DNA of 64,000 nt from Haloarcula sp. H-GB4. Lineage in GTDB: Archaea > Halobacteriota > Halobacteria > Halobacteriales > Haloarculaceae. Every line of letters begins with the position of its first letter. Position 1 is the first letter of the stretch. The stretch is from the NCBI RefSeq assembly GCF_030848575.1, contig NZ_JAVDDX010000001.1, positions 744,001-808,000 on the forward strand, given 5' to 3'. Positions 1 through 64,000 of the stretch are shown here, in pieces. A program made the position numbers and the translations under genes. The notes under the pieces are model-generated. The model had not been told where the DNA came from. It searched no databases and saw only the letters and a list, made by a program, of their open reading frames with translations.

Positions 1-568
1 CCGCATCGGCGATGGAGAAGTTGTTAGCACTCTGGAGCGTGCGGTCGACACCGCTGACAATGCCTGCGGACACTGAGCCGGACAGTCCGAAGGGGTTCCC
101 GATAGCGACGACTTCGGTCCCGACTGTGGGTTCGGTCTCGACAAACGAGAGGGGTGTCACGTCCGGCGTCGCACCGATACGGAGAACCGCCAGGTCGCTG
201 TACACGTCTGAGCCGACGACGGAGGCAGCGCGCCAGCCGGTGTCAGCAAAGCGGACGTAGTACTCGTCCCCGCCCGCAACGACGTGTTCGTTCGTGACGA
301 TATGCTCGTCGTCGATGAGGAAGCCGCTCCCCTGCCCACCACGGGAGTCTTCGGCGTACACTCTAATCGAGACGACGGCATCGGCTACCTCCTGATACAC
401 GTTGGTGTAGACGCTATCGGACTGTGCGACCGCGTCGGCTGACTCCGACTGAGCTCCGGTGTCACCACCTGAGTCGCTGCCGGTCCCGGGACTCTGACAG
501 CCAGCCGTGGTCGCGACGGCTGTCCCAAGGGCCCCTAACATCGCCCGGCGAGTGAGAGACTGCTTCAT
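1..568 (-). CDS. HtrA/DegP-type serine protease, 3' end cut by window edge
   Basis: The minus frame opens at ATG 566-568 and is open to the left edge, so only about 189 N-terminal residues are present. It starts with a Tat/lipoprotein-like signal (MKQSLTRRAM, then a lipobox ending TTAGC), followed by a Ser/Gly/Asp-rich linker and a trypsin-fold core. Visible are the catalytic His in IVTNEHVV, the Asp in YSDLAVL and the substrate-strand motif AIGNPFGLSG. The catalytic Ser and any PDZ domain lie outside the window. Known for the S1C family: extracytoplasmic protein quality control. Inferred here: a membrane-anchored protease outside the cell. Sure of the fold, less of the substrate. Confidence 0.88.
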   Translation of the reverse strand, partial: MKQSLTRRAMLGALGTAVATTAGCQSPGTGSDSGGDTGAQSESADAVAQSDSVYTNVYQEVADAVVSIRVYAEDSRGGQGSGFLIDDEHIVTNEHVVAGGDEYYVRFADTGWRAASVVGSDVYSDLAVLRIGATPDVTPLSFVETEPTVGTEVVAIGNPFGLSGSVSAGIVSGVDRTLQSANNFSIADA

Positions 569-714
569 ACTGGGGCGTGGGTCTGGGCCGCGAAAAAGGC
601 ACGGTCAGAACTCTTTACCGCAACCAGAGTGCCTGATTGCCGTGCGCTCTGGCTTTCAGCTCGGTCCCGCAAGCGGGCACAAACTACAATCGTCCCGATA
701 GCATACGGGGGTGC

Positions 715-978
715 ATGGCAGAGGATTCATCGGGAACGAAAACGCCGACACCGGGGTTCGTGTTGCCCGGACTGCGGTGTGGTGTCGAGATGGCACTCGT
801 GGGCACAATCGTGTTGCTCATCGGCCTCCCGACCGAGGAACCGATACGGCTGGGAATCGTCTTCTTGTCCGCGCTACTGGCGATGACTGTAGTACTGTTC
901 TGGGCAGTCGGCCGGCATATGCGGCGCTGGATCCGGTACGCACAGGGGAAACCGACGCGGACGACGCCGTTCGACTGA
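715..978 (+). CDS. Small two-helix membrane protein, unknown function
   Basis: An 87-residue frame from ATG 715. The same frame is open upstream to 637, but ATG 715 opens a typical acidic N-terminus (MAEDSSGTKTP). Two hydrophobic stretches (about residues 20-40 and 45-63) are separated by a short loop and followed by a basic tail, as expected for a cytoplasm-facing C-terminus. I recognise no family. It stands alone between the protease and the metal ATPase; nothing links it to either. Confidence 0.6.
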   Translation: MAEDSSGTKTPTPGFVLPGLRCGVEMALVGTIVLLIGLPTEEPIRLGIVFLSALLAMTVVLFWAVGRHMRRWIRYAQGKPTRTTPFD

Positions 979-1071
979 GGGTCGCTGCTGGCTCAGTCAG
1001 CCACACGGTCGATATCGGCCGATTTAATAACGAATCTGAATTTATTTATTAATCAATCCCACTTTGAGCGG

Positions 1072-1092
1072 TTAATTTAGCAGCTGAATTAA
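1072..1092. promoter_or_regulatory. 21-bp near-perfect palindrome upstream of the metal ATPase
   Basis: TTAATT-[T/C]-AGC-A-GCT-[G/A]-AATTAA: an inverted repeat with one mismatched pair and a central A, ending 26 bases before ATG 1119. It lies in an AT-rich promoter stretch where the TATA box would be expected for a leaderless transcript. Inference: the operator of a metal-responsive repressor, or an overlapping TATA element. No adjacent ArsR/MerR/CopY-type regulator gene is present in the window to name a partner. Confidence 0.45.
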
Positions 1093-1118
1093 TAAGACCG
1101 GGTAGCCTAGCACCGGTA

Positions 1119-3701
1119 ATGACGGAGTCCGACAGCTGTTCGAACGATGACGGGTGTGGCAGTGCGAGTGACGACCCTCCTCCAGCAGCGCACTCCCACG
1201 ATGGGGCCCACGTCGCACAACTGTCCGTCCCAGAGATGGACTGTCCCTCCTGTGCGGGCAAGGTCGAGTCGAGCGTCCGTGAACTGTCTGGCATCAAGGC
1301 CGTTGACCCGCAGGTAACAACGGGTCAGCTCACCGTCGAATACGACGAAACCGAGACCGACATGGACGCGATAGCGGCGCGCGTCGAAGCGGCGGGCTAC
1401 ACTGTCGCAGACGACGGCGGCAAGACGTTGCGGTTCGGCGTCCCGGAGATGGATTGTGCATCCTGCGCCGGCAAGGTCGAGAGCGCGCTCGGCGGGGTCG
1501 ACGGCATCAGAAGTGCCGAAACACGCCCGACTACCGGAACAGTCGTTGTCACATACAACCCGAACGCGACGGCGAAGCGGGACATCGCGGCGGCTATCGA
1601 GAGCGCCGGGTACGAGGTTACGGAGACGACGGGCGAGGACGACACGGGGGCCGGTCAGTCGGACGAGAACAACTCGATCTGGACCAGCTCACGGGCGCTG
1701 AAGACGTGGGTCAGCGGCGTGTTCGTCGCCCTGGGCCTCGTTTTCTTTCTGGATTTCTTGCTGCCCGGTGCGAACGCGCAAGTCGGACGCGTTCTGGGGA
1801 CGCCGCTGTACGTCGACGACGTTCTGTTTCTCATCGCGGTAGCGACCGGTGGCCAGGAAATCCTGCGTGGCGGCTACTTCTCCCTGAAAAACCGGAATCT
1901 GGACATCGACCTGCTGATGTCCATCGCCATTCTGGGCGCGCTCACCGCGAGCCTGGCTTTCGGCGAGGCGCTGTACTTCGAGGCCGCAACGCTGGCGTTC
2001 CTGTTCAGCGTCGCGGAGTTGCTGGAACGCTACTCGATGGACCGTGCGCGGAATTCGCTTGCGGAACTAATGGACCTCTCGCCCGATGAAGCGACGGTCA
2101 AGCGTGACGGGGAAGAGGAGGTACTGCCTGTCGACGACGTACAGGTCGGCGATGTCGTCGTCATCAGGCCCGGCGAGAAGATTCCGATGGACGGCGAGGT
2201 CATCGACGGAACGAGCGCGGTGAATCAGGCCCCGATTACTGGCGAGAGCGTCCCGGTCGACAAGACCGAGGGTGACGAGGTGTACGCGGGGACGATCAAC
2301 GAGGAGGGGTATCTGGAAGTGCAGGTCACGGCGGCGGCCAGCGACAACACCCTTTCGCGCATCGTCCAGATGGTCGAGGACGCCCAGTCGAACAAGACCG
2401 AGCGCGAGCAGTTCGTCGAGCGCTTCTCAGCGTACTACACGCCGGTCGTCGTCGCCTTCGCCGTCCTTGTGACGCTGGCGTCCCCCGCCGTATTCGGGGT
2501 GGCTTGGTCGACCGCTGTCGTGCACGGCCTGACGCTGTTAGTGTTGGCCTGTCCCTGCGCGTTCGTCATCTCGACGCCCGTGTCGGTCGTCTCAGGTATC
2601 ACCAGTGCCGCGAAAAACGGCGTGCTCATCAAGGGTGGCAACCACCTCGAAGCGATGGGCGCGGTCGACGTGGTCGCCTTCGACAAGACGGGCACGCTGA
2701 CAAAAGGCGAACTGACCGTCACCGACGTGCTTCCACTGAACGGGAACACCGAAGCCGAGGTCTTGCAGTGCGCCCGCGGACTCGAACAGCGGAGCGAACA
2801 CCCCATCGGCGAAGCCATCGTCGCGGAGGCGGGAACGACCGGCGTCGAAAGCGCCGACGTCGATGACTTCGAGAGCATCACTGGCAAGGGCGTCCGGGCG
2901 GACCTCGACGGGACACCCCACTACGCCGGGAAGCCGGGGCTATTCGAGGACCTTGGCTTCGATCTCTCACACGTCCACGCCACCACCGATGGTGGCGTTG
3001 TCACGAAAACGGCCCAGCAACTCTGTGAGCGCAACAACTGTCTGGACCTGCTGGAAGACGCCGTGCCCGAACTTCAGGCTGAAGGGAAGACGGTCGTCAT
3101 CGTGGGCACGGACGAAGAGATAGAGGGTGTCATCGCCGTTGCCGACGAGGTGCGCCCAGCGGCGAAAGCCACCGTCTCACGGCTCCGGGATCTGGGCGTC
3201 GAGCGGACGGTGATGCTTACCGGTGACAACGAACGCACCGCGGGGGCTATCGCCCAAGAAGTCGGTATCGACGACTATCAGGCCGAACTCCTGCCTGACG
3301 AAAAAGTCGCCGCTATCGATGACCTCGTCGCCGAGTACGAAGACGTTGCGATGGTCGGGGATGGTATCAACGACGCACCGGCGTTGGCGAGCGCGAGTGT
3401 GGGCGTCGCGATGGGGGCCGCCGGCACGGACACGGCGCTTGAAACGGCCGACATCGCCCTGATGAGTGACGATCTCTCGAAGCTCCCGTATCTGTACGAA
3501 CTGGCGAACGACGCTAACGGCGTCATCCGGCAGAACATCTGGGCCAGCCTGGCGGTCAAGGCCGGGCTCGCGCTCGCTGTGCCGTTCGGCGTCGTTCCCA
3601 TCTGGGCCGCTGTGTTGGCCGGCGACGCCGGGATGACAACGGCTGTGACCGGGAACGCCATGCGGCTCTCTCGGGTTCGGTCCGAAAGCGGCGACGGTTA
3701 G
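1119..3701 (+). CDS. zntA: Heavy-metal-exporting P1B-type ATPase (Zn/Cd/Pb-like)
   Basis: 860 residues. A Cys/His-rich N-terminus is followed by two HMA metal-binding domains (MDCPSC about residues 40-45, MDCASC about 111-116), then the transmembrane core. P-type motifs are complete: TGESVP, CPC in the metal channel (about 478-480), phosphorylated Asp in DKTGTLTKG (about 522), the HP motif in SEHPIGEA, and GDGINDAP near 747. The last helices carry a Lys (AVKAG) and an Asp (LAGDAGMTT) in positions typical of the Zn2+/Cd2+/Pb2+ subgroup (P1B-2), which argues against Cu+. Expected role: ATP-driven efflux of divalent heavy metals across the cell membrane. Leaderless-style start. It overlaps the convergent gene downstream by four bases. 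Confidence 0.92.
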   Translation: MTESDSCSNDDGCGSASDDPPPAAHSHDGAHVAQLSVPEMDCPSCAGKVESSVRELSGIKAVDPQVTTGQLTVEYDETETDMDAIAARVEAAGYTVADDGGKTLRFGVPEMDCASCAGKVESALGGVDGIRSAETRPTTGTVVVTYNPNATAKRDIAAAIESAGYEVTETTGEDDTGAGQSDENNSIWTSSRALKTWVSGVFVALGLVFFLDFLLPGANAQVGRVLGTPLYVDDVLFLIAVATGGQEILRGGYFSLKNRNLDIDLLMSIAILGALTASLAFGEALYFEAATLAFLFSVAELLERYSMDRARNSLAELMDLSPDEATVKRDGEEEVLPVDDVQVGDVVVIRPGEKIPMDGEVIDGTSAVNQAPITGESVPVDKTEGDEVYAGTINEEGYLEVQVTAAASDNTLSRIVQMVEDAQSNKTEREQFVERFSAYYTPVVVAFAVLVTLASPAVFGVAWSTAVVHGLTLLVLACPCAFVISTPVSVVSGITSAAKNGVLIKGGNHLEAMGAVDVVAFDKTGTLTKGELTVTDVLPLNGNTEAEVLQCARGLEQRSEHPIGEAIVAEAGTTGVESADVDDFESITGKGVRADLDGTPHYAGKPGLFEDLGFDLSHVHATTDGGVVTKTAQQLCERNNCLDLLEDAVPELQAEGKTVVIVGTDEEIEGVIAVADEVRPAAKATVSRLRDLGVERTVMLTGDNERTAGAIAQEVGIDDYQAELLPDEKVAAIDDLVAEYEDVAMVGDGINDAPALASASVGVAMGAAGTDTALETADIALMSDDLSKLPYLYELANDANGVIRQNIWASLAVKAGLALAVPFGVVPIWAAVLAGDAGMTTAVTGNAMRLSRVRSESGDG

Positions 3702-4906
3702 ATCTCGCCAGCGCGAATGTCCGCGATTCGCTGGCGGTCATACAGCGTCTCTTCCTCGTCGAACTCGTCCGGGAACAGCTGTTTTGCGGCGCGCTCTGTC
3801 TTCGAGAGGTTGATAATCGGTCCCTGATACATCCCGCCAGCCGGGTACACAGCGCCGTTCTGCACGGCAGTGAGCTGGCTTGCTGTGTCGTGGTCCTGCA
3901 GAAATGAGCGGTACGTGTCCTCGAATGCCGCATCTGTACGATGGGTATCCGTGTACAGCATCAGCACCTCCGGATCGATCTCAAGAAGCGGCTCGTAGTC
4001 GATTGTCCCCCGATCAGAGGTGAAGCTCTGGATCTCACTCCCGGCGAGCGCGTCGCTCACACCCAGGTCGCGCCAGTGCTTGTACGCCGTCCGGTCCCCG
4101 AGCCGGTACGGATAGAACGTCTCCGGCTCGATTGACCCTGGTGAGAGGAGCGCGATCTCCGGGCGCTGGTCTTCCGGGGGGAGCCGTTCCTTCAATCGGT
4201 CGAGGAACGCTTCGTGGAGATTCGAGAGTGCCCGGAACCGGTCCTGTCGCTGGAACACTGCGGCTACCTTCTCGGTCGCTTCGTACAGGCTGTAGTACGG
4301 ATAGTCCTCGTGCCAGGAGTACGTCGAGAAACTGGTGTTCCCACAGAACGGGCCGACGCGTTCGTGCATCTCCTCGACGTCCGACCGGCCCCAGTTCGGG
4401 ATGAGATTCGCCATGTAGTTGGGGTCGATGAAGTGAACACCGGCGTCGATTTCGAGTAGCAGTTCCTTCGAGATTCCATCCTGCCACAGTGAACTCATAT
4501 CGCTTTTCGACGGCGAAAGTCCCGGAACGTCCTCGTAATGCCACGTACGGTACTCCCCGGTGAGAACGACTGCACTGGGTTTGGTCAGGCCGAGTGCGAC
4601 GCCCATATCGGCCCAGCTGGCGTTTTCTGCGACCCACGTCTGTGGCACTGTCTCGAACATCACCTCCCCCACTGGTTCGACGGTGACGCGATAGGGTTTA
4701 TCGGTGGCCGCCGTCTCCGTCGGTTTGGACTCCGTTGCTGTTGTTGTGGTCGTTCCCGTGGTAGTCTCCGAGTCTGTCGAATTCGGCGGGTCTGAGCCGC
4801 TGCTTCCCGTACACCCAGATAGCAGTCCACCAGCGATGACCGTGCCGCCGCAGGCGACGTACTCGCGTCGTGTCAGCTCCGACTGGTCATTTGAGTTGCT
4901 CGGCAT
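3698..4906 (-). CDS. ABC-type Fe(III)-siderophore/cobalamin substrate-binding lipoprotein
   Basis: 402 residues. The N-terminus has a Tat motif (TRREYVACGG) and a lipobox (GLLSGC), then a Thr/Ser-rich linker to about residue 70, so it should be a lipid-anchored extracellular protein. The rest fits the two-lobed periplasmic-binding fold of the FepB/BtuF type: an N-lobe with conserved small-residue turns and a C-lobe ending in a TERAAKQLFPDEF-type helix. No permease or ATPase genes sit beside it, so it acts with a transporter encoded elsewhere. The perfect palindrome in front of its start (4909-4926) matches DtxR/IdeR-type iron boxes, so the ligand is more likely an iron complex than cobalamin. 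Confidence 0.82.
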   Translation of the reverse strand: MPSNSNDQSELTRREYVACGGTVIAGGLLSGCTGSSGSDPPNSTDSETTTGTTTTTATESKPTETAATDKPYRVTVEPVGEVMFETVPQTWVAENASWADMGVALGLTKPSAVVLTGEYRTWHYEDVPGLSPSKSDMSSLWQDGISKELLLEIDAGVHFIDPNYMANLIPNWGRSDVEEMHERVGPFCGNTSFSTYSWHEDYPYYSLYEATEKVAAVFQRQDRFRALSNLHEAFLDRLKERLPPEDQRPEIALLSPGSIEPETFYPYRLGDRTAYKHWRDLGVSDALAGSEIQSFTSDRGTIDYEPLLEIDPEVLMLYTDTHRTDAAFEDTYRSFLQDHDTASQLTAVQNGAVYPAGGMYQGPIINLSKTERAAKQLFPDEFDEEETLYDRQRIADIRAGEI

Positions 4907-4908
4907 GA

Positions 4909-4926
4909 TTTTAGGCTAGCCTAAAA
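4909..4926 (-). promoter_or_regulatory. Perfect 18-bp palindrome, DtxR/IdeR-like iron box, with TATA element
   Basis: TTTTAGGCTAGCCTAAAA is self-complementary over all 18 bases and lies two bases upstream of the ATG of the binding protein. A TATA-like run (minus strand TTTTATAAT, 4927-4935) abuts it, so for a leaderless transcript the palindrome sits over the transcription start. The TTAGG...CCTAA arms are the consensus of DtxR-family metal repressors, which haloarchaea possess (SirR/Idr-type). Inference: repression when iron is sufficient. Confidence 0.75.
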
Positions 4927-5153
4927 ATTATAAAACGACTTCGGTTCCCGTCCCCAGAGCGTTCCCCATCGAAGCACGGTACGGGTTGGGCCTGTGTAAC
5001 GGACAGACAGAGAATACTCTGAAAGACTTTTCGGATACCCATCATGACTGACTGCTGCCTGCGATGATAGCTGGGCACCGGTCTCTGGATCGAACACCAC
5101 GAGGCTCGTCCACTGTAATATTAAGTAGACGCCACGAGTAGCGTGTATCCGGT

Positions 5154-5873
5154 ATGGAACTCACATGGTACGGCCATTCGACGTGGCACGTGACAGTTGA
5201 CGACACCGAATTGCTCATTGACCCGTTTTTCGATAATCCACACACAGACACCGATCCCGAGGAACTGGACCCCGACTACGTGCTGTTGACCCACGGTCAC
5301 GCCGACCATATCGGCGACGTGGACCGCTACGAGGGGTGTGGACTCGTGGCAACGCCGGAAGTAGTCGAGTACTGCGAGGACAACTTTGGCGAGTTCGACG
5401 CCGTCGGCGGCATGGGGATGAACCTCGGCGGCACCGTCGAGATCGGCGACGCCTTCGTCACGATGCACCGGGCCGACCACACCAACGGCATAGACACCAG
5501 CTACGGTACCAGCGGCGGGATGCCGGGCGGATTCATCATTTCCGACACGAAGCCGACGCAGGTCAGCGACGCGGAGTCGACGACGTTCTACCATGCCGGC
5601 GACACCGGTCTCATGACTGAGATGCGCGATGTCATCGGTCCGTTCCTCGAACCGGATGCCGCGGCGGTACCAGTCGGCGACCACTTCACGATGGGGCCGA
5701 TGCAGGCCGCCATTGCCGTCGACTGGCTGGACGTCGACCACGCGTTCCCGATGCACTACGATACGTTCCCGCCCATCGAAATCGAGACGCAAGACTTCGT
5801 GAACGAGGTCAAAGGCACCGGAAGCGACGCCGAGGTCCACGTCCTTGACGGCGACGAGACCTTTGAGCTTTAA
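5154..5873 (+). CDS. UPF0173-type metal-dependent hydrolase (metallo-beta-lactamase fold)
   Basis: 239 residues, the usual family length. The N-terminus ([11 protein letters not shown]) and the metal-binding motif [10 protein letters not shown] (about residues 44-53) are diagnostic. Further ligands are HRAD, the Asp in HAGDTG, and PMHYDTFPP near the C-terminus. Substrate is unknown for the family; a soluble cytoplasmic hydrolase with a dinuclear metal centre is expected. The gene overlaps the convergent histidine kinase gene by four bases. Confidence 0.88.
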
Positions 5874-7222
5874 TCGGGTCGTTCCACGTCGGTTACGGTA
5901 AATCGCGCCCCGCCGTCCTCGCTGTCATCGACGGACAGCGACCAGCCGTGTTCTTTTGCGATCCGATTCGCGATATAGAGTCCGAACCCGCTGTTTTGCT
6001 TCTCTGATGCGTACCCCGCCTCGAACACCCGCTCTGGTGGCGAGACATCGACGCCGGGCCCGTCGTCCGCAACGAAGAATCCCGACGACGTGGCCCCAAC
6101 GCGAATCGCAACATCGGGGCCGCCGTACTCAACGGCGTTCGAGAGCAGTATCTCAAGAAACAGTCGCATCGACTCTGCGTCCGCCAGCAGTCGCCTGTCA
6201 GATGTTACTTCGAGCGACGCGGCTTCGAGCGACAGCGAACTCCATACGTCCCAGACGACCGTCGAGAGCCACTGCTGTTCGGGCTCGAACGTCGGCGAGT
6301 CACTTGTGGCCAGCGAGACGACTTTATCAACAATCCCAGAGAGTTGGTCGATAGAACGCTCGACTGCGTCGATATGCTCGTCGTCGGCCTCAACCTGCGA
6401 GAGATGGCCGGTCGATACCTGAAGTTCGTTTCGGAGTTCGTGTGCGGCCAGCAACGCCACCTTCCGGAGGCGTTCGTTCTGCTGCCTGAGGAGCCGTTCG
6501 TGCTCCTTCTGGTCAGTGACATCCTGCGTAATGCCAATGAGGCCGGCCAGTTCATCGGTTTCGTCGTACCAGGGGACCTTCGACGTTCGGAGGTGTTTCC
6601 CCATTGACGGCGAGAACTCGTGGACGTCGAGGATGTCGGTCCCGTCGTTGATTACCTGTAAGTCGTCGCCGCGTGCCGCATCCAGATACGTCGCCCCGGC
6701 GGGGAGCCCGTCTTCGTCTCGCCGGCCAAGCAGTTCTGGGGGTGCGTACGAAGAGTCGTTGAGCAACAGATAGTGCCTGTCAGTGTCTTTTACGTACAGG
6801 TGTTCGGAGTTTCGTTCGAACATCGTGGCGAGAATCGTCTCCGGCCGGGACGCCGGTCGTGCGGCCATTGTCTCGCTGTTTTCGAGTGCCGCACCGATTG
6901 CGGCTGCCAGTTCCGGCGATCCCAGATTGTCCGCAGCGACCGTTTGAATATGGTCTCCGCGGTCCGCCGCACTGCCATACATGATCACTGGGAGGTCCGG
7001 ATAGAGGCCGGTAGCTGCCTCCGCCAGATGGCCGCCCGCCATCCCCTCACACGTCACCGGAACGACGAGGCAGTCAACCGCAGTACGTAGCAGTGTCGTA
7101 TCGACGCAGTCGGGCTCGGTCGTATCAACTACGGCGTCAATTGCTGCCTGTTCAAGTGCCGCCTGTAACTGCTCTCCGGCAGCAGTCTCGGCAGCGACGA
7201 GGAGGACAGTCGGCGGGGACAT
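5870..7222 (-). CDS. PAS-domain sensor histidine kinase with receiver-like N-terminus
   Basis: About 450 residues from ATG 7222; a GTG four codons earlier (7234) is possible. Residues 1 to about 115 look like a degenerate receiver/flavodoxin-like domain ([11 protein letters not shown]). A PAS domain follows (about 125-230; [14 protein letters not shown], then [12 protein letters not shown]). The HisKA helix carries the phosphoacceptor His in [12 protein letters not shown], and the HATPase_c domain has an N-box (NAVEYGG), DDGPGVD and [10 protein letters not shown]. No membrane segments are seen, so the sensor is cytoplasmic. No cognate regulator is adjacent, as is common for haloarchaeal kinases. 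Confidence 0.87.
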
Positions 7223-7500
7223 CAACACGCCCACGATTTGTACTGTGATTGTAAATAGGTTTAGTAGTCATGATAACGCTGCAACAGGACGCAACAACGG
7301 GACGAGCCCCTGTGACCAATACTGACTAGCGCCGTCCGCAGTGACAGGTCGTCTTCTGTGTTGGCCCGCTAACTGGGCTGGCTGGTCGCTATACAGCACT
7401 CTCGTATCACGATGGCTGTCCTCAAACTAGAGAACTGTGTGGTGATTGCCGAGAGGAAGAGCCGTCGACAGGATAGCCGATACCCAGTAATGATACCCAA

Positions 7501-7791
7501 GTGAAAGGATTCACAACAACCGAGTATCCGGACAGCGTATGGGCAGGTGTGTCCGAAACGTACGTGTGTGCCCGATGCCAGGCCGGCGTCGAGCGGGACT
7601 TCGAGGTTCGGTCGATCATCAGGACCTGCAGCGAGTGCGGCGAGAACGAACGGTTCCTCCACAGGTCGCTGGTCGAGTCGCTCTCTGCAATCGCCGCTGA
7701 GAACCGGCCGGACGGCTGGGACCAGATGACACTGGACGAGCGGTTCGAAGCGGCGCTCAAAGAGGGGCTCATCACGGTTACACGGAAATAA
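7501..7791 (+). CDS. Small zinc-ribbon protein, unknown function
   Basis: 96 residues from a GTG codon; no in-frame ATG lies just upstream. Two CxxC pairs (CARC about residues 22-25 and CSEC about 41-44) make a single zinc ribbon in the N-terminal half, and the C-terminal half is helical and acidic. The pattern suggests a nucleic-acid- or protein-binding adaptor of a haloarchaeal family. No operon partners. The 278 bases before it (7223-7500) hold no convincing gene. Confidence 0.6.
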   Translation: MKGFTTTEYPDSVWAGVSETYVCARCQAGVERDFEVRSIIRTCSECGENERFLHRSLVESLSAIAAENRPDGWDQMTLDERFEAALKEGLITVTRK

Positions 7792-7820
7792 GTCTGTACT
7801 GCCGCGCTGACGGCTCCCTT

Positions 7821-7896
7821 CGGTCCGGTGAAAGGTCCGACTACCGTCGGCTTCTCAGTCTACTTTGCGCCGGGATTCGTCACCGCACCGCTAGCC
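7821..7896 (-). pseudogene. Decayed copy of the ilvD 3' end
   Basis: This 76-base stretch aligns with 7992-8068 (the last codons of ilvD, its stop and about 34 bases beyond) with scattered substitutions and one single-base indel. Read on the minus strand it still encodes GAVTNPGAK, matching the ilvD C-terminus [11 protein letters not shown], but a TAG replaces the Trp codon. It lies in the same orientation about 170 bases downstream. Inference: the remnant of a tandem duplication or of a second dehydratase gene that was deleted. Confidence 0.8.
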
Positions 7897-8025
7897 ACCC
7901 GCCTCTTTCAGCGTCCCCCTTCCTCGCGCCATCGGCACTTCGGGAGGGGCCCTCGAAAAACGTGGGCGAAAAAACCGGATCTCACTCCACACGGTCCAGT
8001 GAAATGTCCGTTTATTGTCGGTTTC

Positions 8026-9753
8026 TCACTCCCACTTTGCGCCGGGGTTCGTCACCGCACCGTTGGCCGCGGAGCCGAAGTCGTTGTGATACTTCGCCAG
8101 CACGCCGCTGTCGTACGTCGGTTCTGGGTCGTAGTCTTCGAGGCGCTGTTCCATTTCGTCCTCTGTGAGGTCGACCGACAGTTCGTGGTCGTCGATGTCG
8201 ATAGTGACGGTGTCGCCGTCCTCCAGAGCGGCGATTGGGCCGCCAACGAACGCCTCGGGTGCGACGTGACCGATAGAGAAGCCGCGGGTCGCGCCGGAGA
8301 AGCGGCCATCAGTGAACAGCGCCACGTCCTCGGCGTGGCCCTGGCCGGCGACGGCCGACGTCACGCCCAGCATCTCGCGCATACCGGGGCCGCCCTGTGG
8401 CCCCTCGTTGCGGATACAGATCACGTCGCCGGACTCGACGTGGCCTTCCTGCACGTACTCCATGGCTCCTTCTTCCTGTTCGAACACGCGGACCGGTCCC
8501 TCGTGGTGGAGGTGGTCCTCGCCGGTAATCTTGATGACCGCGCCGTCGGGCGCGAGGTTACCCGAGAGGATGCGGATCGCACCGCGTTCGTGGATCGGGT
8601 CCGCAACAGTATTGAGATAGTCCACATCGAGGTCCTCGACCGTTGGCGGGTCGATCTGTTCGAGTTCCTCCGCGATTGTGTTGCCCGTGACCGTGAGTGC
8701 ATCACCGTGGAGCAGGCCGGCGTCGTTCAGGGCCCGCAACACGACCGGGACACCGCCGACCTCGTGGAGGTCGTTCATGACCCGCTCGCCGCCAGGCTGG
8801 AGGTCGGCGATCTTGGGCGTCCGGGCGCTGATTTCGTTGAACGTCTCGATATTGAGGTCGATGCCGGCCTCCGCCGCGAGCGCAAGCAGGTGAAGGACGG
8901 CGTTGGTCGAACCGCCGACCGCGACCTGCAGAGCGATGGCGTTCTCGAAAGACTCGCGGGTGAGGAAATCCGAGGGGCTACGACGTTCCTGCACCACCTC
9001 GACGGCGAGTTCGCCGGCTCGGCGGGCTTCCTCGTAGCGTGACTCGTGTTCGGCCGGTGGAGAAGCCGACCCAAGCGGCGCGAAGCCGAGCGCTTCGGAG
9101 ATAGATGCCATCGTGTTGGCGGTGAACATCCCACCACAGGAGCCCGCACCGGGGCAGGCATGACGTTCCATCTCGTCGAGTTCGCCTTCGCTCATCTCGC
9201 CGTCGGCGACTGCGCCGACGCCCTCGAAGACGTTCTGGATAGTGACTTCCCGGCCGTCGTGCTCACCGGGCATGATCGACCCGCCATAGAGGAAGACGCT
9301 CGGCAGGTCCGTCCGGATGGCGGCCATCATCATCCCGGGCATGTTCTTGTCACAACCGCCGATGGTGACGATACCGTCCATGCGCTCGCCGAAAGTGACG
9401 AGTTCGACCGAGTCGGCGATTATCTCACGGGAGATGAGCGACGCCTTCATTCCCTCGGTCCCCATTGAGATGGCGTCTGAGATGGTGATGGTCCCGAACT
9501 CGATTGGCATCCCCTCGGTGTCGTCGATGCCGTCGTAGGCGGCGTCGGCCACATCGTCGAGATGGACGTTGCACGGCGTGATATCGGCGGCGGGGTTCGC
9601 GACGCCGATCATCGGCGAGGAGAGGTCCTCATCGTCGTAGCCCATCGCGCGGAACATCGCACGGTGGGGGGCTTTCTCGTACCCCTCCGTTACCTCGGTA
9701 CTCCGCAGGTCCGGGTCTTTTTCCGGACGTTCTTGCCGCTCCTGATTGCTCAT
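8026..9753 (-). CDS. ilvD: Dihydroxy-acid dehydratase
   Basis: 575 residues, full length. It catalyses dehydration of 2,3-dihydroxy-isovalerate and -methylvalerate to the 2-oxo acids in valine, isoleucine and leucine synthesis. The three cysteine motifs that hold the iron-sulfur cluster are present: [17 protein letters not shown] and [14 protein letters not shown]. The C-terminus [21 protein letters not shown] fits the family. It is transcribed alone, about 20 kb from the ilvBNC-leuCD operon in this window, so it belongs to the same pathway but a separate unit. A relic of its 3' end lies just downstream. Confidence 0.97.
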
Positions 9754-9874
9754 ATTTCACCGTGGCCATGGGCAACCTTAAATAACTTGTACTCGCGCTA
9801 ACGTCCCACATAGAAGTACGGCGAAACCCACCGGTGACAGCAGGTTCTTTTCCGTCGGGGACCTCCGCTGCGAT

Positions 9875-10840
9875 ATGCCGACGGTCACGACCGCCGCGCG
9901 ACTCCACTTCGGGTTTCAGAACCTCTCGCTTGCCCACGAGCGCCTTTATGGGGGCGTCGGGCTTGCCCTCGATGAGCCGCGGCTGACCGTCGAGGCGACA
10001 CGGGCCGACACGGTGCAGTGCGACGACCCGGCGACTGAGCCGTACGTCCGGCGCGTCGTCGACGTGCTTGACGTTCCCGGTGCTGCTGTCTCCGTCAAGG
10101 AGCGGTTCCCGCGACACGTCGGCCTCGGGAGCGGCACACAGCTCTCGCTGGCGACGCTCATTGCCGTCGTTCGGGCCTACCACCGGACCGCTGACGCACG
10201 GACGTACGCGCCGCAACTGGGACGGGGTGGCCGGAGCGGCGTCGGCGTAGCCGCGTTCGAGTCAGGCGGGTTCATCGTCGATGGTGGTCACCCGACGGAG
10301 CGGTTCACAGCAGAGCCACCGGCGGAGGGAGATTGGGACGTGCCGCCGGTGCTGGCCCATCACGACGTGCCTGCACACTGGCGTTTTGTCATCGTCGTTC
10401 CAGACACCGATCCCGGCCAGAGTGGGAGTGCGGAAGACCAGAGCATGCGGCAGGCCGTCGAGCGTGCCGACCCCGGCATTGCCGACGAGATTTCGACGTT
10501 ACTGACTCGCCGGGTCCTCCCTGCGATTGCGACCAGAGACCACGACGACTTCGGGCAGGCCGCGGCGCGGCTGGGCCGACTCAATGGTGCGTGGTACGCT
10601 GACGAACAGGGCGGGGTCTACCGCCCGCCCGCCGGTGCGCTCGTCGATTCACTGGCAAGCGCCCCAGTTATTTCAGGGGCCGGCCAGAGTTCTTGGGGGC
10701 CAACCGTCTGGGGACTGACGACAGCGGATTACGAATCGGAGGCCCGCGAAGCGGGCGTGCTGGCACTCGATAGGGCTGATGTCGACGGAACAGTTCGCGT
10801 CGTCGCGCCCAGTAACACTGGTGCCTCGCTGACTGAATAG
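9875..10840 (+). CDS. Beta-RFAP synthase-like GHMP-family protein
   Basis: 321 residues. The N-terminus TTAARLHFGFQNL and the glycine-rich motif PRHVGLGSGTQLSLA are those of the archaeal beta-ribofuranosylaminobenzene 5'-phosphate synthase family (MptG-like), in the GHMP kinase fold. In methanogens the enzyme joins PRPP to 4-hydroxybenzoate or p-aminobenzoate, the first committed step of the methanopterin side chain. A C-terminal GAGQSSWGPTVWG motif also fits. Haloarchaea do not make classical methanopterin, so the product here is uncertain. Its promoter region is shared with the divergent ilvD. Confidence 0.85.
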   Translation: MPTVTTAARLHFGFQNLSLAHERLYGGVGLALDEPRLTVEATRADTVQCDDPATEPYVRRVVDVLDVPGAAVSVKERFPRHVGLGSGTQLSLATLIAVVRAYHRTADARTYAPQLGRGGRSGVGVAAFESGGFIVDGGHPTERFTAEPPAEGDWDVPPVLAHHDVPAHWRFVIVVPDTDPGQSGSAEDQSMRQAVERADPGIADEISTLLTRRVLPAIATRDHDDFGQAAARLGRLNGAWYADEQGGVYRPPAGALVDSLASAPVISGAGQSSWGPTVWGLTTADYESEAREAGVLALDRADVDGTVRVVAPSNTGASLTE

Positions 10841-10940
10841 GCTGCCTTGCGGCGGGGCCGTTCAGTATGAGCCACCGGAACTAACGACGACTCTTGCAGC
10901 CGCCAGTGCGGTTATCCGTCTCGCCAGCGAACCCTCATCG

Positions 10941-12044
10941 ATGACTGCACTGTTCTCACCACTGGAACTTCGCGAGACGACAGTCCCGAATCGCGTCATG
11001 GTCTCTCCAATGTGCCAGTACTCCTGTGGGGCCCGCGACGGCCTCGCCACCGACTGGCATCGGACACACCTCGGCTCTCGTGCCGTCGGCGGTGCAGGTC
11101 TGGTCATGACTGAAGCGACTGCCGTCGAAGCTCGCGGTCGCATCTCTCCGGAAGACCTGGGTATCTGGAGCGAGGAGCACGCAGCGGCACTCGAACCGAT
11201 TACGGAGTTGATCAGCGAACAGGGCAGCGTACCGGGCATTCAGCTGGCCCACGCTGGCCGGAAAGCATCCATCGAACGACCGTGGGATGGGCACGACCCG
11301 CTCCAGTCCGACGACGGCGGTTGGGAGGTCGTCGGCCCGAGCGACGACCCGTGGCCGTACGAGGACGAAGAGGCCCCACCGACGACAGCACTCGACCAGG
11401 ACGGTATCGAGGCTGTCATCGATTCGTTCCGTGCCGCCGCCGAGCGTGCACTCGACGCCGGCTTCGAGGTCGCGGAGGTTCACACCGCCCATGGCTACCT
11501 CCTGCATCAGTTCCTCTCACCAGTAACGAACCACCGCGAGGACGACTACGGCGGTGACTTCGAGAGCCGCACGCGACTGACACGAGAGGTTACCGCCGCT
11601 GTCCGCGATGTCTGGCCTGACGACAAGCCGGTGTTCGTCCGTATTTCGGCGACTGACTGGCTCCCCGACCGCGACGCATGGACTGTTGAGGACTCCGTGC
11701 GCCTGTCGGACCGACTCGCTGACATCGGTGCGGACTTCATCGACGTGAGCGGCGGCGGTATCCACCCCGAATCCCGCCCCGATTACGCCGGCCCGAACTA
11801 CCAGCTTCAGTACGCAGAGCAGATTCGACAGGAAACCGAGTCGGATATCGCCGTCGGCGCTGTCGGCGGCATCACGACGCCCGAACAGGCGGAGGCCGTC
11901 ATCGCCAACGACCGGGCCGATATGGCTATCGTCGGCCGTGAACACCTCCGGGACCCGTACTTCGCGATGACTGCTGCGAAGGAACTCGACGCGACAGATG
12001 AAATCGAGGGGCCGCCGCAGTACCGCCGCGCCTGGGGCTTCTGA
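10941..12044 (+). CDS. NADH:flavin oxidoreductase, old yellow enzyme family (YqjM-like)
   Basis: 367 residues forming one FMN-binding TIM barrel. Seen: NRVMVSPMCQYSC at the N-terminus (the Cys typical of the YqjM class), the substrate-pocket pair in AEVHTAHGYLLHQFLSP, and the phosphate-binding C-terminus MAIVGREHLRDPYF. The family reduces activated C=C bonds with NAD(P)H. It lacks the C-terminal FeS/FAD domains of 2,4-dienoyl-CoA reductases. The physiological substrate cannot be told from sequence. It stands in its own unit, and its end is six bases from the convergent DUF368 gene. Confidence 0.88.
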   Translation: MTALFSPLELRETTVPNRVMVSPMCQYSCGARDGLATDWHRTHLGSRAVGGAGLVMTEATAVEARGRISPEDLGIWSEEHAAALEPITELISEQGSVPGIQLAHAGRKASIERPWDGHDPLQSDDGGWEVVGPSDDPWPYEDEEAPPTTALDQDGIEAVIDSFRAAAERALDAGFEVAEVHTAHGYLLHQFLSPVTNHREDDYGGDFESRTRLTREVTAAVRDVWPDDKPVFVRISATDWLPDRDAWTVEDSVRLSDRLADIGADFIDVSGGGIHPESRPDYAGPNYQLQYAEQIRQETESDIAVGAVGGITTPEQAEAVIANDRADMAIVGREHLRDPYFAMTAAKELDATDEIEGPPQYRRAWGF

Positions 12045-12050
12045 CGGAGG

Positions 12051-13064
12051 TCAGACTTTATCGAGGTCGAGGTCGACGGCGTACCAGTCGAGCACGAGCA
12101 GGAAGACCGCGCCGACAGCACCAGCGGCGACGAACGCGATGAGAACATCCGTTGAAAAACCCACCTTCTCCTGAACTTCCACGACGGGGGCACGCAGCGC
12201 GCCGACGACAAGCGCGACGAGAAACGCGAGCGTGGCCCGGCGGTTGTAGGCAAGCGCCCGACGGACAACGCGCGCAATGGTGAACAAGCCGACGAGCCCG
12301 CCGAGAATGAACGTCACGACCGGCACAGCGGTCGTAGTCACGTCTTCGGTTGGGCCGCCAGTAACGAGCGCGATGAGTGCGTCGACGAACTCGCTGAGGG
12401 CCGTCGACATGCGGGTATACTGGCCGAGGATGATGAGCAACAGCGACCCCGAGATGCCGGGCAGAATCATCGCGCTGACGCCGATCATGCCGGCGACGAA
12501 GACCAGTGCGAGGCCGCCACCATCTGTGGCGGCTGTCGACACCCCGGACACGTAGAACGCGAGGAGAAAGCCGACGACGCCGGCCCCTATCTGGAACGGG
12601 GAGTCGACTGTGAGACTTCGCAGTAGCACTATCGCTGAGGCGGCAATGAGCCCGAAGAAGAATCCGAAGAGGAGTGCCGGCGTTTCCTGGCTGGCGATGT
12701 GAACGATGCGCGTTACGATGACAACGGCGGTGGCGACGCCAGCGACCAGCGCGAGGAGGAACCAGATATCTATTTCGAGAAGTTCCGAAAACGCGCCACG
12801 GATATCGACACCGCCGTCTACGGGAGCGAGTGCGCGTAAAAACCGAAGTATCCGTCCCGGCGTGAAGGCGGTAATTGCGGCGATGAGTCGCTCATAGACC
12901 CCGGCGATAAGCGCGATTGTCCCGCCAGAGACGCCAGGGACGCCGTCGGCACTGCCCATACAGAGGCCGATGAGAAACGTTCGAAGCCACGCACGAAGCG
13001 GCGGCACCGAGCCCCGAATGGTCGGCAGGTCGCTCGAGTCTCGGTCAGGATGGGTGGTCATCAC
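12051..13064 (-). CDS. DUF368 polytopic membrane protein (PopT-type polyprenyl-phosphate translocase)
   Basis: 337 residues, almost entirely hydrophobic helices (about eight to ten). The signature GLCMGSADGVPGVSGGTIAL is near the N-terminus, and a second inverted-repeat-like motif, SAMILPGISGSLLL, is in the middle: the two halves that define DUF368. Bacterial members (PopT) were shown to flip undecaprenyl phosphate back across the membrane. Inferred role here: recycling of dolichyl-phosphate-type carriers for glycosylation. No glycosylation genes are adjacent, so the assignment rests on family alone. Confidence 0.8.
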   Translation of the reverse strand: MMTTHPDRDSSDLPTIRGSVPPLRAWLRTFLIGLCMGSADGVPGVSGGTIALIAGVYERLIAAITAFTPGRILRFLRALAPVDGGVDIRGAFSELLEIDIWFLLALVAGVATAVVIVTRIVHIASQETPALLFGFFFGLIAASAIVLLRSLTVDSPFQIGAGVVGFLLAFYVSGVSTAATDGGGLALVFVAGMIGVSAMILPGISGSLLLIILGQYTRMSTALSEFVDALIALVTGGPTEDVTTTAVPVVTFILGGLVGLFTIARVVRRALAYNRRATLAFLVALVVGALRAPVVEVQEKVGFSTDVLIAFVAAGAVGAVFLLVLDWYAVDLDLDKV

Positions 13065-13167
13065 TGAACGCTTCCAGCATCACGCTGAAATCCCTTGTGG
13101 AGTTGCGTCGTGTCATGGAATCATCACAACGACGGAACAAGGGCTGGACAGGCAGTCCGCGACAGCG

Positions 13168-13419
13168 TTAGCTCCGCTGTGATAGCGTGAGCACGCCGTT
13201 CCTGAGTGTCTGGACTGCGTCAGCGGCCGGCAGATCGATGTCGAACTCCGTCTGGAGGTGCGGGGCGTCGACGGCAACGACGGCTTCCGTTCCAATTACA
13301 TCGACTGTCACGTAGTCGTCGCTAACCTGAAGTGAGTTGAGGTCGACGGCAACCGTCCAGCCGTCATCGTGGTCGGTGTGCGAGACGTGTAGCGGCGACC
13401 GTTCAGTTTGTGCGTCCAT
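13168..13419 (-). CDS. Small Hsp20-like beta-sandwich protein (haloarchaeal)
   Basis: 83 residues. Sequence features resemble a short alpha-crystallin core: alternating beta strands (GWTVAVDLNSL, YVTVDVIGTEAVVAV) ending in a LRNGVLTL segment like the VENGVLTV of Hsp20 proteins. It lacks the usual N- and C-terminal arms, so it may be a truncated or diverged small heat-shock domain. It is a monocistronic gene between DUF368 and the PurD-like gene. Function unknown; the Hsp20 link is moderate. Confidence 0.65.
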   Translation of the reverse strand: MDAQTERSPLHVSHTDHDDGWTVAVDLNSLQVSDDYVTVDVIGTEAVVAVDAPHLQTEFDIDLPAADAVQTLRNGVLTLSQRS

Positions 13420-13510
13420 TCGTCATCCATGAGTACGTGTTACATACATAAAGGTCCCCGTTCGGCGCGTGCCAAAGAGCACAGTGCAAGACAATGCACG
13501 CAATCTGTCC

Positions 13511-14821
13511 TTACAGAGCCGGGCCGAGATAGCCCCACGCCTGCAGTCTGTCCCCGTCACCGTCGATCCAGCGCTCACCGATGTCGTCGCGGTAATAGCG
13601 GTTCGGGATGAGGATGTCGTCGATGCGGTCGTAAGCCTGCTCTCGCGCCGCCTGCATCGTCTCGCCTTTGCCCGTGACGACCAGCGGCATCCCGCTCTCG
13701 CCGGCGACCCGCCACTGCCAATCGACCCGCTTTGCGTCCTCGATGTGGACGCCCTCGCGGCTGTCTGACTCGAAGACGACCGCCGCGTTGCGGGAGTTCT
13801 CATCGTATGTGTCCTCGTCGTCAAACGGGAACGGCGGGAGGACGACCCGAACCGCGACCTGATACCCGCGATGGACCGCCAACTCCGGGTCGCGCCCGTT
13901 TGCCAGGTCGAGGAAGAACTGGCCCGTCTCTGATTCGAACGACTCCTCCTGAAGCGTTATCGTTGGATAGCCAAAACGCGGCGTGAACTCAAGCGGGTAG
14001 ATACCGCTGTCGTTGACGATGCAGTTGATGTCGATGCTGCCGACGTACCCCTCGTCGGCGAGCCAGCCTTCCACCTTGCCGAGTGTCTCCTCAAACAGTT
14101 CGTTCCGGCCGGCCCAGAACATTGAGGTTCCCATCTCACCGGTCGAGGGACCGATGTTGCCCGGGAATAGCTTCTTGTGCTCGAAGTTGAAGTTGATCGG
14201 TTCGACGAATGATTCGCCGTTGAAGAACCCGCAGACGGCGATTTCGACGCCCTCGACCTTCCGCTGCAACTGGAAGCCCTTCATCCGATGGCCCCAGGCC
14301 TTCTTGTACGCTCGAAGTACGTCGACGATATCGCTCCCGTCGTCCTCGTTCCCGACGTAGAGCAGTCGTTTGACGTTCTGGACTTCCCCCAGGGGTTTGA
14401 TCACGTACGGTGCGGGGTTCTCCTGTACGTGTTGGATACCGGCGTCGAAGTCCTCGAAGACGTGATGCTCGATAGTGTTGACACCGTGGTCTTCGAGGAT
14501 CTCCATCGCGTAGCCGCGGTCTTCTTCGAGCGTGTCCGTGTTGGGTGTCCCGCCAACGACGGCGTGGCCTTCGGCCCGGAGTTCCTGTGCAATCTCGCCG
14601 GTACCGATATCGCTGCCCACCCAGATATCGTCGAAAATCACGACATCAGCCCAGTCGAGGTCCCCCCGCCAGTCGTCGGTTTTCGGGACGAACCCATCGG
14701 CGATCTCCTGATCGCTGTCGGCCTCGATGTAATAGCGAACGTCGTGTCCCTCCTCGGTGACCTGCCAGGCAATGTCGCCGATGAGTGCTGCGTCCAGCGA
14801 ACAGAAGAGGAAGTTTGCCAT
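13511..14821 (-). CDS. ATP-grasp protein, phosphoribosylamine-glycine ligase (PurD)-like
   Basis: 436 residues from ATG 14821; the frame is open further upstream, but MANFLFCSLD is a natural start. An N-terminal Rossmann-like domain (about 1-100) is followed by an ATP-grasp domain with PYVIKPLGEVQNVKRLLY (ATP-binding Lys) and a metal-binding strand IYPLEFTPRFGYPT, where PurD has a similar E-x-N/T-x-RFG pattern. A C-terminal PurD-C-like domain ends it. Known PurD joins glycine to phosphoribosylamine in purine synthesis. This protein is diverged (the N-terminal domain binds no obvious PRA motif), so it may ligate another amino compound. Confidence 0.7.
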   Translation of the reverse strand: MANFLFCSLDAALIGDIAWQVTEEGHDVRYYIEADSDQEIADGFVPKTDDWRGDLDWADVVIFDDIWVGSDIGTGEIAQELRAEGHAVVGGTPNTDTLEEDRGYAMEILEDHGVNTIEHHVFEDFDAGIQHVQENPAPYVIKPLGEVQNVKRLLYVGNEDDGSDIVDVLRAYKKAWGHRMKGFQLQRKVEGVEIAVCGFFNGESFVEPINFNFEHKKLFPGNIGPSTGEMGTSMFWAGRNELFEETLGKVEGWLADEGYVGSIDINCIVNDSGIYPLEFTPRFGYPTITLQEESFESETGQFFLDLANGRDPELAVHRGYQVAVRVVLPPFPFDDEDTYDENSRNAAVVFESDSREGVHIEDAKRVDWQWRVAGESGMPLVVTGKGETMQAAREQAYDRIDDILIPNRYYRDDIGERWIDGDGDRLQAWGYLGPAL

Positions 14822-14998
14822 GGTACGTCTGCAAGCGGGTGCAGGGTAAACGTTGCCGTCCTGCCAATCGCAGCCATTGCTATCGCGATGGTCGGACACA
14901 GGACTGTTATGCCGGCCTGTTGGATACCCGCTGTTTGTTTAAATGAACCCACATCGGGAAGCCGAACCGTTTTAGTCCCTATCTGTAAATTGCCACGT

Positions 14999-15271
14999 AT
15001 GACACGCGACGAACTCGCGTCCGCGAGTGAACTGCTCGAATCGGCGGCCGAAGACACTGACAGTGACGCGGCGAGCGAACGCCTTGCCGAACTCGCTGAC
15101 CAGCTCGACAGTCTCGCGACTGACGAACACGGCCCGGACCACGGTCGACTCGCCCGCATCCAGTCGGCACTCAACGACCTCAGTAGCGGTGACGCAGAAG
15201 ACGCGGCTGGCGCCATCGAAGACGCCGACGACGAGATTAACGAGTACCGGTCCAACCTCGAAGGGGTTTGA
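14999..15271 (+). CDS. Small acidic helical protein, haloarchaeal family
   Basis: 90 residues from ATG 14999, with a short upstream AT-rich promoter (TTTAGTCC at about -27). The whole sequence is amphipathic helix, rich in Asp/Glu/Ala, with heptad-like leucines (ELLESA, RLAELADQLDSLA, RLARIQSALNDL). It resembles small halophile-only helical proteins. No known function, and no operon partner. Confidence 0.7.
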   Translation: MTRDELASASELLESAAEDTDSDAASERLAELADQLDSLATDEHGPDHGRLARIQSALNDLSSGDAEDAAGAIEDADDEINEYRSNLEGV

Positions 15272-15349
15272 GGCGGCGCTTCTGCGCCAGTAGATGGCTG
15301 TCCGGTGATTTTCTGCGAGGCAACGTTGGTTTTCGAACGCGATAGAGCG

Positions 15350-16177
15350 CTACGACTCGGTTGCGGTTTCCTCGTCGACCGGCTTGATTCGGTGTGTTGC
15401 GTCGTTGTGATCTTCCGCGGCTCGTAGTCGGTAGATGACTTCACGTGGCTCTGTATCGTCAACGTACGGTGTTTTACCGTCGCGTGTGATGACCGCTGTC
15501 TCTCCCGGCTTCAGTTCCCCATCAAACCGACCGACGGGCGCGTAGGCGACGCGCGGCCCGGTTCGGTTGAGTGCAATGACGTACCGGCCAGCGGTGTCGC
15601 CCGTGTTTGTGACCGTTATCTCAAGTGTTGGCTTGGCGGGCTCAGTGACGCGCTCCGGCCCGTCAAGGGTAACATCGAATGACGGCAACGGGGCGTTGAG
15701 TCTGTCTCGAACAGCCTCCGGTGGCGTCCACTTCCCGCCGGGCCAGGACAGTTGGGCGTCGCTGACTGAGCCGGTTTCCGAGAGGGCAAAGACCAGTGGC
15801 CCACCGGTCTCGGTGAACTGTCGGCCCCACTCTCCGTCACGATACAGGCCGTTCCTGAACGTCTCGGGGCTGTACGTCGCCCCATCGAATCTGAGCGAGA
15901 ACGCGGCACGGTCGACTTCCGAGCCCCGGATAGCCGCTGTCAGCACGAGGAACTGGCCGTCAGCTGACTGAACAGTGATCGAGTCGGTGCCGGGAACCAC
16001 AACCCCGGGCATCACCGCAGCGTCGGTAATCGTCACCGCGGGCGGCGGTCCGGTGTCGGTTTCACTGACGGCCGGTGACGGAACGGGTGTCATCGTTTCG
16101 GTGTCAGCAGTCTCACCCTGACATCCCGCACCGGTGATAGCCAGTCCGCAGAGTGCCAGAACACGACGGCGGTACAT
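15350..16177 (-). CDS. Secreted lipoprotein of unknown function
   Basis: 275 residues. A short signal with an Arg cluster (MYRRRVLALCGLAITGAGC) ends in a lipobox Cys at residue 19, and a Thr/Pro-rich linker follows. The mature part is predicted beta-rich; the segment PTLEITVTNTGDTAGRY resembles an Ig-like/NEW-type domain that carries ligands outside the cell. No catalytic motif was recognised. It stands alone, with its stop facing the acidic helical gene. Confidence 0.7.
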   Translation of the reverse strand: MYRRRVLALCGLAITGAGCQGETADTETMTPVPSPAVSETDTGPPPAVTITDAAVMPGVVVPGTDSITVQSADGQFLVLTAAIRGSEVDRAAFSLRFDGATYSPETFRNGLYRDGEWGRQFTETGGPLVFALSETGSVSDAQLSWPGGKWTPPEAVRDRLNAPLPSFDVTLDGPERVTEPAKPTLEITVTNTGDTAGRYVIALNRTGPRVAYAPVGRFDGELKPGETAVITRDGKTPYVDDTEPREVIYRLRAAEDHNDATHRIKPVDEETATES

Positions 16178-16443
16178 GGATCTGCGTTACCCTGCCCTGG
16201 GTAAATGCTTTCAGAACGCTTGGGTTCAGTTTTGACTGACCGTTTCCAGTTTGGCCCAGAATAGACCTGTCTCCTTGACTGGGGAAGTCTGTGACGCTGC
16301 GAAGGCAGGTGATGTCAGATTAAATAACATCTTAATTAATGTTTGTGGCTAACCAAAAGCTTTTGACAATTCCGTTGGTTTCAGTCAACTGTATATCAGG
16401 TTGGGGGATTGGGTGGCGGTCCCTTCCCTACGTGGTGATATCA

Positions 16444-17262
16444 ATGAGCAAATCAACGAACGGCCGAACGGCCCCCAAGTCGATGCGACACAAGCAAATA
16501 CTCGACGTAGCGGCCGAGAACCCTGAGGCGTCCATCGCAGAGCTTGCGGCCGAAGTACCGAGCGCGACAGCGGAACTGGTCGAGCGGGTCCTCGAAGAAC
16601 ACGGCGACCCAGCTGAGACCGACGAGACGGACGCGCCTGACGAGTCACCGGGTGAACCGTCGGCGGAGTCACAGTCGTACCCGGCCCCCGAGGATCTCTC
16701 GTCGACAGAACGCGAGACGCTCCGGTCGATTCAGCAACACCCCACCGCGTCCCAGCGGGACCTCGCTGAGAAGCTCGGTGTCACGGCTTCGACTGTAAGC
16801 AACCGCGTCAACGGCATTGACGGGTTTGACTGGTCGAACCGCAAGACGTTCGCAAACGCTGTGTTCAGCGACCAGGGGACGGGGTCGCTGACCCCCTCCA
16901 ATGAGACCGAAACGCCGGCATCCGAAAGCGAACCATCGGAGTCAACAGACACTCCGGAAGATGCCGACGGGCAAATGTCAGAATCAGCTGCCGCGTCCGG
17001 CCGGAGCGACTCTTTGGTCGCGGAGGTGGAGTCCGCGGCCGGCGAGGTGAACACCACGCTGACGACGTTCCAGTCGACTGTCGAAGACCTCTCCACACAG
17101 CTGGCCGAGCTCGAAGGCCAGGTCGAAACCGTCACCGACGGCGGCGGCTCGCCACAGCCGTTTCAGGACCCGGAGCTCGTCCACAAGGTCGTCCACGCGT
17201 GTATGGACTCCGACAAAATATCTGAGGATGAAGAACTCCGGATTCTGGATTCGCTACTCTAG
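16444..17262 (+). CDS. Winged-helix DNA-binding regulator with coiled-coil C-terminus
   Basis: 272 residues from ATG 16444; the frame is open to 16339, but the upstream part is promoter-like and non-acidic. There are two HTH-like regions: residues about 15-45 (HKQILDVAAENPEASIAELA) and about 90-130, a classic wHTH (HPTASQRDLAEKLGVTAS). A disordered Ser/Glu-rich linker follows, then a coiled coil near residues 195-235 and a short helical tail (KISEDEELRILDSLL). Probably a dimeric transcription factor. Its promoter has AT-rich blocks at 16318-16380. It overlaps the convergent TFS gene by four bases. Confidence 0.78.
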   Translation: MSKSTNGRTAPKSMRHKQILDVAAENPEASIAELAAEVPSATAELVERVLEEHGDPAETDETDAPDESPGEPSAESQSYPAPEDLSSTERETLRSIQQHPTASQRDLAEKLGVTASTVSNRVNGIDGFDWSNRKTFANAVFSDQGTGSLTPSNETETPASESEPSESTDTPEDADGQMSESAAASGRSDSLVAEVESAAGEVNTTLTTFQSTVEDLSTQLAELEGQVETVTDGGGSPQPFQDPELVHKVVHACMDSDKISEDEELRILDSLL

Positions 17263-17582
17263 TTGTACTCTCGCCACCGGTGGCCACAGTCCTGGCACTT
17301 GAAGAACCGCGTCGGCGGTTCATCGGCTGACCCGGTCTGTTTGATCGTGTACCACGCTTTGCCGTGTCCGCATTCCTCACAGGTCACGTCGTCGGCCGTC
17401 GGCTTCCCCTCGAAGTTCGAGCCTTCTTCGGTCTCTATCAGTTCGTCGTCGCTCTGTTCGTCCGTGCTGACGAACGCTGCCGCGCGGTCCTGATCTTTCG
17501 CGACCCGCGCGCCACAGGACTGACAGACCATCTCGTCACCATCAGCGTGCATCATCGAACCACAGTCGTCGCAGAACTGCAT
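17259..17582 (-). CDS. tfs: Transcription factor S (TFIIS/RPB9-like)
   Basis: 107 residues, the normal TFS length. The N-terminal zinc ribbon (CDDCGSMM...CQSC) resembles RPB9, and the C-terminal ribbon (CEECGHG...FKCQDCGHRW) resembles TFIIS. The acidic pair Asp-Glu in GSADEPP, which reaches into the polymerase active site, is present. It should therefore stimulate transcript cleavage by backtracked RNA polymerase. It is followed by two further zinc-ribbon or coiled-coil genes on the same strand with a 32-base gap, possibly one operon (19115 to 17259). Confidence 0.93.
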   Translation of the reverse strand: MQFCDDCGSMMHADGDEMVCQSCGARVAKDQDRAAAFVSTDEQSDDELIETEEGSNFEGKPTADDVTCEECGHGKAWYTIKQTGSADEPPTRFFKCQDCGHRWREYN

Positions 17583-17614
17583 ACACGCTCGTCGGACACC
17601 AAAACAAAAAGCCG

Positions 17615-18250
17615 TTACTGCTCGTCCTCGATTTCGTGTTGCTCGGCGACGATCGGACAGTCCAGCAGCCGGACCGTCTCCATGTCGAGGAACTCCATGA
17701 TTTCGGTCCCCTCGTTCGTACAGTGTGCATTCGGCGGCGCGGAGAAGTGTTCACACTGCTCGCAGTAGCGGTGTTTCGACACCTCCGCGTAGCGGCTCTC
17801 TGTGGTGGTCTCGCTGTCATCGTCTGCAGCGATTTCCGCCCACACCTTGTCCGCGTCGATGTGGTCGACATCGACCCGCTCGAACGCGCTCTCGCCGCTC
17901 CCGAAAGGGTCCTCGCCCCGCTCGTCCATCCCCGAGAAAGGGTCGTCCGGGTCGGGCGGCGATCCAGAGCGTGGACTGTCTGAGTCGGCCGCCGAATCCG
18001 AACGGAACTCTTCCGTGTCGACGGCCGAGAGCAGGTCATCATCATCGGTCGCATCGGGGCCCGTCTCGGACACATCGTTGGCCGGTGTGTCACTCGGTTC
18101 GATGTCGGTCCAGCCATCGTCGGGTGGCTGGCGTGCGTCTGTCGAGCCGTCCGCGTCATCAGGCCCCCCATCGAGGCGCTCGAACGGGTCGCCTTCGCGG
18201 TCGTCGCCGGAATCGAGTTCTTCGAAGGGGTCTCGTTCGTCGTCACTCAT
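17615..18250 (-). CDS. Acidic protein with C-terminal zinc finger, unknown function
   Basis: 211 residues from ATG 18250, which overlaps the stop of the preceding gene (18243) by eight bases, so the two are likely translationally coupled. The first about 140 residues are low-complexity Asp/Ser/Gly/Pro with repeated DPFE/F motifs (DPFEELD, DPFERLD, DPFSGMD, DPFGSGE). The last about 60 hold a Cys-His cluster (YCEQCEHFSAPPNAHC). The repeated DPF segments look like short docking motifs; that is inference. Function unknown. Confidence 0.75.
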   Translation of the reverse strand: MSDDERDPFEELDSGDDREGDPFERLDGGPDDADGSTDARQPPDDGWTDIEPSDTPANDVSETGPDATDDDDLLSAVDTEEFRSDSAADSDSPRSGSPPDPDDPFSGMDERGEDPFGSGESAFERVDVDHIDADKVWAEIAADDDSETTTESRYAEVSKHRYCEQCEHFSAPPNAHCTNEGTEIMEFLDMETVRLLDCPIVAEQHEIEDEQ

Positions 18251-19115
18251 GGGTCTCGCCCGGTTCAAGCTGTGCTGCGGCCACCAGCCGCGCCTTCGAG
18301 CGGATAATGCCGCCCTCGGGCCGCACGTCCGACACCGTCGTGTTGCAGTGTGGACACTGGGGTTCGGTCAGGAGCCCAATCTCGACCTGCTCGTCACAGT
18401 TCGAACACCGCGCCGTCGAGATGTTCTCCTGTGCCGCAGCGCGTTTCAGCCGGTCGACCGCTTTCTGATTCTGGTCCCGGCCGCCCTGATTGTCGCGGAG
18501 GTCGCTGACGACCCAGGCGACGCGGGTGAGTTTGTCTTCGACATCGTCGAGACGCGCGTCGATGTCGACGACTCGCTCGTCCTCCGTTTCGAGCGAGTCG
18601 GTCAGGTCACCTCGAAGCCCGGCGAGTTCCGTCTCCATTGCGTCAATCTCCTGTGAGAGTGCATCGATGCGGTCGAACTCCTCGTGGCTGTGGTCGGCCG
18701 GCGCTTTCGCGTCAGCCTCCCGTTTGACCTGCACGACGCGCTCGCGAACGTCGTCGATTTTCGTCTGGAAGTCCGATTCAAGCGCGTCGAACCGATCGGC
18801 AAGCTGGCGTTCCACCGTGTCGACGATATCGGGGACATGGGAACTCACGGCGCTCTTGGTCGCCGCTTCGACTGAGCCGTTCAACTTTTCGTCCACGGTT
18901 GCGGCGACGACGGCATCCAGTTCGTCCGACGACGGCTGAATGTGGTCGCCCATTTCGCCGTCCGAATCGGCTGTTGTCATGTATGCGGCCAGCAGTTGCT
19001 CCATGACGGCGTCGCGGGGCACACCGAGTGTCTCGGCCTGCTCGGTCAGCCACTCATCTAGATCTGCAGATAGCTCGACGTACACTCCCCCGTCATCAGT
19101 CGACTCGGAGGACAT
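18243..19115 (-). CDS. Ribbon-helix-helix/coiled-coil/zinc-ribbon protein
   Basis: 290 residues from ATG 19115 (MSSESTDDGG); the longer open frame upstream overlaps the next gene and is not used. Residues about 10-45 look like a CopG/RHH DNA-binding segment (VYVELSADLDEWLTEQAETL). The middle (about 80-225) is long coiled coil, and the end has a zinc ribbon (CSNCDEQVEIG...CPHC). The architecture suggests a DNA- or chromosome-associated dimer. It overlaps its downstream partner gene by eight bases. No characterised homologue known to me. Confidence 0.75.
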   Translation of the reverse strand: MSSESTDDGGVYVELSADLDEWLTEQAETLGVPRDAVMEQLLAAYMTTADSDGEMGDHIQPSSDELDAVVAATVDEKLNGSVEAATKSAVSSHVPDIVDTVERQLADRFDALESDFQTKIDDVRERVVQVKREADAKAPADHSHEEFDRIDALSQEIDAMETELAGLRGDLTDSLETEDERVVDIDARLDDVEDKLTRVAWVVSDLRDNQGGRDQNQKAVDRLKRAAAQENISTARCSNCDEQVEIGLLTEPQCPHCNTTVSDVRPEGGIIRSKARLVAAAQLEPGETHE

Positions 19116-19248
19116 TACGACACCTTTGACGAACAAGACTGATAAGGGTTTACCGCCGATTTCAGATACCGAGAGTGGAAGCGACCACTCAGCACCGTTC
19201 TCATTGTTCTCTGTCGACAGATTCTGCAAGTTGTCCCGCCGACTATCG

Positions 19249-20085
19249 TTATCGAATCTTGCGCACGTCGCTGATGTCGAAGCCGGCATCGCCCAGTTCA
19301 GTTTCGAACTGAACGATGTCCTCGTCCTCGATCTGTGAGAGGACGCCGCGGAACTGCTGGACAACAAGGGTTCGGGCGCGAGTGGAGCCGCCGGATTCCC
19401 ACGCGAACTCCATCGTGCCGTGGGAGGCGTCAACGAGCTGCCCGTGTCGTACAGTCGACAGCGTCTCGGGATTGATGTGCAAGAGGAGCAGACAGCCCCA
19501 CTGATGGGCCGCCTTCTGAAGCCCCTGAACAAGTGAACTGATGTCCGACCACTCGATTTCCTCACCCATGGCGCTGACAAGATCCGATAGCGAGTCGATG
19601 ATGACGAGGTTGTTCGCCGCCACCTCGTTCAGCACCATGCCGAGCGTCCCGAGCAGGTCCTCCCGCTCGTGCCGTGCCCGGAGGTCGGTGATCGATGCGG
19701 TTTCGCTGGCGTACCATTCCCGTGGCACTGGACTGATGTGGAAATATCGCTCCGAGAGGTCGTGGAACTCGACCGCCCGGCTCCCCTTGTCGACCACATC
19801 ATCGTCCATCGCCAGCCGCATCTCGCTGACCAGTTGCGATTCGCTTGTGGTAAACGAAATGTAGTGGATCTCGTCCGGGGCGACAGCGTCGGCCGAGCGG
19901 TCGCCGTAGTAGAGGTCGTGCAGTTCCGTGTCCACCTGTTCGAGCCCGTTGATGAGTGCGCTCGTATGCATGAACTCCCGGGAGCCAGCGCCGGCCTCGC
20001 CGGAGAGCAGGACGACGCTCCCGGCGGGTGCTCCACCGTTGATGATGGAGTCGAGCTGGCGGATTCCAAACGGGATTCGGTCCAT
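19249..20085 (-). CDS. KaiC/RadA-superfamily ATPase-like protein (HTR-like)
   Basis: 278 residues with a RecA-fold N-terminus (FGIRQLDSIINGGAPAGSVVLLSG). The Walker A loop reads GEAGAGSRE: the canonical Lys is missing, so ATP hydrolysis is doubtful. The Walker B-like strand NLVIIDSLSDLV is intact. Members of this haloarchaeal family are annotated HTR-like for their association with transducers. It lies just downstream of the bacterioruberin genes on the same strand, 81 bases after cruF's coordinate start, but it is transcribed toward the RHH gene. Role unknown. Confidence 0.75.
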   Translation of the reverse strand: MDRIPFGIRQLDSIINGGAPAGSVVLLSGEAGAGSREFMHTSALINGLEQVDTELHDLYYGDRSADAVAPDEIHYISFTTSESQLVSEMRLAMDDDVVDKGSRAVEFHDLSERYFHISPVPREWYASETASITDLRARHEREDLLGTLGMVLNEVAANNLVIIDSLSDLVSAMGEEIEWSDISSLVQGLQKAAHQWGCLLLLHINPETLSTVRHGQLVDASHGTMEFAWESGGSTRARTLVVQQFRGVLSQIEDEDIVQFETELGDAGFDISDVRKIR

Positions 20086-20166
20086 ACGTGCACCTACCTA
20101 CGCGGTTGCTTAAACGCTTGGCCTGTCTCGGTGGTCGTGACAGGCGGGCAACAGCAAGCCACGAGG

Positions 20167-21048
20167 TCACCGCCAGACAGCACGGCCGAGCCGGGTTTCC
20201 GAGAGGTCGAAGTCGAAGCGATCCGTCCAGAGAAGGCCACCCCCCAGCAACGCGGCCAGGCCGACAGGCATCCAGTTCGCGTAAAAGAGGTTGATACCGC
20301 CCCACAGCAAGACGAAGCTCACCAGGTCATCGAGCATGAACGGGCAGTCCCGGAGTCGCTGGCGGAGCCCTGCACGGTCGAACCCGAAGTCGAACAGGAG
20401 GACGGCGACTGATCCCGAGAGGAGCCAACCGGCGTAGTTCTGCCACGGGACGCCGTAGAACTGCGGCATCTCGTAGATCCAGAAGCCGATGGCCACAGCA
20501 CCCGGATCAAGCACGAGATCGACGAGCATGACCGTCGCCAGCGTCGCCAGCAGCCGAACCGCGGTTGACGCTGCCCTGTTGCCGAGCAACAGCAGGACGA
20601 GCAGGTAGGCGTTCAGGACCAGCGGGAAGAAAAACACCGGGAGCCCGAACGGTACCTCGCCAAGCAGCATCGGGCCGAGGTCGACACCGTAGATGAACTC
20701 GCCGTAGGGCCAGCCGGTCTGGACGCCGACGAGTTCGATGCCGTACGAGTAGAGTGTCAGCGCGACCAGCGCCAGCCCGGCCCGGCGGTCTACGAGCGGG
20801 AAGACGCCGGCGGCCAGCGGAAGCCGCATCACGAACGTCCCGAACAGGACGAAGTAGGGATTGAACGCGAGCGGGTCCGGCAGGAGCCCCTCGGCACTCG
20901 CGAGCAAGGTCACCGCGCCGACGAGCGGAAAGACGACAGCGATGGTAAACCGGTTCTCGGTGACGAACTGATCGAACTGCGCGGTCGCGTCGGTCTTTGT
21001 TTCCGGGAGTGTCCAGCCCGCCAGCGTTCGGTCTTCGCCGCTACCCAT
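20167..21048 (-). CDS. cruF: Bisanhydrobacterioruberin hydratase CruF
   Basis: 293 residues with about seven transmembrane helices. It belongs to the carotenoid-biosynthesis membrane family (DUF422): SYGIELVGVQTGWPYGEF and DPGAVAIGFW are conserved patches with acidic residues inside helices. In Haloarcula japonica CruF adds water to the terminal prenyl groups of bisanhydrobacterioruberin, the last step to the C50 pigment bacterioruberin. Its start overlaps the end of lyeJ by eight bases, so it is co-translated within the operon. Confidence 0.92.
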   Translation of the reverse strand: MGSGEDRTLAGWTLPETKTDATAQFDQFVTENRFTIAVVFPLVGAVTLLASAEGLLPDPLAFNPYFVLFGTFVMRLPLAAGVFPLVDRRAGLALVALTLYSYGIELVGVQTGWPYGEFIYGVDLGPMLLGEVPFGLPVFFFPLVLNAYLLVLLLLGNRAASTAVRLLATLATVMLVDLVLDPGAVAIGFWIYEMPQFYGVPWQNYAGWLLSGSVAVLLFDFGFDRAGLRQRLRDCPFMLDDLVSFVLLWGGINLFYANWMPVGLAALLGGGLLWTDRFDFDLSETRLGRAVWR

Positions 21049-21925
21049 ACAGCATCACCCACAGCGCGATGAGTGTGAAAACCATTCCGACGACGGTGTT
21101 AATCGCGGGATACCACCAGTACGCCTCGTCGATGTCGACGCCGATGCCGAGAATCCCGAAGACGAGGCCGGGATAGACGAGCAGTATCAGGCCGAACACC
21201 CAGTGCGTGTAGGTGAACACGAACGCGGCCGTGAGCCAGCACATCACGCAGTAATAGTAGGTGTTTGACTCGCCCAAGAACGTCGCCGTGGTCTGGATGC
21301 CTGCCTCGCGGTCGGGTTCGATATCGGGAATCGCCGAGAAGGTATGCATCCCCATCGCCCAGAGCCACGCGCCGGCGACCGCTGTCGCTGGCGGGGCCAC
21401 TCCTTCGATAGCGGCGTAGCCGATGACGCCGGGCAGGATGTACAGCCCGTTCGAAATGGAGTCCAGAAACGGCGTCGTCTTGAACCGGAGTGGCGGTGCC
21501 GAGTACTCCACTGAGAGCGCAACCCAGGCGAGCAGGGCCACGACGCCGAGCGTTGGCAGTCCGAGGGTGAACAGTAACGCGAGCACGCCGCTGGCGACGA
21601 CGATGGCTGTGATAGCGCTGTCCCCGCGGTAGCTGACCTCCCGGCCCTCGTCTTTCTTGGGATTGTGCTCGTCGATGTCGGCGTCGAAAATGTCGTTGAC
21701 GCCGTAGAGGAACACGTTCCCAGGGATGGTGAAGTACAGAAACAGCGCGATAGCCAGCGGCGAGAACAGTTCTCCCGGGCCGTCGGCCGCGTAGCTAACG
21801 CCGACGATGACCGGGCCGCCGAGGTAGAGCCAGAATCGCGGGCGGGAGAGCCGTAACAGGTAGCCTACAAGCGTCTCCTCCGGCGGAATGACGGCGGTAA
21901 TGCGGTCGGTCGGGAGTTCGGGCAT
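21041..21925 (-). CDS. lyeJ: Lycopene elongase/1,2-hydratase LyeJ (UbiA-type prenyltransferase)
   Basis: 294 residues, multi-helix. The UbiA motif I NDIFDADIDEHNPKKDEGR binds the prenyl diphosphate through Mg2+; motif II is AIPDIEPDREAGIQTTA. It adds C5 units (DMAPP) to both ends of lycopene with hydration, making dihydroisopentenyldehydrorhodopin on the route to bacterioruberin. Second gene of the operon, three bases after crtD. Confidence 0.92.
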   Translation of the reverse strand: MPELPTDRITAVIPPEETLVGYLLRLSRPRFWLYLGGPVIVGVSYAADGPGELFSPLAIALFLYFTIPGNVFLYGVNDIFDADIDEHNPKKDEGREVSYRGDSAITAIVVASGVLALLFTLGLPTLGVVALLAWVALSVEYSAPPLRFKTTPFLDSISNGLYILPGVIGYAAIEGVAPPATAVAGAWLWAMGMHTFSAIPDIEPDREAGIQTTATFLGESNTYYYCVMCWLTAAFVFTYTHWVFGLILLVYPGLVFGILGIGVDIDEAYWWYPAINTVVGMVFTLIALWVMLYG

Positions 21926-21928
21926 TAC

Positions 21929-23416
21929 TCAGGCGATATCCTCAATGAGTGCCTCCGCGGTGTGTTCGCCGCTGATGAGACACATCGGCACGCCGATGCC
22001 GGGCGTCGTGAACGACCCCGTGAAGTAGAGCCCGTCGACGGCCGACGAGCGGTTGTTGGGCCGCAACAGGGCTGTCTGGCGGAGCGTGTGTGCCAGACCG
22101 AGGGCCGTGCCCTCCGTGGCGTTGTACCGCTCGCCGAAGTCGGAGACGGCGAATTGCTTCTCGTAGACGATGCGGTCGCGCAGGTCCACCCCGGTGTTGT
22201 CGGCGATATCTCCCAGAACCTTCTCGCGGTACTCCTCGCGGATCTCGTCCCCATCGTGCAGGCCCGGCGCGATAGGGACCAGAACGAACAGATTCGAATG
22301 CCCGTCGGGGGCGACGGTGTCGTCAGTCTTCGAGGGTACACAGAGGTAGTACGCCGGGTCGTCGGGCCACGCGGGCTCGTCAAAGATATCGTCGAAGTGC
22401 GGGTCCCAGTCCGTCGGCAGGACAAGGGTGTGATGCTCCAGCGGTTCCACGTCGCCCTCGACGCCCATGTACATGAGGAAGGCAGACGGTGCGTACGTCT
22501 TGTCATCCCAGTACTCGTCGTCGTACTGGCGTTCGTGGTCAGGGAGGAGTTCCCGTTCGGCGTGGCCGTAGTCGGCGTTGACCACCACTTCGTCGGGGTG
22601 GGTCGTGTCGCCGTGGACTGTCTCGACGAGGAATCCATCCTTCCGCCGGGAAATCTCCTCGACCTCGGCATCGGTCTCGTAGGTGACGCCGAGTTCTTCG
22701 CCGAGTTCGACGAGGCCGTCGACGACCGCGCCGACGCCACCGTCAGGGTAGTAGACGCCGAGGTTGAAATCGACGTGGCTCATCATATTATACAGGGCTG
22801 GCGTCGTCCGGGGCGAGCCACCGAGAAACACCAGCGTGTACTGCATGATTTGCTGGAGCTTCGGGTGCTCGAAGTAATCTTCAACGTGGCTCTGCATCGT
22901 GCCGATGAGCTGGAGGCCAACCGGCGCGGCAGTCATGACGTCAAGGTCGACCCAGTCGCGCAGCTCCGAGCGGTCCTCGTAGACGAACTTGTTCATGGCC
23001 GTCTCGTAGTGGCGTTCGCTGGTCGACAGATATTCTTCGAACGCCTCGCCCGCGCCGGGTTCGTACTCCTCAAATTTCTGGGCCATCTCGTCGTTGTCGC
23101 CGGTCACGTCGATCTGGTCGCCGTCCTTGAAGAAGATGCGGTAGTGCGGGTCGAGCCGCTGGAGGTCGTAGTAGTCGCGGGGCTCCTTCCCGAAGTACGC
23201 GAAGAACCGCTCGAACACGTCGGGCATCAGGTACCACGACGGACCCATGTCGAACCGGAACCCATCCACCTCCAGCCGGGACGCACGGCCCCCAAGTTGC
23301 TCGTTTTTCTCCAGTAAGGAAACGTTCGCATCTGCGTCCGCCAGGTAGCACGCAGCGGAGAGCCCACCGATGCCGCCACCGACGACAGTCACGTCTTCAC
23401 CGGACAAGTCACTCAT
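21929..23416 (-). CDS. crtD: Carotenoid 3,4-desaturase CrtD
   Basis: 495 residues. N-terminal FAD-binding Rossmann motif VVGGGIGGLSAACYLA and the phytoene-desaturase-type LLEKNEQLGGRA. The C-terminal signature GLYFTGSFTTPGIGVPMCL is typical of carotenoid desaturases and isomerases. In Haloarcula the enzyme desaturates the C-3,4 bonds during bacterioruberin synthesis. First gene of the operon; a TATA-like TTTATT on the minus strand near 23442-23447 lies about 30 bases before its ATG. Confidence 0.93.
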   Translation of the reverse strand: MSDLSGEDVTVVGGGIGGLSAACYLADADANVSLLEKNEQLGGRASRLEVDGFRFDMGPSWYLMPDVFERFFAYFGKEPRDYYDLQRLDPHYRIFFKDGDQIDVTGDNDEMAQKFEEYEPGAGEAFEEYLSTSERHYETAMNKFVYEDRSELRDWVDLDVMTAAPVGLQLIGTMQSHVEDYFEHPKLQQIMQYTLVFLGGSPRTTPALYNMMSHVDFNLGVYYPDGGVGAVVDGLVELGEELGVTYETDAEVEEISRRKDGFLVETVHGDTTHPDEVVVNADYGHAERELLPDHERQYDDEYWDDKTYAPSAFLMYMGVEGDVEPLEHHTLVLPTDWDPHFDDIFDEPAWPDDPAYYLCVPSKTDDTVAPDGHSNLFVLVPIAPGLHDGDEIREEYREKVLGDIADNTGVDLRDRIVYEKQFAVSDFGERYNATEGTALGLAHTLRQTALLRPNNRSSAVDGLYFTGSFTTPGIGVPMCLISGEHTAEALIEDIA

Positions 23417-23550
23417 TACTAGTATTGAGGGGCTGGAACGTCAATAAATGAGCGGCCAAACTGCATCGGTATGGCATTCGTGGTCATATACCGGGCCATC
23501 GAGCGGCTCAGTGGGAGACGTATATGGGGATGGGGAACAGACTGACACGT

Positions 23551-24726
23551 ATGGAGCCTGATCTCTCAGCACTGGACGCATATCTCGATGACGCCGGCGT
23601 CGACGGCTACCTCCTTGACGCAGATTCCGAGGTGTCAGATCAGTACTATCTCTCGGGTTTCGACGCGCCTGACCCGTTCATCACGCTATACGACGGTGAC
23701 ACACATCTCCTCTTCCCACGGAGTCTAGAATTCGGCCGCGCAAAGCGTGAGTCACGGGCCGAGACCGTCGAACGCTACGTCGACTTCGATCACCAGAACA
23801 AAGTCGAGGAGTACGGCCCGGACGAGGCGGTCTCGCACGTCCTCGCGGACTTCCTTGCGGCCTATGATGTCGACAGTGTGGCCGTCCCGCCGCGGTTCCC
23901 GCTACGGACGGCAGACGGCCTGCGTGCACGCGGCGTGGACGTGTCGGCCGACACCGACGGCATCGTCACGGAGATCCGAGCGACCAAGACCGAACCGGAA
24001 GTCGACCATATCCGGACGGCCCAGCGGGCCAACGAGGCGTCGATGGAAGCTGCTGAGTCACTGCTCGAAGCGTCGACGATTGCTGCCGACGATACGCTCG
24101 AAGTCGACGGCGAGACGCTGACAAGCGAGCGAGTGAAAGAAGAAATCGAGGTGACGCTGCTCCGGCACGGCTGCTCGCTGGACGAGACTATCGTCGCCTG
24201 TGGCGCGGACGCCGCGGACCCCCACGACCGCGGGAGCGGGCCACTCGTCGCCCACGAGCCGATTATCATCGACATTTTCCCCCAGGATAAGGCGACGAAG
24301 TACCACGCCGACATGACGCGAACGTTCGTGAAAGGCGAGCCCAGCGAGACGGTGCGCGAGTGGTACGACCTGACAGAACGCGCGATGGAAGCCGCGTTCG
24401 ACGCCCTGGAACCCGGCGCGACTGGCGCGGACGTACACGACGCCGTCTGTGATGTGTACGAGGACGCCGGCGAACCGACGCTGCGTGACGACGACCGAAC
24501 GGAGACGGGGTTCATCCACAGCACAGGCCACGGCGTCGGGCTGGACGTCCACGAGCTTCCACGGCTGGCACCGAACGGCGGTGAACTCGAACCGGGGCAC
24601 ATCGTCACTATCGAACCAGGCCTCTATGACCCCGATGTCGGCGGGGTCAGAATCGAGGACATCGCCGTCGTCACTGCCGACGGCTACGAGAACCTGACCG
24701 AGTACGAGATCCAGTTCGTCGTCTGA
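23551..24726 (+). CDS. M24-family metallopeptidase (Xaa-Pro dipeptidase-like)
   Basis: 391 residues from ATG 23551 (MEPDLSALDAYL). An in-frame ATG at 23524 is possible but adds a non-acidic extension. An N-terminal creatinase-like domain (1 to about 130) is followed by the pita-bread catalytic domain. Metal ligands seen: Asp in IIIDIFPQD and DMTRTFVKG, His in HSTGHGVGLDVHE, and Glu in TIEPGLYDP and VRIEDIAVV. It should remove residues next to proline from peptides in the cytoplasm. It is divergent from crtD, sharing an intergenic region of about 130 bases. Confidence 0.9.
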   Translation: MEPDLSALDAYLDDAGVDGYLLDADSEVSDQYYLSGFDAPDPFITLYDGDTHLLFPRSLEFGRAKRESRAETVERYVDFDHQNKVEEYGPDEAVSHVLADFLAAYDVDSVAVPPRFPLRTADGLRARGVDVSADTDGIVTEIRATKTEPEVDHIRTAQRANEASMEAAESLLEASTIAADDTLEVDGETLTSERVKEEIEVTLLRHGCSLDETIVACGADAADPHDRGSGPLVAHEPIIIDIFPQDKATKYHADMTRTFVKGEPSETVREWYDLTERAMEAAFDALEPGATGADVHDAVCDVYEDAGEPTLRDDDRTETGFIHSTGHGVGLDVHELPRLAPNGGELEPGHIVTIEPGLYDPDVGGVRIEDIAVVTADGYENLTEYEIQFVV

Positions 24727-24736
24727 TCCGGTCGCT

Positions 24737-24886
24737 TCAGAGCTGTTCCATCTGGCCGCCACAGGACGGACAGGCTGCTTTGGCGTCCTCTGTCTGAGTC
24801 CCACAGAGCGTACACTCATACCGCATTCCAGTCGAGTCGCTGTCATCGGTGCCGAACAGACCCGAGAGTCGTGGTAGCAGTTTCAT
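24737..24886 (-). CDS. 49-residue zinc-ribbon microprotein
   Basis: A minus-strand frame from ATG 24884-24886 to TGA 24737-24739. The C-terminal half holds two cysteine knuckles, YECTLCG and ACPSCGG, with the spacing of a rubredoxin/rubrerythrin-like ribbon; the N-terminus (MKLLPRLSGLF) is hydrophobic and basic. Such one-ribbon small proteins are common and conserved in haloarchaea. It ends ten bases from the stop of the M24 peptidase, convergent. Function unknown. Confidence 0.7.
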   Translation of the reverse strand: MKLLPRLSGLFGTDDSDSTGMRYECTLCGTQTEDAKAACPSCGGQMEQL

Positions 24887-25092
24887 TTTGGCCACCGTTC
24901 CAAGCTATGATTGCTTTTGTCAAGGCACTTGTTACCAAATGTCAGTAATTTCCGCGCCTTCATCATGAACATTTATTATGGATGGGTCGAAAGGTGGTGG
25001 TACTTGATGCTTGTATCCGATGTACGCCCCGCACGCGACCTCCACACTGCACTGCCCACAAAACACAGACGCCGGCCGACACGACCCCCAGG

Positions 25093-25263
25093 ATGACAAC
25101 ACGAATCACGACCCCCCGAAACGAGGACTCGTACCCGACAACTACGCTGCCCTTCGACGACGCGGACGACCAGTCTCGATCCCGCCGCGCACCGAAGATG
25201 TTCTCGCCGACCAATCACGCCACGATGGGCCAGTTCGACACTGAGGCCACGGACCCGCGCTGA
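25093..25263 (+). CDS. Possible small acidic protein (doubtful)
   Basis: A 56-codon frame lying alone in a 421-base gap (24887-25307). The translation is polar, with a DFDDADDQ-type acidic patch typical of halophile proteins, but it has no recognised domain and several frames in this stretch are open. A TATA-like ATTTATTATGG at 24969-24979 is too far away to be its promoter. I see nothing else in the gap. Confidence 0.25.
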   Translation: MTTRITTPRNEDSYPTTTLPFDDADDQSRSRRAPKMFSPTNHATMGQFDTEATDPR

Positions 25264-25307
25264 ACTGGGACACAACGCATATCCCGCAGGCAGACCTCCG
25301 TGCCGAT

Positions 25308-25517
25308 ATGGCTGATTACACCACGGTATCGATTCCGAAGGACCTTGCGGAGCGCGTCGAAGAGACCATCGAAGGGACGAGTTTCTCCAGTACGTCCGAC
25401 CTCGTTCGGTTCCTGCTCCGGAGTATCGTCGTTGAACACCAGCGGGAAGGAGAACTGACTGAAGCGCAGTTCCAGGATATCACCGACCAGTTGCGGGACC
25501 TGGGCTACCTGGAGTAG
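25308..25517 (+). CDS. Ribbon-helix-helix (CopG/Arc-type) protein
   Basis: 69 residues. The N-terminal strand YTTVSIPKDLAERVEE and the helix-turn-helix TSFSSTSDLVRFLLRSI are the complete RHH DNA-binding fold; a short acidic helix (LTEAQFQDITDQL) follows. It is probably a dimeric transcription factor. No toxin gene is adjacent, so there is no reason to call it an antitoxin. It ends nine bases before the convergent JAMM-like gene. Confidence 0.82.
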   Translation: MADYTTVSIPKDLAERVEETIEGTSFSSTSDLVRFLLRSIVVEHQREGELTEAQFQDITDQLRDLGYLE

Positions 25518-25525
25518 TTGGGACG

Positions 25526-25951
25526 CTACTGCGGATACTTCTCGGGCGGCTCAATGTCGAGAACAGTGACCTCCTGCGCTTGCCCGGATCTGTCGAAGGC
25601 CTCGAAGGCATCGATATCCCACGGCGGGATGCCGACGAAGACCACTTCGTGCAGGTCATCAGTCTTGCTAACACCCATGTATCCGTCAGGATGTGAGACG
25701 AACCGGCCCTGCGTCTGGCCGGCCGGCGTTCCCAGATCGACGCCGAACACTGCCTTCACCGAGGCCCCCGCTGAAGGGAGATAAAAGTCAGTAAACACCG
25801 GCGTTTCGTCCGGCAGGTCTGCGTCAGGAAGCTCTCCAGCAGGCGTGACGGCCAGCGAAATTGTCACGTCGTCAGGTTCGGCCTCGCTGGCGAGCCGTAA
25901 CAGCGTCTCGACGAGTCCGCGTGTGACGTAGACCACGCTATGCTTTCGCAC
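25526..25951 (-). CDS. Degenerate JAMM/MPN-like protein
   Basis: 141 residues from a GTG start. The order of elements resembles JAMM (MPN+) isopeptidases: an initial helix RGLVETLLRLASEAEP, central strands, then VSHPDGYMGVSKTDDL, similar to the canonical HSHP...SxxD metal motif. The first His of HxHP is replaced by Val, so zinc binding would be incomplete. Haloarchaea use JAMM proteases to remove SAMP ubiquitin-like tags. Inference: a non-catalytic relative or a protein with another function. A family search is needed to settle it. Confidence 0.5.
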   Translation of the reverse strand: MRKHSVVYVTRGLVETLLRLASEAEPDDVTISLAVTPAGELPDADLPDETPVFTDFYLPSAGASVKAVFGVDLGTPAGQTQGRFVSHPDGYMGVSKTDDLHEVVFVGIPPWDIDAFEAFDRSGQAQEVTVLDIEPPEKYPQ

Positions 25952-25983
25952 GGCCCGGGTAAAACGGCGTCGTTTGACCCACC

Positions 25984-26664
25984 TCAGCCGAGCACGAGCG
26001 ACTTGAGGTTCTTCGCGTACAGCCCCGGCGTCCGGCCGCGGGACCCGCGAAGCGCGTAGGCGATGGCCTCAGCGGCGTCTTCCATCACGCCCTCGCCGTG
26101 CCCGACCAAGACTCGCTCGGGGTCAAGCCGCGTGAGCTTCTTCGGCGGGAACAGGCGCAACATCGGGTGGACCCCAAGACGCTCATCGCCGGCGAGGAAG
26201 TAGTCCGCCGCCCCGACCGCCTCGGGGACGACTAGCGTGTCGTCCTCGTCGCCATACAGTGCGGCCTCTTGCCAGAACGTGTTGTCGATAATCTTGTGGA
26301 CACCGTAGTCTGTGTCCGGCAGCTGTCGGCGCATACGTTCGACCGGTGCGTCGATATCTTCTTCGACACCCGACATCCAGTCAGGGATATACACAGGCAC
26401 GTCGTGGCGGTTTGCAACGGCGGCGCTATCGCGTTTGTGCCGGTCTAACAGGATGACAACGCCGGCCACCTCGCCGAACTCCGCGAACAGGTCGTCGATA
26501 CCGTCGATGTCTATCGGGTCGGCGACGAACACGCCGGCATCCGTCTTGAGAACGTGACTCGCCCGGACCATCATCTCGTCGGGATAGGGTATGTAGCTCA
26601 CGCCGCGCTCCCAGCGGTTCGTCTCCATCCAGCCTGCGGTTTCGTCCTGAGTGTTGGTTGGCAT
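25984..26664 (-). CDS. Metallo-beta-lactamase-like domain without metal site, unknown function
   Basis: 226 residues from ATG 26664 (MPTNTQDETAGW); the open frame extends further upstream, but that part overlaps the divergent promoter. Strand pattern and segments such as VFVADPIDIDGIDDLFAEFG, VVILLDRHKRDSAAVAN and RVLVGHGEGVMED parallel MBL-fold proteins, where the HxHxDH loop is here LDRHKRDS: a degenerate site. Known relatives in haloarchaea are annotated only as hypothetical or MBL-like. Divergent from the VOC gene. Confidence 0.6.
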   Translation of the reverse strand: MPTNTQDETAGWMETNRWERGVSYIPYPDEMMVRASHVLKTDAGVFVADPIDIDGIDDLFAEFGEVAGVVILLDRHKRDSAAVANRHDVPVYIPDWMSGVEEDIDAPVERMRRQLPDTDYGVHKIIDNTFWQEAALYGDEDDTLVVPEAVGAADYFLAGDERLGVHPMLRLFPPKKLTRLDPERVLVGHGEGVMEDAAEAIAYALRGSRGRTPGLYAKNLKSLVLG

Positions 26665-26785
26665 ACGCCTCTGTACGAGCCTGACGCGAATAAATGGTTG
26701 AGAACGGGAAACACGCGAGCTGGGATTGTTTTGCCTGTGAAACAGCCTCCACAGCGGCTTTGTCGGTGGCGGTCGAAGCGCCGAT

Positions 26786-27472
26786 ATGCTCTCATCGCCC
26801 GCGTGGCTCACGCTAGAGGTGAAGTATCCCGACCGTGCGACGGCGTTTTACGAGGCCTTTCTGGAACTCGACGTCGTTTCAGAGACGCCAGACGAGGCCG
26901 TGCTCGCGGCTGGCGACACCGAACTCAGGCTCCGCGCGCCGGGAACAGTTCCACGCGGCGGGCTCCACACACATTACGCGCTCACGATTCCCGAGCGGGA
27001 GTACGACGACTGGTACGACCGGCTGGACGAGCGCTTCGATCTGGTCGAACACTCCTTCGGGGACGCGCGCTCGCTGTACTTCTACGATCCGCAGGGCAAC
27101 TGCGTCGAACTTGGCGAGCGGGCGGTCGACGGCACTGGCGTCACGGGCCTGTTCGAACTCGTCCTCGAAGTCGAGGACCTGTCCGCGGCAGTGGAGTTCT
27201 ACACCACGCTGGGGTTCGAACTGGTCGACGACGGCCGCGACGAAGGCCGGGTCAGGCTGTCGACCGGCGACCTCGATCTGGAACTGTGGTCACCGCGGCT
27301 CGGCATCGCTGACGCCCGCGGCGGCGCCCACGTCGACTTCGGCGTCGTCGCCGAAGACCCAAAATCGACGGCCAGGGAGGTCGCTGACGACGCGCTCGCA
27401 GTCACGTCAGTTGACGAGGGCGTCCGAATCAGGGACCGGGACGGCCACTACCTGACGCTGGTGTCTGCGTAG
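26786..27472 (+). CDS. Two-domain VOC (glyoxalase/dioxygenase-fold) protein
   Basis: 228 residues made of two vicinal-oxygen-chelate modules (about 1-110 and 118-228). Each begins with a strand ending in FY (DRATAFYEAFLELD; LSAAVEFYTTLGFEL) and contains a GxHxHY- or AHVDF-type ligand strand and a final Glu or Tyr strand (YFYDPQGNCVELGE; DRDGHYLTLVSA). Metal ligands appear more complete in the first module. The family includes glyoxalases and extradiol dioxygenases; the substrate cannot be read here. Confidence 0.8.
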   Translation: MLSSPAWLTLEVKYPDRATAFYEAFLELDVVSETPDEAVLAAGDTELRLRAPGTVPRGGLHTHYALTIPEREYDDWYDRLDERFDLVEHSFGDARSLYFYDPQGNCVELGERAVDGTGVTGLFELVLEVEDLSAAVEFYTTLGFELVDDGRDEGRVRLSTGDLDLELWSPRLGIADARGGAHVDFGVVAEDPKSTAREVADDALAVTSVDEGVRIRDRDGHYLTLVSA

Positions 27473-27620
27473 CCGGTTACCGATGTCAGTGTGGCTGGCC
27501 AACGGTATCGGGGGATACACTCGCTGGACGTGCATATAATGACTTCCCCCTGTGCTAGTAGCCGTATAGGCCCCTCATAGGCAGGTTCTTTTCGTGTCGA
27601 GAGCCACATTCTGCTTGAGG

Positions 27621-27905
27621 ATGTCCCCGACTGACTCCCGGACTGAACGCGATGTCCCCGCGAAGGTGACGCTGTTCTGTCCGGACTGTGGGCACCGGAG
27701 CAGGTACGACGGTGACTGGGTCACGGTCGAACGGCGTGGTAGCATACACTACCGCTGCCCGGAATGCCACACCCAAATCACGACTCGACCGCGCCACACT
27801 GACAGTGGTTTGCCCCGGTCCCAGTTCTTCGACACCTACTGGCAAGCGTGGAACCATGGTGTTCGTGTGTGGCACGGACTGTTGCAGCGACTGCTCTCGC
27901 CGTAA
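27621..27905 (+). CDS. Zinc-ribbon protein, haloarchaeal family
   Basis: 94 residues from ATG 27621; an ATG 27 bases upstream in frame is less likely. One zinc ribbon of two CxxC pairs (FCPDCGHRSRYDG and YRCPECHTQI) occupies the first 55 residues. The C-terminus is aromatic and basic (FFDTYWQAWNHGVRVW), unusual for a halophile protein, and may bind membrane or RNA. No operon partners; function unknown. Confidence 0.6.
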   Translation: MSPTDSRTERDVPAKVTLFCPDCGHRSRYDGDWVTVERRGSIHYRCPECHTQITTRPRHTDSGLPRSQFFDTYWQAWNHGVRVWHGLLQRLLSP

Positions 27906-28025
27906 GCGGTCGTGCCAGCTGTTATAACGTCGACCACAATCGCTACACCCGCGGTCTCGCTGGCTATCCCATAGAAGCCCATCACTCATGCAGGACCGCT
28001 CGGTTGAGACAGCCTGTTCTGCCAC

Positions 28026-28328
28026 TCAACCCAGCCGCTCAGAGTCGATGCTGACACCCGGCGGCGTCACAATCAGGAACCCACGGAAGTGCATCAGTTC
28101 GCCGCCGGCCTCCCGGACCGGTCGGGCGAACCCGGCGGCGAGTTCGTTCAGGTCGCCCTCGACGTTGAGAACCAGTACCGACCCGTTCTCGATGGTATCG
28201 ATCCACTGTTCGGGCGACTCCGATCCGTCGAGGACGCCGAGCACGACGCGGTTGCTGCCGGCCCCGTCACGGTCCTCATCCATCTGGTCCTCGACGGCCT
28301 GCAGGTCAAGCCCCTCGAAATCACTCAT
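28026..28328 (-). CDS. DUF5779-family haloarchaeal protein
   Basis: 100 residues from ATG 28328 (MSDFEGLDLQAVEDQMD). The pattern RVVLGVLDGSESPEQW, VLVLNVEGDLNELAAGFAR and FLIVTPPGVSIDSERL is that of the halophile-only DUF5779 family. The fold looks alpha/beta (Rossmann-like). No function is known. It is divergent from leuA with a 160-base spacer that holds the leuA promoter. Confidence 0.8.
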   Translation of the reverse strand: MSDFEGLDLQAVEDQMDEDRDGAGSNRVVLGVLDGSESPEQWIDTIENGSVLVLNVEGDLNELAAGFARPVREAGGELMHFRGFLIVTPPGVSIDSERLG

Positions 28329-28454
28329 AGACACACACACGCGCGGATGGAGCAAAAATCCTCCCCAAGCCGTCTGACGCGCGGCAGTCACGCTGGCTGC
28401 GATACCGGGCCAGTGTCGTGTGCCATGTGCACGTGCCACCGTCTTATGAACAAG

Positions 28455-28461
28455 TATAAAT
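28455..28461 (+). promoter_or_regulatory. TATA box of leuA
   Basis: TATAAAT at 28455-28461. Its centre is about 31 bases before ATG 28489, the normal spacing for a leaderless haloarchaeal transcript starting at that ATG. It overlaps or precedes the GTG (28463) that would begin the longer leuA frame, so that GTG would lie upstream of the transcript start. Confidence 0.65.
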
Positions 28462-28462
28462 A

Positions 28463-29707
28463 GTGGAAGCATCCAGTTACGGGTGCTTATGTCCAACAAC
28501 GAGGGCACGTCGGAATCTCCGGCGGATCGAGTTCTTCCAGGGCACACTGGATTCCACGTCTGAGATTACAGACGCACGGATTTTCGACACCACGCTGCGC
28601 GATGGTGAGCAGTCACCACGTACGTCGTTCAACTACGAGGACAAACGCGAGATAGCCGCGCTGCTCGACGAGATGGGCACCCACGTCATCGAGGCCGGGT
28701 TCCCCGTCAACTCTGACGCGGAGTTCGAAGCAGTGCGCGACATCGCCGAGTCCACGCGAGTGACGACCTGCGGACTGGCGCGTGTGGTCGAGAAAGACAT
28801 CGAGGCGGCCTTGGATTCCGGTGTGGACATGGTCCACACCTTCGTCTCGACGTCGGACGTACAGTTGCAAGATTCCATGCACGCGACCCGTCAGGAGGCG
28901 CTCGACACCGCTGTCGACTGTGTCGAGATGATCAAAGATGCGGGCGTCGAATGCATGTTCTCGCCGATGGATGCGACTCGGACTGACGAGGACTTCCTCG
29001 TCGAAGTCATCGAGGCCACGTCCGCGGCGGGGGCGGACTGGATCAACATTCCGGACACGTGTGGGGTCGCCACGCCGCGGCGGTTCTACGACCTCATCGA
29101 GATCGTCGACGACTGCACCGACGCCTACATCGACGTGCACACGCACGATGACTTCGGGCTGGCGTCGGCCAACGCCATCTCCGGCTTCGAGGCCGGGGCC
29201 AGCCAGGCGCAGGTGTCGGTCAACGGCATCGGCGAACGCGCTGGCAACGCGGCCTACGAAGAGGTCGTGATGGCGTTGGAGTCGCTCTACGACGTCGACA
29301 CCGGAATCGACACCACCCGCATCACGGAGCTATCGCGGATCGTCGAGGAGAAGTCCGACATCGGGGTACCGGCGAACAAGCCTGTCGTCGGGCGCAACGC
29401 CTTCTCCCACGAGAGCGGCATCCACGCCGCCGGTGTCATCGAGAACTCCGACACGTTCGAGCCGGGCGTCATGACTCCCGAGATGGTCGGGGCCACGCGC
29501 GAGCTCGTGCTCGGCAAGCACACCGGGGCCCACTCGGTTCGGGAACGGCTCGTCGACGCCGGATACAACCCGAGCGAGGCGGAGGTCCGCGAAGTGACTC
29601 GCCGCGTCAAGGAGTACGGCGCGGAGGAGCAGGTCACCATGTCGGTGCTTGAACGGTTCGCCGAGGAAATCGGCGTGACCGAGGAAAGCGAGGAGGTCCG
29701 GGCGTAG
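28463..29707 (+). CDS. leuA: 2-isopropylmalate synthase (start region out of frame)
   Basis: Open frame of 414 codons. From about codon 24 on it is a full LeuA/homocitrate-synthase-type TIM barrel: IFDTTLRDGEQSP (metal Asp and catalytic Arg), HTHDDFGLA (metal His pair), NGIGERAGNAA, and GKHTGAHSV at the end of the barrel extension. The C-terminal leucine-feedback (LeuA dimer) domain is missing, as in short AksA/CimA-like enzymes; citramalate synthase cannot be excluded, but the leu/ilv neighbourhood favours LeuA. The natural leaderless ATG (28489) is one base out of frame with this barrel, and the only in-frame start is GTG 28463, upstream of the expected transcript start. Either a one-base frameshift lies near 28525-28540, or initiation is unusual. 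Confidence 0.9.
   Translation: MEASSYGCLCPTTRARRNLRRIEFFQGTLDSTSEITDARIFDTTLRDGEQSPRTSFNYEDKREIAALLDEMGTHVIEAGFPVNSDAEFEAVRDIAESTRVTTCGLARVVEKDIEAALDSGVDMVHTFVSTSDVQLQDSMHATRQEALDTAVDCVEMIKDAGVECMFSPMDATRTDEDFLVEVIEATSAAGADWINIPDTCGVATPRRFYDLIEIVDDCTDAYIDVHTHDDFGLASANAISGFEAGASQAQVSVNGIGERAGNAAYEEVVMALESLYDVDTGIDTTRITELSRIVEEKSDIGVPANKPVVGRNAFSHESGIHAAGVIENSDTFEPGVMTPEMVGATRELVLGKHTGAHSVRERLVDAGYNPSEAEVREVTRRVKEYGAEEQVTMSVLERFAEEIGVTEESEEVRA
28489..28563 (+). other. 24-codon frame at the leuA transcript start
   Basis: This ATG sits at the ideal distance from the leuA TATA box. It opens MSNNEGTSESPADR and then stops at 28561-28563 in a frame one base away from leuA. The first residues look like a genuine halophile N-terminus. 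Removing one G from the run at 28529-28535 would join it to the leuA barrel (giving ...SESPRIEFFQG). Alternatively it is an upstream leader peptide. Confidence 0.5.
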
Positions 29708-29802
29708 GCCAATGACCTCGCTTCCGGCCGTCACTACGAGTGAGCAGCCACCGGTGAGTACCCGGTTTCGAGTAGCTGTCCGCCAACAACTATCACAGAA
29801 CG

Positions 29803-29810
29803 TTTATTAT
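29803..29810 (+). promoter_or_regulatory. TATA box of the ilvB leader transcript
   Basis: TTTATTAT at 29803-29810 lies 26-33 bases before ATG 29836 and 240 bases before ilvB. The spacing fits a transcript that begins at or next to the leader-peptide ATG, giving ilvB a long 5' leader. No comparably good TATA box is seen close to ilvB itself. Confidence 0.6.
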
Positions 29811-29835
29811 TCGGGACGAACTGCATCCGGATGTG

Positions 29836-29922
29836 ATGACCGCGGCTGCTGGGCGTCAGGTTCGAACCCCCGCCAGCACCGTGACCGCTATTCTCGGCGT
29901 GCGTATTGTAGGGGCACTATAG
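29836..29922 (+). CDS. Putative ilv leader peptide (28 residues)
   Basis: ATG 29836 to TAG 29920-29922. The last ten codons read Ile-Leu-Gly-Val-Arg-Ile-Val-Gly-Ala-Leu: six of ten are the amino acids made by the downstream operon. Four use ATT (twice), GTA and CTA, codons seldom seen in the neighbouring GC-rich genes, which prefer ATC, GTC and CTC/CTG. It is leaderless by TATA spacing. The stop codon lies inside the hairpin that follows. Known parallel: ilv/leu leader peptides of enterobacteria, where Leu CTA codons are also used. Role in an archaeon is inference. Confidence 0.55.
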   Translation: MTAAAGRQVRTPASTVTAILGVRIVGAL

Positions 29923-29942
29923 CCCCTCTCTTTACCTTTTCA
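29910..29942 (+). terminator. Hairpin plus T-rich tract, putative attenuator
   Basis: AGGGGC (29910-29915), loop ACTATA, GCCCCT (29922-29927): a six-bp stem of which five are G:C. CTCTTTACCTTTTC (29928-29941) follows. Archaeal RNA polymerase terminates at T-rich non-template tracts, which fits. The 5' arm overlaps leader codons 25-27 and the stop codon lies in the loop. An earlier palindrome GGTTCGAACC (29859-29868) flanked by GGCG/CGCC could form a preceding hairpin. Confidence 0.5.
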
Positions 29943-30038
29943 CCCCCGGCCGAATCGATTCGTCATACCACCACAGAGTCATCAGTCATGCACGCAGCAC
30001 ACACATCACCGCGGTATCGACCCCGAACACGAACAGAT

Positions 30039-30044
30039 GGAGGG
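30039..30044 (+). promoter_or_regulatory. Shine-Dalgarno of ilvB
   Basis: GGAGGG, eight bases before ATG 30053, is a strong match to the 3' end of 16S rRNA. Most genes here are leaderless; a strong ribosome site before ilvB supports a transcript that starts well upstream. Confidence 0.7.
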
Positions 30045-30052
30045 ATGACACG

Positions 30053-31807
<1,755 letters not shown>

Positions 31808-31809
31808 CA

Positions 31810-32409
31810 ATGACTGGAGGAATGCCAGGCCCCGCGCCGGACGAACGGATGCGCCCAAAGGGCCGACGCAACACGCAGGGAATCCGCGTCGACCCCGAGG
31901 CCGAAGTGACACACGAACCGCGACAGGCGGTGCTGTCCGCGCTGGTCAAACACCGACCGGGCGTGTTGTCGGAGGTGTCGGCGCTGTTCAGCCGACGGCA
32001 GTTCAACATCGAAAGTCTGACCGTCGGGCCGACAGTCGACGACGACACAGCCCGGATGACGATCCTCATCGAGGAGCCGGAACCGGGGATCGATCAGGCG
32101 AAAAAGCAACTTCGGAAGCTCGTGCCCGTCGTCTCGGTCAGGGAACTCGAAGGCGAGGCCGTCCGTCGGGAGCTCGCGCTGGTGAAAGTCAGCGGCGAGA
32201 AGCCCGACGACGTCAACGCGGTCGCCGATATGTACAACGGGCAGGCCGTGGATGCGTCTACCGATTCGGTTACTGTCGAGATTACGGGCAGCAAGCAGAA
32301 GATCGACGCCGCCATCGAGGCGTTCAAGCAGTTCGATGTGCAGGAAATTGTGCGAACCGGGGCCGCCGCACTGGAACGCGGCCCGAAAACACTAGAGAAA
32401 GATGTCTGA
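31810..32409 (+). CDS. ilvN: Acetolactate synthase, regulatory (small) subunit
   Basis: 199 residues. After a basic, disordered N-terminus of about 35 residues comes an ACT domain ([20 protein letters not shown]...[11 protein letters not shown]), then a second ACT-like half and the ALS_ss_C domain ([10 protein letters not shown]-like, VTVEITG). It binds valine and adjusts the activity of the IlvB subunit. Two bases after ilvB, and it overlaps ilvC by eight bases. Confidence 0.95.
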
Positions 32410-33433
32410 CGGACTTACCACAACAGTCTACTACGACGAGGACGCTGACGTATCGACCATCGATGACGAGACCGTAGCCGTGCTGGGCTACGGGTCGCAG
32501 GGCCATGCCCACGCACTGAATCTTCACGAGTCCGGCGTCGACGTAATCGTCGGCCTCCGCGAGGACTCTTCGTCGTGGGCCGACGCCGAGGACGCGGGTC
32601 TCCGTGTCGAGACGCCAGACGTGGCCGCCGGCGAGGCAGACCGCGTCGTGATGCTCGTCCCCGACACGATTCAGCCGGCCGTTTACGAGGCTATCGAGGA
32701 CGAACTGGACGCCGGCGACACGCTCCAGTTCGCCCACGGCTTCAACATCCATTACGGCCAGATCGAGCCGCCGGAAGATGTCGACGTGACGATGGTCGCG
32801 CCGAAGTCGCCCGGCCACCTCGTGCGCCGGACTTACGAGCGCGGCGAGGGGACACCCGGCCTCATCGCGGTGTATCAGGACGCGACCGGCAACGCCAAGC
32901 AGGAGTCGCTGGCCTACGCGAAGGGCATCGGCTGCACCCGCGCCGGCGTCATCGAGACCTCCTTCCAGGAAGAGGTCGAGACGGACCTCTTCGGCGAGCA
33001 GGCCGTCCTCTGTGGCGGCGTCACCGAGATGGTCAAAGCCGGCTTCGAGACGCTGGTCGACGCCGGCTACGCGCCGGAGATGGCCTACTTCGAGTGCCTG
33101 AACGAACTCAAGCTCATTGTCGACCTGATGTACGAGGGTGGCCACATGGGCATGTGGAACTCCGTCTCCGACACGGCCGAGTACGGCGGCCTGACCCGCG
33201 GTGAGGAGGTCATCGATCGCGAGGGCATGGAGAAAATCCTCGAAGAGGTCCAGAACGGCGAGTTCGCTCGCGAGTGGATCAACGAAAACCAGGCCAACCG
33301 GCCCGCCTACAAGCAGTATCGCGACGCCGAACAGAACCACCAGATCGAAGCCGTCGGCGAGAACCTGCGTGAACTGTTCGCGTGGGGCGAGGACGCCGAC
33401 GCAGAGAAGACAGAAGCTCCAGCAGATGACTAA
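32402..33433 (+). CDS. ilvC: Ketol-acid reductoisomerase (class I)
   Basis: 343 residues. The N-terminal Rossmann domain ([16 protein letters not shown]) with GLREDSSSW points to NADPH preference. The C-terminal knotted helical domain has metal-binding acids in [14 protein letters not shown] and SDTAEYG. It isomerises and reduces 2-acetolactate or 2-aceto-2-hydroxybutyrate in the second shared step, feeding IlvD. The last about 20 residues are an acidic tail. The stop overlaps the start of the next gene by eight bases. Confidence 0.97.
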
Positions 33434-33698
33434 CGAACGCACAGATTCGACGGACGGCGAACAGAACGACTCACGCACAACGATGGGGCGCATCCAGCAC
33501 ACGCACCCCGAAACGAACGGAACCTTCGGCGCGGTGTTCCGCCGCGGCCCAGTTGTGGCCGCTGATGGCGGCGAACGCGACGCAGAGGAGGGGGAGGAGA
33601 CTGACGAGAAGATGGAAGACATCGACCACGAAGCACCCGACGAGGGTGTCACTCGCGCATACGAGCGCGGAACGGAAGGACGGGACGAGACAACATGA
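33426..33698 (+). CDS. Conserved-position operon protein orf90, unknown function
   Basis: 90 residues, starting inside ilvC's end (eight-base overlap) and ending in an ATGA overlap with the next micro-gene. Very acidic and polar at both ends. The middle segment [23 protein letters not shown] looks like a structured core with conserved-type Gly, Phe and His. No family with known function recognised. Its tight coupling between ilvC and leuC suggests a part in the branched-chain pathway or in its control. Confidence 0.75.
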
Positions 33699-33781
33699 GT
33701 ACCGATAGACATTCCTGCTCGCTGCGCTGCGCGGGCTGTGACTATCGACCTCATGCTCATGTACGGGGGACATTCGGATGA
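33695..33781 (+). CDS. 28-residue Cys-rich microprotein, coupled to leuC
   Basis: ATG 33695 overlaps the TGA of orf90 (ATGA, 33695-33698), and its own TGA overlaps the ATG of leuC (ATGA, 33778-33781). A frame with coupled overlaps at both ends is unlikely to be chance. The product has [15 protein letters not shown]: Cys at 8, 12 and 15 with two His, enough for one metal site. It could be a zinc microprotein, or the frame may only carry ribosomes from orf90 to leuC. Confidence 0.6.
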
Positions 33782-35199
33782 GTCAGGGAACGCTGTACGA
33801 CAAGGTATGGAACCAGCACAAAGTCACGACCCTGCCGAACGGCCAGGACCAGCTGTTCGTCGGACTGCACCTTATCCACGAGGTCACCAGTCCGCAGGCG
33901 TTCGGGATGCTCAAGGAGCGCGGCCTCGAGGTCGCGCGCCCGGATCTGACCCACGCGACGGTCGACCACATCGTGCCGACCGCGAACCAGGATCGGCCAT
34001 ACAGCGATGACGCGGCCGAGACGATGATGGCCGAACTCGAAGAGAACGTCCGGGACGCCGGTATCCAGTTCTCTGACCCGACGACGGGCGATCAGGGGAT
34101 CGTCCACGTCATCGGTCCGGAGCAGGGCATCACCCAGCCCGGCAAGACCATCGTCTGTGGCGATAGCCACACCTCGACCCACGGCGCGTTCGGCGCGCTC
34201 GCGTTCGGTATCGGGACGAGCCAGATTCGGGACGTGCTGGCGACCCAGACCATCGCGATGGAGAAACAGAAGGTCCGCAAGATCGAGGTCACCGGCGAAC
34301 TCGACGAGGGCGTCGAAGCCAAGGACATCATCCTCGAAATCATCCGCCGGCTTGGGACCGAGGGCGGCGTCGGCTACGTCTACGAGTACGCCGGCGAGAC
34401 AATCGAGAATCTCGACATGGAAGGCCGGATGTCCATCTGCAACATGTCCATCGAGGGCGGCGCTCGCGCGGGCTATGTCAACCCTGATGAGACCACCTAT
34501 GAGTGGCTTGAAGAGACGGACTACTTCCAGGAACACCCTGAGAAGTTCGAGGAACTCACGCCGTACTGGGAGTCCATCCGCTCCGACGAGGACGCCGAGT
34601 ACGACGACGTGGTCGAAATCGACGCGGGCGAACTGGACCCCGTCGTCACGTGGGGGACCACGCCCGGCCAGGGAATCGGTATCGACGACCCAATTCCGGA
34701 ACCCGAGGACCTCGCCGACGACAAGGTCGACACCGCCCGCCGTGCCCAGAAGCACATGCGCGTTGAGCCCGGCGAGACGATGGAAGGGTACGATATCGAT
34801 GTTGCCTTCCTTGGTTCCTGCACCAACGCTCGGCTGCCTGACCTCCGCCGCGCGGCCCGCATTGTCAAGGGCCGGCAGGTCGCTGACGACGTGCGGGCGT
34901 TCGTCGTCCCCGGCAGCCAGCGCGTCCAGCGCGCTGCCGAGGAGGAGGGCCTGAAGGGCATCTTCGAGGAGGCCGGCTTCGAATGGCGTAACGCCGGCTG
35001 TTCGATGTGTCTGGGCATGAACGAGGACCAACTGGAAGGCGACGAGGCCTGTGCCTCCTCCTCGAACCGGAACTTCGTCGGCCGACAGGGCAGCAAGGAC
35101 GGCCGGACCGTCCTGATGAACCCTCGGATGGTGGCCGCCGCAGCCATCACCGGCGAAGTCTCTGACGTACGCGACCTGGAGGAGGTGGCAGTCGCATGA
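33778..35199 (+). CDS. leuC: 3-isopropylmalate dehydratase, large subunit
   Basis: 473 residues of the aconitase fold. Cluster-binding cysteines are in FLGSCTNAR and [30 protein letters not shown] is the family signature. With LeuD it isomerises 2-isopropylmalate to 3-isopropylmalate through a 4Fe-4S cluster. Start ATG overlaps the microprotein stop; the end overlaps leuD by four bases. Confidence 0.97.
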
Positions 35200-35840
35200 G
35201 CGATGCGACTGATGACATCCCCGAAGTCGACTACGTTGAGGGGTCTGGTATCCCGATCCGCGGGAACGACATTGACACGGACCAGATAATCCCCGCGCGG
35301 TTCATGAAGGTCGTCACCTTCGACGGTCTGGGCGAGTTCGCCTTCTTCGACCTGCGGTTCGACGACGAGGACAACGAGAAGGACCATCAGTTCAACGAGG
35401 AGCAGTTCCAAGACTCGAACGTGCTGGTCGTTAACAACAACTTCGGCTGTGGCTCTTCCCGCGAACACGCGCCCCAGGCCCTGATGCGCTGGGGCATCGA
35501 CGCCATCATCGGCGAAGCCTTCGCCGAGATTTTCGCCGGGAACTGTTTGGCGCTTGGCATCCCGACGGTCACTGCCGACCACGAGACGATCAACGCGCTC
35601 CAGCAGTGGGTTGATGACAACCCCGACGGCGAGATTGAAGTCGACGTGCGGGCGGAGACAGTCACTTACGGCGACAACGAAATCAACGTCAGCGTCGACC
35701 GCGCCCAGCGCGAGGCCCTCGTCGAGGGCAACTGGGACACGACGGCGCTGATGAAGGCCAACCAGAACGCTATCGAGGAGACGGCCTCGGAGTTGCCCTA
35801 TCTCGATCAGACGCGGTCGGATCTCGAAGCGGACGATTAA
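35196..35840 (+). CDS. leuD: 3-isopropylmalate dehydratase, small subunit
   Basis: 214 residues, the swivel domain partner of LeuC. The N-terminal [16 protein letters not shown] and the substrate-recognition loop [16 protein letters not shown] are diagnostic. ATGA overlap with leuC. Two hairpins lie just downstream (35906-35948), so the ilvB-leuD unit probably ends here. Confidence 0.97.
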
Positions 35841-35905
35841 CTACGAGAACCGCTTTGCGTGTTCTCTGCGCGAGCGTTCGGTTCGCAGAAGCGGACGATT
35901 GACGC

Positions 35906-35948
35906 GAGGTCGCTTTCCGACCTCGGTTGGTGCGAACGGATTTTCCGT
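35906..35948 (+). terminator. Two consecutive hairpins after leuD
   Basis: GAGGTCG-CTTTC-CGACCTC (35906-35924, seven bp) and ACGGA-TTT-TCCGT (35936-35948, five bp). The second contains the only short T run. They lie between leuD and the HFX_2341-like gene, which starts 47 bases later. A 13-base direct repeat (GAAGCGGACGATT) spans the leuD stop and recurs at 35888-35900. Confidence 0.4.
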
Positions 35949-35995
35949 CCCAGAGATGGCAAGACCAATAGCTGTGCAGGGCGCCCCATTCTCGC

Positions 35996-36736
35996 ATGGA
36001 CCAGATTCGGGAGATACACATCGCGCCGCTGGGGCACGAGCGTGACCGGATCGCCGAGCCGATTCACCAGCACAACGCCGACGACGTGTACCTCCTCACG
36101 GCGACGACGGAGCCGTCACGGTTAACGCCGTATCAGCAGGCACTCGTCGAGGAACTGGACGCCAACGGCGTCAGCGTCGAACTACACCGAGCGGATTTAC
36201 ACGACCTCTACGACGTGCTGGCCGAGGTCACGACGCTGACCGCCGACCATCCCGAGGATATCGTGCGCGTCAATGTCTCGAGCGGGCCGAAGGTGGCGGC
36301 TATCGGGAGCGCAATCGCGTGTATGGCGACGGCGGCAACGGCATACTATGTCCATCCCGAGGAACACGTCCCATCGGTCTCTGCGGAGCCACTCACCCGC
36401 GGGATGGAGCGCGCAGAGGTCCTCCCGTCGTATCCTATTGAGGCCATTTCTCGTGACCAAGTTGCAGTGCTGGACTATCTCAAGCGGACAAACACGGACA
36501 CCTACACTGCGAAAAAGTCGGACCTCATCGGGTTCGCCGAGGACGCTGGCCTTTCGTTCATCGACGACGCTGACCCGGCAAACGAGAAGGCGAAGTTCGC
36601 GCTGTTGAACGCAAATATCGTCGACCCACTGGTTGAGGACGGCTATATCGCGGTCAGCGATGTCGGTCGGACGAAACAGGTCGAACTGACCGAGACTGGC
36701 GAGAACGTCCTCCACGCGTTTCGGCATAAGCTCTGA
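35996..36736 (+). CDS. HFX_2341-type regulator: CARF-like domain plus winged helix
   Basis: 246 residues. N-terminal about 130: a Rossmann-like sensor of the CARF superfamily, with IHIAPLGHERDRIAEPI at strand 1 and the ligand loop VNVSSGPKVAAIGSAIACM at strand 4. C-terminal about 90: a winged helix (RDQVAVLDYLKRTN... VEDGYIAVSDVGRTKQVELTETG). It matches the haloarchaeal DUF6293/HFX_2341 family. CARF proteins usually sense nucleotides; here the gene sits between leuD and leuB, far from any CRISPR genes. Inference: it controls the branched-chain genes or neighbouring DNA. Confidence 0.8.
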   Translation: MDQIREIHIAPLGHERDRIAEPIHQHNADDVYLLTATTEPSRLTPYQQALVEELDANGVSVELHRADLHDLYDVLAEVTTLTADHPEDIVRVNVSSGPKVAAIGSAIACMATAATAYYVHPEEHVPSVSAEPLTRGMERAEVLPSYPIEAISRDQVAVLDYLKRTNTDTYTAKKSDLIGFAEDAGLSFIDDADPANEKAKFALLNANIVDPLVEDGYIAVSDVGRTKQVELTETGENVLHAFRHKL

Positions 36737-36849
36737 AACGGGCTGTCGCTGGCGTGGCCGACATTTTGTGTCATCACTCCCGCGACAGTGACACTCGGTG
36801 GACCAATAGTATAGATAGTAAATTTTGTTTTTGTAGTATGAATAGTTTT

Positions 36850-36877
36850 GTGGTAATAAATACATATTAATCACCAC
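36850..36877. promoter_or_regulatory. 28-bp imperfect inverted repeat over an AT-rich core
   Basis: GTGGT (36850-36854) and ACCAC (36873-36877) bracket an AT-rich centre (AATAAATACATATTA). The arms extend imperfectly inward (GTGGTnATnAAT on each strand). It lies in the most AT-rich stretch of the locus (36808-36880), 50 bases before the GC-rich block. Inference: a TATA box covered by an operator, perhaps for the neighbouring HFX_2341-like regulator. Confidence 0.4.
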
Positions 36878-36884
36878 AATACTC

Positions 36885-37140
36885 GGGTGCGCACGGTCCT
36901 CGGCGACGCGCTGTTCTCGTCGCTTCGGCCCTCCACCAGTTCGATGCGCTCGCTGGGGAGCCGTGCCACCGCCCTGCCATCCTTGTCCCGGCCCCGAGCC
37001 ATCGCCCGGTTCGCCGGGTCGGGACGGTCCACCGCTGACGCCCTCCACGAACATGGCGCTACCCGGAACTCGGGTCGGCTCCAGCAACGACCGCTTGCCG
37101 GACGCTGCTACCCTCCTCAAGCGGCATACGGGAGCCAGCG
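36885..37140. ncRNA. Strongly self-complementary GC-rich block, candidate structured RNA
   Basis: No convincing protein in any frame. Paired arms on inspection: CCGCTTG 37091-37097 with CAAGCGG 37118-37124; GGCTCC 37077-37082 with GGAGCC 37131-37136 enclosing it; ACCCG 37061-37065 with CGGGT 37071-37075; GTCCCG 36985-36990 with CGGGAC 37020-37025 enclosing CCCGG-TTCG-CCGGG (37005-37018); GCGACG 36903-36908 with CGTCGC 36918-36923. Unpaired stretches are purine-rich on the minus strand, which favours minus as the RNA strand, while a good AT-rich promoter sits on the plus side. It does not match RNase P, SRP or tRNA signatures I know. Confidence 0.5.
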
Positions 37141-37180
37141 AACCGAACCATTTTCACCAGCCGGCTACGTGCCTCCCGCT

Positions 37181-38164
37181 ATGACACACGAGATAGCCGT
37201 TATTCCCGGCGATGGAATCGGACAGGAGGTCACACCCGCCGCGGTCGAAGTGCTGGAGGCAATCGACGCCGTCGACTTCGACTTCGTTGAGGGTGAGGCC
37301 GGCGACGCGGTGAAGGAAGAAACCGGCGACGCTCTCCCGGAGGAGACGCGCGAACTGGCTGCCGACGCCAATGCGACGCTGTTCGGCGCGGCAGGCGAGA
37401 CAGCGGCCGATGTCATCCTGCCCCTCCGGCAGGTCGTCGGCTCCTTCGCTAACGTCCGCCCGGCCCGCTCGTATCCAGGGCTCGACGCCGTCCAGCCCGA
37501 CACGGACATCGTGTTCATCCGGGAGAACACCGAGGGCGTCTACAAGGGGATCGAGAGCGAGATCTCCGAGGGCGTCACCACCTGTACGCGGGTCATCACT
37601 GAGGATGCCTCCCAGAAGATCGCCGAATACGGATTCAGCTACGCGAAGCAGAACGGCTACGATGACGTGACGATTGCCCACAAAGCCAACGTCATGCGCA
37701 CTACTGACGGGCTGTTCCTCGATGCGGCCTCAGCAGTCGGCGAGGACCGCGACGCCGCGTACGACACGGCGCTGATGGACGCGCTTGCCATGCATCTGGT
37801 CATGAACCCACAGGACTACGGCGTCGTTATCTGTCCGAACCTCGCCGGCGATATGCTATCAGACCTTGCTGCGGGCCTCGTCGGCGGCCTCGGCCTGCTG
37901 CCGTCGGCCAATATCGGCGAGGAGAACGCGCTGTTCGAGCCGGTCCACGGCTCTGCCCCGGACATCGCTGGCGAAGGTGTCGCCAACCCTTCGGCGATGA
38001 TTCTCTCCGCGGCGATGTTGCTCGACCACCTCGGATACGACGAACAGGGCGATGCAGTTCGAACGGCTGTCGAGACCGTGCTCGACTCTGGGCCTCGAAC
38101 GCCGGATTTGGGTGGCGACGCATCCACTGAGGATGTGACCGCCGCGGTTATCGACGAACTGTAA
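37181..38164 (+). CDS. leuB: 3-isopropylmalate dehydrogenase
   Basis: 327 residues from ATG 37181 ([14 protein letters not shown]); the open frame runs back to 36887 through the GC-rich block, but the extension is not protein-like. Family marks: [11 protein letters not shown], the catalytic Tyr/Lys region (YGFSYAKQN..., [10 protein letters not shown]), and [20 protein letters not shown] with metal Asp residues; [15 protein letters not shown] binds NAD. It oxidises and decarboxylates 3-isopropylmalate, the third leucine-specific step. A weak TATA-like CATTTTCA lies at 37149-37156, suggesting its own leaderless transcript. Confidence 0.95.
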
Positions 38165-38252
38165 GCAGTTTTCTCGCGTTCTATCTGGGCAGAAACAAGC
38201 ACGGCCCGATAGAAAGAGGTAAAACCGAAGCGAAACAATCACAGCCGAAAGA

Positions 38253-39014
38253 ATGCTCCCGGCCGAGCGAAAGCGCACTATCGTCCAGTTGGTGACAGAG
38301 CGAGACGGTTGTTCAGTGTCGGAGCTGGCCGCGGAACTGGAGTTCTCGAAGGCGACGATACGCCGTGACCTCCGGGATCTGGAATCGCAAGGTCGGATCG
38401 AGCGGTCCCACGGCGGTGCGGTGCCGGCGTCCTCCGTCGGGACCGAGCGCCCCTACGGCCAGCGTGAGGTCGACCACTATGCCGAGAAGCAGGCGATTGC
38501 AGAGCGAGCCGCTCAGGAAGTCCGTGAGGGACAGGTGGTCTGTTTCGATGCCGGGTCGACCACGATGGAGGTCTCGCGTGCGATCCCGGACACCGACTAC
38601 GTCGCGGCGACGAACATGCCGGACCTCGCCACCGAACTGGCCGAGCGGGATGTCGACACCAAACTCACCGGTGGAAGCCTCCGACCGCGAACCCGCGCGC
38701 TTGTCGGCCCGACGGCCGAGCGCGCCGTCGGACGGATGAACTTCGACCTGCTGTTTCTGGGGACGAATGCGCTCGACAGCGCCGCCGGGCTGTCGACCCC
38801 GAACGAGGACGAGGCGGCTATCAAGGAACTGATGGTCGAGCGTGCCCGTCGGGTTGTGCTGGTCGCTGATGCGTCGAAGTTCGGTGACCGGAGTTTCGTC
38901 AGCTTTGCCGATCTGGATCAGGTCGATCTGCTGGTCACCGATGCAAGCCCGCCAGGGGCACTCGCTGCGGCACTCGCGGATGCCGACGTGGCTGTCGAGG
39001 AGGTCAGCACATGA
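38253..39014 (+). CDS. glpR: DeoR-family repressor GlpR
   Basis: 253 residues. The N-terminal winged helix is ERKRTIVQLVTERDGCSVSEL...TIRRDLRDLESQGRIERSHGGAV, and the DeoR-C sensor domain has FDAGSTTMEVSRAI and the FLGTNALDSAAGL loop that binds sugar phosphate. In Haloferax volcanii GlpR is co-transcribed with pfkB and represses it and kdgK when glycerol is used instead of sugars. The ATGA overlap with pfkB here repeats that arrangement. Confidence 0.92.
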   Translation: MLPAERKRTIVQLVTERDGCSVSELAAELEFSKATIRRDLRDLESQGRIERSHGGAVPASSVGTERPYGQREVDHYAEKQAIAERAAQEVREGQVVCFDAGSTTMEVSRAIPDTDYVAATNMPDLATELAERDVDTKLTGGSLRPRTRALVGPTAERAVGRMNFDLLFLGTNALDSAAGLSTPNEDEAAIKELMVERARRVVLVADASKFGDRSFVSFADLDQVDLLVTDASPPGALAAALADADVAVEEVST

Positions 39015-39919
39015 TTGTCACCGTCACCTACAATCCCGCGGTCGACCAGACGATCCAGTTTGATGAACAGATGGCTCCCGAGCGTGTCATGCGGGCCAAC
39101 AAAGCGCAGTTCGACGCCGGCGGGAAAGGCATCAACGCCGCGCAGTTCCTCACCGCGATGGACCGGCCCTGTGTCGCGACGGGACTGCTGGGTGGATTCA
39201 CCGGCTCGTTCATCAGAGAGACGCTGCAGGACGACGGCGTCGGGACAGCCTTCGTCGACGTGGACGGGACGACGCGGCTCAACACCACCGCTATCGCAGC
39301 CGCGGAGGAGTACAAGCTGAATCAGGCCGGCCCGACTGTCGGCGAGTCGGTCGTCGGCTCGCTGCTCGAACAGGTGCGAGCGCAGTCCCCTGACCGCGTG
39401 CTCGTCGGTGGGAGCCTGCCGCCGGGGTTGTCCCCCGACGCTATCGACCGCATCGCGGCCGGCGGCGACTGGGAGACCATCGTCGACACCGGCGGCGATA
39501 TCCTCCGGGAACTCGACGCTCAGTACGGGCTTTGTAAGCCGAATCGCGCCGAACTCGGTGATGCCACCGGGGCCGATGTCTCAACGGTTGCGGGCTGTGC
39601 GGACGCGGCCGACACGTTCCGAGACCGTGGCTTCGACCGCGTACTGGCCTCCCTCGGCGCGGACGGCGCGGTCCTTGTCGGCGACACAGTCCGACTGTAC
39701 GCGGAGGCGCTCGACATCGATGTTGTCGACACCGTCGGGGCCGGTGACGCGCTTCTTTCGGGCGTCCTGAGCGCCTGGGAAGCCGGCGCGGACGACGAGA
39801 CGGCGCTCCGGACCGGCGTGGCCGTCTCATCGCAGGTCGTCCAGCGGGCCGGCACGGCCGTTCCGGACCTAGATAACATCGACTCGCTCCGTGATGGCGT
39901 GACGGTGCGGCGGCTGTAG
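39011..39919 (+). CDS. pfkB: 1-phosphofructokinase (PfkB family)
   Basis: 302 residues of a ribokinase-fold kinase. N-terminal TYNPAVDQTIQF, PfkB motif 1 AGGKGINAAQFL and motif 2 DTVGAGDALLSGVL with the catalytic Asp. Homologues in haloarchaea phosphorylate fructose 1-phosphate to fructose 1,6-bisphosphate in fructose catabolism. Translationally coupled to glpR (ATGA). The convergent strand carries an aldolase that would cleave the product. Confidence 0.92.
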   Translation: MIVTVTYNPAVDQTIQFDEQMAPERVMRANKAQFDAGGKGINAAQFLTAMDRPCVATGLLGGFTGSFIRETLQDDGVGTAFVDVDGTTRLNTTAIAAAEEYKLNQAGPTVGESVVGSLLEQVRAQSPDRVLVGGSLPPGLSPDAIDRIAAGGDWETIVDTGGDILRELDAQYGLCKPNRAELGDATGADVSTVAGCADAADTFRDRGFDRVLASLGADGAVLVGDTVRLYAEALDIDVVDTVGAGDALLSGVLSAWEAGADDETALRTGVAVSSQVVQRAGTAVPDLDNIDSLRDGVTVRRL

Positions 39920-39955
39920 CGGGCAAAAAGAGTCGTAGAAAGCGGAGACAGCAAC

Positions 39956-41083
39956 TCAGAACTTTTCGAGGTAGTCGTCAACGAACGCCCGTACGTCGGC
40001 CAGCGACGGCTGGTCCGCGGTCCGAACGAAGTAGCCGGCGACGGCGTTGCCGACGACGACGGCAGCGGTGGGCGGGAGGTCGGCGATGCGGGCCAGCCCC
40101 AGTCCGGCGTTGAAGTGGTCGCCGGAACTGGTCGTCAGTTCCGGGTCCGAGACCGCGGGGACAGCCACGCTGTCGGTGCCGTCCGCAGTGATGACGACCG
40201 AACGCTCGACGCCGTGACCGACGAACCAGGTCGGTTCCAGCGCCGCGAACACCGCCTCGGCATCCTCGCCGAACGACCGCTCGGCGTCGCCGGCGTAAGC
40301 GTCCGCGAGAACGCCCGTCTCGGCGCGGTTCGCGGTGACCACTACATCCGTCACCTCGTCCAGCCGGCCGATAGCCTTCCGACCGGCGCGTAGGCGGTCG
40401 GCGTCGAGCTTTCGCACGTCTCCGGGGTCGACCAGCACCGTCTCAGGCGGGTCGTCGATATCAGCCCACAGGGTACGAAGGCCGTCGAAGACGGTCGGCA
40501 AGTCTGGCGTCTCGGACCAGTAGCCAGCCCCGAACAGGCTCGCGCCGTCGAGCGTCTCGGCCAGTCGATCGTGGCCGAAGGCCGCGTCGAGTTCGGCCCA
40601 GTCGAGCGCCATTGTGTCGCCGATTTCCGTGAGCATGAGCTTCCCGTCGTCAAACTCGACGGCGTCGGTGACACCGGGTTCGCCCAGCGAGTGGAGTTCG
40701 TAGTTGCCGAACTCCGTCTCGAAGGCGTCGTGGACCGGGTCGCCGTACATCCCGACCATCACGGGGTCGAACGACCAGCCGCCGAAGGCCCGTGCGAGGT
40801 GGCTGGTGTGGCCGCCGGTCCGACTACCCTGCTGGAGCCACTCGAAGGAGAGCGAGCTGTCGGCGGCAACGGAGCGGTCGATACGGTCGCCGAAACTCTC
40901 CAGCGTGGCGAGGCGCTCGTGGCTCTCGGGGTCGATGCGGTCAGCGACGACTTCCCGGACGCGGTCGAGGTAGCCGTCGAAGCCGAACACGACCCGCCCA
41001 GTATCGATAGCGTCGGGAAGCGCGTCGCTGGCGGGCAACGCCTCGTCCGCTGCGGCGACGGCTCGGCGCGTCTCCTCGTCCAT
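39956..41083 (-). CDS. PfkB-family carbohydrate kinase, divergent
   Basis: 375 residues, longer than usual for the family. N-terminal FGFDGYLDRVREV and a motif-2 region SSGDHFNAGLGLARIA, where the DTxGAGD pattern is altered but the catalytic Asp is kept. TGGHTSHLARAFG corresponds to motif 1. Substrate unknown; linkage three bases after the class I aldolase suggests a keto-sugar or sugar phosphate. Its end faces pfkB with a 36-base gap. Confidence 0.78.
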   Translation of the reverse strand: MDEETRRAVAAADEALPASDALPDAIDTGRVVFGFDGYLDRVREVVADRIDPESHERLATLESFGDRIDRSVAADSSLSFEWLQQGSRTGGHTSHLARAFGGWSFDPVMVGMYGDPVHDAFETEFGNYELHSLGEPGVTDAVEFDDGKLMLTEIGDTMALDWAELDAAFGHDRLAETLDGASLFGAGYWSETPDLPTVFDGLRTLWADIDDPPETVLVDPGDVRKLDADRLRAGRKAIGRLDEVTDVVVTANRAETGVLADAYAGDAERSFGEDAEAVFAALEPTWFVGHGVERSVVITADGTDSVAVPAVSDPELTTSSGDHFNAGLGLARIADLPPTAAVVVGNAVAGYFVRTADQPSLADVRAFVDDYLEKF

Positions 41084-41086
41084 GGC

Positions 41087-41869
41087 CTACAGGACGTCGT
41101 CGGTTGTCGCGTCCTCGAAGATGACGCCTTCGAGCTTGTCCAGAATGTCGTAGGGATCATCGCGCTGCCAGACGTTGCGGCCGACCGCGAGGCCGGCGAC
41201 GCCCACGTCCATGCAGTCTTCGACGAGTTCGAGGAAGTCGCGGTCCGAGGTCTTCGATCCACCGGAGAGCAGGACGCGGTTATCGGCCGCGGAGCGGACG
41301 GCGTGGGCCATCGCTTCCTTGTCGCGCGGGTACTTGACCTTCGTGAAGTCAGCGCCGAGTTCGAGCCCGATTCGGGCTGCGTAGGCGATGGTCGAGGGGC
41401 TCCGGTGCTCCTTGATGGCCTGTCCGCGCGGGTACGACCACATCGCAACTGGCAGGTCGTGGTCGCGGGCGTTCTCCTGCACCGGGCGGAAGTCCTCGAA
41501 CATATCGGTTTCGCGGTTGACGCCTGGGTAGACGGTGTAGCCGATGGCGTCAGCACCGAGTTCGGCGGCGTAGTCGACCGACCAGTTCTGGGGCGAGTAC
41601 GGATCGCCCATCCAGAGGTCTGAGCCGCCGTTGAGCTTCGCCAGCAGGTTCACGTCGTCCTCGTAGCTCGGGTAGTACGTTTCGGCGAGGCCTTTCCCGA
41701 CAGCCAGCGCCGTCACGGCGTCGTGGGTCGCCATCTCGAACACCTCACGCGGGTCGAGGCGTTCCTCGACGCCGCTGAACTGCTTGGGACCGTGTTCCAA
41801 CCCGTGGTCGTGTGCTAGCACCAGCGTCTTATCGTTCCGTACGAGCGGTGAGTCACCAAGTGGTCGCAT
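41087..41869 (-). CDS. fba: Class I fructose-bisphosphate aldolase, archaeal (DhnA) type
   Basis: 260 residues. LVLAHDHGLEHGP, the Schiff-base Lys strand DFTKVKYPRDKEAM, and a phosphate-binding C-terminus (LLSGGSKTSDRDF, AGLAVGRNVWQRDD) place it in the DeoC/FbaB (DhnA) family. It would cleave fructose 1,6-bisphosphate to GAP and DHAP. The same family includes ADH synthase of the alternative aromatic pathway, but the fructose-kinase neighbours favour the aldolase. First gene of a two-gene operon. Confidence 0.87.
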   Translation of the reverse strand: MRPLGDSPLVRNDKTLVLAHDHGLEHGPKQFSGVEERLDPREVFEMATHDAVTALAVGKGLAETYYPSYEDDVNLLAKLNGGSDLWMGDPYSPQNWSVDYAAELGADAIGYTVYPGVNRETDMFEDFRPVQENARDHDLPVAMWSYPRGQAIKEHRSPSTIAYAARIGLELGADFTKVKYPRDKEAMAHAVRSAADNRVLLSGGSKTSDRDFLELVEDCMDVGVAGLAVGRNVWQRDDPYDILDKLEGVIFEDATTDDVL

Positions 41870-41988
41870 GTGTCGTATTTCTACCGAGAACGACCATTAA
41901 CAGTTTTCGGTTCTGATTTGTTACTACTGTTCGCGTTCGTTTTTGATCGAGGACGGGAATTAAGTGTGTTCCAGTGAAAGGTTCGGCT

Positions 41989-42132
41989 ATGCCATCCGTG
42001 GAGCTGGACGCCGAGACAGTCGAGCGCCTTGACGACCTCCGCGTCGAGGACGAGTCGTACGATGAAATCGTGACGGAACTCATCAACATCTACGAGGCTG
42101 AGGAGCTAACACTGTTCCACAGCGGCGACTAA
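41989..42132 (+). CDS. 47-residue RHH-like small protein
   Basis: From ATG 41989. MPSVELDAETVERLDDLRVEDESYDEIV shows a strand, a helix and a second helix (VTELINIY), like the RHH-type antitoxin-like proteins of haloarchaea. No toxin gene lies beside it. Its stop overlaps the convergent DUF5799 gene by four bases. Confidence 0.7.
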   Translation: MPSVELDAETVERLDDLRVEDESYDEIVTELINIYEAEELTLFHSGD

Positions 42133-42578
42133 CCCTGGGCCTGTTCACAGACAGACTTCCAGCGCCCGTTCGACTCCAACTTCTCCTGTAGTTGCTCAGC
42201 GTACGCCTGTGCGAGGCGTGCTGCCTCTTCCTCCTGTTGTTTGTTCCCGCCATCGGACCCACCAAGTCCAAGCGCGTCCTTGACACCTGAGAGGAGGCCG
42301 CCGCCTGAGCCCCCGGACCGGTCACCACCGGGGCCGCCCATTGGTCCCTGGTTGGCGACCCGTTCCATCTCGGGCATGACGCTAGAGAGCTTCGACGTAT
42401 TGGCGACGATTCGAGCGGCATCTGGGTCACCCGGGTTCTCGATCTCGAACTCGACAGCAGTCATCACCAGCCCCCACTGCTGACTCGAGAACGACGACGC
42501 TTTGACCTGTTCGTTGAACCGCTGGTCGACCGCCATCCGTTCACCGGCGATGCGGTCGGTCCAGTTTGAATCGCTCAT
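42129..42578 (-). CDS. DUF5799-family haloarchaeal protein
   Basis: 149 residues from ATG 42578 (MSDSNWTDRIAGERMAVD). The segment SSQQWGLVMTAVEFEIENPGDPDAARIVANTSKL and a Gly-rich loop followed by a charged helix fit the halophile-only DUF5799 family. Function unknown. The longer open frame upstream is ignored because the MSDxxWTDRI start is the family norm. Confidence 0.8.
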   Translation of the reverse strand: MSDSNWTDRIAGERMAVDQRFNEQVKASSFSSQQWGLVMTAVEFEIENPGDPDAARIVANTSKLSSVMPEMERVANQGPMGGPGGDRSGGSGGGLLSGVKDALGLGGSDGGNKQQEEEAARLAQAYAEQLQEKLESNGRWKSVCEQAQG

Positions 42579-42754
42579 AAACTGGTGTTTGCGGGCCGGC
42601 GGTATGAGCGTTTCCCGCTCCGTGTGGTGTTCTACAGTAAAACGTACCATTTCTGGGCTGACTGTCACGCCACCGGCTGCCGCGACCGCTACGTTTTATT
42701 GTCTCCAAAACGGTTCCAATATGTTAAGTTAGCTCACGATATACTTGTATCTCA

Positions 42755-44038
42755 ATGAGTACTGAGTTTGGGACAGGGCAGGCGACGGGGGACTCGGGAG
42801 ATGCAGCAGCTATGGACGCCATACGGGAAGCCATGGCCGATATCTCGGCAAGCGAACCGGACTTCTGTCAGATTTTCTGCTCCCCGACATACGATTACGA
42901 GGCGGTGCTGTGGGGTGCTCGAAGTGTTGTCGGTTCAGATACCGAAATTGTGGGCTGTTCGTCTTCCGGAGAGTTCACTGAAACCGGTTCGGGGAACGGA
43001 ACTGTTACAGTCGGCGTTGTGTCGTCGGACTCGATGCAGTTCTTCTCCAGCCTTTCGACTGAGCTCAGCGCTGATCCTGAGCGCTGTCTGTTCGAAGCGG
43101 TTCACGACCTCCCTGCGAGCGGGGACCCTGCTGTCGACGGGTACCCGCATCGGACGATCATCAACCTCCACGACGGCATGGCTGGAATCGGAAACAAGGT
43201 TACGCGACTCACGGAGCAGTACCTCGACGACGAGGAGACGCCGGTGGTCGGCGGGTCTGCAGGTGACGACCTCCAGTTACAGCAGACCCACGTCTTCCGG
43301 AACGACCGCATCGAGACGGATGCCGTCGTCCTCGTGCTCATTGCCTCAGAGGATCCGCTTCCGGTGACAGTCAACCACGGCCACGAGCCGATCTCCGAGG
43401 CGATGACGGTAACCCGAGCGGAGGGAAGCACCGTGTACGAACTCGACGGCAGACCGGCCTTCGAGGCTTGGCGGGACGCGATTCGAGAGGACGCGATGGA
43501 GACATACGATATCGACGTCGACGAACTGGAGGCGGGGTCGGAAGACCTCGTCATGTTGCTCGGCCGTTACGAGCTTGGTATCGAGTCGGAACCGGAATCT
43601 GACACGGACGGACTCGCCTCCCGAATCAAGACCTTCATCGAGAGCAAACTCATCTCGACGACGGGATACAACATCCGGTGGCCGGGCCACACGACCGACA
43701 CCGAAGGACCGCTGGATTTCGCCGTCGCCGTCTCCGAAGGAACGGAAGTGGTGGTGACACATAGCAATAAATCCGACCAGGTGTATGCGGTCCGGAACGC
43801 CGCCAACAACGCTGTCAATGAACTCCGCGGCGGAAGCGTCGCGGGCGGGTTCGTCTACGACTGCGCCTGCCGTGCAATGATTCTCGGTGACGACTTCGAT
43901 GACGCCGTCGACACGATCCACAGCGCTATTGACGCGCCCTTCGCTGGCTTCGAAACTTACGGTGAAGTTTGCTCGGCCGATGAAGATTACACTGGCTATC
44001 ACAACACGTCCTCAGTGATCCTGCTGTTCCCGGAGTGA
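42755..44038 (+). CDS. FIST-domain sensory protein
   Basis: 427 residues. FIST-N (about residues 35-230) contains the SSGEFT loop after IVGCSS and a GGSAGDD turn. FIST-C (about 235-400) ends in SSVILLFPE. FIST domains bind small ligands, probably amino acids, in signalling proteins, but this one has no attached output domain. It is alone in its unit behind an AT-rich promoter. It may work with one of the many PAS/kinase proteins of the cell. Confidence 0.85.
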   Translation: MSTEFGTGQATGDSGDAAAMDAIREAMADISASEPDFCQIFCSPTYDYEAVLWGARSVVGSDTEIVGCSSSGEFTETGSGNGTVTVGVVSSDSMQFFSSLSTELSADPERCLFEAVHDLPASGDPAVDGYPHRTIINLHDGMAGIGNKVTRLTEQYLDDEETPVVGGSAGDDLQLQQTHVFRNDRIETDAVVLVLIASEDPLPVTVNHGHEPISEAMTVTRAEGSTVYELDGRPAFEAWRDAIREDAMETYDIDVDELEAGSEDLVMLLGRYELGIESEPESDTDGLASRIKTFIESKLISTTGYNIRWPGHTTDTEGPLDFAVAVSEGTEVVVTHSNKSDQVYAVRNAANNAVNELRGGSVAGGFVYDCACRAMILGDDFDDAVDTIHSAIDAPFAGFETYGEVCSADEDYTGYHNTSSVILLFPE

Positions 44039-44086
44039 CGACTACGGGACTACGACCAGCGAAAAATGGCCGCCTATTCCTGTCCC

Positions 44087-44482
44087 TCAAACGCCGGATT
44101 CGATAGTGATATCCGCGTGTAGCTCGTCCTGCAACGCCGAGTGGACGTGGCAGATGTCTTCGGCGAGTTCGACGATGTCCTGCTCTTCGTCCGCAAGCGA
44201 TTCCTCGACCTCGACGTGGAAATCGATGTACTCTAGGTCGTCGTCCTCATCGAGACCTGCGGCGACCTCGACATCGACGCTGCCGATATCCTCGTGGCCG
44301 TACTTGTCGGCGGCGACGCGCAGTGCCGGGATGTAACAGGAGGCGTAGTCGGCGGCCAGGATCTCGTTCGGCGACGGGCCGTTCTCGCTCAGCGCGTCGA
44401 CGATAAGCTCCCATTCGCCGTTGATGACACTTTCTACTGTGTACCCTTCCTCGCATGTACTCTCGACTTCGATATCTGCCAT
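44087..44482 (-). CDS. OsmC/Ohr-family protein
   Basis: 131 residues from ATG 44482 (MADIEVES). The OsmC core is seen: GPSPNEILAADYASCYIPALRVAAD, with the peroxidatic Cys, then strand VDVEVAAGLDEDD and the final helices with Cys in EDICHVHSAL. OsmC-family enzymes reduce organic hydroperoxides; here the second Cys is in the C-terminal helix as usual. Divergent from the next gene by 107 bases. Confidence 0.82.
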   Translation of the reverse strand: MADIEVESTCEEGYTVESVINGEWELIVDALSENGPSPNEILAADYASCYIPALRVAADKYGHEDIGSVDVEVAAGLDEDDDLEYIDFHVEVEESLADEEQDIVELAEDICHVHSALQDELHADITIESGV

Positions 44483-44589
44483 AGCAATCCTGTGGACACG
44501 TCCCTCCCTCCTAAACGTTTCCTGCGCGGTATTTCTGCTTGCAGGGCACTGCCGAAGGATAATACACTTCCAGTCCGTACAGAGGGACA

Positions 44590-44961
44590 ATGGAACACCT
44601 CGCACCGTCGAACGTGCCGGTGTACGCCACGCGGGAACAACAGCGCGAGATCTGGGAGCGCTGTCGGGACCGGGGACACCCAGTTCTCGCTGTCCGGGAC
44701 GCGACGCGGGGGTTCATCGTCCGGTACGACCTCCAGCATCTGTCCTACGAACTCTCTGACGCCACCGTTCAGGCGCTCCGGGACCGTGTCCGGTCCCGCC
44801 GACCGTATCCGACGACGACGGACCCGATCTCGGAGACGGAGGGCGTCGGCGGCGAGGCTGGCCCAGTGTCCGGCGAACTCCATGCAGATACCGAACAGGC
44901 TGCCAGAGAACTAGCCTCGCACATATCGGGGTTCGTGCTGGACCGGTCGAACTGGCGGTAG
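44590..44961 (+). CDS. Hypothetical haloarchaeal protein
   Basis: 123 residues from ATG 44590. Basic-acidic mixture with TREQQREIWERCRDRGHPVLAVRDATRGFIVRYDLQ: an N-terminal helix and two strands that look like a small alpha/beta fold. The C-terminal half is low complexity. No family recognised and no partners. Confidence 0.6.
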   Translation: MEHLAPSNVPVYATREQQREIWERCRDRGHPVLAVRDATRGFIVRYDLQHLSYELSDATVQALRDRVRSRRPYPTTTDPISETEGVGGEAGPVSGELHADTEQAARELASHISGFVLDRSNWR

Positions 44962-45013
44962 TACCGAAACAACGCGGCTGGGGATTTTTCCCACAGCCGT
45001 GCCTTGAGTTCGT

Positions 45014-45868
45014 ATGGCAGTCGCCCGACACGATACCGGTCCGTTCGCGACCGTGAGTGCCCTGGCCTCGCAGGTGCACCCGGTGTTCATGCTGCCGCCG
45101 CTCGCGACATCGCTGTTCGGTGGGTTGCTTTCCGGGGGCTTCTGGCCACCGGTGGCAGCGCTCCACGCGGGCGCGATGTTTTTCGCCGTCTACACGGCCC
45201 ATGTCAAGGACGGCTACGTTGATTTCCACGTCCGTGGCGAGGACGACGACCATCCCCTCACTGGCTCGGGCTGTCGCATGGCTCTGGTCGGTGCTGGCGT
45301 CGGCTTCGCGCTCTGTACGGCAGCCATCTGGCTGCTGGTCGGTCCCGGCGCGGCACTGCTGACGCTTCCGACGTGGATTATCGGCTACACCCACGCGCCG
45401 CAACTGGATATGAACCCCGTCGGCGCGACGATGGGATATCCGTCGGGTATCGCGCTGGCGCTACTGGGCGGCTACTACGCGCAGGTGACGACGCTGACGC
45501 CACGTGCCGTCGGTCTCGCGGCCGTGTTCCTCCTGTTGCTGACCGGCATCAAAATCATCGACGACGAGCAGGACTACGACTACGACCGGTCGATACAGAA
45601 ACGGACTGTCGCCGTCGTATTGGGTCACCAACGCGCCCGGCAACTCGCGCTCGGCCTGTTCGGAGCGGGTCTGCTCGGAATCGTGGGGCTGTCCGTGGCA
45701 TTGCCTGGCATCCCACCGAGTGCTGCGGCGGCCGCGCTCGTTTTCGGGGCGGTCGCGGCCATCGCCCAGCGAGGCGACCCCGAAACCGCGACGATGCTGC
45801 TGATTCGGGGGTCGTATCTCCTGTTGGCCGTCCTCGTGACCGCTGTCTGGTTCCGGCCGCTAGCGTGA
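45014..45868 (+). CDS. UbiA-family prenyltransferase-like membrane protein
   Basis: 284 residues with about eight hydrophobic helices. UbiA-type Asp motifs are modified: AHVKDGYVDFHVRGEDDD near helix 2 and IKIIDDEQDYDYDRSIQKRT near helix 6. The arrangement suggests a prenyltransferase that uses another donor or lost the first motif. It differs from LyeJ in this window. The substrate (lipid, quinone or carotenoid) cannot be told. Alone in its unit. Confidence 0.75.
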   Translation: MAVARHDTGPFATVSALASQVHPVFMLPPLATSLFGGLLSGGFWPPVAALHAGAMFFAVYTAHVKDGYVDFHVRGEDDDHPLTGSGCRMALVGAGVGFALCTAAIWLLVGPGAALLTLPTWIIGYTHAPQLDMNPVGATMGYPSGIALALLGGYYAQVTTLTPRAVGLAAVFLLLLTGIKIIDDEQDYDYDRSIQKRTVAVVLGHQRARQLALGLFGAGLLGIVGLSVALPGIPPSAAAAALVFGAVAAIAQRGDPETATMLLIRGSYLLLAVLVTAVWFRPLA

Positions 45869-45942
45869 GGCTGTAGCCGTTCTGGCAGTCATGTGTTCGC
45901 TGGCTGTTCGAAACTGCTATCGCTCGAAACCGCCCTCGTCAG

Positions 45943-46602
45943 TCAGCCCGACACGTGTGTGAGGACGTGAGTCGCAGAGACGACCAGCGAAATCGTCACC
46001 ATCGAGACAGCCATGACACCTGCAACGACCGGTGAAAGGTCCCCAGTGAGGCCACCGACTGCGAGCAGTACGGCGGCAACGATAGTACAGACCAGCAGTG
46101 CCAGATGGACGAACAGCCACGGGCCAACACGTCGCAGTGAATCGAGCAGTGTCTCGACTCCCGACGACTGTGTCGGCCGAACCCGCTTGCCGGGCTTGTA
46201 GTACTCCGCGGCAGTCCCGTAGCCCGTGCTTCCCCCGCGGGTCTGGGTGGGCCGCTGTGTCGCGTTCGCCGTTGCCTCGCCCGTCGTCTCTGCGTTGGCC
46301 CGCTGGTCGACGTACTGCTGTGCGATGTCACTGACACCGCCCGTGGCTGTGCCTCCGTCCGCGCCGCTGTCGACGTGCCTGTTGACGTATGCGTCGTGAC
46401 CGAGTCGGTCGTATCGCGCTCGCTCGGCCTCGTCCGTGAGCACGTTCTTCGCCTGCGTGAGGCGCTTGAACCGTTCTCCGGCGGCAGGGTCGTCACTCAC
46501 GTCCGGGTGATGCGCTTTTGTCTGCTCCCGGTAGGCGCGGACTATCGTCTCTTCGGTGGCATCTGGGTCCACCCCCAGAATACCGTAGAACGTCGCTTCC
46601 AT
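45943..46602 (-). CDS. Membrane-anchored DnaJ-domain protein
   Basis: 219 residues from ATG 46602 (MEATFYGILGVD); an ATG two codons upstream is possible. The J-domain (1-70) has the HPD motif (AHHPDVSDD) needed to stimulate Hsp70. A Gly/Thr-rich linker is followed by two transmembrane helices at the C-terminus (LFVHLALLVCTIVAAVLLAV and ALLAVSMVTISL-like). Role: recruits DnaK to the membrane. The dnaK and dnaJ genes are not nearby. Confidence 0.85.
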   Translation of the reverse strand: MEATFYGILGVDPDATEETIVRAYREQTKAHHPDVSDDPAAGERFKRLTQAKNVLTDEAERARYDRLGHDAYVNRHVDSGADGGTATGGVSDIAQQYVDQRANAETTGEATANATQRPTQTRGGSTGYGTAAEYYKPGKRVRPTQSSGVETLLDSLRRVGPWLFVHLALLVCTIVAAVLLAVGGLTGDLSPVVAGVMAVSMVTISLVVSATHVLTHVSG

Positions 46603-46729
46603 ACACACCCCTGTGTATTTATCCAGTTGGACTAGGCGTATAATAAGGTATTCACTCCCTCACGCTACGATATCGCGCGTCTGTCGCCGAGTCGCCGGAC
46701 TGAAACTGCGTGGCCACCACCGTCTCCGT

Positions 46730-47278
46730 ATGGACGAAGACACCGAGGACTGGGAGACACAGTTGCAGGCCAACCGGGACGAGAAAGACCGCTTCTTCGC
46801 GGAACACCGCCAATCACCGATTCCCCCGGAAGAACGCGACGATTTCGACGGACTCAGCTACTTCGAGCCTGACTCCGACTATCGGGTCGAAGCGACTGTT
46901 ACTGTTCACGAGACACCGGAGTCGGTCGATCTGGAGACGAGCGACGACCGAACAGTGCGCTATCTCCACGTCGCAACGCTCTCGTTCGACCTCGACGACG
47001 AGTCCCGCGAACTCCATGCGTTCCGGCAGGCTGCCGATGAGTCACGGACGCTCTTTGTTCCGTTCCGAGACAAGACGACCGGGCAACAGAGCTACGACGG
47101 CGGCCGATACATGGAGCTGGAACCCGACCGCGATCTGAGTGACGGCGACAAGATTACGCTGGATTTCAACCTCGCGTACTCGCCGTTCTGTGCCTACAGC
47201 GACACCTTCTCGTGTCCACTCCCGCCGGAGTCAAACTGGCTCGAAACCGCGGTGACGGCCGGGGAACGGATAGACTGA
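46730..47278 (+). CDS. DUF1684-family protein
   Basis: 182 residues from ATG 46730. WETQLQANRDEKDRFFAEHRQSPIP and FVPFRDKTTGQQSYDGGRYMEL, then NLAYSPFCAYSDTFSCPLPP with its cysteines are the DUF1684 hallmarks. Family function unknown; conserved in bacteria and haloarchaea. An upstream open frame from 46613 is not used. Confidence 0.85.
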   Translation: MDEDTEDWETQLQANRDEKDRFFAEHRQSPIPPEERDDFDGLSYFEPDSDYRVEATVTVHETPESVDLETSDDRTVRYLHVATLSFDLDDESRELHAFRQAADESRTLFVPFRDKTTGQQSYDGGRYMELEPDRDLSDGDKITLDFNLAYSPFCAYSDTFSCPLPPESNWLETAVTAGERID

Positions 47279-47350
47279 GGCGTCTTTGCCGGCAGTCATG
47301 ACACCAACACCAAACGAATTGTTTACACATCACCACGACCAAGGCAATGT

Positions 47351-48211
47351 ATGGCAACGGCGACCCGCGACCGTCCGATTTTGCAGGCCTTCCAGTACGG
47401 GTTTACGCTTTTCTCGGCCCTTTCGCTGGGCGTGATAGGACTCGGGTTCGGCTCGGTCCTGCTCCTCACCATCGCTTTTTCGCTGTCACTCGGCGCAGGA
47501 GTACAGATTACCGAAGTACAGACGCTGGTTCTTGGGCTGATAACGGTTCAGGGAATCGGCTGCCCGGCCATCGCGTACACGTACATCAAACTCAGGCCGG
47601 TGATCAGAGCGAAACTCCGCGAGGTGTTCTCGTATGCGCCAGACACCGGCGCATTCAGTATCGGCATTTCTGTGCCGAGTCTCCGTGAGGTCGGTATCGT
47701 CGTGCTGGGCTACGCCAGCGCAATGGGTGGGCTCGTAGTGGTGGCTGTCATCATCACGGCGCTCGTCTCGATGTTCGGGATAGAACCGGCAACCAATCAG
47801 GCAGCAGAGACCGGAATGGAGAACCCCGATGTCCTCCTCCTGTTGATTCCCGCCTCGTTCCTCCTCATTGGCCCGGGCGAGGAACTGCTGTTCCGCGGTG
47901 TCGTTCAGGGCCGCATCCGGGACTATTTCGGCCCGGTTTCGGGCGTCACTATTGCGAGTGTCATCTTCGCCAGCATTCATTACCCCGCCCTCAGCGGCGG
48001 GTCAGTCACGGGGAAGTTGGTCGCGGTGAGTGCCCTACTCATTCCGTCGCTTATCCTCGGCACGACCTACGAGTACACGGACAACATCGTCGTCCCGTCA
48101 CTTATCCACGGCGCGTACAACGCCACGCTGTTTACTGGCCTGTACGTCACCGTCAAATTCAGTGGTGAACTCTCGTCCGCCGCGGGCGTCCTCAGTAGTA
48201 GCGGCTTCTGA
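47351..48211 (+). CDS. CPBP-family intramembrane metalloprotease (CAAX-type)
   Basis: 286 residues with about eight membrane helices. Catalytic Glu-Glu in GPGEELLFRGVVQGRIRDY, His in ASVIFASIHYPAL, and the last motif LIHGAYNATLF, as in Rce1/ABI proteases. Expected to cleave within membranes; substrates unknown. Several such genes are usual in haloarchaea. Confidence 0.85.
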   Translation: MATATRDRPILQAFQYGFTLFSALSLGVIGLGFGSVLLLTIAFSLSLGAGVQITEVQTLVLGLITVQGIGCPAIAYTYIKLRPVIRAKLREVFSYAPDTGAFSIGISVPSLREVGIVVLGYASAMGGLVVVAVIITALVSMFGIEPATNQAAETGMENPDVLLLLIPASFLLIGPGEELLFRGVVQGRIRDYFGPVSGVTIASVIFASIHYPALSGGSVTGKLVAVSALLIPSLILGTTYEYTDNIVVPSLIHGAYNATLFTGLYVTVKFSGELSSAAGVLSSSGF

Positions 48212-48474
48212 ACGGTCCCTTCCATAGCAGGCCCACACTGTCTGACGTTTGTAAATCATGTGATTGGTTTCCCGGCCTGTACACACAGGGGAAGGTGATA
48301 GTTATATTCTATTGGGACCAGTAACAGGCGATTTTCGACCCTGGTATGCTCTTTACCCCCGGAATAGAATTCTATCCATCACCCGTATTTTTACCCAGTA
48401 GCAGGCGACACCTTGATGCTGTTAGTTTGAAATGACAAACGTCTTATTACCGTTTTTGCACAATATCTAAACAG

Positions 48475-50124
48475 ATGGTTGGTTCAGTGCGCGTCTTACA
48501 TGTCGATGACGAACCGGACTTTGCCGATCTAACTGCGGCATATCTTGAACGGACCATGGATTCATGCACCGTCGACACCGCGGTCCGGGCCGACGATATC
48601 ATCACGGACCGCCCGCAGGACACGTATGACTGTATTATCAGCGACTACGATATGCCCGGAATGAATGGGCTTGAGTTCCTTGAACGGATTCGCGAGGACG
48701 CACCGAAACTTCCGTTCATCCTCTACACTGGGAAAGGCAGCGAAGAAATCGCGGCCGAAGCAATCTCTGTAGGTGTCACGGACTATATCCAGAAGGAACC
48801 GGGAACGTCCCAGTACACGGTGCTAGCGAATAGGGTGCAAAACGCCGTCGAGGCCCGCAGAGACGAACTGCAAGTCACGCGTGGCCACCGCGCAATGAAC
48901 GCGGCCTGGGATGGCATCAGTACGCTGGATCACGAGGGACGATTCACCTATTTGAACGACGCCTATGCGGCCACGTTCGGCTACGAGCGCGAGGAGCTTC
49001 TGGGCGAACACTGGCAGAAAATCCACTCGGAAGAGAGCCTCAAAACGGTCGATGGTGAAATCCTTCCAGCCGTCAGCGAGGCCGGAACGTGGACGGGTGA
49101 GACACTGCTCGAACGCGCCGACGGAACACAGTTCATCGGCGAACACACCGTCGCGAGTATCAAAGATAACGGCGCCGTCTGCGTGGTCCGTGACCGGACT
49201 GACCGCGAAGAACTCGACAAACAACTGCGCCACGAGCGCGAGCGGTTCCGGCTGCTCGTCGATGCGGTTGAGAATTACGCGATATTCCTGCTTGACCCCG
49301 ACGGTCTCATCCAGTCGTGGAACGCGGGTGCGAAACAGCTCACGCAGTACGAGGAGTCTGATATCCTCGACGAGCATTTCTCGGCGTTTCACACCGAGAA
49401 ACAGATAGCCGATGGCATCCCCGAGCAACTGCTGCAAGAAGCCGGTGAGTGCGGTAAGGCCACCGACCGCGGGCTCCGGGTTCGGAAGGACGGGAGCACG
49501 TTCTGGGCCGATGTGACTGTCACGGCGCTCCAGGAGAACGGCGACGCCCGCGGCTTTGCGAAAGTGATCAAAGATATCACGGAACAGATCGAACGGGAGC
49601 GACAGCAGGCGAGGGCCGAACGCTACCGGAAGAAACTCTATGCGGTCACGAACGACTCGAATCGCCGGTTCGAACAGCGGTTAGTCGACGTACTGGAACT
49701 CGGTGTTGAGTATCTTGATGTCGACCAGGGCCATCTCGTCGCAATCGACCCCGAAACGGGAACACATGAAATAATCGCTATTAGCGGCGACCCGTCTCTT
49801 ACCGCCCCCGGCGACATAACATCGCTCTCTGAGACCTACTGCCGACGAACCATCGAATCCGACGGTCCGCTCTCGATCTACAGCGCCGAGCAACAGGGTC
49901 TAGACGACGATCCCGCATACCAGCAGTACGGTATCGGCTGTTACCTCGGTGCGAAGATCGAAGTCGACGGTGAACTGTTCGGGACGGTCTGTTTCGTTGC
50001 TCGTGACCCACGGTCGGGCCAGTTCAGACAGGACGAACAGGCCTTCGTCGAACTGCTCACCCGCTGGCTCAAATACGAATTGAGTCGACGCGACGGACAG
50101 ATCGAGTGGCCCCTGAAGATGTGA
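48475..50124 (+). CDS. REC-PAS-PAS-GAF sensor without output domain
   Basis: 549 residues. Receiver (1 to about 120) with phosphoacceptor Asp in CIISDYDMPGMNG and Lys in YIQKEPG; PAS1 (about 140-250), PAS2 (about 255-375, DITEQIERER at its end), and a GAF domain (about 390-540, GCYLGAKIEVDGELFGTVCF). Neither a HisKA/HATPase pair nor a DNA-binding domain follows, so it must pass its signal by protein contact. It is preceded by a 263-base region with several short AT-rich elements. Convergent with the TRAP permease. Confidence 0.85.
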   Translation: MVGSVRVLHVDDEPDFADLTAAYLERTMDSCTVDTAVRADDIITDRPQDTYDCIISDYDMPGMNGLEFLERIREDAPKLPFILYTGKGSEEIAAEAISVGVTDYIQKEPGTSQYTVLANRVQNAVEARRDELQVTRGHRAMNAAWDGISTLDHEGRFTYLNDAYAATFGYEREELLGEHWQKIHSEESLKTVDGEILPAVSEAGTWTGETLLERADGTQFIGEHTVASIKDNGAVCVVRDRTDREELDKQLRHERERFRLLVDAVENYAIFLLDPDGLIQSWNAGAKQLTQYEESDILDEHFSAFHTEKQIADGIPEQLLQEAGECGKATDRGLRVRKDGSTFWADVTVTALQENGDARGFAKVIKDITEQIERERQQARAERYRKKLYAVTNDSNRRFEQRLVDVLELGVEYLDVDQGHLVAIDPETGTHEIIAISGDPSLTAPGDITSLSETYCRRTIESDGPLSIYSAEQQGLDDDPAYQQYGIGCYLGAKIEVDGELFGTVCFVARDPRSGQFRQDEQAFVELLTRWLKYELSRRDGQIEWPLKM

Positions 50125-50192
50125 AAATCTGAAACGTCTCCTCGTCGGGCGATGGATCGTGCTGACGCGCGACCTGATTTACTGCGGGCCGC

Positions 50193-52253
50193 TCAGTCAT
50201 CGACTGAGACCTGTTCGGGCTGTCCGGTTTCGGACCCGGAGTCGTATTTCACCGCTATGTACAGCAATGCGACGATGGTGAGTGTTGCGAGGGTCTGCAC
50301 GGCAACGGTCATCGGCGCCAGTGGAGCGAACATCGCTGCTCCCGCAGCCACCAGTAGCCCGGCGCGATTCGGCAGCCTGAGTTGGCCTGAAAAATAGTTG
50401 ACAATAGCTGTCACGGTGGCGACGAGACCGGTGCCCACGACGACGAACGTAATCGGTGTCGCCGGCACCGACCAGAACAACAGACTATCGTTGACGACGA
50501 AGACGTACGGGAGAACAAACAGCGGCGCCCCGAGCACGAGCGACTTTCCGGCGGTTCGCCAGAAATTCCCGCCTGCGACCCTGGCCGTGACGAGGCAGGC
50601 GATGGCAACCGGTGGCGTCAGCGCCGAGAGAATCGCGAAGTAGAACACGAAGAAATGCGCCGCGAGTAGGTCGATACCAGCCTCAGTCAGTGCTGGTGCG
50701 ATCAGCAGCACGGCCGTGATGTAGGCTGCGACGGTCGGCATCCCGAGACCAAAGAGAAGCGCGGCGACCATCGCGAACATGAGCAATAGCGCGAGTACGC
50801 CGCCCGAGAGTTCAACGAGGCTGGAGGCGAACACCTGTGTGAATCCGGTGAGGTTCAACACACCGACAAAGATGTTCATCACGCCAAGCGATACCGCAAT
50901 CGGGGCTGCGTTTTCCATTCCGCGGCCCAGGCCGTCCATAGTGTCCACGAAAAAGTCGCGGCTCCCGTACCCATCGCGGAAAAAGATTCCCTGAATGAAC
51001 GCGGCTGGGAACGCCGACATGATTGAAAGGAAGCCTGCGTACAACGGGTCGTACAGAAGGATGACCAGTGCGTACAGGAGAACGACCAGCGGGACCCACA
51101 GCGCGAGTCCTTCAACGATCAGGTTGCGAACCGATATCTGCCCGAACGAAACAGCGGTTGTCGTCCGACCGAAGATCCCATCTAGTGCGTTTTTCCGCTC
51201 CTTGTCGACCGTCTCGACGTCAGTCAGTTCGTCCTCGCTAATCTCGCTCGTGAGCCCTTCCTTGATCGTCGTCAGGTGGACACCAATTGCGACCGTTCCG
51301 TAGAAGAGGAGTGCAGGCAGAAACCCGACGACAATAATCTTCAGGTAGCTCGTTCCAGTGATTTCGGCCATTATGAATGCCGCTGCACCCATGATTGGTG
51401 GCATAATCTGGCCGCCGCTGGAAGCCACCGCTTCGTAGGCCGCTGCGGTATCTCTGTCGAGCCCGTGACGCTTGAGCAACGGGATGGTAAACGCGCCCGT
51501 CGTCGCCGCATTGGCGGCCGCGCTGCCGTTGACCGACCCCATGCCCATGCTTGCGACGGTTGTCATCTGTGCTAGCCCGGAGCGGACTCGCTTGCCGATC
51601 AGCGTTCCGACCTGCACAAAATACTCCAGCGCGCCGTACGCTTCCAGCAGCCCCGCAAGGATCATGAAAATAATGATGAACGTCCCTGAAACCTCGACAA
51701 TGACGCCGAAAACGCCACTACCGAACTCAACCGTTAGGCCCTGTACGAGCCGTTCGGCCTGAACCCCGTTGTGGTTCAAAATACCAGGGAAGTACGGCCC
51801 ATACAGTGCATACGCAAGGCCAACGACGCCGACCAGCGACAGCATTGGACCGTAAACCCGCCGGCAGACATCCAACAACAGCAGGATGAGCAACAGCCCC
51901 ATGAATAAGTCGAGGTCGGTGTATATTCCGAGTTGCTCATAGACGATGCGGTTGAAGGCGGTAAAGAGGTAGACAGCGACGACAGCAGAGAGGGCGGCCT
52001 CAAGTAGCGTCGCGTAGTTGCCGAACCGCTCCCGGCGTGTCTTGGGTTCGGGTTCAAATGCGAGGACGGCCGCCCCCACGAGCATGAAGCCGAGGTGGGC
52101 AATTTTGTGCTGGTCCTGTTCGAACGGGAACAGCTGGGTGAACCAGAGGTGATAGGCTGTCGAGGCGATTCCCAGAGCGATCAGGAACCCGTACTTGACC
52201 ATGCGTACCCGGGACGGATCGACCCAGCTCCCGGGTGTGTTTTCTTCCGTCAT
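50193..52253 (-). CDS. TAXI-TRAP transporter permease (fused small and large subunits)
   Basis: 686 residues with about 16 helices: a DctQ-like four-helix part at the N-terminus, then the DctM domain with SVNGSAAANAATTGAFTIPLL and PPIMGAAAFIMAEITG signatures. With the TAXI lipoprotein it forms a Na+- or H+-driven uptake system, usually for dicarboxylates or other organic anions. It lies 45 bases after the binding-protein gene in one operon. Confidence 0.9.
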   Translation of the reverse strand: MTEENTPGSWVDPSRVRMVKYGFLIALGIASTAYHLWFTQLFPFEQDQHKIAHLGFMLVGAAVLAFEPEPKTRRERFGNYATLLEAALSAVVAVYLFTAFNRIVYEQLGIYTDLDLFMGLLLILLLLDVCRRVYGPMLSLVGVVGLAYALYGPYFPGILNHNGVQAERLVQGLTVEFGSGVFGVIVEVSGTFIIIFMILAGLLEAYGALEYFVQVGTLIGKRVRSGLAQMTTVASMGMGSVNGSAAANAATTGAFTIPLLKRHGLDRDTAAAYEAVASSGGQIMPPIMGAAAFIMAEITGTSYLKIIVVGFLPALLFYGTVAIGVHLTTIKEGLTSEISEDELTDVETVDKERKNALDGIFGRTTTAVSFGQISVRNLIVEGLALWVPLVVLLYALVILLYDPLYAGFLSIMSAFPAAFIQGIFFRDGYGSRDFFVDTMDGLGRGMENAAPIAVSLGVMNIFVGVLNLTGFTQVFASSLVELSGGVLALLLMFAMVAALLFGLGMPTVAAYITAVLLIAPALTEAGIDLLAAHFFVFYFAILSALTPPVAIACLVTARVAGGNFWRTAGKSLVLGAPLFVLPYVFVVNDSLLFWSVPATPITFVVVGTGLVATVTAIVNYFSGQLRLPNRAGLLVAAGAAMFAPLAPMTVAVQTLATLTIVALLYIAVKYDSGSETGQPEQVSVDD

Positions 52254-52298
52254 GGCTGGTACTGATGGGGTGGCCGGAGAAGATACGGGCAGCTCGTG

Positions 52299-53429
52299 TT
52301 ACCCCTCATATTCCTCAAGTGTGGTTAGTCTGTCCTTCCACAGACCCTGTTCCTTGTAGTACTTCTCCGCTCCGGGATGGACGGGTGCATTCGACGAGGG
52401 GAGCAAAAATTCCTGTGCGAAGTCCGGGCCAGCCCGCGAGAGCACTGAACTCGCCTCACGGACCGCGTCGATGTCCTCCATGACCGTCTGTACGAACTCA
52501 TAGCCCAGTTCCTCAGATACGTCGGCCGGGAAGATCGTCTCGTAGCCGACACCGACTGCCGGAATGGAGTCCATTCGAATATCTTGCCCATCCCAGAGGC
52601 TGGCCGGTGTCTCAATATATGTGTAGGGCAGGTCGGAGTTTGCCAGGTCTGACTCGTCGAACTCCCAGTTGACGACCGCGACGTCGGCCTGTGCACCGGC
52701 CTCCTGCGCCCATCCGGTCAGCACCTCGCGACTGACCCCATAGACTATCATCATATCGAGGCGGCCGTCCGCGAACTGGGCCCCCTGATCTCCCCAGCTC
52801 ATTGACTGGAGGTCGTACTTGTCCTCGACATTGTCGATCCCGGACAGTCGGAATCCGTCAAGTCCCGCAAAGAAGTTCGTCCCGCCGCGCTGGCCGAACG
52901 CCATCGAAACCGACCCGTCCTGTGGAATGTCCGACACTGTTTCAATGCCTGCCAGCGCGTCGTCAGTCCGCCTGACGAGGTAATACTCTAGAGTCATGAA
53001 CGGTAACACCTGGGTCATCGTTTTCCCGACTGGTTTTCCGTAGGGGTCTCCCCCGCTGTTTGAGCGTGCGACCGCCCAGTCAGTACTCTGGGCGACATCG
53101 ATGTCTCCCTGCGCGATCAACCGAGGGTTTGCCGCAGTCCCGCCGGTGGTCTGGGCGCTCATGCTGATGTCGCTTGACTTTTCGGAGATCAGCTGTGCCA
53201 TCGCTACCCCTGACGCGTGAGTCGCTGTCTCCGGTCCCGACGTTCCAATTGTCCAACTTGTACTGCCGCCACTTCCATCACTACCACCGCTCTCGCCGCC
53301 ACCACCGTCGCCGCCGTCGCCACCGCTGTCTCCACCACAGCCAGCGAGACCGGCCAGGCCAGCTGTACCGACCATTTTCAAGAAGCTACGCCGCTTGGAG
53401 GTCAGACTATATTGATCGTTGCTTAACAT
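52299..53429 (-). CDS. TAXI-family TRAP solute-binding lipoprotein
   Basis: 376 residues. Tat-like signal (SKRRSFLKMVG) and lipobox AGLAGC, then a Gly/Asp/Ser-rich linker typical of haloarchaeal lipoproteins. TAXI pattern: WTIGTSGPETATHASGVAMAQLI, SAQTTGGTAANPRLIAQGD, and GTNFFAGLDGFRL. It should hand its ligand to the TRAP permease downstream. The substrate is unknown. Confidence 0.9.
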   Translation of the reverse strand: MLSNDQYSLTSKRRSFLKMVGTAGLAGLAGCGGDSGGDGGDGGGGESGGSDGSGGSTSWTIGTSGPETATHASGVAMAQLISEKSSDISMSAQTTGGTAANPRLIAQGDIDVAQSTDWAVARSNSGGDPYGKPVGKTMTQVLPFMTLEYYLVRRTDDALAGIETVSDIPQDGSVSMAFGQRGGTNFFAGLDGFRLSGIDNVEDKYDLQSMSWGDQGAQFADGRLDMMIVYGVSREVLTGWAQEAGAQADVAVVNWEFDESDLANSDLPYTYIETPASLWDGQDIRMDSIPAVGVGYETIFPADVSEELGYEFVQTVMEDIDAVREASSVLSRAGPDFAQEFLLPSSNAPVHPGAEKYYKEQGLWKDRLTTLEEYEG

Positions 53430-53592
53430 TATCTAATCTACAAATATGCTGTCAACCAGTCAATATATAAATGTTACTGCAAATATTATTGTCATGCTGG
53501 GATTGGCTGTGGGAAAATACACCGCAATCCTGCGCAAACGAGTAAACCTTGAGAAATAGTGCGTCCGCAACGAGATTATTGAGACTGTAGAA

Positions 53593-53790
53593 ATGACAGA
53601 TATGGGCCTATTCGACAGCCCCAGTCTTGGAAGCGCCGCCATCAATTATCACGAAGTTCCGGCTAACAGGGTGCAGTTACGGAAGAACCTGCCTCAGGGA
53701 CATACTGGAGCTAATGTGGATAGTGTCAGTATTATTTTAATTGGAGTCAATGGGACTCTGGAAATATACGCTCAGGACACTACCGGGTGA
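53593..53790 (+). CDS. Possible small protein (doubtful)
   Basis: 65 codons in an AT-rich stretch between the TRAP and APC genes. The translation is not acidic and has no recognised domain. The stretches 53430-53592 and 53791-53954 around it hold nothing else convincing. Low confidence. Confidence 0.25.
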   Translation: MTDMGLFDSPSLGSAAINYHEVPANRVQLRKNLPQGHTGANVDSVSIILIGVNGTLEIYAQDTTG

Positions 53791-53954
53791 AAATCTACTA
53801 GTACCGTCGCTAAAAGCGAACGGTATTGTCTACAGAAGAAGTACAGGACACATCGTAGTTACTCTGTATCGAGAATGTCGCAAGCATTGTAGTGTTCGTC
53901 ACTGGCGGCACTAGCGACCCGGTGGACGAGTCCCAGCGAGGTCATTTTGGGATG

Positions 53955-55319
53955 TCACCGCTTCGACCATTCTGCTTCCCCACTGTCTATCTCGGGCGTA
54001 AACGAACTCCGCTCGATATAGAAGTACTCTACGAGGAAGACTACCGCGAAGATCCCTCCGATCCAGAGTAGGATCGCCACGTCCGTTCGATATAAGTGAT
54101 AGAGCACAACCGGAAGTGCGACCCCTGTGCCGACCAGTCCGAGTACTGGGATGAAGCGGTTCGAATCCGTCTCGTCAGCGAGTACGATGTTCGTATAATT
54201 CGTGACCGCAAAAGAGATCAGAAACGCCACTGATCCAAATTCAGTGATCTGCTTGAGTGTCCCAAGAGCTGCGAGTGCTGCCGTCAGACTACCGATAATC
54301 AGCAGCGAGTAGACGGGGATTCCGTCTCGGTTCCGGAACGAAAAAACGCGTGGGAGTGCACCTTCTGTCGCAATCTTATCGACAAGCCGAGATGTACCGA
54401 ACAATGTCGCGTTGATGCCTGACGAGGTGCTTTTCATTGCCGAAAGGATGACGAGAATGAATCCGGCACCCCCGAGTACTGGGATGTTGGAGACGGCCTC
54501 GGCGAGCGCGACCTCCTGATGAGCGAGAAGCTCCGCTGGCGTGAGATTGAGCGTTGCCATGAATGACACCGAGACGTAGATCAGCATCGCAATAGCGATG
54601 GCAACGTACATCCCGATTGGCAATACCTGTTCCACGTTTTCGATCTCCTCGTAGTCATAGACCAAGAGTTGGAAACCCTCGTAGGAGACAAAGATGATGG
54701 CGAATCCGGCGATGGGGCTGACGACGCCTTTGCTGAAGAAGTCAATTGCCACCACACTCCCATCATAAAAAACCACTCCGAGAGTTGCGAGCGACAGCAA
54801 GATGGCGATTTTGATGTACACTGCGATATCTTCGAAGAGCCCAGTTTCCTGGACGCCTCGGATATTAAGGCCGACGAACGCAGCGACAATTATGATTGAG
54901 ATTACCGGACGCAGGAGTTGCGGGAGTTCGTTCCCCGCGATGGCTCGCGCGGCAGTGAGCGTGTACGCACCGAAGGCGAACGCGTACATCGCCATCACAC
55001 CCACGTATCCGACGATGAGAATCCACCCGACGTACGCGGCGATAGTTGGATTGTCAACAATGTGCTCGACGAATGAAAAGACGCCGCCGTGCTCGCCGAA
55101 GTGCAGCGTGAGTTTGAGATAGGAATAGGCAGTGAGGAGGGTGATGATGCCCGCAATGAGATACGACAGTGGGACTGCATTACCGGCTTGCTGCATTGCG
55201 ACGCCGAGGACAGCGTAGATCCCGCCCGAAACCATTCCGCCAACACCCATCGCAACGACTTCGATGAGTCCGAGTTTCCCAGAACGACTGCGAGTCAGGA
55301 GAGAGGGCAGTAGTCCCAT
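53955..55319 (-). CDS. APC-family amino acid permease
   Basis: 454 residues with about 12 helices. The APC signature is near the N-terminus: VVAMGVGGMVSGGIYAVLGVAMQQAG, with a Gly-rich unwound helix 1. Helix 6/7 region IIFVSYEGFQLLVYDYEEIE is typical of the superfamily. A cation-coupled amino acid or amine importer; the substrate cannot be read. Visibly lower GC than neighbours. Confidence 0.88.
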   Translation of the reverse strand: MGLLPSLLTRSRSGKLGLIEVVAMGVGGMVSGGIYAVLGVAMQQAGNAVPLSYLIAGIITLLTAYSYLKLTLHFGEHGGVFSFVEHIVDNPTIAAYVGWILIVGYVGVMAMYAFAFGAYTLTAARAIAGNELPQLLRPVISIIIVAAFVGLNIRGVQETGLFEDIAVYIKIAILLSLATLGVVFYDGSVVAIDFFSKGVVSPIAGFAIIFVSYEGFQLLVYDYEEIENVEQVLPIGMYVAIAIAMLIYVSVSFMATLNLTPAELLAHQEVALAEAVSNIPVLGGAGFILVILSAMKSTSSGINATLFGTSRLVDKIATEGALPRVFSFRNRDGIPVYSLLIIGSLTAALAALGTLKQITEFGSVAFLISFAVTNYTNIVLADETDSNRFIPVLGLVGTGVALPVVLYHLYRTDVAILLWIGGIFAVVFLVEYFYIERSSFTPEIDSGEAEWSKR

Positions 55320-55413
55320 AGCTGTGATAATTAAGACGTACTGTTAGATTATACCAAGCGCACGGGTGAAAAGTTTGTGAACTGATTCGTGGTGCCAAGA
55401 GGCGACAGCAGGG

Positions 55414-56223
55414 TCAGCGGTGCTTGGAGATGTGAACGGGTGCCTTTGGTATCGTGATACCTTCCCTGGCGAAAGCGGCCATCGAGCGCTCAGTCACATC
55501 TGAGGCGAATGCGAACTCGTCGCGCAGGTCGGCTACATACGCCTTGCCGCGGATTGTCCGATAGTAGGATTCATCCTCAACCAAGACCGCGAACGGGTGG
55601 TCGTCGTCGACGAAAACGTACTTCGAGGTCACCATTGCCTCCTCGACGATAGCACTCGCCCGATCGAGATCGGCTCCGGTGGTGACCGCCAGCTCGACGA
55701 CGACCATCATCTCTGGCTGTCCGTCGTTGGCGTTTGAGACGTTTGCGGTGAATAGCGTGGCGTTTGGGACTCTGATGGCGCTGTCGTCAGGCGTTATCAG
55801 TGTCGTCGCCCGGAGCCCGATATCGGTCACTTCGCCGTAGTCGCCGTCGATGGTAACCTTGTCGCCGACCTGGTACGGACGCTCGGTAATGAGCACTAGC
55901 CCGCCGATCATCCCCGCGAAGAGGTCCTTCAAGCCGAACCCCAGGGCCGCCCCAAGCAGTCCCGACACTGCGAGCAACTGTGTGGCGGACAGTCTAAGCA
56001 ACGGTCCCAGAATCAGAAAGGCCGCGGTTCCGTAGATCAGAAACCGCACAATCGGAACTAACATCTTGATACTGATCCGTCGGCGAGGCCGACGCTCGGC
56101 GACCGCGATGAGCGCATACCCAACCACCCGGCTGGCCACGTACGCGGCCACAAGTACTCCCACAATTCCTACGAGCGTCTCTCGGTCTATCCCGAGGTCT
56201 ACCAGCACCTGAAGCGGGGTCAC
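55414..56223 (-). CDS. MscS-family mechanosensitive channel
   Basis: 269 residues. Three N-terminal helices, the pore helix with AVSGLLGAALGFGLKDLFAGMIGG, and the cytoplasmic beta domain (YQVGDKVTIDGDYGEVTDIGLRATTLITPDD) and alpha/beta end. It releases osmolytes on down-shock. Its ATG overlaps the stop of the ATPase-like gene (ATGA), so the two are translated together. Confidence 0.92.
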   Translation of the reverse strand: MTPLQVLVDLGIDRETLVGIVGVLVAAYVASRVVGYALIAVAERRPRRRISIKMLVPIVRFLIYGTAAFLILGPLLRLSATQLLAVSGLLGAALGFGLKDLFAGMIGGLVLITERPYQVGDKVTIDGDYGEVTDIGLRATTLITPDDSAIRVPNATLFTANVSNANDGQPEMMVVVELAVTTGADLDRASAIVEEAMVTSKYVFVDDDHPFAVLVEDESYYRTIRGKAYVADLRDEFAFASDVTERSMAAFAREGITIPKAPVHISKHR

Positions 56224-57212
56224 AGTATCCGCTCCCGTTCAGTCATCGCGACGGCGGCCGGCATCGCTGCTGGCTTCAGTTCCACGATATCGTCCTCAAG
56301 CGAGATGAGGCCGTCGCGCGAGAGGGTCCCAAGGACCCGGTCAAGTCCATCAACAATTCCCGTGAGCGGTTCCCGGTTGACCCGCTCTTTCGAGAGTACG
56401 ATCCGCAGACAGAACGCCTCCTCGCGGTCCAAGTCCCGCTCGGATGCGGAGACCGCGATGTCGCTCGGGCGCACCTCTGACTCATCGCGGGTCTCCCAAA
56501 TCGCTGTAGCGACACCAAGGTTCCCGTTCGAGACCGCAGCGAGCCGACCGAAAGTTACGTCCTTGGGATCGAGGTTTCCATCCGAGAATAGGTCCTTGAT
56601 TGCAACTGGATCCAGCACAGGGACCGGCACCGATACCGACCAGTCCCGCCAGCCGAAATCACGATGTGTCGTGACGACTAAACCGCCCCGCTCGGGGTCG
56701 TCTGCGACGAACGCCGGCATCTCGTCGTAGCGGCTTAGCACGAGTTCCGCGATCCGTTCTGTGGAAGCGGACTGGATCTCAGCGACGACAGGAAACTCTC
56801 GATCAAGGTCCTGTACTGCTGTGAGATACGCCCACGCATACCGGTTCCAGCCGGTCACCACTCTCACATCGATGCTCGCCATATCGTCGAGAAACGCAGA
56901 CAATTCCTCGAAGCCCCCGATACGACGCTCGTAAAGATGCTGGCAGTTCTCTATCACGACTGGCGTCCCATTGACCCTTGACCGTATCTGATCGACTCCA
57001 TCACCCGGGCCAAGGCTGATACGGCTTGCATCCAGTTCCTGCACAGCATGGTCTATAACTGACCCGCGCCCGGAGAAGGGCTCGCCCACGATGGCAACCG
57101 GCCCGGTTCCCTCACCCGAGAGAAACGTCTCGAACGCTTCGTGGTCGTCACCCAGAAGTGTGGGGACGTCGACATCGAGTTCTTGATGTCGCTTTCGAGG
57201 GGCACTATGCAT
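56220..57212 (-). CDS. Degenerate P-loop protein coupled to MscS
   Basis: 330 residues from ATG 57212 (MHSAPRKRHQ). A Walker A-like loop GEPFSGRGSVI lacks the Lys, and the strand TPVVIENCQHLY resembles Walker B or an AAA core. A C-terminal winged-helix-like region (SKERVNREPLTGIVDGLD, LSRDGLISLEDDIVE) follows. It looks like an AAA/STAND-type switch with lost nucleotide hydrolysis. Translational coupling to the channel suggests it regulates or senses for it. Confidence 0.65.
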   Translation of the reverse strand: MHSAPRKRHQELDVDVPTLLGDDHEAFETFLSGEGTGPVAIVGEPFSGRGSVIDHAVQELDASRISLGPGDGVDQIRSRVNGTPVVIENCQHLYERRIGGFEELSAFLDDMASIDVRVVTGWNRYAWAYLTAVQDLDREFPVVAEIQSASTERIAELVLSRYDEMPAFVADDPERGGLVVTTHRDFGWRDWSVSVPVPVLDPVAIKDLFSDGNLDPKDVTFGRLAAVSNGNLGVATAIWETRDESEVRPSDIAVSASERDLDREEAFCLRIVLSKERVNREPLTGIVDGLDRVLGTLSRDGLISLEDDIVELKPAAMPAAVAMTERERIL

Positions 57213-57416
57213 CAATATTCTCCTATTTTTGTGTCTAGGGAATTGAAAATACCGAATCCGGGTTGGCCCAGCCAGACACTCTGTCAATCTGTTCAGATCG
57301 CGACTCACACGATTGAGAGAGGATTAATAGAGCTATTGATCGATCCGAGCAGTAGATGGTTGAACCGGCGTGAGACTGTCATTAAATAGCGGGAAAAGGC
57401 GTTTAGCTGGTTGTCG

Positions 57417-58121
57417 TCACCGAATAGTCAATACGGGAACGTCCTGTTTGTCAACAATATAATCGCCTACTGGGCCAAAGACTTCGTCACCAACATCCTG
57501 CTCGGTTTCACCCAGTACAACGAGGTCATAGTTGCCCGCGGCTTGATTCAGCTCAAATGCCACATCTCTTCCTGTTCGCACCTCTCGATTGATATGAAGG
57601 GCCGGAATGCCTTCACTTGTAAGGTGTGAACTCATCTCGTTTAAGATTCTTTCACCCTCAACTTCTCCTTCTGGGTCATCCGGATCCGCTATGTGTATGA
57701 GGTCAATTGAAAGCAGGTCATCACCGTCAATGATATTGAGAAGATTGGCCACTTTCTCTTCCGCATTGTGTGTGTGACGGGCGGCCATCAATACTTTGCC
57801 AAGTGTATTTGCTCCACCCGGAGTGAGAACCGCATCAACCCTATTGGCGATTTTTTGCCGTGCTTCGACCCGATCATGGTTGAAAACAAGTTTGTACTCC
57901 GTCCGTATCCCCCGTTGCTCGAATTGTTCGGCCTGCTCTCGCAACTCCGTGGTGAAGTCTTCCTCGTATTCGTTCTTTACTTCTTGGACAGACTCGTTTT
58001 CATCAAGATGGTAAAACCCAACAAGCTCTGCATCCGGGTATGCAAGACGGTCAAGGAACCCTGGTTCGGGGAACTCAGGATCGGGGAACTCGACGAATAC
58101 GAGGACGCTTGGATGCTCCAT
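57417..58121 (-). CDS. Two-domain universal stress protein
   Basis: 234 residues with two UspA-like modules, the N-terminal one degenerate. The second ends in NYDLVVLGETEQDVGDEVFGPVGDYIVDKQDVPVLTI, the ATP-binding G-2x-G-9x-G-type end in modified form. Role: stress tolerance, unspecific. AT-rich for this genome. The 204 bases after the P-loop gene (57213-57416) and the 130 bases before this gene hold no further gene. Confidence 0.85.
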   Translation of the reverse strand: MEHPSVLVFVEFPDPEFPEPGFLDRLAYPDAELVGFYHLDENESVQEVKNEYEEDFTTELREQAEQFEQRGIRTEYKLVFNHDRVEARQKIANRVDAVLTPGGANTLGKVLMAARHTHNAEEKVANLLNIIDGDDLLSIDLIHIADPDDPEGEVEGERILNEMSSHLTSEGIPALHINREVRTGRDVAFELNQAAGNYDLVVLGETEQDVGDEVFGPVGDYIVDKQDVPVLTIR

Positions 58122-58437
58122 ATTGCTTATACAAGTTACAGCAAACTAATACTTACCCTGAAAATGTCTCGGCACCAGCGATACTGACTGCTGAGTCAAT
58201 CCTTCTACTCAGGGCGCCACTCATATGAGATACGTGTCATACTTCCGACCATCATAATACTTTGCTGGTCTGTCGGGTCGCCGGTTGTAACTCGGAATAA
58301 CTCTTCGCCCGTTGTAACAAGATAGGGCGATACCTACTGATAGCATTTATTCTATCATACACCTGTAATTTCCTTCTATCTCTGTGATTCCACGTTTTCG
58401 GTATGGTGGATATGCGCTCTGCACCCGGCACAGTCAT
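58122..58437. other. AT-rich gap with only a doubtful ORF
   Basis: A minus frame at 58252-58437 (61 codons, basic, no halophile acidity) fills the second half and directly abuts the doubtful frame at 58438-58644. I do not support it as a gene. Otherwise AT-rich sequence with short TATA-like runs. Confidence 0.3.
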
Positions 58438-58644
58438 CTAAAGCTGACTGATGCCAACACTCCCGGCAGACTCCATTCCAGGCTGGTCAGGATAGATTGC
58501 TTCCAAAAATTCGTCAGGAAGAGCGGTTACTACCGAAGAACTGATCCCAACGGTATACCGTAGCTGAAGCAACCGATATTCGTTATCAATATTTTCATTA
58601 GCGTACTCAAAATGTACGCCCGGAACACTAACGTCCGGCATCAT
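58438..58644 (-). CDS. Possible small protein or gene fragment (doubtful)
   Basis: 68 codons. The segment EYRLLQLRYTVGISSSVVTALPDEFLEAIYPDQ is moderately acidic and could be a fragment of a larger domain. No known family. It ends three bases from another doubtful frame; both may be remnants of one disrupted gene. Confidence 0.3.
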   Translation of the reverse strand: MMPDVSVPGVHFEYANENIDNEYRLLQLRYTVGISSSVVTALPDEFLEAIYPDQPGMESAGSVGISQL

Positions 58645-58690
58645 CCTCGGCGGTGTGCCATGTCAGCCGGCAAACCCTCGTGCCGGGCGG

Positions 58691-58875
58691 GTCGTTGAAT
58701 AACGACCAGATGCGCGAGCGGCGTCAGCCGCGAGCGCGGGTGATTACGGCGTAATCACCGAACGCCCAGACGGTGCAACCGTCTGGCAGATCGTCGAATG
58801 ACGACCAAATGCGGTGTGAACCGCGGTCATGTCGCGTGCCCGGGTTCTCCGGGTCGTCATCGTCCCGGTGACGGG
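58691..58875. repeat. Array of eight short perfect hairpins
   Basis: Stems with loops: GTCGTT-GAAT (58691-58706); GCGGC-GTCA (58718-58731), extended by GCGC arms through tandem G-A pairs (58712-58737); GGTGATTAC-GGC (58739-58759); CCAGACGGT-GCA (58766-58786); TCGTC-GAAT (58791-58804); GCGGT-GTGA (58811-58824); CCCGG-GTTCT (58839-58853); CCCG-GTGA (58864-58875). Two loops are GNRA type (GTGA) on the plus strand. They are joined by similar short linkers (CAGATG, CAGATC, CAAATG). The sequence lies downstream of the geranylgeranyl reductase gene. No coding frame. Confidence 0.7.
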
Positions 58876-58937
58876 TCTCAGCCGGGGATTAAAGGCACGC
58901 ACCCGTAGTTAGCCGGTCGCACACCTAAGGGTGACGT

Positions 58938-60296
58938 TCAGACGGCGTAGTCGTCCTCACGCAACTGGACGTACTTACCGTTGCGGGAGGAGAACTTCCC
59001 CCACTTGTAACTGAGGACCATCTTGATTCCGTTGTAGCCGCCACGGAGCGCCGCGTCGGCCTTGATCCCGCGGGCGTCCATCAGGTCGTTGGCGGTGGTA
59101 AAGGCCCGATCCCAGTCGCCGGGTCGCCAGTCCCGAACCATGTCCGCGAAGGTGACGTTCCGGAGGATTTCGTCGCCGATAGCGTCGTGCCAGGCGTCGT
59201 TGTACCGTTCGAGGCGGTCGTTTGCGGCGAGGCGACCGGCGATTTTCCCGGTGCGAACGGCGACATGGTCGCCACCCTCGTGGAACGCCGAGGTGGTCCC
59301 CATTGCTCCGCCAGCCACGGCGATGCCGGCACCCACCGGGGACTCTATCGGCCGAGTTGAGGAGATAGGGTACGTCTCCGTCCCCTTCGATTTCCCACGG
59401 TCTTCGACGAGCGGGAAGTCGTCGAGGTCGTACGCTTGGAACTCCCGTTCGAGCAGTCGCTCGATGTACTGCCGGCCCTGTGGAATACTGTCGTCGCCCG
59501 CTCTGAGCAGGTCCCACTCGCTGCGGTCGTAGGCGTCGATGTCCAGCCCGATAGGCATCGTCAGACCGATGCGGGCGACCGGCGCGTCGTTCGGGAAAAT
59601 CCACGGGTACGCCGTGTGACCAGGCATGATACCCCACCAGAACTCGATGAACTCCGGTGTGAACAGCTCCTCGGGCATCCGGCGGTGCTCCTGATAGGCG
59701 ATGTGGTTGACCTTGTTCGACGGCATGATGTCGGCCATCGTCTGTCCGGCCGGAAGGAACTGGTCGAGCGTGCCGCCGGTGATAGTCCGCTGTGGGCCGT
59801 CGGCGAGAATCACGTACTCGGCGGCGATGTCCTCGCCGTTGGCCAGTCGGACGGTGTGGCGTGGCGAACTCCGGAGGTCTGTCTCGACGCCGGTGACGCT
59901 GACGCCGATGCGGTAGTCCGCGCCTGCGTCTGTCGCCCGTTCGCGGAGCCAGTCGTCGAACCGCGCTCGGTGGAAGGTGATGCCGAAGCCGTCAGCACTG
60001 GAACTGATACCAGTCTCGGTAAGCGTCATCTCCGTCGAGGGGCCGTAGAACTTCGCCCCGTCGAGTTCGCTCAACACCACGTCTTCAGGGAACTCGGACC
60101 GGGGGATGCCCATGATGTCGAACCAGTAATCGAGTAGTCCGGCGGCGTCCGTCGAGTCCGGCCCCGTCCCCTCGCGGTCGGCTCTGGGGACCCCCTTTTC
60201 GAGGAGGACGGCGTCGGCCCCGTGGTCGGCTGCAGCCTCGGCCGCCGACGACCCAGCCGGGCCACCACCCACAATGGCGACGTCTACGTGTTCCAT
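58938..60296 (-). CDS. Geranylgeranyl reductase family protein
   Basis: 452 residues. FAD-binding Rossmann N-terminus (VDVAIVGGGPAGSSAAEAAADHG), substrate-pocket PYPISSTRP-type segment and GAGIAVAGGAMGTTSAFHEGGDH near the middle, as in archaeal digeranylgeranylglycerophospholipid reductases. It would saturate the double bonds of isoprenoid lipid chains. It stands alone. Confidence 0.88.
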   Translation of the reverse strand: MEHVDVAIVGGGPAGSSAAEAAADHGADAVLLEKGVPRADREGTGPDSTDAAGLLDYWFDIMGIPRSEFPEDVVLSELDGAKFYGPSTEMTLTETGISSSADGFGITFHRARFDDWLRERATDAGADYRIGVSVTGVETDLRSSPRHTVRLANGEDIAAEYVILADGPQRTITGGTLDQFLPAGQTMADIMPSNKVNHIAYQEHRRMPEELFTPEFIEFWWGIMPGHTAYPWIFPNDAPVARIGLTMPIGLDIDAYDRSEWDLLRAGDDSIPQGRQYIERLLEREFQAYDLDDFPLVEDRGKSKGTETYPISSTRPIESPVGAGIAVAGGAMGTTSAFHEGGDHVAVRTGKIAGRLAANDRLERYNDAWHDAIGDEILRNVTFADMVRDWRPGDWDRAFTTANDLMDARGIKADAALRGGYNGIKMVLSYKWGKFSSRNGKYVQLREDDYAV

Positions 60297-60392
60297 ACCC
60301 GCTACGGTGTCCCGCGCCCGCTAAAACCTATTGTCTTGCATCGAAACTGGGGTTTGACGCTCTCACCTGACTAAACTGGAACACACCGTGCG

Positions 60393-60914
60393 CTACGGCT
60401 CGGACACTGCGTCGGTGAGTGACACGTCGTGCTGTTCCAGCCGTTCGACGGCCCGCTGGTACGAATCGCTTTCCGCGAGCGCTGTGGCCCGTACAGCGTC
60501 GGCAACTGTTGCCCGCCGGTCGGCAAGTCCCAGGATTTCTCGGCGTTGCGCCTCGTATTCACATCGGGTACGGACCGTCGAAAGTACTGACAACAGGGTA
60601 TCCCGGTCAGCGGGCTTTCTGAGATACGAATCCACGGGGATATCCAGAATATCCACGTCCGGCTTGACGCTACTGATCATGACAACTGCGGGGGTAACTG
60701 ACCGCTGCCGGAGCCTTTCGGCGACCGTTTCGCCGCTCAGTTCCGGCATCTGGCGGTCCAGCAGTACCGCATCGATCGTGTCGTCGATCCGTTGTAACCC
60801 TGTATGGCCGTCTCCGGCCTCTATAACCTCATATGCCTCCGGGAGCCAGAGCTTGTAGAGCTGTCTAAAGTCTTCGTCGTCATCGATCACCACAACGCTC
60901 GTCGATTTCCCCAT
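60393..60914 (-). CDS. Response regulator with HalX domain
   Basis: 173 residues: receiver (VVVIDDDEDF, phosphoacceptor Asp in AVLLDRQMPELSG, Lys in YLRKPADRD) and a C-terminal helical HalX domain (REILGLADRRATVADAVRATALAES...). HalX proteins are the main output type in haloarchaea; their partners are unknown. No adjacent kinase. Confidence 0.9.
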   Translation of the reverse strand: MGKSTSVVVIDDDEDFRQLYKLWLPEAYEVIEAGDGHTGLQRIDDTIDAVLLDRQMPELSGETVAERLRQRSVTPAVVMISSVKPDVDILDIPVDSYLRKPADRDTLLSVLSTVRTRCEYEAQRREILGLADRRATVADAVRATALAESDSYQRAVERLEQHDVSLTDAVSEP

Positions 60915-61130
60915 TCCTTGAACGCTGTACGCTGGCCATCCTACAAATATGCTAAGATATCGGCGTACTATTACTACAAATTTTACTAATTCAGGCTGGT
61001 AGTTCCCTCGTTCTCTAACTATAGCAATATCGATACTATCTCTGGCAGACGGTCAACAGACTGCCGGCACCGTTTTGAGGGGCCCGCGTGGAGCAGACGG
61101 TATGGATCCGCACGCCACAGGAGGGGTTCA

Positions 61131-62084
61131 ATGGCTGACATCGTTGTGACGCGCTATGACGTTCACGGAATGCCAGTCGACCAGTATGTAACAGCGCTCC
61201 GGGAACGACTGCCGGAATGGGATATCGCCGTCGCAGAGACGCCAGAGGCCGAGCGGGACTTGATTGCGGGTGCGACAGTCCTGACTGGGAACGACATCTC
61301 GCCGGAGCTGGTCGACACTGCCGACTCGCTGCAGCTGTTTGCAGGGACATACGCTGGATACGACCACCTCCCACTCTCGGAACTGGCGGACCGCGATATC
61401 GCGCTCACGACAGCTTCCGGTGTCCACGGCCCGAACGTCGCCGAGAACGTCGTCGGCTCGTGGCTCGCCTTCGCCCGGGGCTTCTTCACCGCCCGTCGCC
61501 ACCAGCGCGACCACGTCTGGCAGTCGTTCCACACCAACGATTTCGCCGGTAGCCGTGTCTGCGTTGTCGGTCTCGGCGAAATCGGCGAGGCCATCGTCGA
61601 CCGTGTGCAGGGATTCGACGTGGAGACCGTTGGCGTCCGCTACTCACCACAAAAAGGCGGCCCGACCGACGAGGTGTACGGCTTCGACGAGATTCACGAG
61701 GCGGTCACCGACACGAAGTACGTCGGGCTCGCCTGCCCGCTCACCGACGCAACAAGCCACCTTATCGACGCGGAGGTGTTCCGGACGATGCATCCCGAGG
61801 CGGTACTTACCAACGTCGCCCGTGGCCCAGTTGTCGATACCAACGCGCTGGTCAGTGCGCTCCAGCGCAACCATATCGACGGCGCGGCACTGGACGTGAC
61901 CGACCCCGAACCGCTGCCCGGCGATCATCCGCTGTGGGACTTCGAGAACGTCCTCATCACGCCACACAACGCCGGCCACACGCCGAGCTACTACGAGCGA
62001 CTGGCCGATATCGTGGCGGAAAACGTTCGGCAGGCCGAGCGAACCGGTGAGTGGGACGGGCTCAGGAACCAAATCGACCTATAG
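61131..62084 (+). CDS. D-isomer-specific 2-hydroxyacid dehydrogenase
   Basis: 317 residues. NAD-binding motif VVGLGEIGEAIVDRV near residue 145, catalytic Arg in NVARGPVVDTNAL (about 230), Glu in the DPEPLPGDHPLW strand and His in HNAGHTPSYYE (about 279). Family members include glycerate, lactate and phosphoglycerate dehydrogenases; phosphoglycerate dehydrogenase is less likely because no ACT or ASB domain follows. Confidence 0.88.
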   Translation: MADIVVTRYDVHGMPVDQYVTALRERLPEWDIAVAETPEAERDLIAGATVLTGNDISPELVDTADSLQLFAGTYAGYDHLPLSELADRDIALTTASGVHGPNVAENVVGSWLAFARGFFTARRHQRDHVWQSFHTNDFAGSRVCVVGLGEIGEAIVDRVQGFDVETVGVRYSPQKGGPTDEVYGFDEIHEAVTDTKYVGLACPLTDATSHLIDAEVFRTMHPEAVLTNVARGPVVDTNALVSALQRNHIDGAALDVTDPEPLPGDHPLWDFENVLITPHNAGHTPSYYERLADIVAENVRQAERTGEWDGLRNQIDL

Positions 62085-62465
62085 TCACTGTTGGCTGGCG
62101 AGATAGCCAGCGCGGGCTTCGTACAGCAGATAGGATACAACTGTCACAGCGAGCACGCCGCCGAGTAGTTGATTGAGCGTGATGCTCCCGACGCTAGTCC
62201 GTCCGGCAACTGCTCGCAGGAAGGAAGCCACAGCTACCATCGCTGCAACTCCGATGTACCGCCAGCGGGCCGCAACTGGAATCGTCTCACTATCATCCAC
62301 AAGAGCTAGGTACAGATGTGCGCCACCCAATATGACAAAGTTCGTGCCTGCGAAAAACGCGATGGACCCGAGCCGTCCGAGCGGAAATACGAATGGGCGG
62401 AGCACTGAAACGATTATAACCACGCTCACCAGTCCAATCTGAAGCTTCGTATCGCGGGAGACCAT
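62085..62465 (-). CDS. Small four-helix membrane protein
   Basis: 126 residues from ATG 62465 (MVSRDTKLQIGLVS). Four hydrophobic helices: VIIVSVLRPFVFPLG, FFAGTNFVILGGAHLYLAL, YIGVAAMVAVASFL and LGGVLAVTVVSYLLYEA. No recognised family. Its stop directly abuts the convergent dehydrogenase stop. Confidence 0.65.
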   Translation of the reverse strand: MVSRDTKLQIGLVSVVIIVSVLRPFVFPLGRLGSIAFFAGTNFVILGGAHLYLALVDDSETIPVAARWRYIGVAAMVAVASFLRAVAGRTSVGSITLNQLLGGVLAVTVVSYLLYEARAGYLASQQ

Positions 62466-62556
62466 GTGTACGCAGTCGATACTGGTCGTGAAAAATGTCT
62501 GCCTAGCGACTTGACCTCGGTCAATTTCTAAAAACCGCACTCAGCGAGGCCGACCG

Positions 62557-63594
62557 TTACAGATAGCCGCGTTTGTTCAGCAGTTCGCCGTTCAGCACGC
62601 TCGCACCGGCAGCACCACGCATCGTGTTGTGCGCGAGACAGTTGAACTGGACGCCGTCGGTCGTTTCGCGGAACCCACCGACTGCGACGCCCATGCCGTC
62701 CTCGATGTTGCGGTCGAGGCGGGGCTGTGGGCGGTCCGGCTCCTCGAACACCGTGATGAGCTTCTCCGGCGAGGACGGCAGGTCGATACCGGTCACGGAC
62801 TCCATCGCGGCCTCAGCGTCGGCCGTGGAGATGTCCTCGGCTGTGTCGGCCCAGACGTTCTCTAGGTGGCCGTCGAGCGTCGGGATGCGGTTACAGGAGG
62901 CGGCCACGTCCATCTCGTTGAGCTGGACTTCCGCGCCGTCGAACGAGCCCAGTAGCTTGCGTGATTCGCTCTCCATCTTCTGCTCTTCGCCGCCAATGTG
63001 TGGGATTGCGTTGTCGATGATCTCCATCGACGTGACGCCGGAGTAGCCCGCGCCGGAGACGGCCTGCAGGGTCGAGACACGCACGTCGGTCAGGTCGAAC
63101 TCGCGGTCGAGGCCGGCAAGCGGCGGCACCATCGTAATCGTCGAGCAGTTCGGGTTCTTCAGGAGTGCGCCGTCCCAGCCACGCTCGTCGCGCTGGACTT
63201 CGAGGAGGTCGACGTGGTCAGCGTTGACCTCGGGGATGATGAGGGGGACGTCCTCGTCCATTCGGCCGTTTGAGGAGTTCGAAGAGACTGTGTAGCCGGC
63301 CTCGCAGAACTCCGGTTCGACCTCCGCGCCGACGCTCGACGGGAGCGAGGAGAAGATGAGATCGACGTCGTCGGGCACCGAATCCGGGTCGGTGGCGCGG
63401 ACCTCTGACCCGGCTACGTCCTCGGGAATCGGGGAGTCGACGCGCCACTTGGCGGCGTCCTTGTATGTCTCGCCAACGCTCGCGTCGCTGGCGGTCAGTG
63501 CTGCGATTTCGAACTCGGGGTGGGGGTCAAGCAGTTGGATAAGTCGCTGCCCGACTGCGCCAGTCGCACCGAGCACACCTACGCGTACAGTCAT
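62557..63594 (-). CDS. asd: Aspartate-semialdehyde dehydrogenase
   Basis: 345 residues from ATG 63594 (MTVRVGVLGATGAVGQRLIQ). NADP-binding glycine motif, the catalytic Cys in KNPNCSTITMVPPL (about 149) and His in the HLENVWADTAEDI region. It makes aspartate semialdehyde for lysine, threonine and methionine synthesis, so threonine-derived 2-oxobutyrate ultimately feeds IlvB for isoleucine. The archaeal/fungal subfamily length fits. Confidence 0.95.
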   Translation of the reverse strand: MTVRVGVLGATGAVGQRLIQLLDPHPEFEIAALTASDASVGETYKDAAKWRVDSPIPEDVAGSEVRATDPDSVPDDVDLIFSSLPSSVGAEVEPEFCEAGYTVSSNSSNGRMDEDVPLIIPEVNADHVDLLEVQRDERGWDGALLKNPNCSTITMVPPLAGLDREFDLTDVRVSTLQAVSGAGYSGVTSMEIIDNAIPHIGGEEQKMESESRKLLGSFDGAEVQLNEMDVAASCNRIPTLDGHLENVWADTAEDISTADAEAAMESVTGIDLPSSPEKLITVFEEPDRPQPRLDRNIEDGMGVAVGGFRETTDGVQFNCLAHNTMRGAAGASVLNGELLNKRGYL

Positions 63595-63662
63595 CGGTTG
63601 ACACACGGCTACGGGTGGTCAAAACAGTTTGGATACGGAGCCATACCGCTGCCCTCGTCGGG

Positions 63663-64000
63663 TTACTCGTCTGCAGTGTCTTCGAACACCCATTCGATGA
63701 CGCGGGCCTCGACGAGGTCCCGCTCTTCGACGTAGGGGTCGTCGCGATTCGCCAGCGCTTCCTCAGCCTCGGCGCGCATCTCCGCCTCGATTTCCGTGTG
63801 ATCCGGCTCGTCTCGGATGTCGTTCAGCAGCGCCTCGAAGTCCTCTCGGAGATCGAAGGAGGCGCGAGCAGCGTTACACCGGGACAGCGGGCTCATCCCG
63901 GTCTCTAACACGAGGTCCCGAACCGTCTCCCAGTCGGAGCCACAGAAATAGATGGACACCTCGCCAACGATGTCCTGCCAGGCGATGGGGTCGGCGTGCT
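63663..64000 (-). CDS. Hypothetical protein, 5' end cut by window edge
   Basis: A minus frame ending at 63663 that stays open to the right edge; the GTG at 63957-63959 is not a start, as HADPIAWQDIVGE precedes it in frame. The visible 112 residues have a Cys-Trp N-part (YFCGSDWETVRDLV) and a very acidic helical C-part (EIEAEMRAEAEEAL, EARVIEWVFED). I recognise no family. Confidence 0.6.
   Translation of the reverse strand, partial: HADPIAWQDIVGEVSIYFCGSDWETVRDLVLETGMSPLSRCNAARASFDLREDFEALLNDIRDEPDHTEIEAEMRAEAEEALANRDDPYVEERDLVEARVIEWVFEDTADE

What the first reader, a model, noticed from the sequence alone, without database searches (positions are those of the whole stretch)
58691..58875. Eight perfect hairpins in 185 bases
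Stems of 4-9 bp follow one another with short similar linkers and GNRA or GAAT loops, one including tandem G-A pairs. This is far beyond a terminator. Options: a large structured RNA, the remnant of a transposon end (IS200/IS605-type elements use hairpins and encode guide-like RNAs), or a phage/plasmid-related element. It borders the AT-rich segment.
Basis: partly seen in the sequence, partly recalled or inferred. Interest (0 to 1): 0.68.

Follow-up and report, generated by a model that had tools for sequence, protein, structure and literature searches.

The report
Double rRNA-guide RNA with hairpin spacer
The eight hairpins belong to a small RNA, read from the opposite strand and present in essentially all salt-loving archaea sampled, that tells an enzyme which three letters of ribosomal RNA to convert to pseudouridine; the RNA itself was already predicted, but its two guides are held apart by a modular chain of hairpins that grows and shrinks between species, which I have not seen described.

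Summary
In detail: 58691-58875 holds eight perfect hairpins (48 bp; shuffles 17 +/- 6, maximum 34). They are part of one RNA gene of about 290 nt on the MINUS strand (about 58901 to 58609), with its own promoter. The RNA is the haloarchaeal double H/ACA guide RNA (HP1/HP2 of Grosjean 2008). SL1 (58900-58834) and SL2 (58689-58617) each have a 7-bp lower stem, an rRNA-matching pocket, kink-turn signatures and a following ACA box. Pocket matching to this genome's own 23S picks U2626 (SL1, the only site) and U1961/U1963 (SL2, two of the top three). At a constant offset of 5 these are the three pseudouridines mapped in Haloarcula marismortui (2621, 1956, 1958). SL2 is found in 192 of 194 class genomes sampled, with compensatory changes in 10 of 15 pairs. 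Six of the eight hairpins form the spacer between the two guides: three modules of a longer hairpin A and a shorter hairpin B. Across the class the spacer runs from 0 to 208 nt, and its last hairpin abuts SL2 in 74 of 84 genomes. The RNA is known; the modular array is the possibly new part. Its role is inferred, not shown. The TnpB/IS option is not supported.

The parts
58609..58901 (-). Whole RNA gene (double H/ACA guide RNA), 5' end near 58901, 3' end near 58609; exact ends inferred
   Evidence: Conserved block in 30 aligned congeners; promoter about 27 nt upstream; no Rfam 15 match even at E<=5
58922..58936 (-). Promoter: BRE-like CGTCAC plus TATA-like CTTAGG (TAAG on + at 58926-58929)
   Evidence: TAAG invariant in 30 congeners although the next gene differs in some; class-wide AA...TTAA motif near -37/-30 before SL1
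58826..58901 (-). SL1, first H/ACA hairpin: lower stem 58894-58900 with 58834-58840, ACA box 58830-58832, kink-turn signature CUGAG/ACGAUGA
   Evidence: Alignment A5; pair 6-67 is UA/UG/CG in all 28; coordinates
58842..58846 (-). SL1 3' guide AACCC (5' guide UUUAAUC at 58887-58893), target 23S U2626 (= Psi2621 of H. marismortui)
   Evidence: Only U in the 23S that meets the pocket rule
58811..58824 (-). Spacer hairpin A1
58789..58806 (-). Spacer hairpin B1
58763..58788 (-). Spacer hairpin A2
58739..58759 (-). Spacer hairpin B2
58712..58737 (-). Spacer hairpin A3 (4 bp, UC/UC internal loop, 5 bp, UGAC loop)
58690..58707 (-). Spacer hairpin B3, flush against the SL2 lower stem
58613..58690 (-). 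SL2, second H/ACA hairpin: lower stem 58683-58689 with 58617-58623, ACA box 58613-58615, kink-turn signature CUGAC/AGGAUGA
   Evidence: Model R1; 192 of 194 class genomes; 100% of cells paired and 10 of 15 pairs with compensatory changes
58626..58632 (-). SL2 3' guide GUUAGUG (5' guide GAGGGUU at 58673-58679), targets 23S U1961 and U1963 (= Psi1956, Psi1958)
58609..58632 (-). 3'-terminal stretch GTTAGTGTTCCGGGCGTACATTTT, repeated as junction site of gene cassettes in several congeners

Best explanation
It is the haloarchaeal double H/ACA guide RNA, transcribed from the minus strand from its own promoter. Each end forms an H/ACA hairpin. By analogy with other archaeal H/ACA RNPs, each hairpin binds L7Ae at its kink-turn and Cbf5-Nop10-Gar1 at its stem and ACA box, and its pocket pairs with 23S rRNA so that one U is presented to Cbf5. 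SL1 selects the U equivalent to Psi2621; SL2 selects those equivalent to Psi1956 and Psi1958 by a two-nucleotide shift of register. Because the modules are closed units, whole modules can be duplicated or lost without harming the guides. Shown here: anatomy, strand, conservation, covariation, target match, modular length variation. Inferred: transcription, RNP assembly, modification activity, and above all the role of the spacer.
For: Conserved in all 32 congeners. SL2 model found in 192 of 194 class genomes and 65 of 65 genera. In 59 of 59 loci examined SL1 lies just 5' of SL2 on the same strand. SL2 stems: 100% of cells paired, 10 of 15 pairs with compensatory change, 0 of 500 shuffles as high. 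Strand: the varying SL1 pair is UA 17, UG 7, CG 4 on minus, with none broken, whereas on plus 7 are broken; BRE/TATA upstream of SL1 class-wide. ACA after the SL1 stem in all 30 congeners. Targets: SL1 selects one U in the whole 23S, 2626; SL2 ranks 1961 first and 1963 tied second of nine. A constant offset of 5 makes these 2621, 1956 and 1958, the three Psi of H. marismortui reported in PMC2584109, a congener by ribosomal protein L3 (337 of 338 identical). The genome encodes Cbf5. PMC2584109 states that both hairpins are conserved in halobacteria and separated by a long spacer. Spacer: 74 of 84 end in a hairpin flush with SL2 against 57 of 332 shuffles; more hairpin energy than shuffles in 82 of 83.
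Against: No transcript data were available. The SL1 5' guide pairs only 2 bp with its target in this genus (3 bp with the class consensus). Without proteins the minimum-energy fold is not the H/ACA fold, though that fold is only 2.1 kcal/mol higher. The insulator role of the spacer is weakened by genomes with no spacer at all (L106, L097, L101) and by the finding that the spacer-less RNA folds correctly in silico. ACA reads AUA after SL2 in two congeners.
Confidence: 0.95

Rival explanations
1. For the spacer only: the hairpin array has no selected function. Modules arise by tandem duplication and are tolerated because self-contained hairpins do not disturb the guides; selection only removes spacers that interfere.
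For: Spacer 27-208 nt within one genus and 0-180 nt among other genera; repeated modules inside single spacers such as L061; spacer absent in some genomes.
Against: Hairpins are kept while sequences change; the last hairpin abuts SL2 in 74 of 84 against 17% of shuffles; alternation of A and B recurs in many genera. Non-interference alone might still produce much of this.
Confidence: 0.4
2. The RNA lies on the plus strand, with GNRA loops and tandem G-A pairs.
For: Several spacer loops read GUGA or GCAA and A3 has GA/GA on plus; spacer G-U versus A-C counts lean only mildly to minus, 24 to 11.
Against: Guide-stem wobbles are G-U only on minus; promoter on minus class-wide; ACA boxes and matching pockets exist only on minus.
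Confidence: 0.02
3. Remnant or guide RNA of an IS200/IS605 TnpB element.
For: Many hairpins in a short stretch; AT-rich neighbour.
Against: Single copy, vertical conservation at about one copy per genome, no TnpB among the neighbouring ORFs, own promoter.
Confidence: 0.01
4. A DNA-level element, such as dispersed palindromes or a recombination site, rather than RNA.
For: The 3' end recurs at cassette junctions in congeners.
Against: The A-hairpin palindrome occurs once in its genome and about as often as its control elsewhere; strand-specific wobble and matching rRNA pockets need RNA.
Confidence: 0.02

Closest known systems
Haloarchaeal H/ACA RNA HP1/HP2 (Grosjean et al. 2008, PMC2584109; Hvo1/Hvo2 in PMC4652768; called sR-h45 in Haloferax, the name from memory)
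   Same: Two H/ACA hairpins in the same order, same predicted targets 2621 and 1956/1958, separated by a long spacer
   Different: I found no description of the spacer as a tandem array of alternating hairpins; the key experimental paper (Blaby 2011) was not held, so this is not excluded
Pf7 / Pab40 triple H/ACA RNA of Thermococcales
   Same: PMC2584109 calls HP2 the homologue of Pf7 stem III and HP1 apparently of stem II
   Different: There the hairpins are adjacent and three in number; here two, with a hairpin-rich spacer
IS200/IS605 TnpB omega RNA
   Same: Compact multi-hairpin RNA that acts as a guide
   Different: Not mobile, single copy, no TnpB, guides pseudouridylation of rRNA

Membership tests
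Archaeal H/ACA guide RNA | Hairpin(s) directly followed by an ACA box | tested here: met
   ACA after the SL1 stem in 30 of 30 congeners; after SL2 ACA in all but two of those aligned, AUA in L018 and L019
Archaeal H/ACA guide RNA | Internal pocket complementary to both flanks of a target U | tested here: met
   SL1 unique site U2626, SL2 U1961 and U1963 in the genome's own 23S; SL1 5' guide weak (2 bp)
Archaeal H/ACA guide RNA | About 14-15 nt between target position and ACA box | tested here: met
   SL1 14 nt (AACCCGGGCACGCG) by direct reading of the sequence; SL2 15 nt for U1963 and 17 for U1961, so the second register is long
Archaeal H/ACA guide RNA | Kink-turn or kink-loop in the upper stem (L7Ae site) | tested here: inconclusive
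   GA and AUGA signatures invariant or nearly so in both hairpins; no structural or binding test
Archaeal H/ACA guide RNA | Helices kept by covariation | tested here: met
   for SL2; for SL1 (two pairs with change on both sides)
Archaeal H/ACA guide RNA | Host encodes Cbf5, L7Ae, Nop10, Gar1 | tested here: inconclusive
   Cbf5 found; the other three not searched
Archaeal H/ACA guide RNA | Transcribed and guides Psi in vivo | not testable with these tools
   No expression or Psi data for this strain; Psi at the three positions is reported for H. marismortui in PMC2584109
IS200/IS605 omega RNA / transposon end | TnpB gene alongside | tested here: not met
IS200/IS605 omega RNA / transposon end | Multiple dispersed copies | tested here: not met
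   One copy in own genome, one per genome class-wide except G212 with two

The most novel reading that the evidence does not exclude
The spacer is a selected modular scaffold: alternating A and B hairpins form a stacked rod, or a row of binding sites for an unknown protein, that positions two pseudouridylation RNPs on one maturing 23S rRNA, and haloarchaea tune it by gaining and losing whole modules.
Probability: 0.25. Interest if true: 0.65.

Novelty: new variant of a known kind. Interest (0 to 1): 0.42.

Why it matters
It gives a firm identity to an RNA that Rfam 15 does not hold, shows that a class-wide model finds it in essentially every haloarchaeal genome sampled, and ties all three pseudouridines of Haloarcula 23S rRNA to one gene. 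The length-variable hairpin array inside an otherwise strongly conserved RNA is a clean natural experiment on what spacers in multi-guide RNAs do. It can be tested directly by deletion in a genetically tractable haloarchaeon.

Tried and rejected
Rfam 15: no match, also at E<=5. tRNA/tmRNA scan: none. A first contiguous-pairing target search failed because the pocket edges were set wrongly, and a duplex-energy ranking placed SL2 sites 4th and 7th but SL1 poorly; fixing the edges to the published 14-nt rule gave the clear result. That rule was chosen after seeing the failures, so the SL1 result is not a blind test, although its unique hit coincides with the published position. Idea that the A hairpin is a dispersed palindromic repeat: it is once in its genome, counts in relatives are close to the control. 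TnpB and IS link: rejected. The single genome-contig scan was partly wasted by a gap range set too long, so only 8 named loci came back; the genus was named instead through ribosomal protein L3. Papers: Blaby 2011 (PMC3138572) not held; no held paper uses the name sR-h45.

Full report
What was claimed and what is there. The eight hairpins are real. A count of perfect stems of at least 4 bp gives eight non-overlapping hairpins with 48 bp in 58691-58875; 500 dinucleotide shuffles reach at most 34 (mean 17.1). Stretches over this place rank first and second in the whole 64-kb window. The element is single copy in its genome and present in all 32 genomes of the genus.

The conserved object is larger than the finding. 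An alignment of 30 congeners shows two almost invariant blocks, at window 58617-58690 and about 58826-58901, with a hypervariable hairpin-rich stretch between them. Total length of the aligned element runs from 208 to 389 nt. Both blocks are closed by 7-bp stems.

Strand. In the block at 58826-58901 the one strongly varying lower-stem pair reads TA, CA or CG on the plus strand, so that seven sequences are broken. On the minus strand the same cells read UA 17, UG 7, CG 4 and none is broken. In the other block, across 59 loci of many genera, every cell pairs on minus, with 15 G-U wobbles. About 27 nt before the minus-strand start lies an invariant CTTAG box in the genus, and an AA...TTAA motif at -37 to -29 across the class. 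In some congeners the gene behind this box is a different one, so the promoter goes with the RNA. Spacer hairpins alone lean the same way but weakly, 24 G-U to 11 A-C. I conclude that the RNA is on minus.

Identity. Read on minus, each block is a hairpin with lower stem, two-sided internal pocket, upper stem with GA/AUGA kink-turn signatures, and an ACA box just past the lower stem. This is the anatomy of archaeal H/ACA guide RNAs. Grosjean et al. 2008 (PMC2584109) predicted in Haloferax volcanii and other halobacteria two H/ACA hairpins 'separated by a long spacer', HP1 for Psi2621 and HP2 for Psi1956 and Psi1958 (H. marismortui numbering). A later paper lists Haloarcula marismortui among the species with these guides (PMC4652768).

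Target test. The 23S rRNA was taken from the same genome. With pocket edges set by the published rule, SL1 fits one U in the whole molecule, position 2626. SL2 gives nine candidate sites, of which U1961 is first and U1963 ties for second. Subtracting a constant 5 gives 2621, 1956 and 1958, all three pseudouridines reported for H. marismortui. The genus is Haloarcula or very near: ribosomal protein L3 is 337 of 338 identical to chain B of PDB entry 1s72, which I know to be the H. marismortui 50S subunit. Cbf5 is encoded in the genome. Caveat: the SL1 pocket edges were settled after two less well-set trials, and its 5' guide pairs only 2 bp in this genus.

Distribution. A covariance model of SL2 finds 192 of 194 genomes of the class, in 65 of 65 genera, nearly always once, and gives weak matches outside the class. 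In 59 of 59 loci tested SL1 lies directly 5' of SL2 on the same strand. SL2 shows compensatory changes at 10 of 15 pairs, with no shuffle reaching the observed score.

The spacer, where six of the eight hairpins lie. Spacer length runs from 0 to 180 nt among other genera and from 27 to 208 nt within the genus. It is nearly all hairpin: more hairpin energy than shuffles in 82 of 83. The arrangement recurs: a longer hairpin A, typically 26 nt with a UC/UC internal loop and a UNAC-type loop; a linker that is most often four nucleotides beginning with A; a shorter hairpin B of 18-22 nt; then 0-1 nt. The last hairpin abuts the SL2 lower stem in 74 of 84 genomes against 57 of 332 shuffles. Single-hairpin spacers are mostly 14-34 nt, two-hairpin ones mostly 35-52, four-hairpin ones mostly about 92-114; this step-like pattern was read off the table, not tested formally. 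L061 carries near-identical first and third modules. In the window there are three A-B modules. The hairpins persist while their sequences change, which suggests that pairing is kept; a non-interference rule could also produce this.

Mechanism. Best supported: an H/ACA RNP guide, with each end presenting its U to Cbf5. For the spacer I favour an insulating, self-folding separator, but evidence against it exists: some genomes have none, and the RNA without spacer still folds correctly in silico. I hold the spacer role only loosely; the confidence given for the best explanation refers to the identity and guide function, not to the spacer role.

What is known and what may be new. The RNA and its targets are known. 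It is absent from Rfam 15. The tandem hairpin array is not described in the papers I could read; the main experimental paper was not available, so novelty of that part is provisional. I therefore rate it a new variant of a known kind, of moderate interest.

Side observation. The last 14-24 nt of the RNA gene recur as junctions of gene cassettes immediately 3' of it in several congeners. The 14-mer TAGTGTTCCGGGCG occurs once per genome at the RNA and 12 more times, all but one (a separate contig, G019) within about 8 kb on the same strand. Most non-RNA copies are preceded by a shared imperfect palindrome around CTACTAGTAG. Cargo includes a Fic/Doc protein, an HTH protein, transporters and DUF7344. 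No integrase was noticed in the ORFs listed.

Noticed in passing
L108 (9170, 7734, 6077, 4932, 1995), L109 (2652, 4620), L110, L111, L112, L113; in the window 58609-58632: The 3' end of the H/ACA gene is a site where integrase-less gene cassettes pile up in tandem in several Haloarcula-like genomes; most junctions share TAGTGTTCCGGGCG preceded by an imperfect palindrome around CTACTAGTAG. It resembles a tRNA-type attachment site or an integron-like array; the recombinase is unknown.
   Followed up: partly
L108 5184-5672, L110 2955-3455, L112 2466-2954: Closely similar Fic/Doc proteins occur in cassettes of three different species at this site, and a similar HTH plus small-protein pair in L108 and L110, suggesting that cassettes move between species.
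   Followed up: no
G212:C1:1714773-1714856 and 3469973-3470056: The only one of 194 class genomes with two copies of the SL2 hairpin.
   Followed up: no
G217, G218, G229, G233, G248, G253 and others outside the class: Weak SL2 matches (E 2e-6 to 8e-4) in other classes of the phylum, probably distant relatives of the same guide.
   Followed up: no
SL1 5' guide, window 58887-58893: This genus carries AAUC (one congener GAUC) where most of the class has AGUC, removing one pair with the predicted 23S target.
   Followed up: partly
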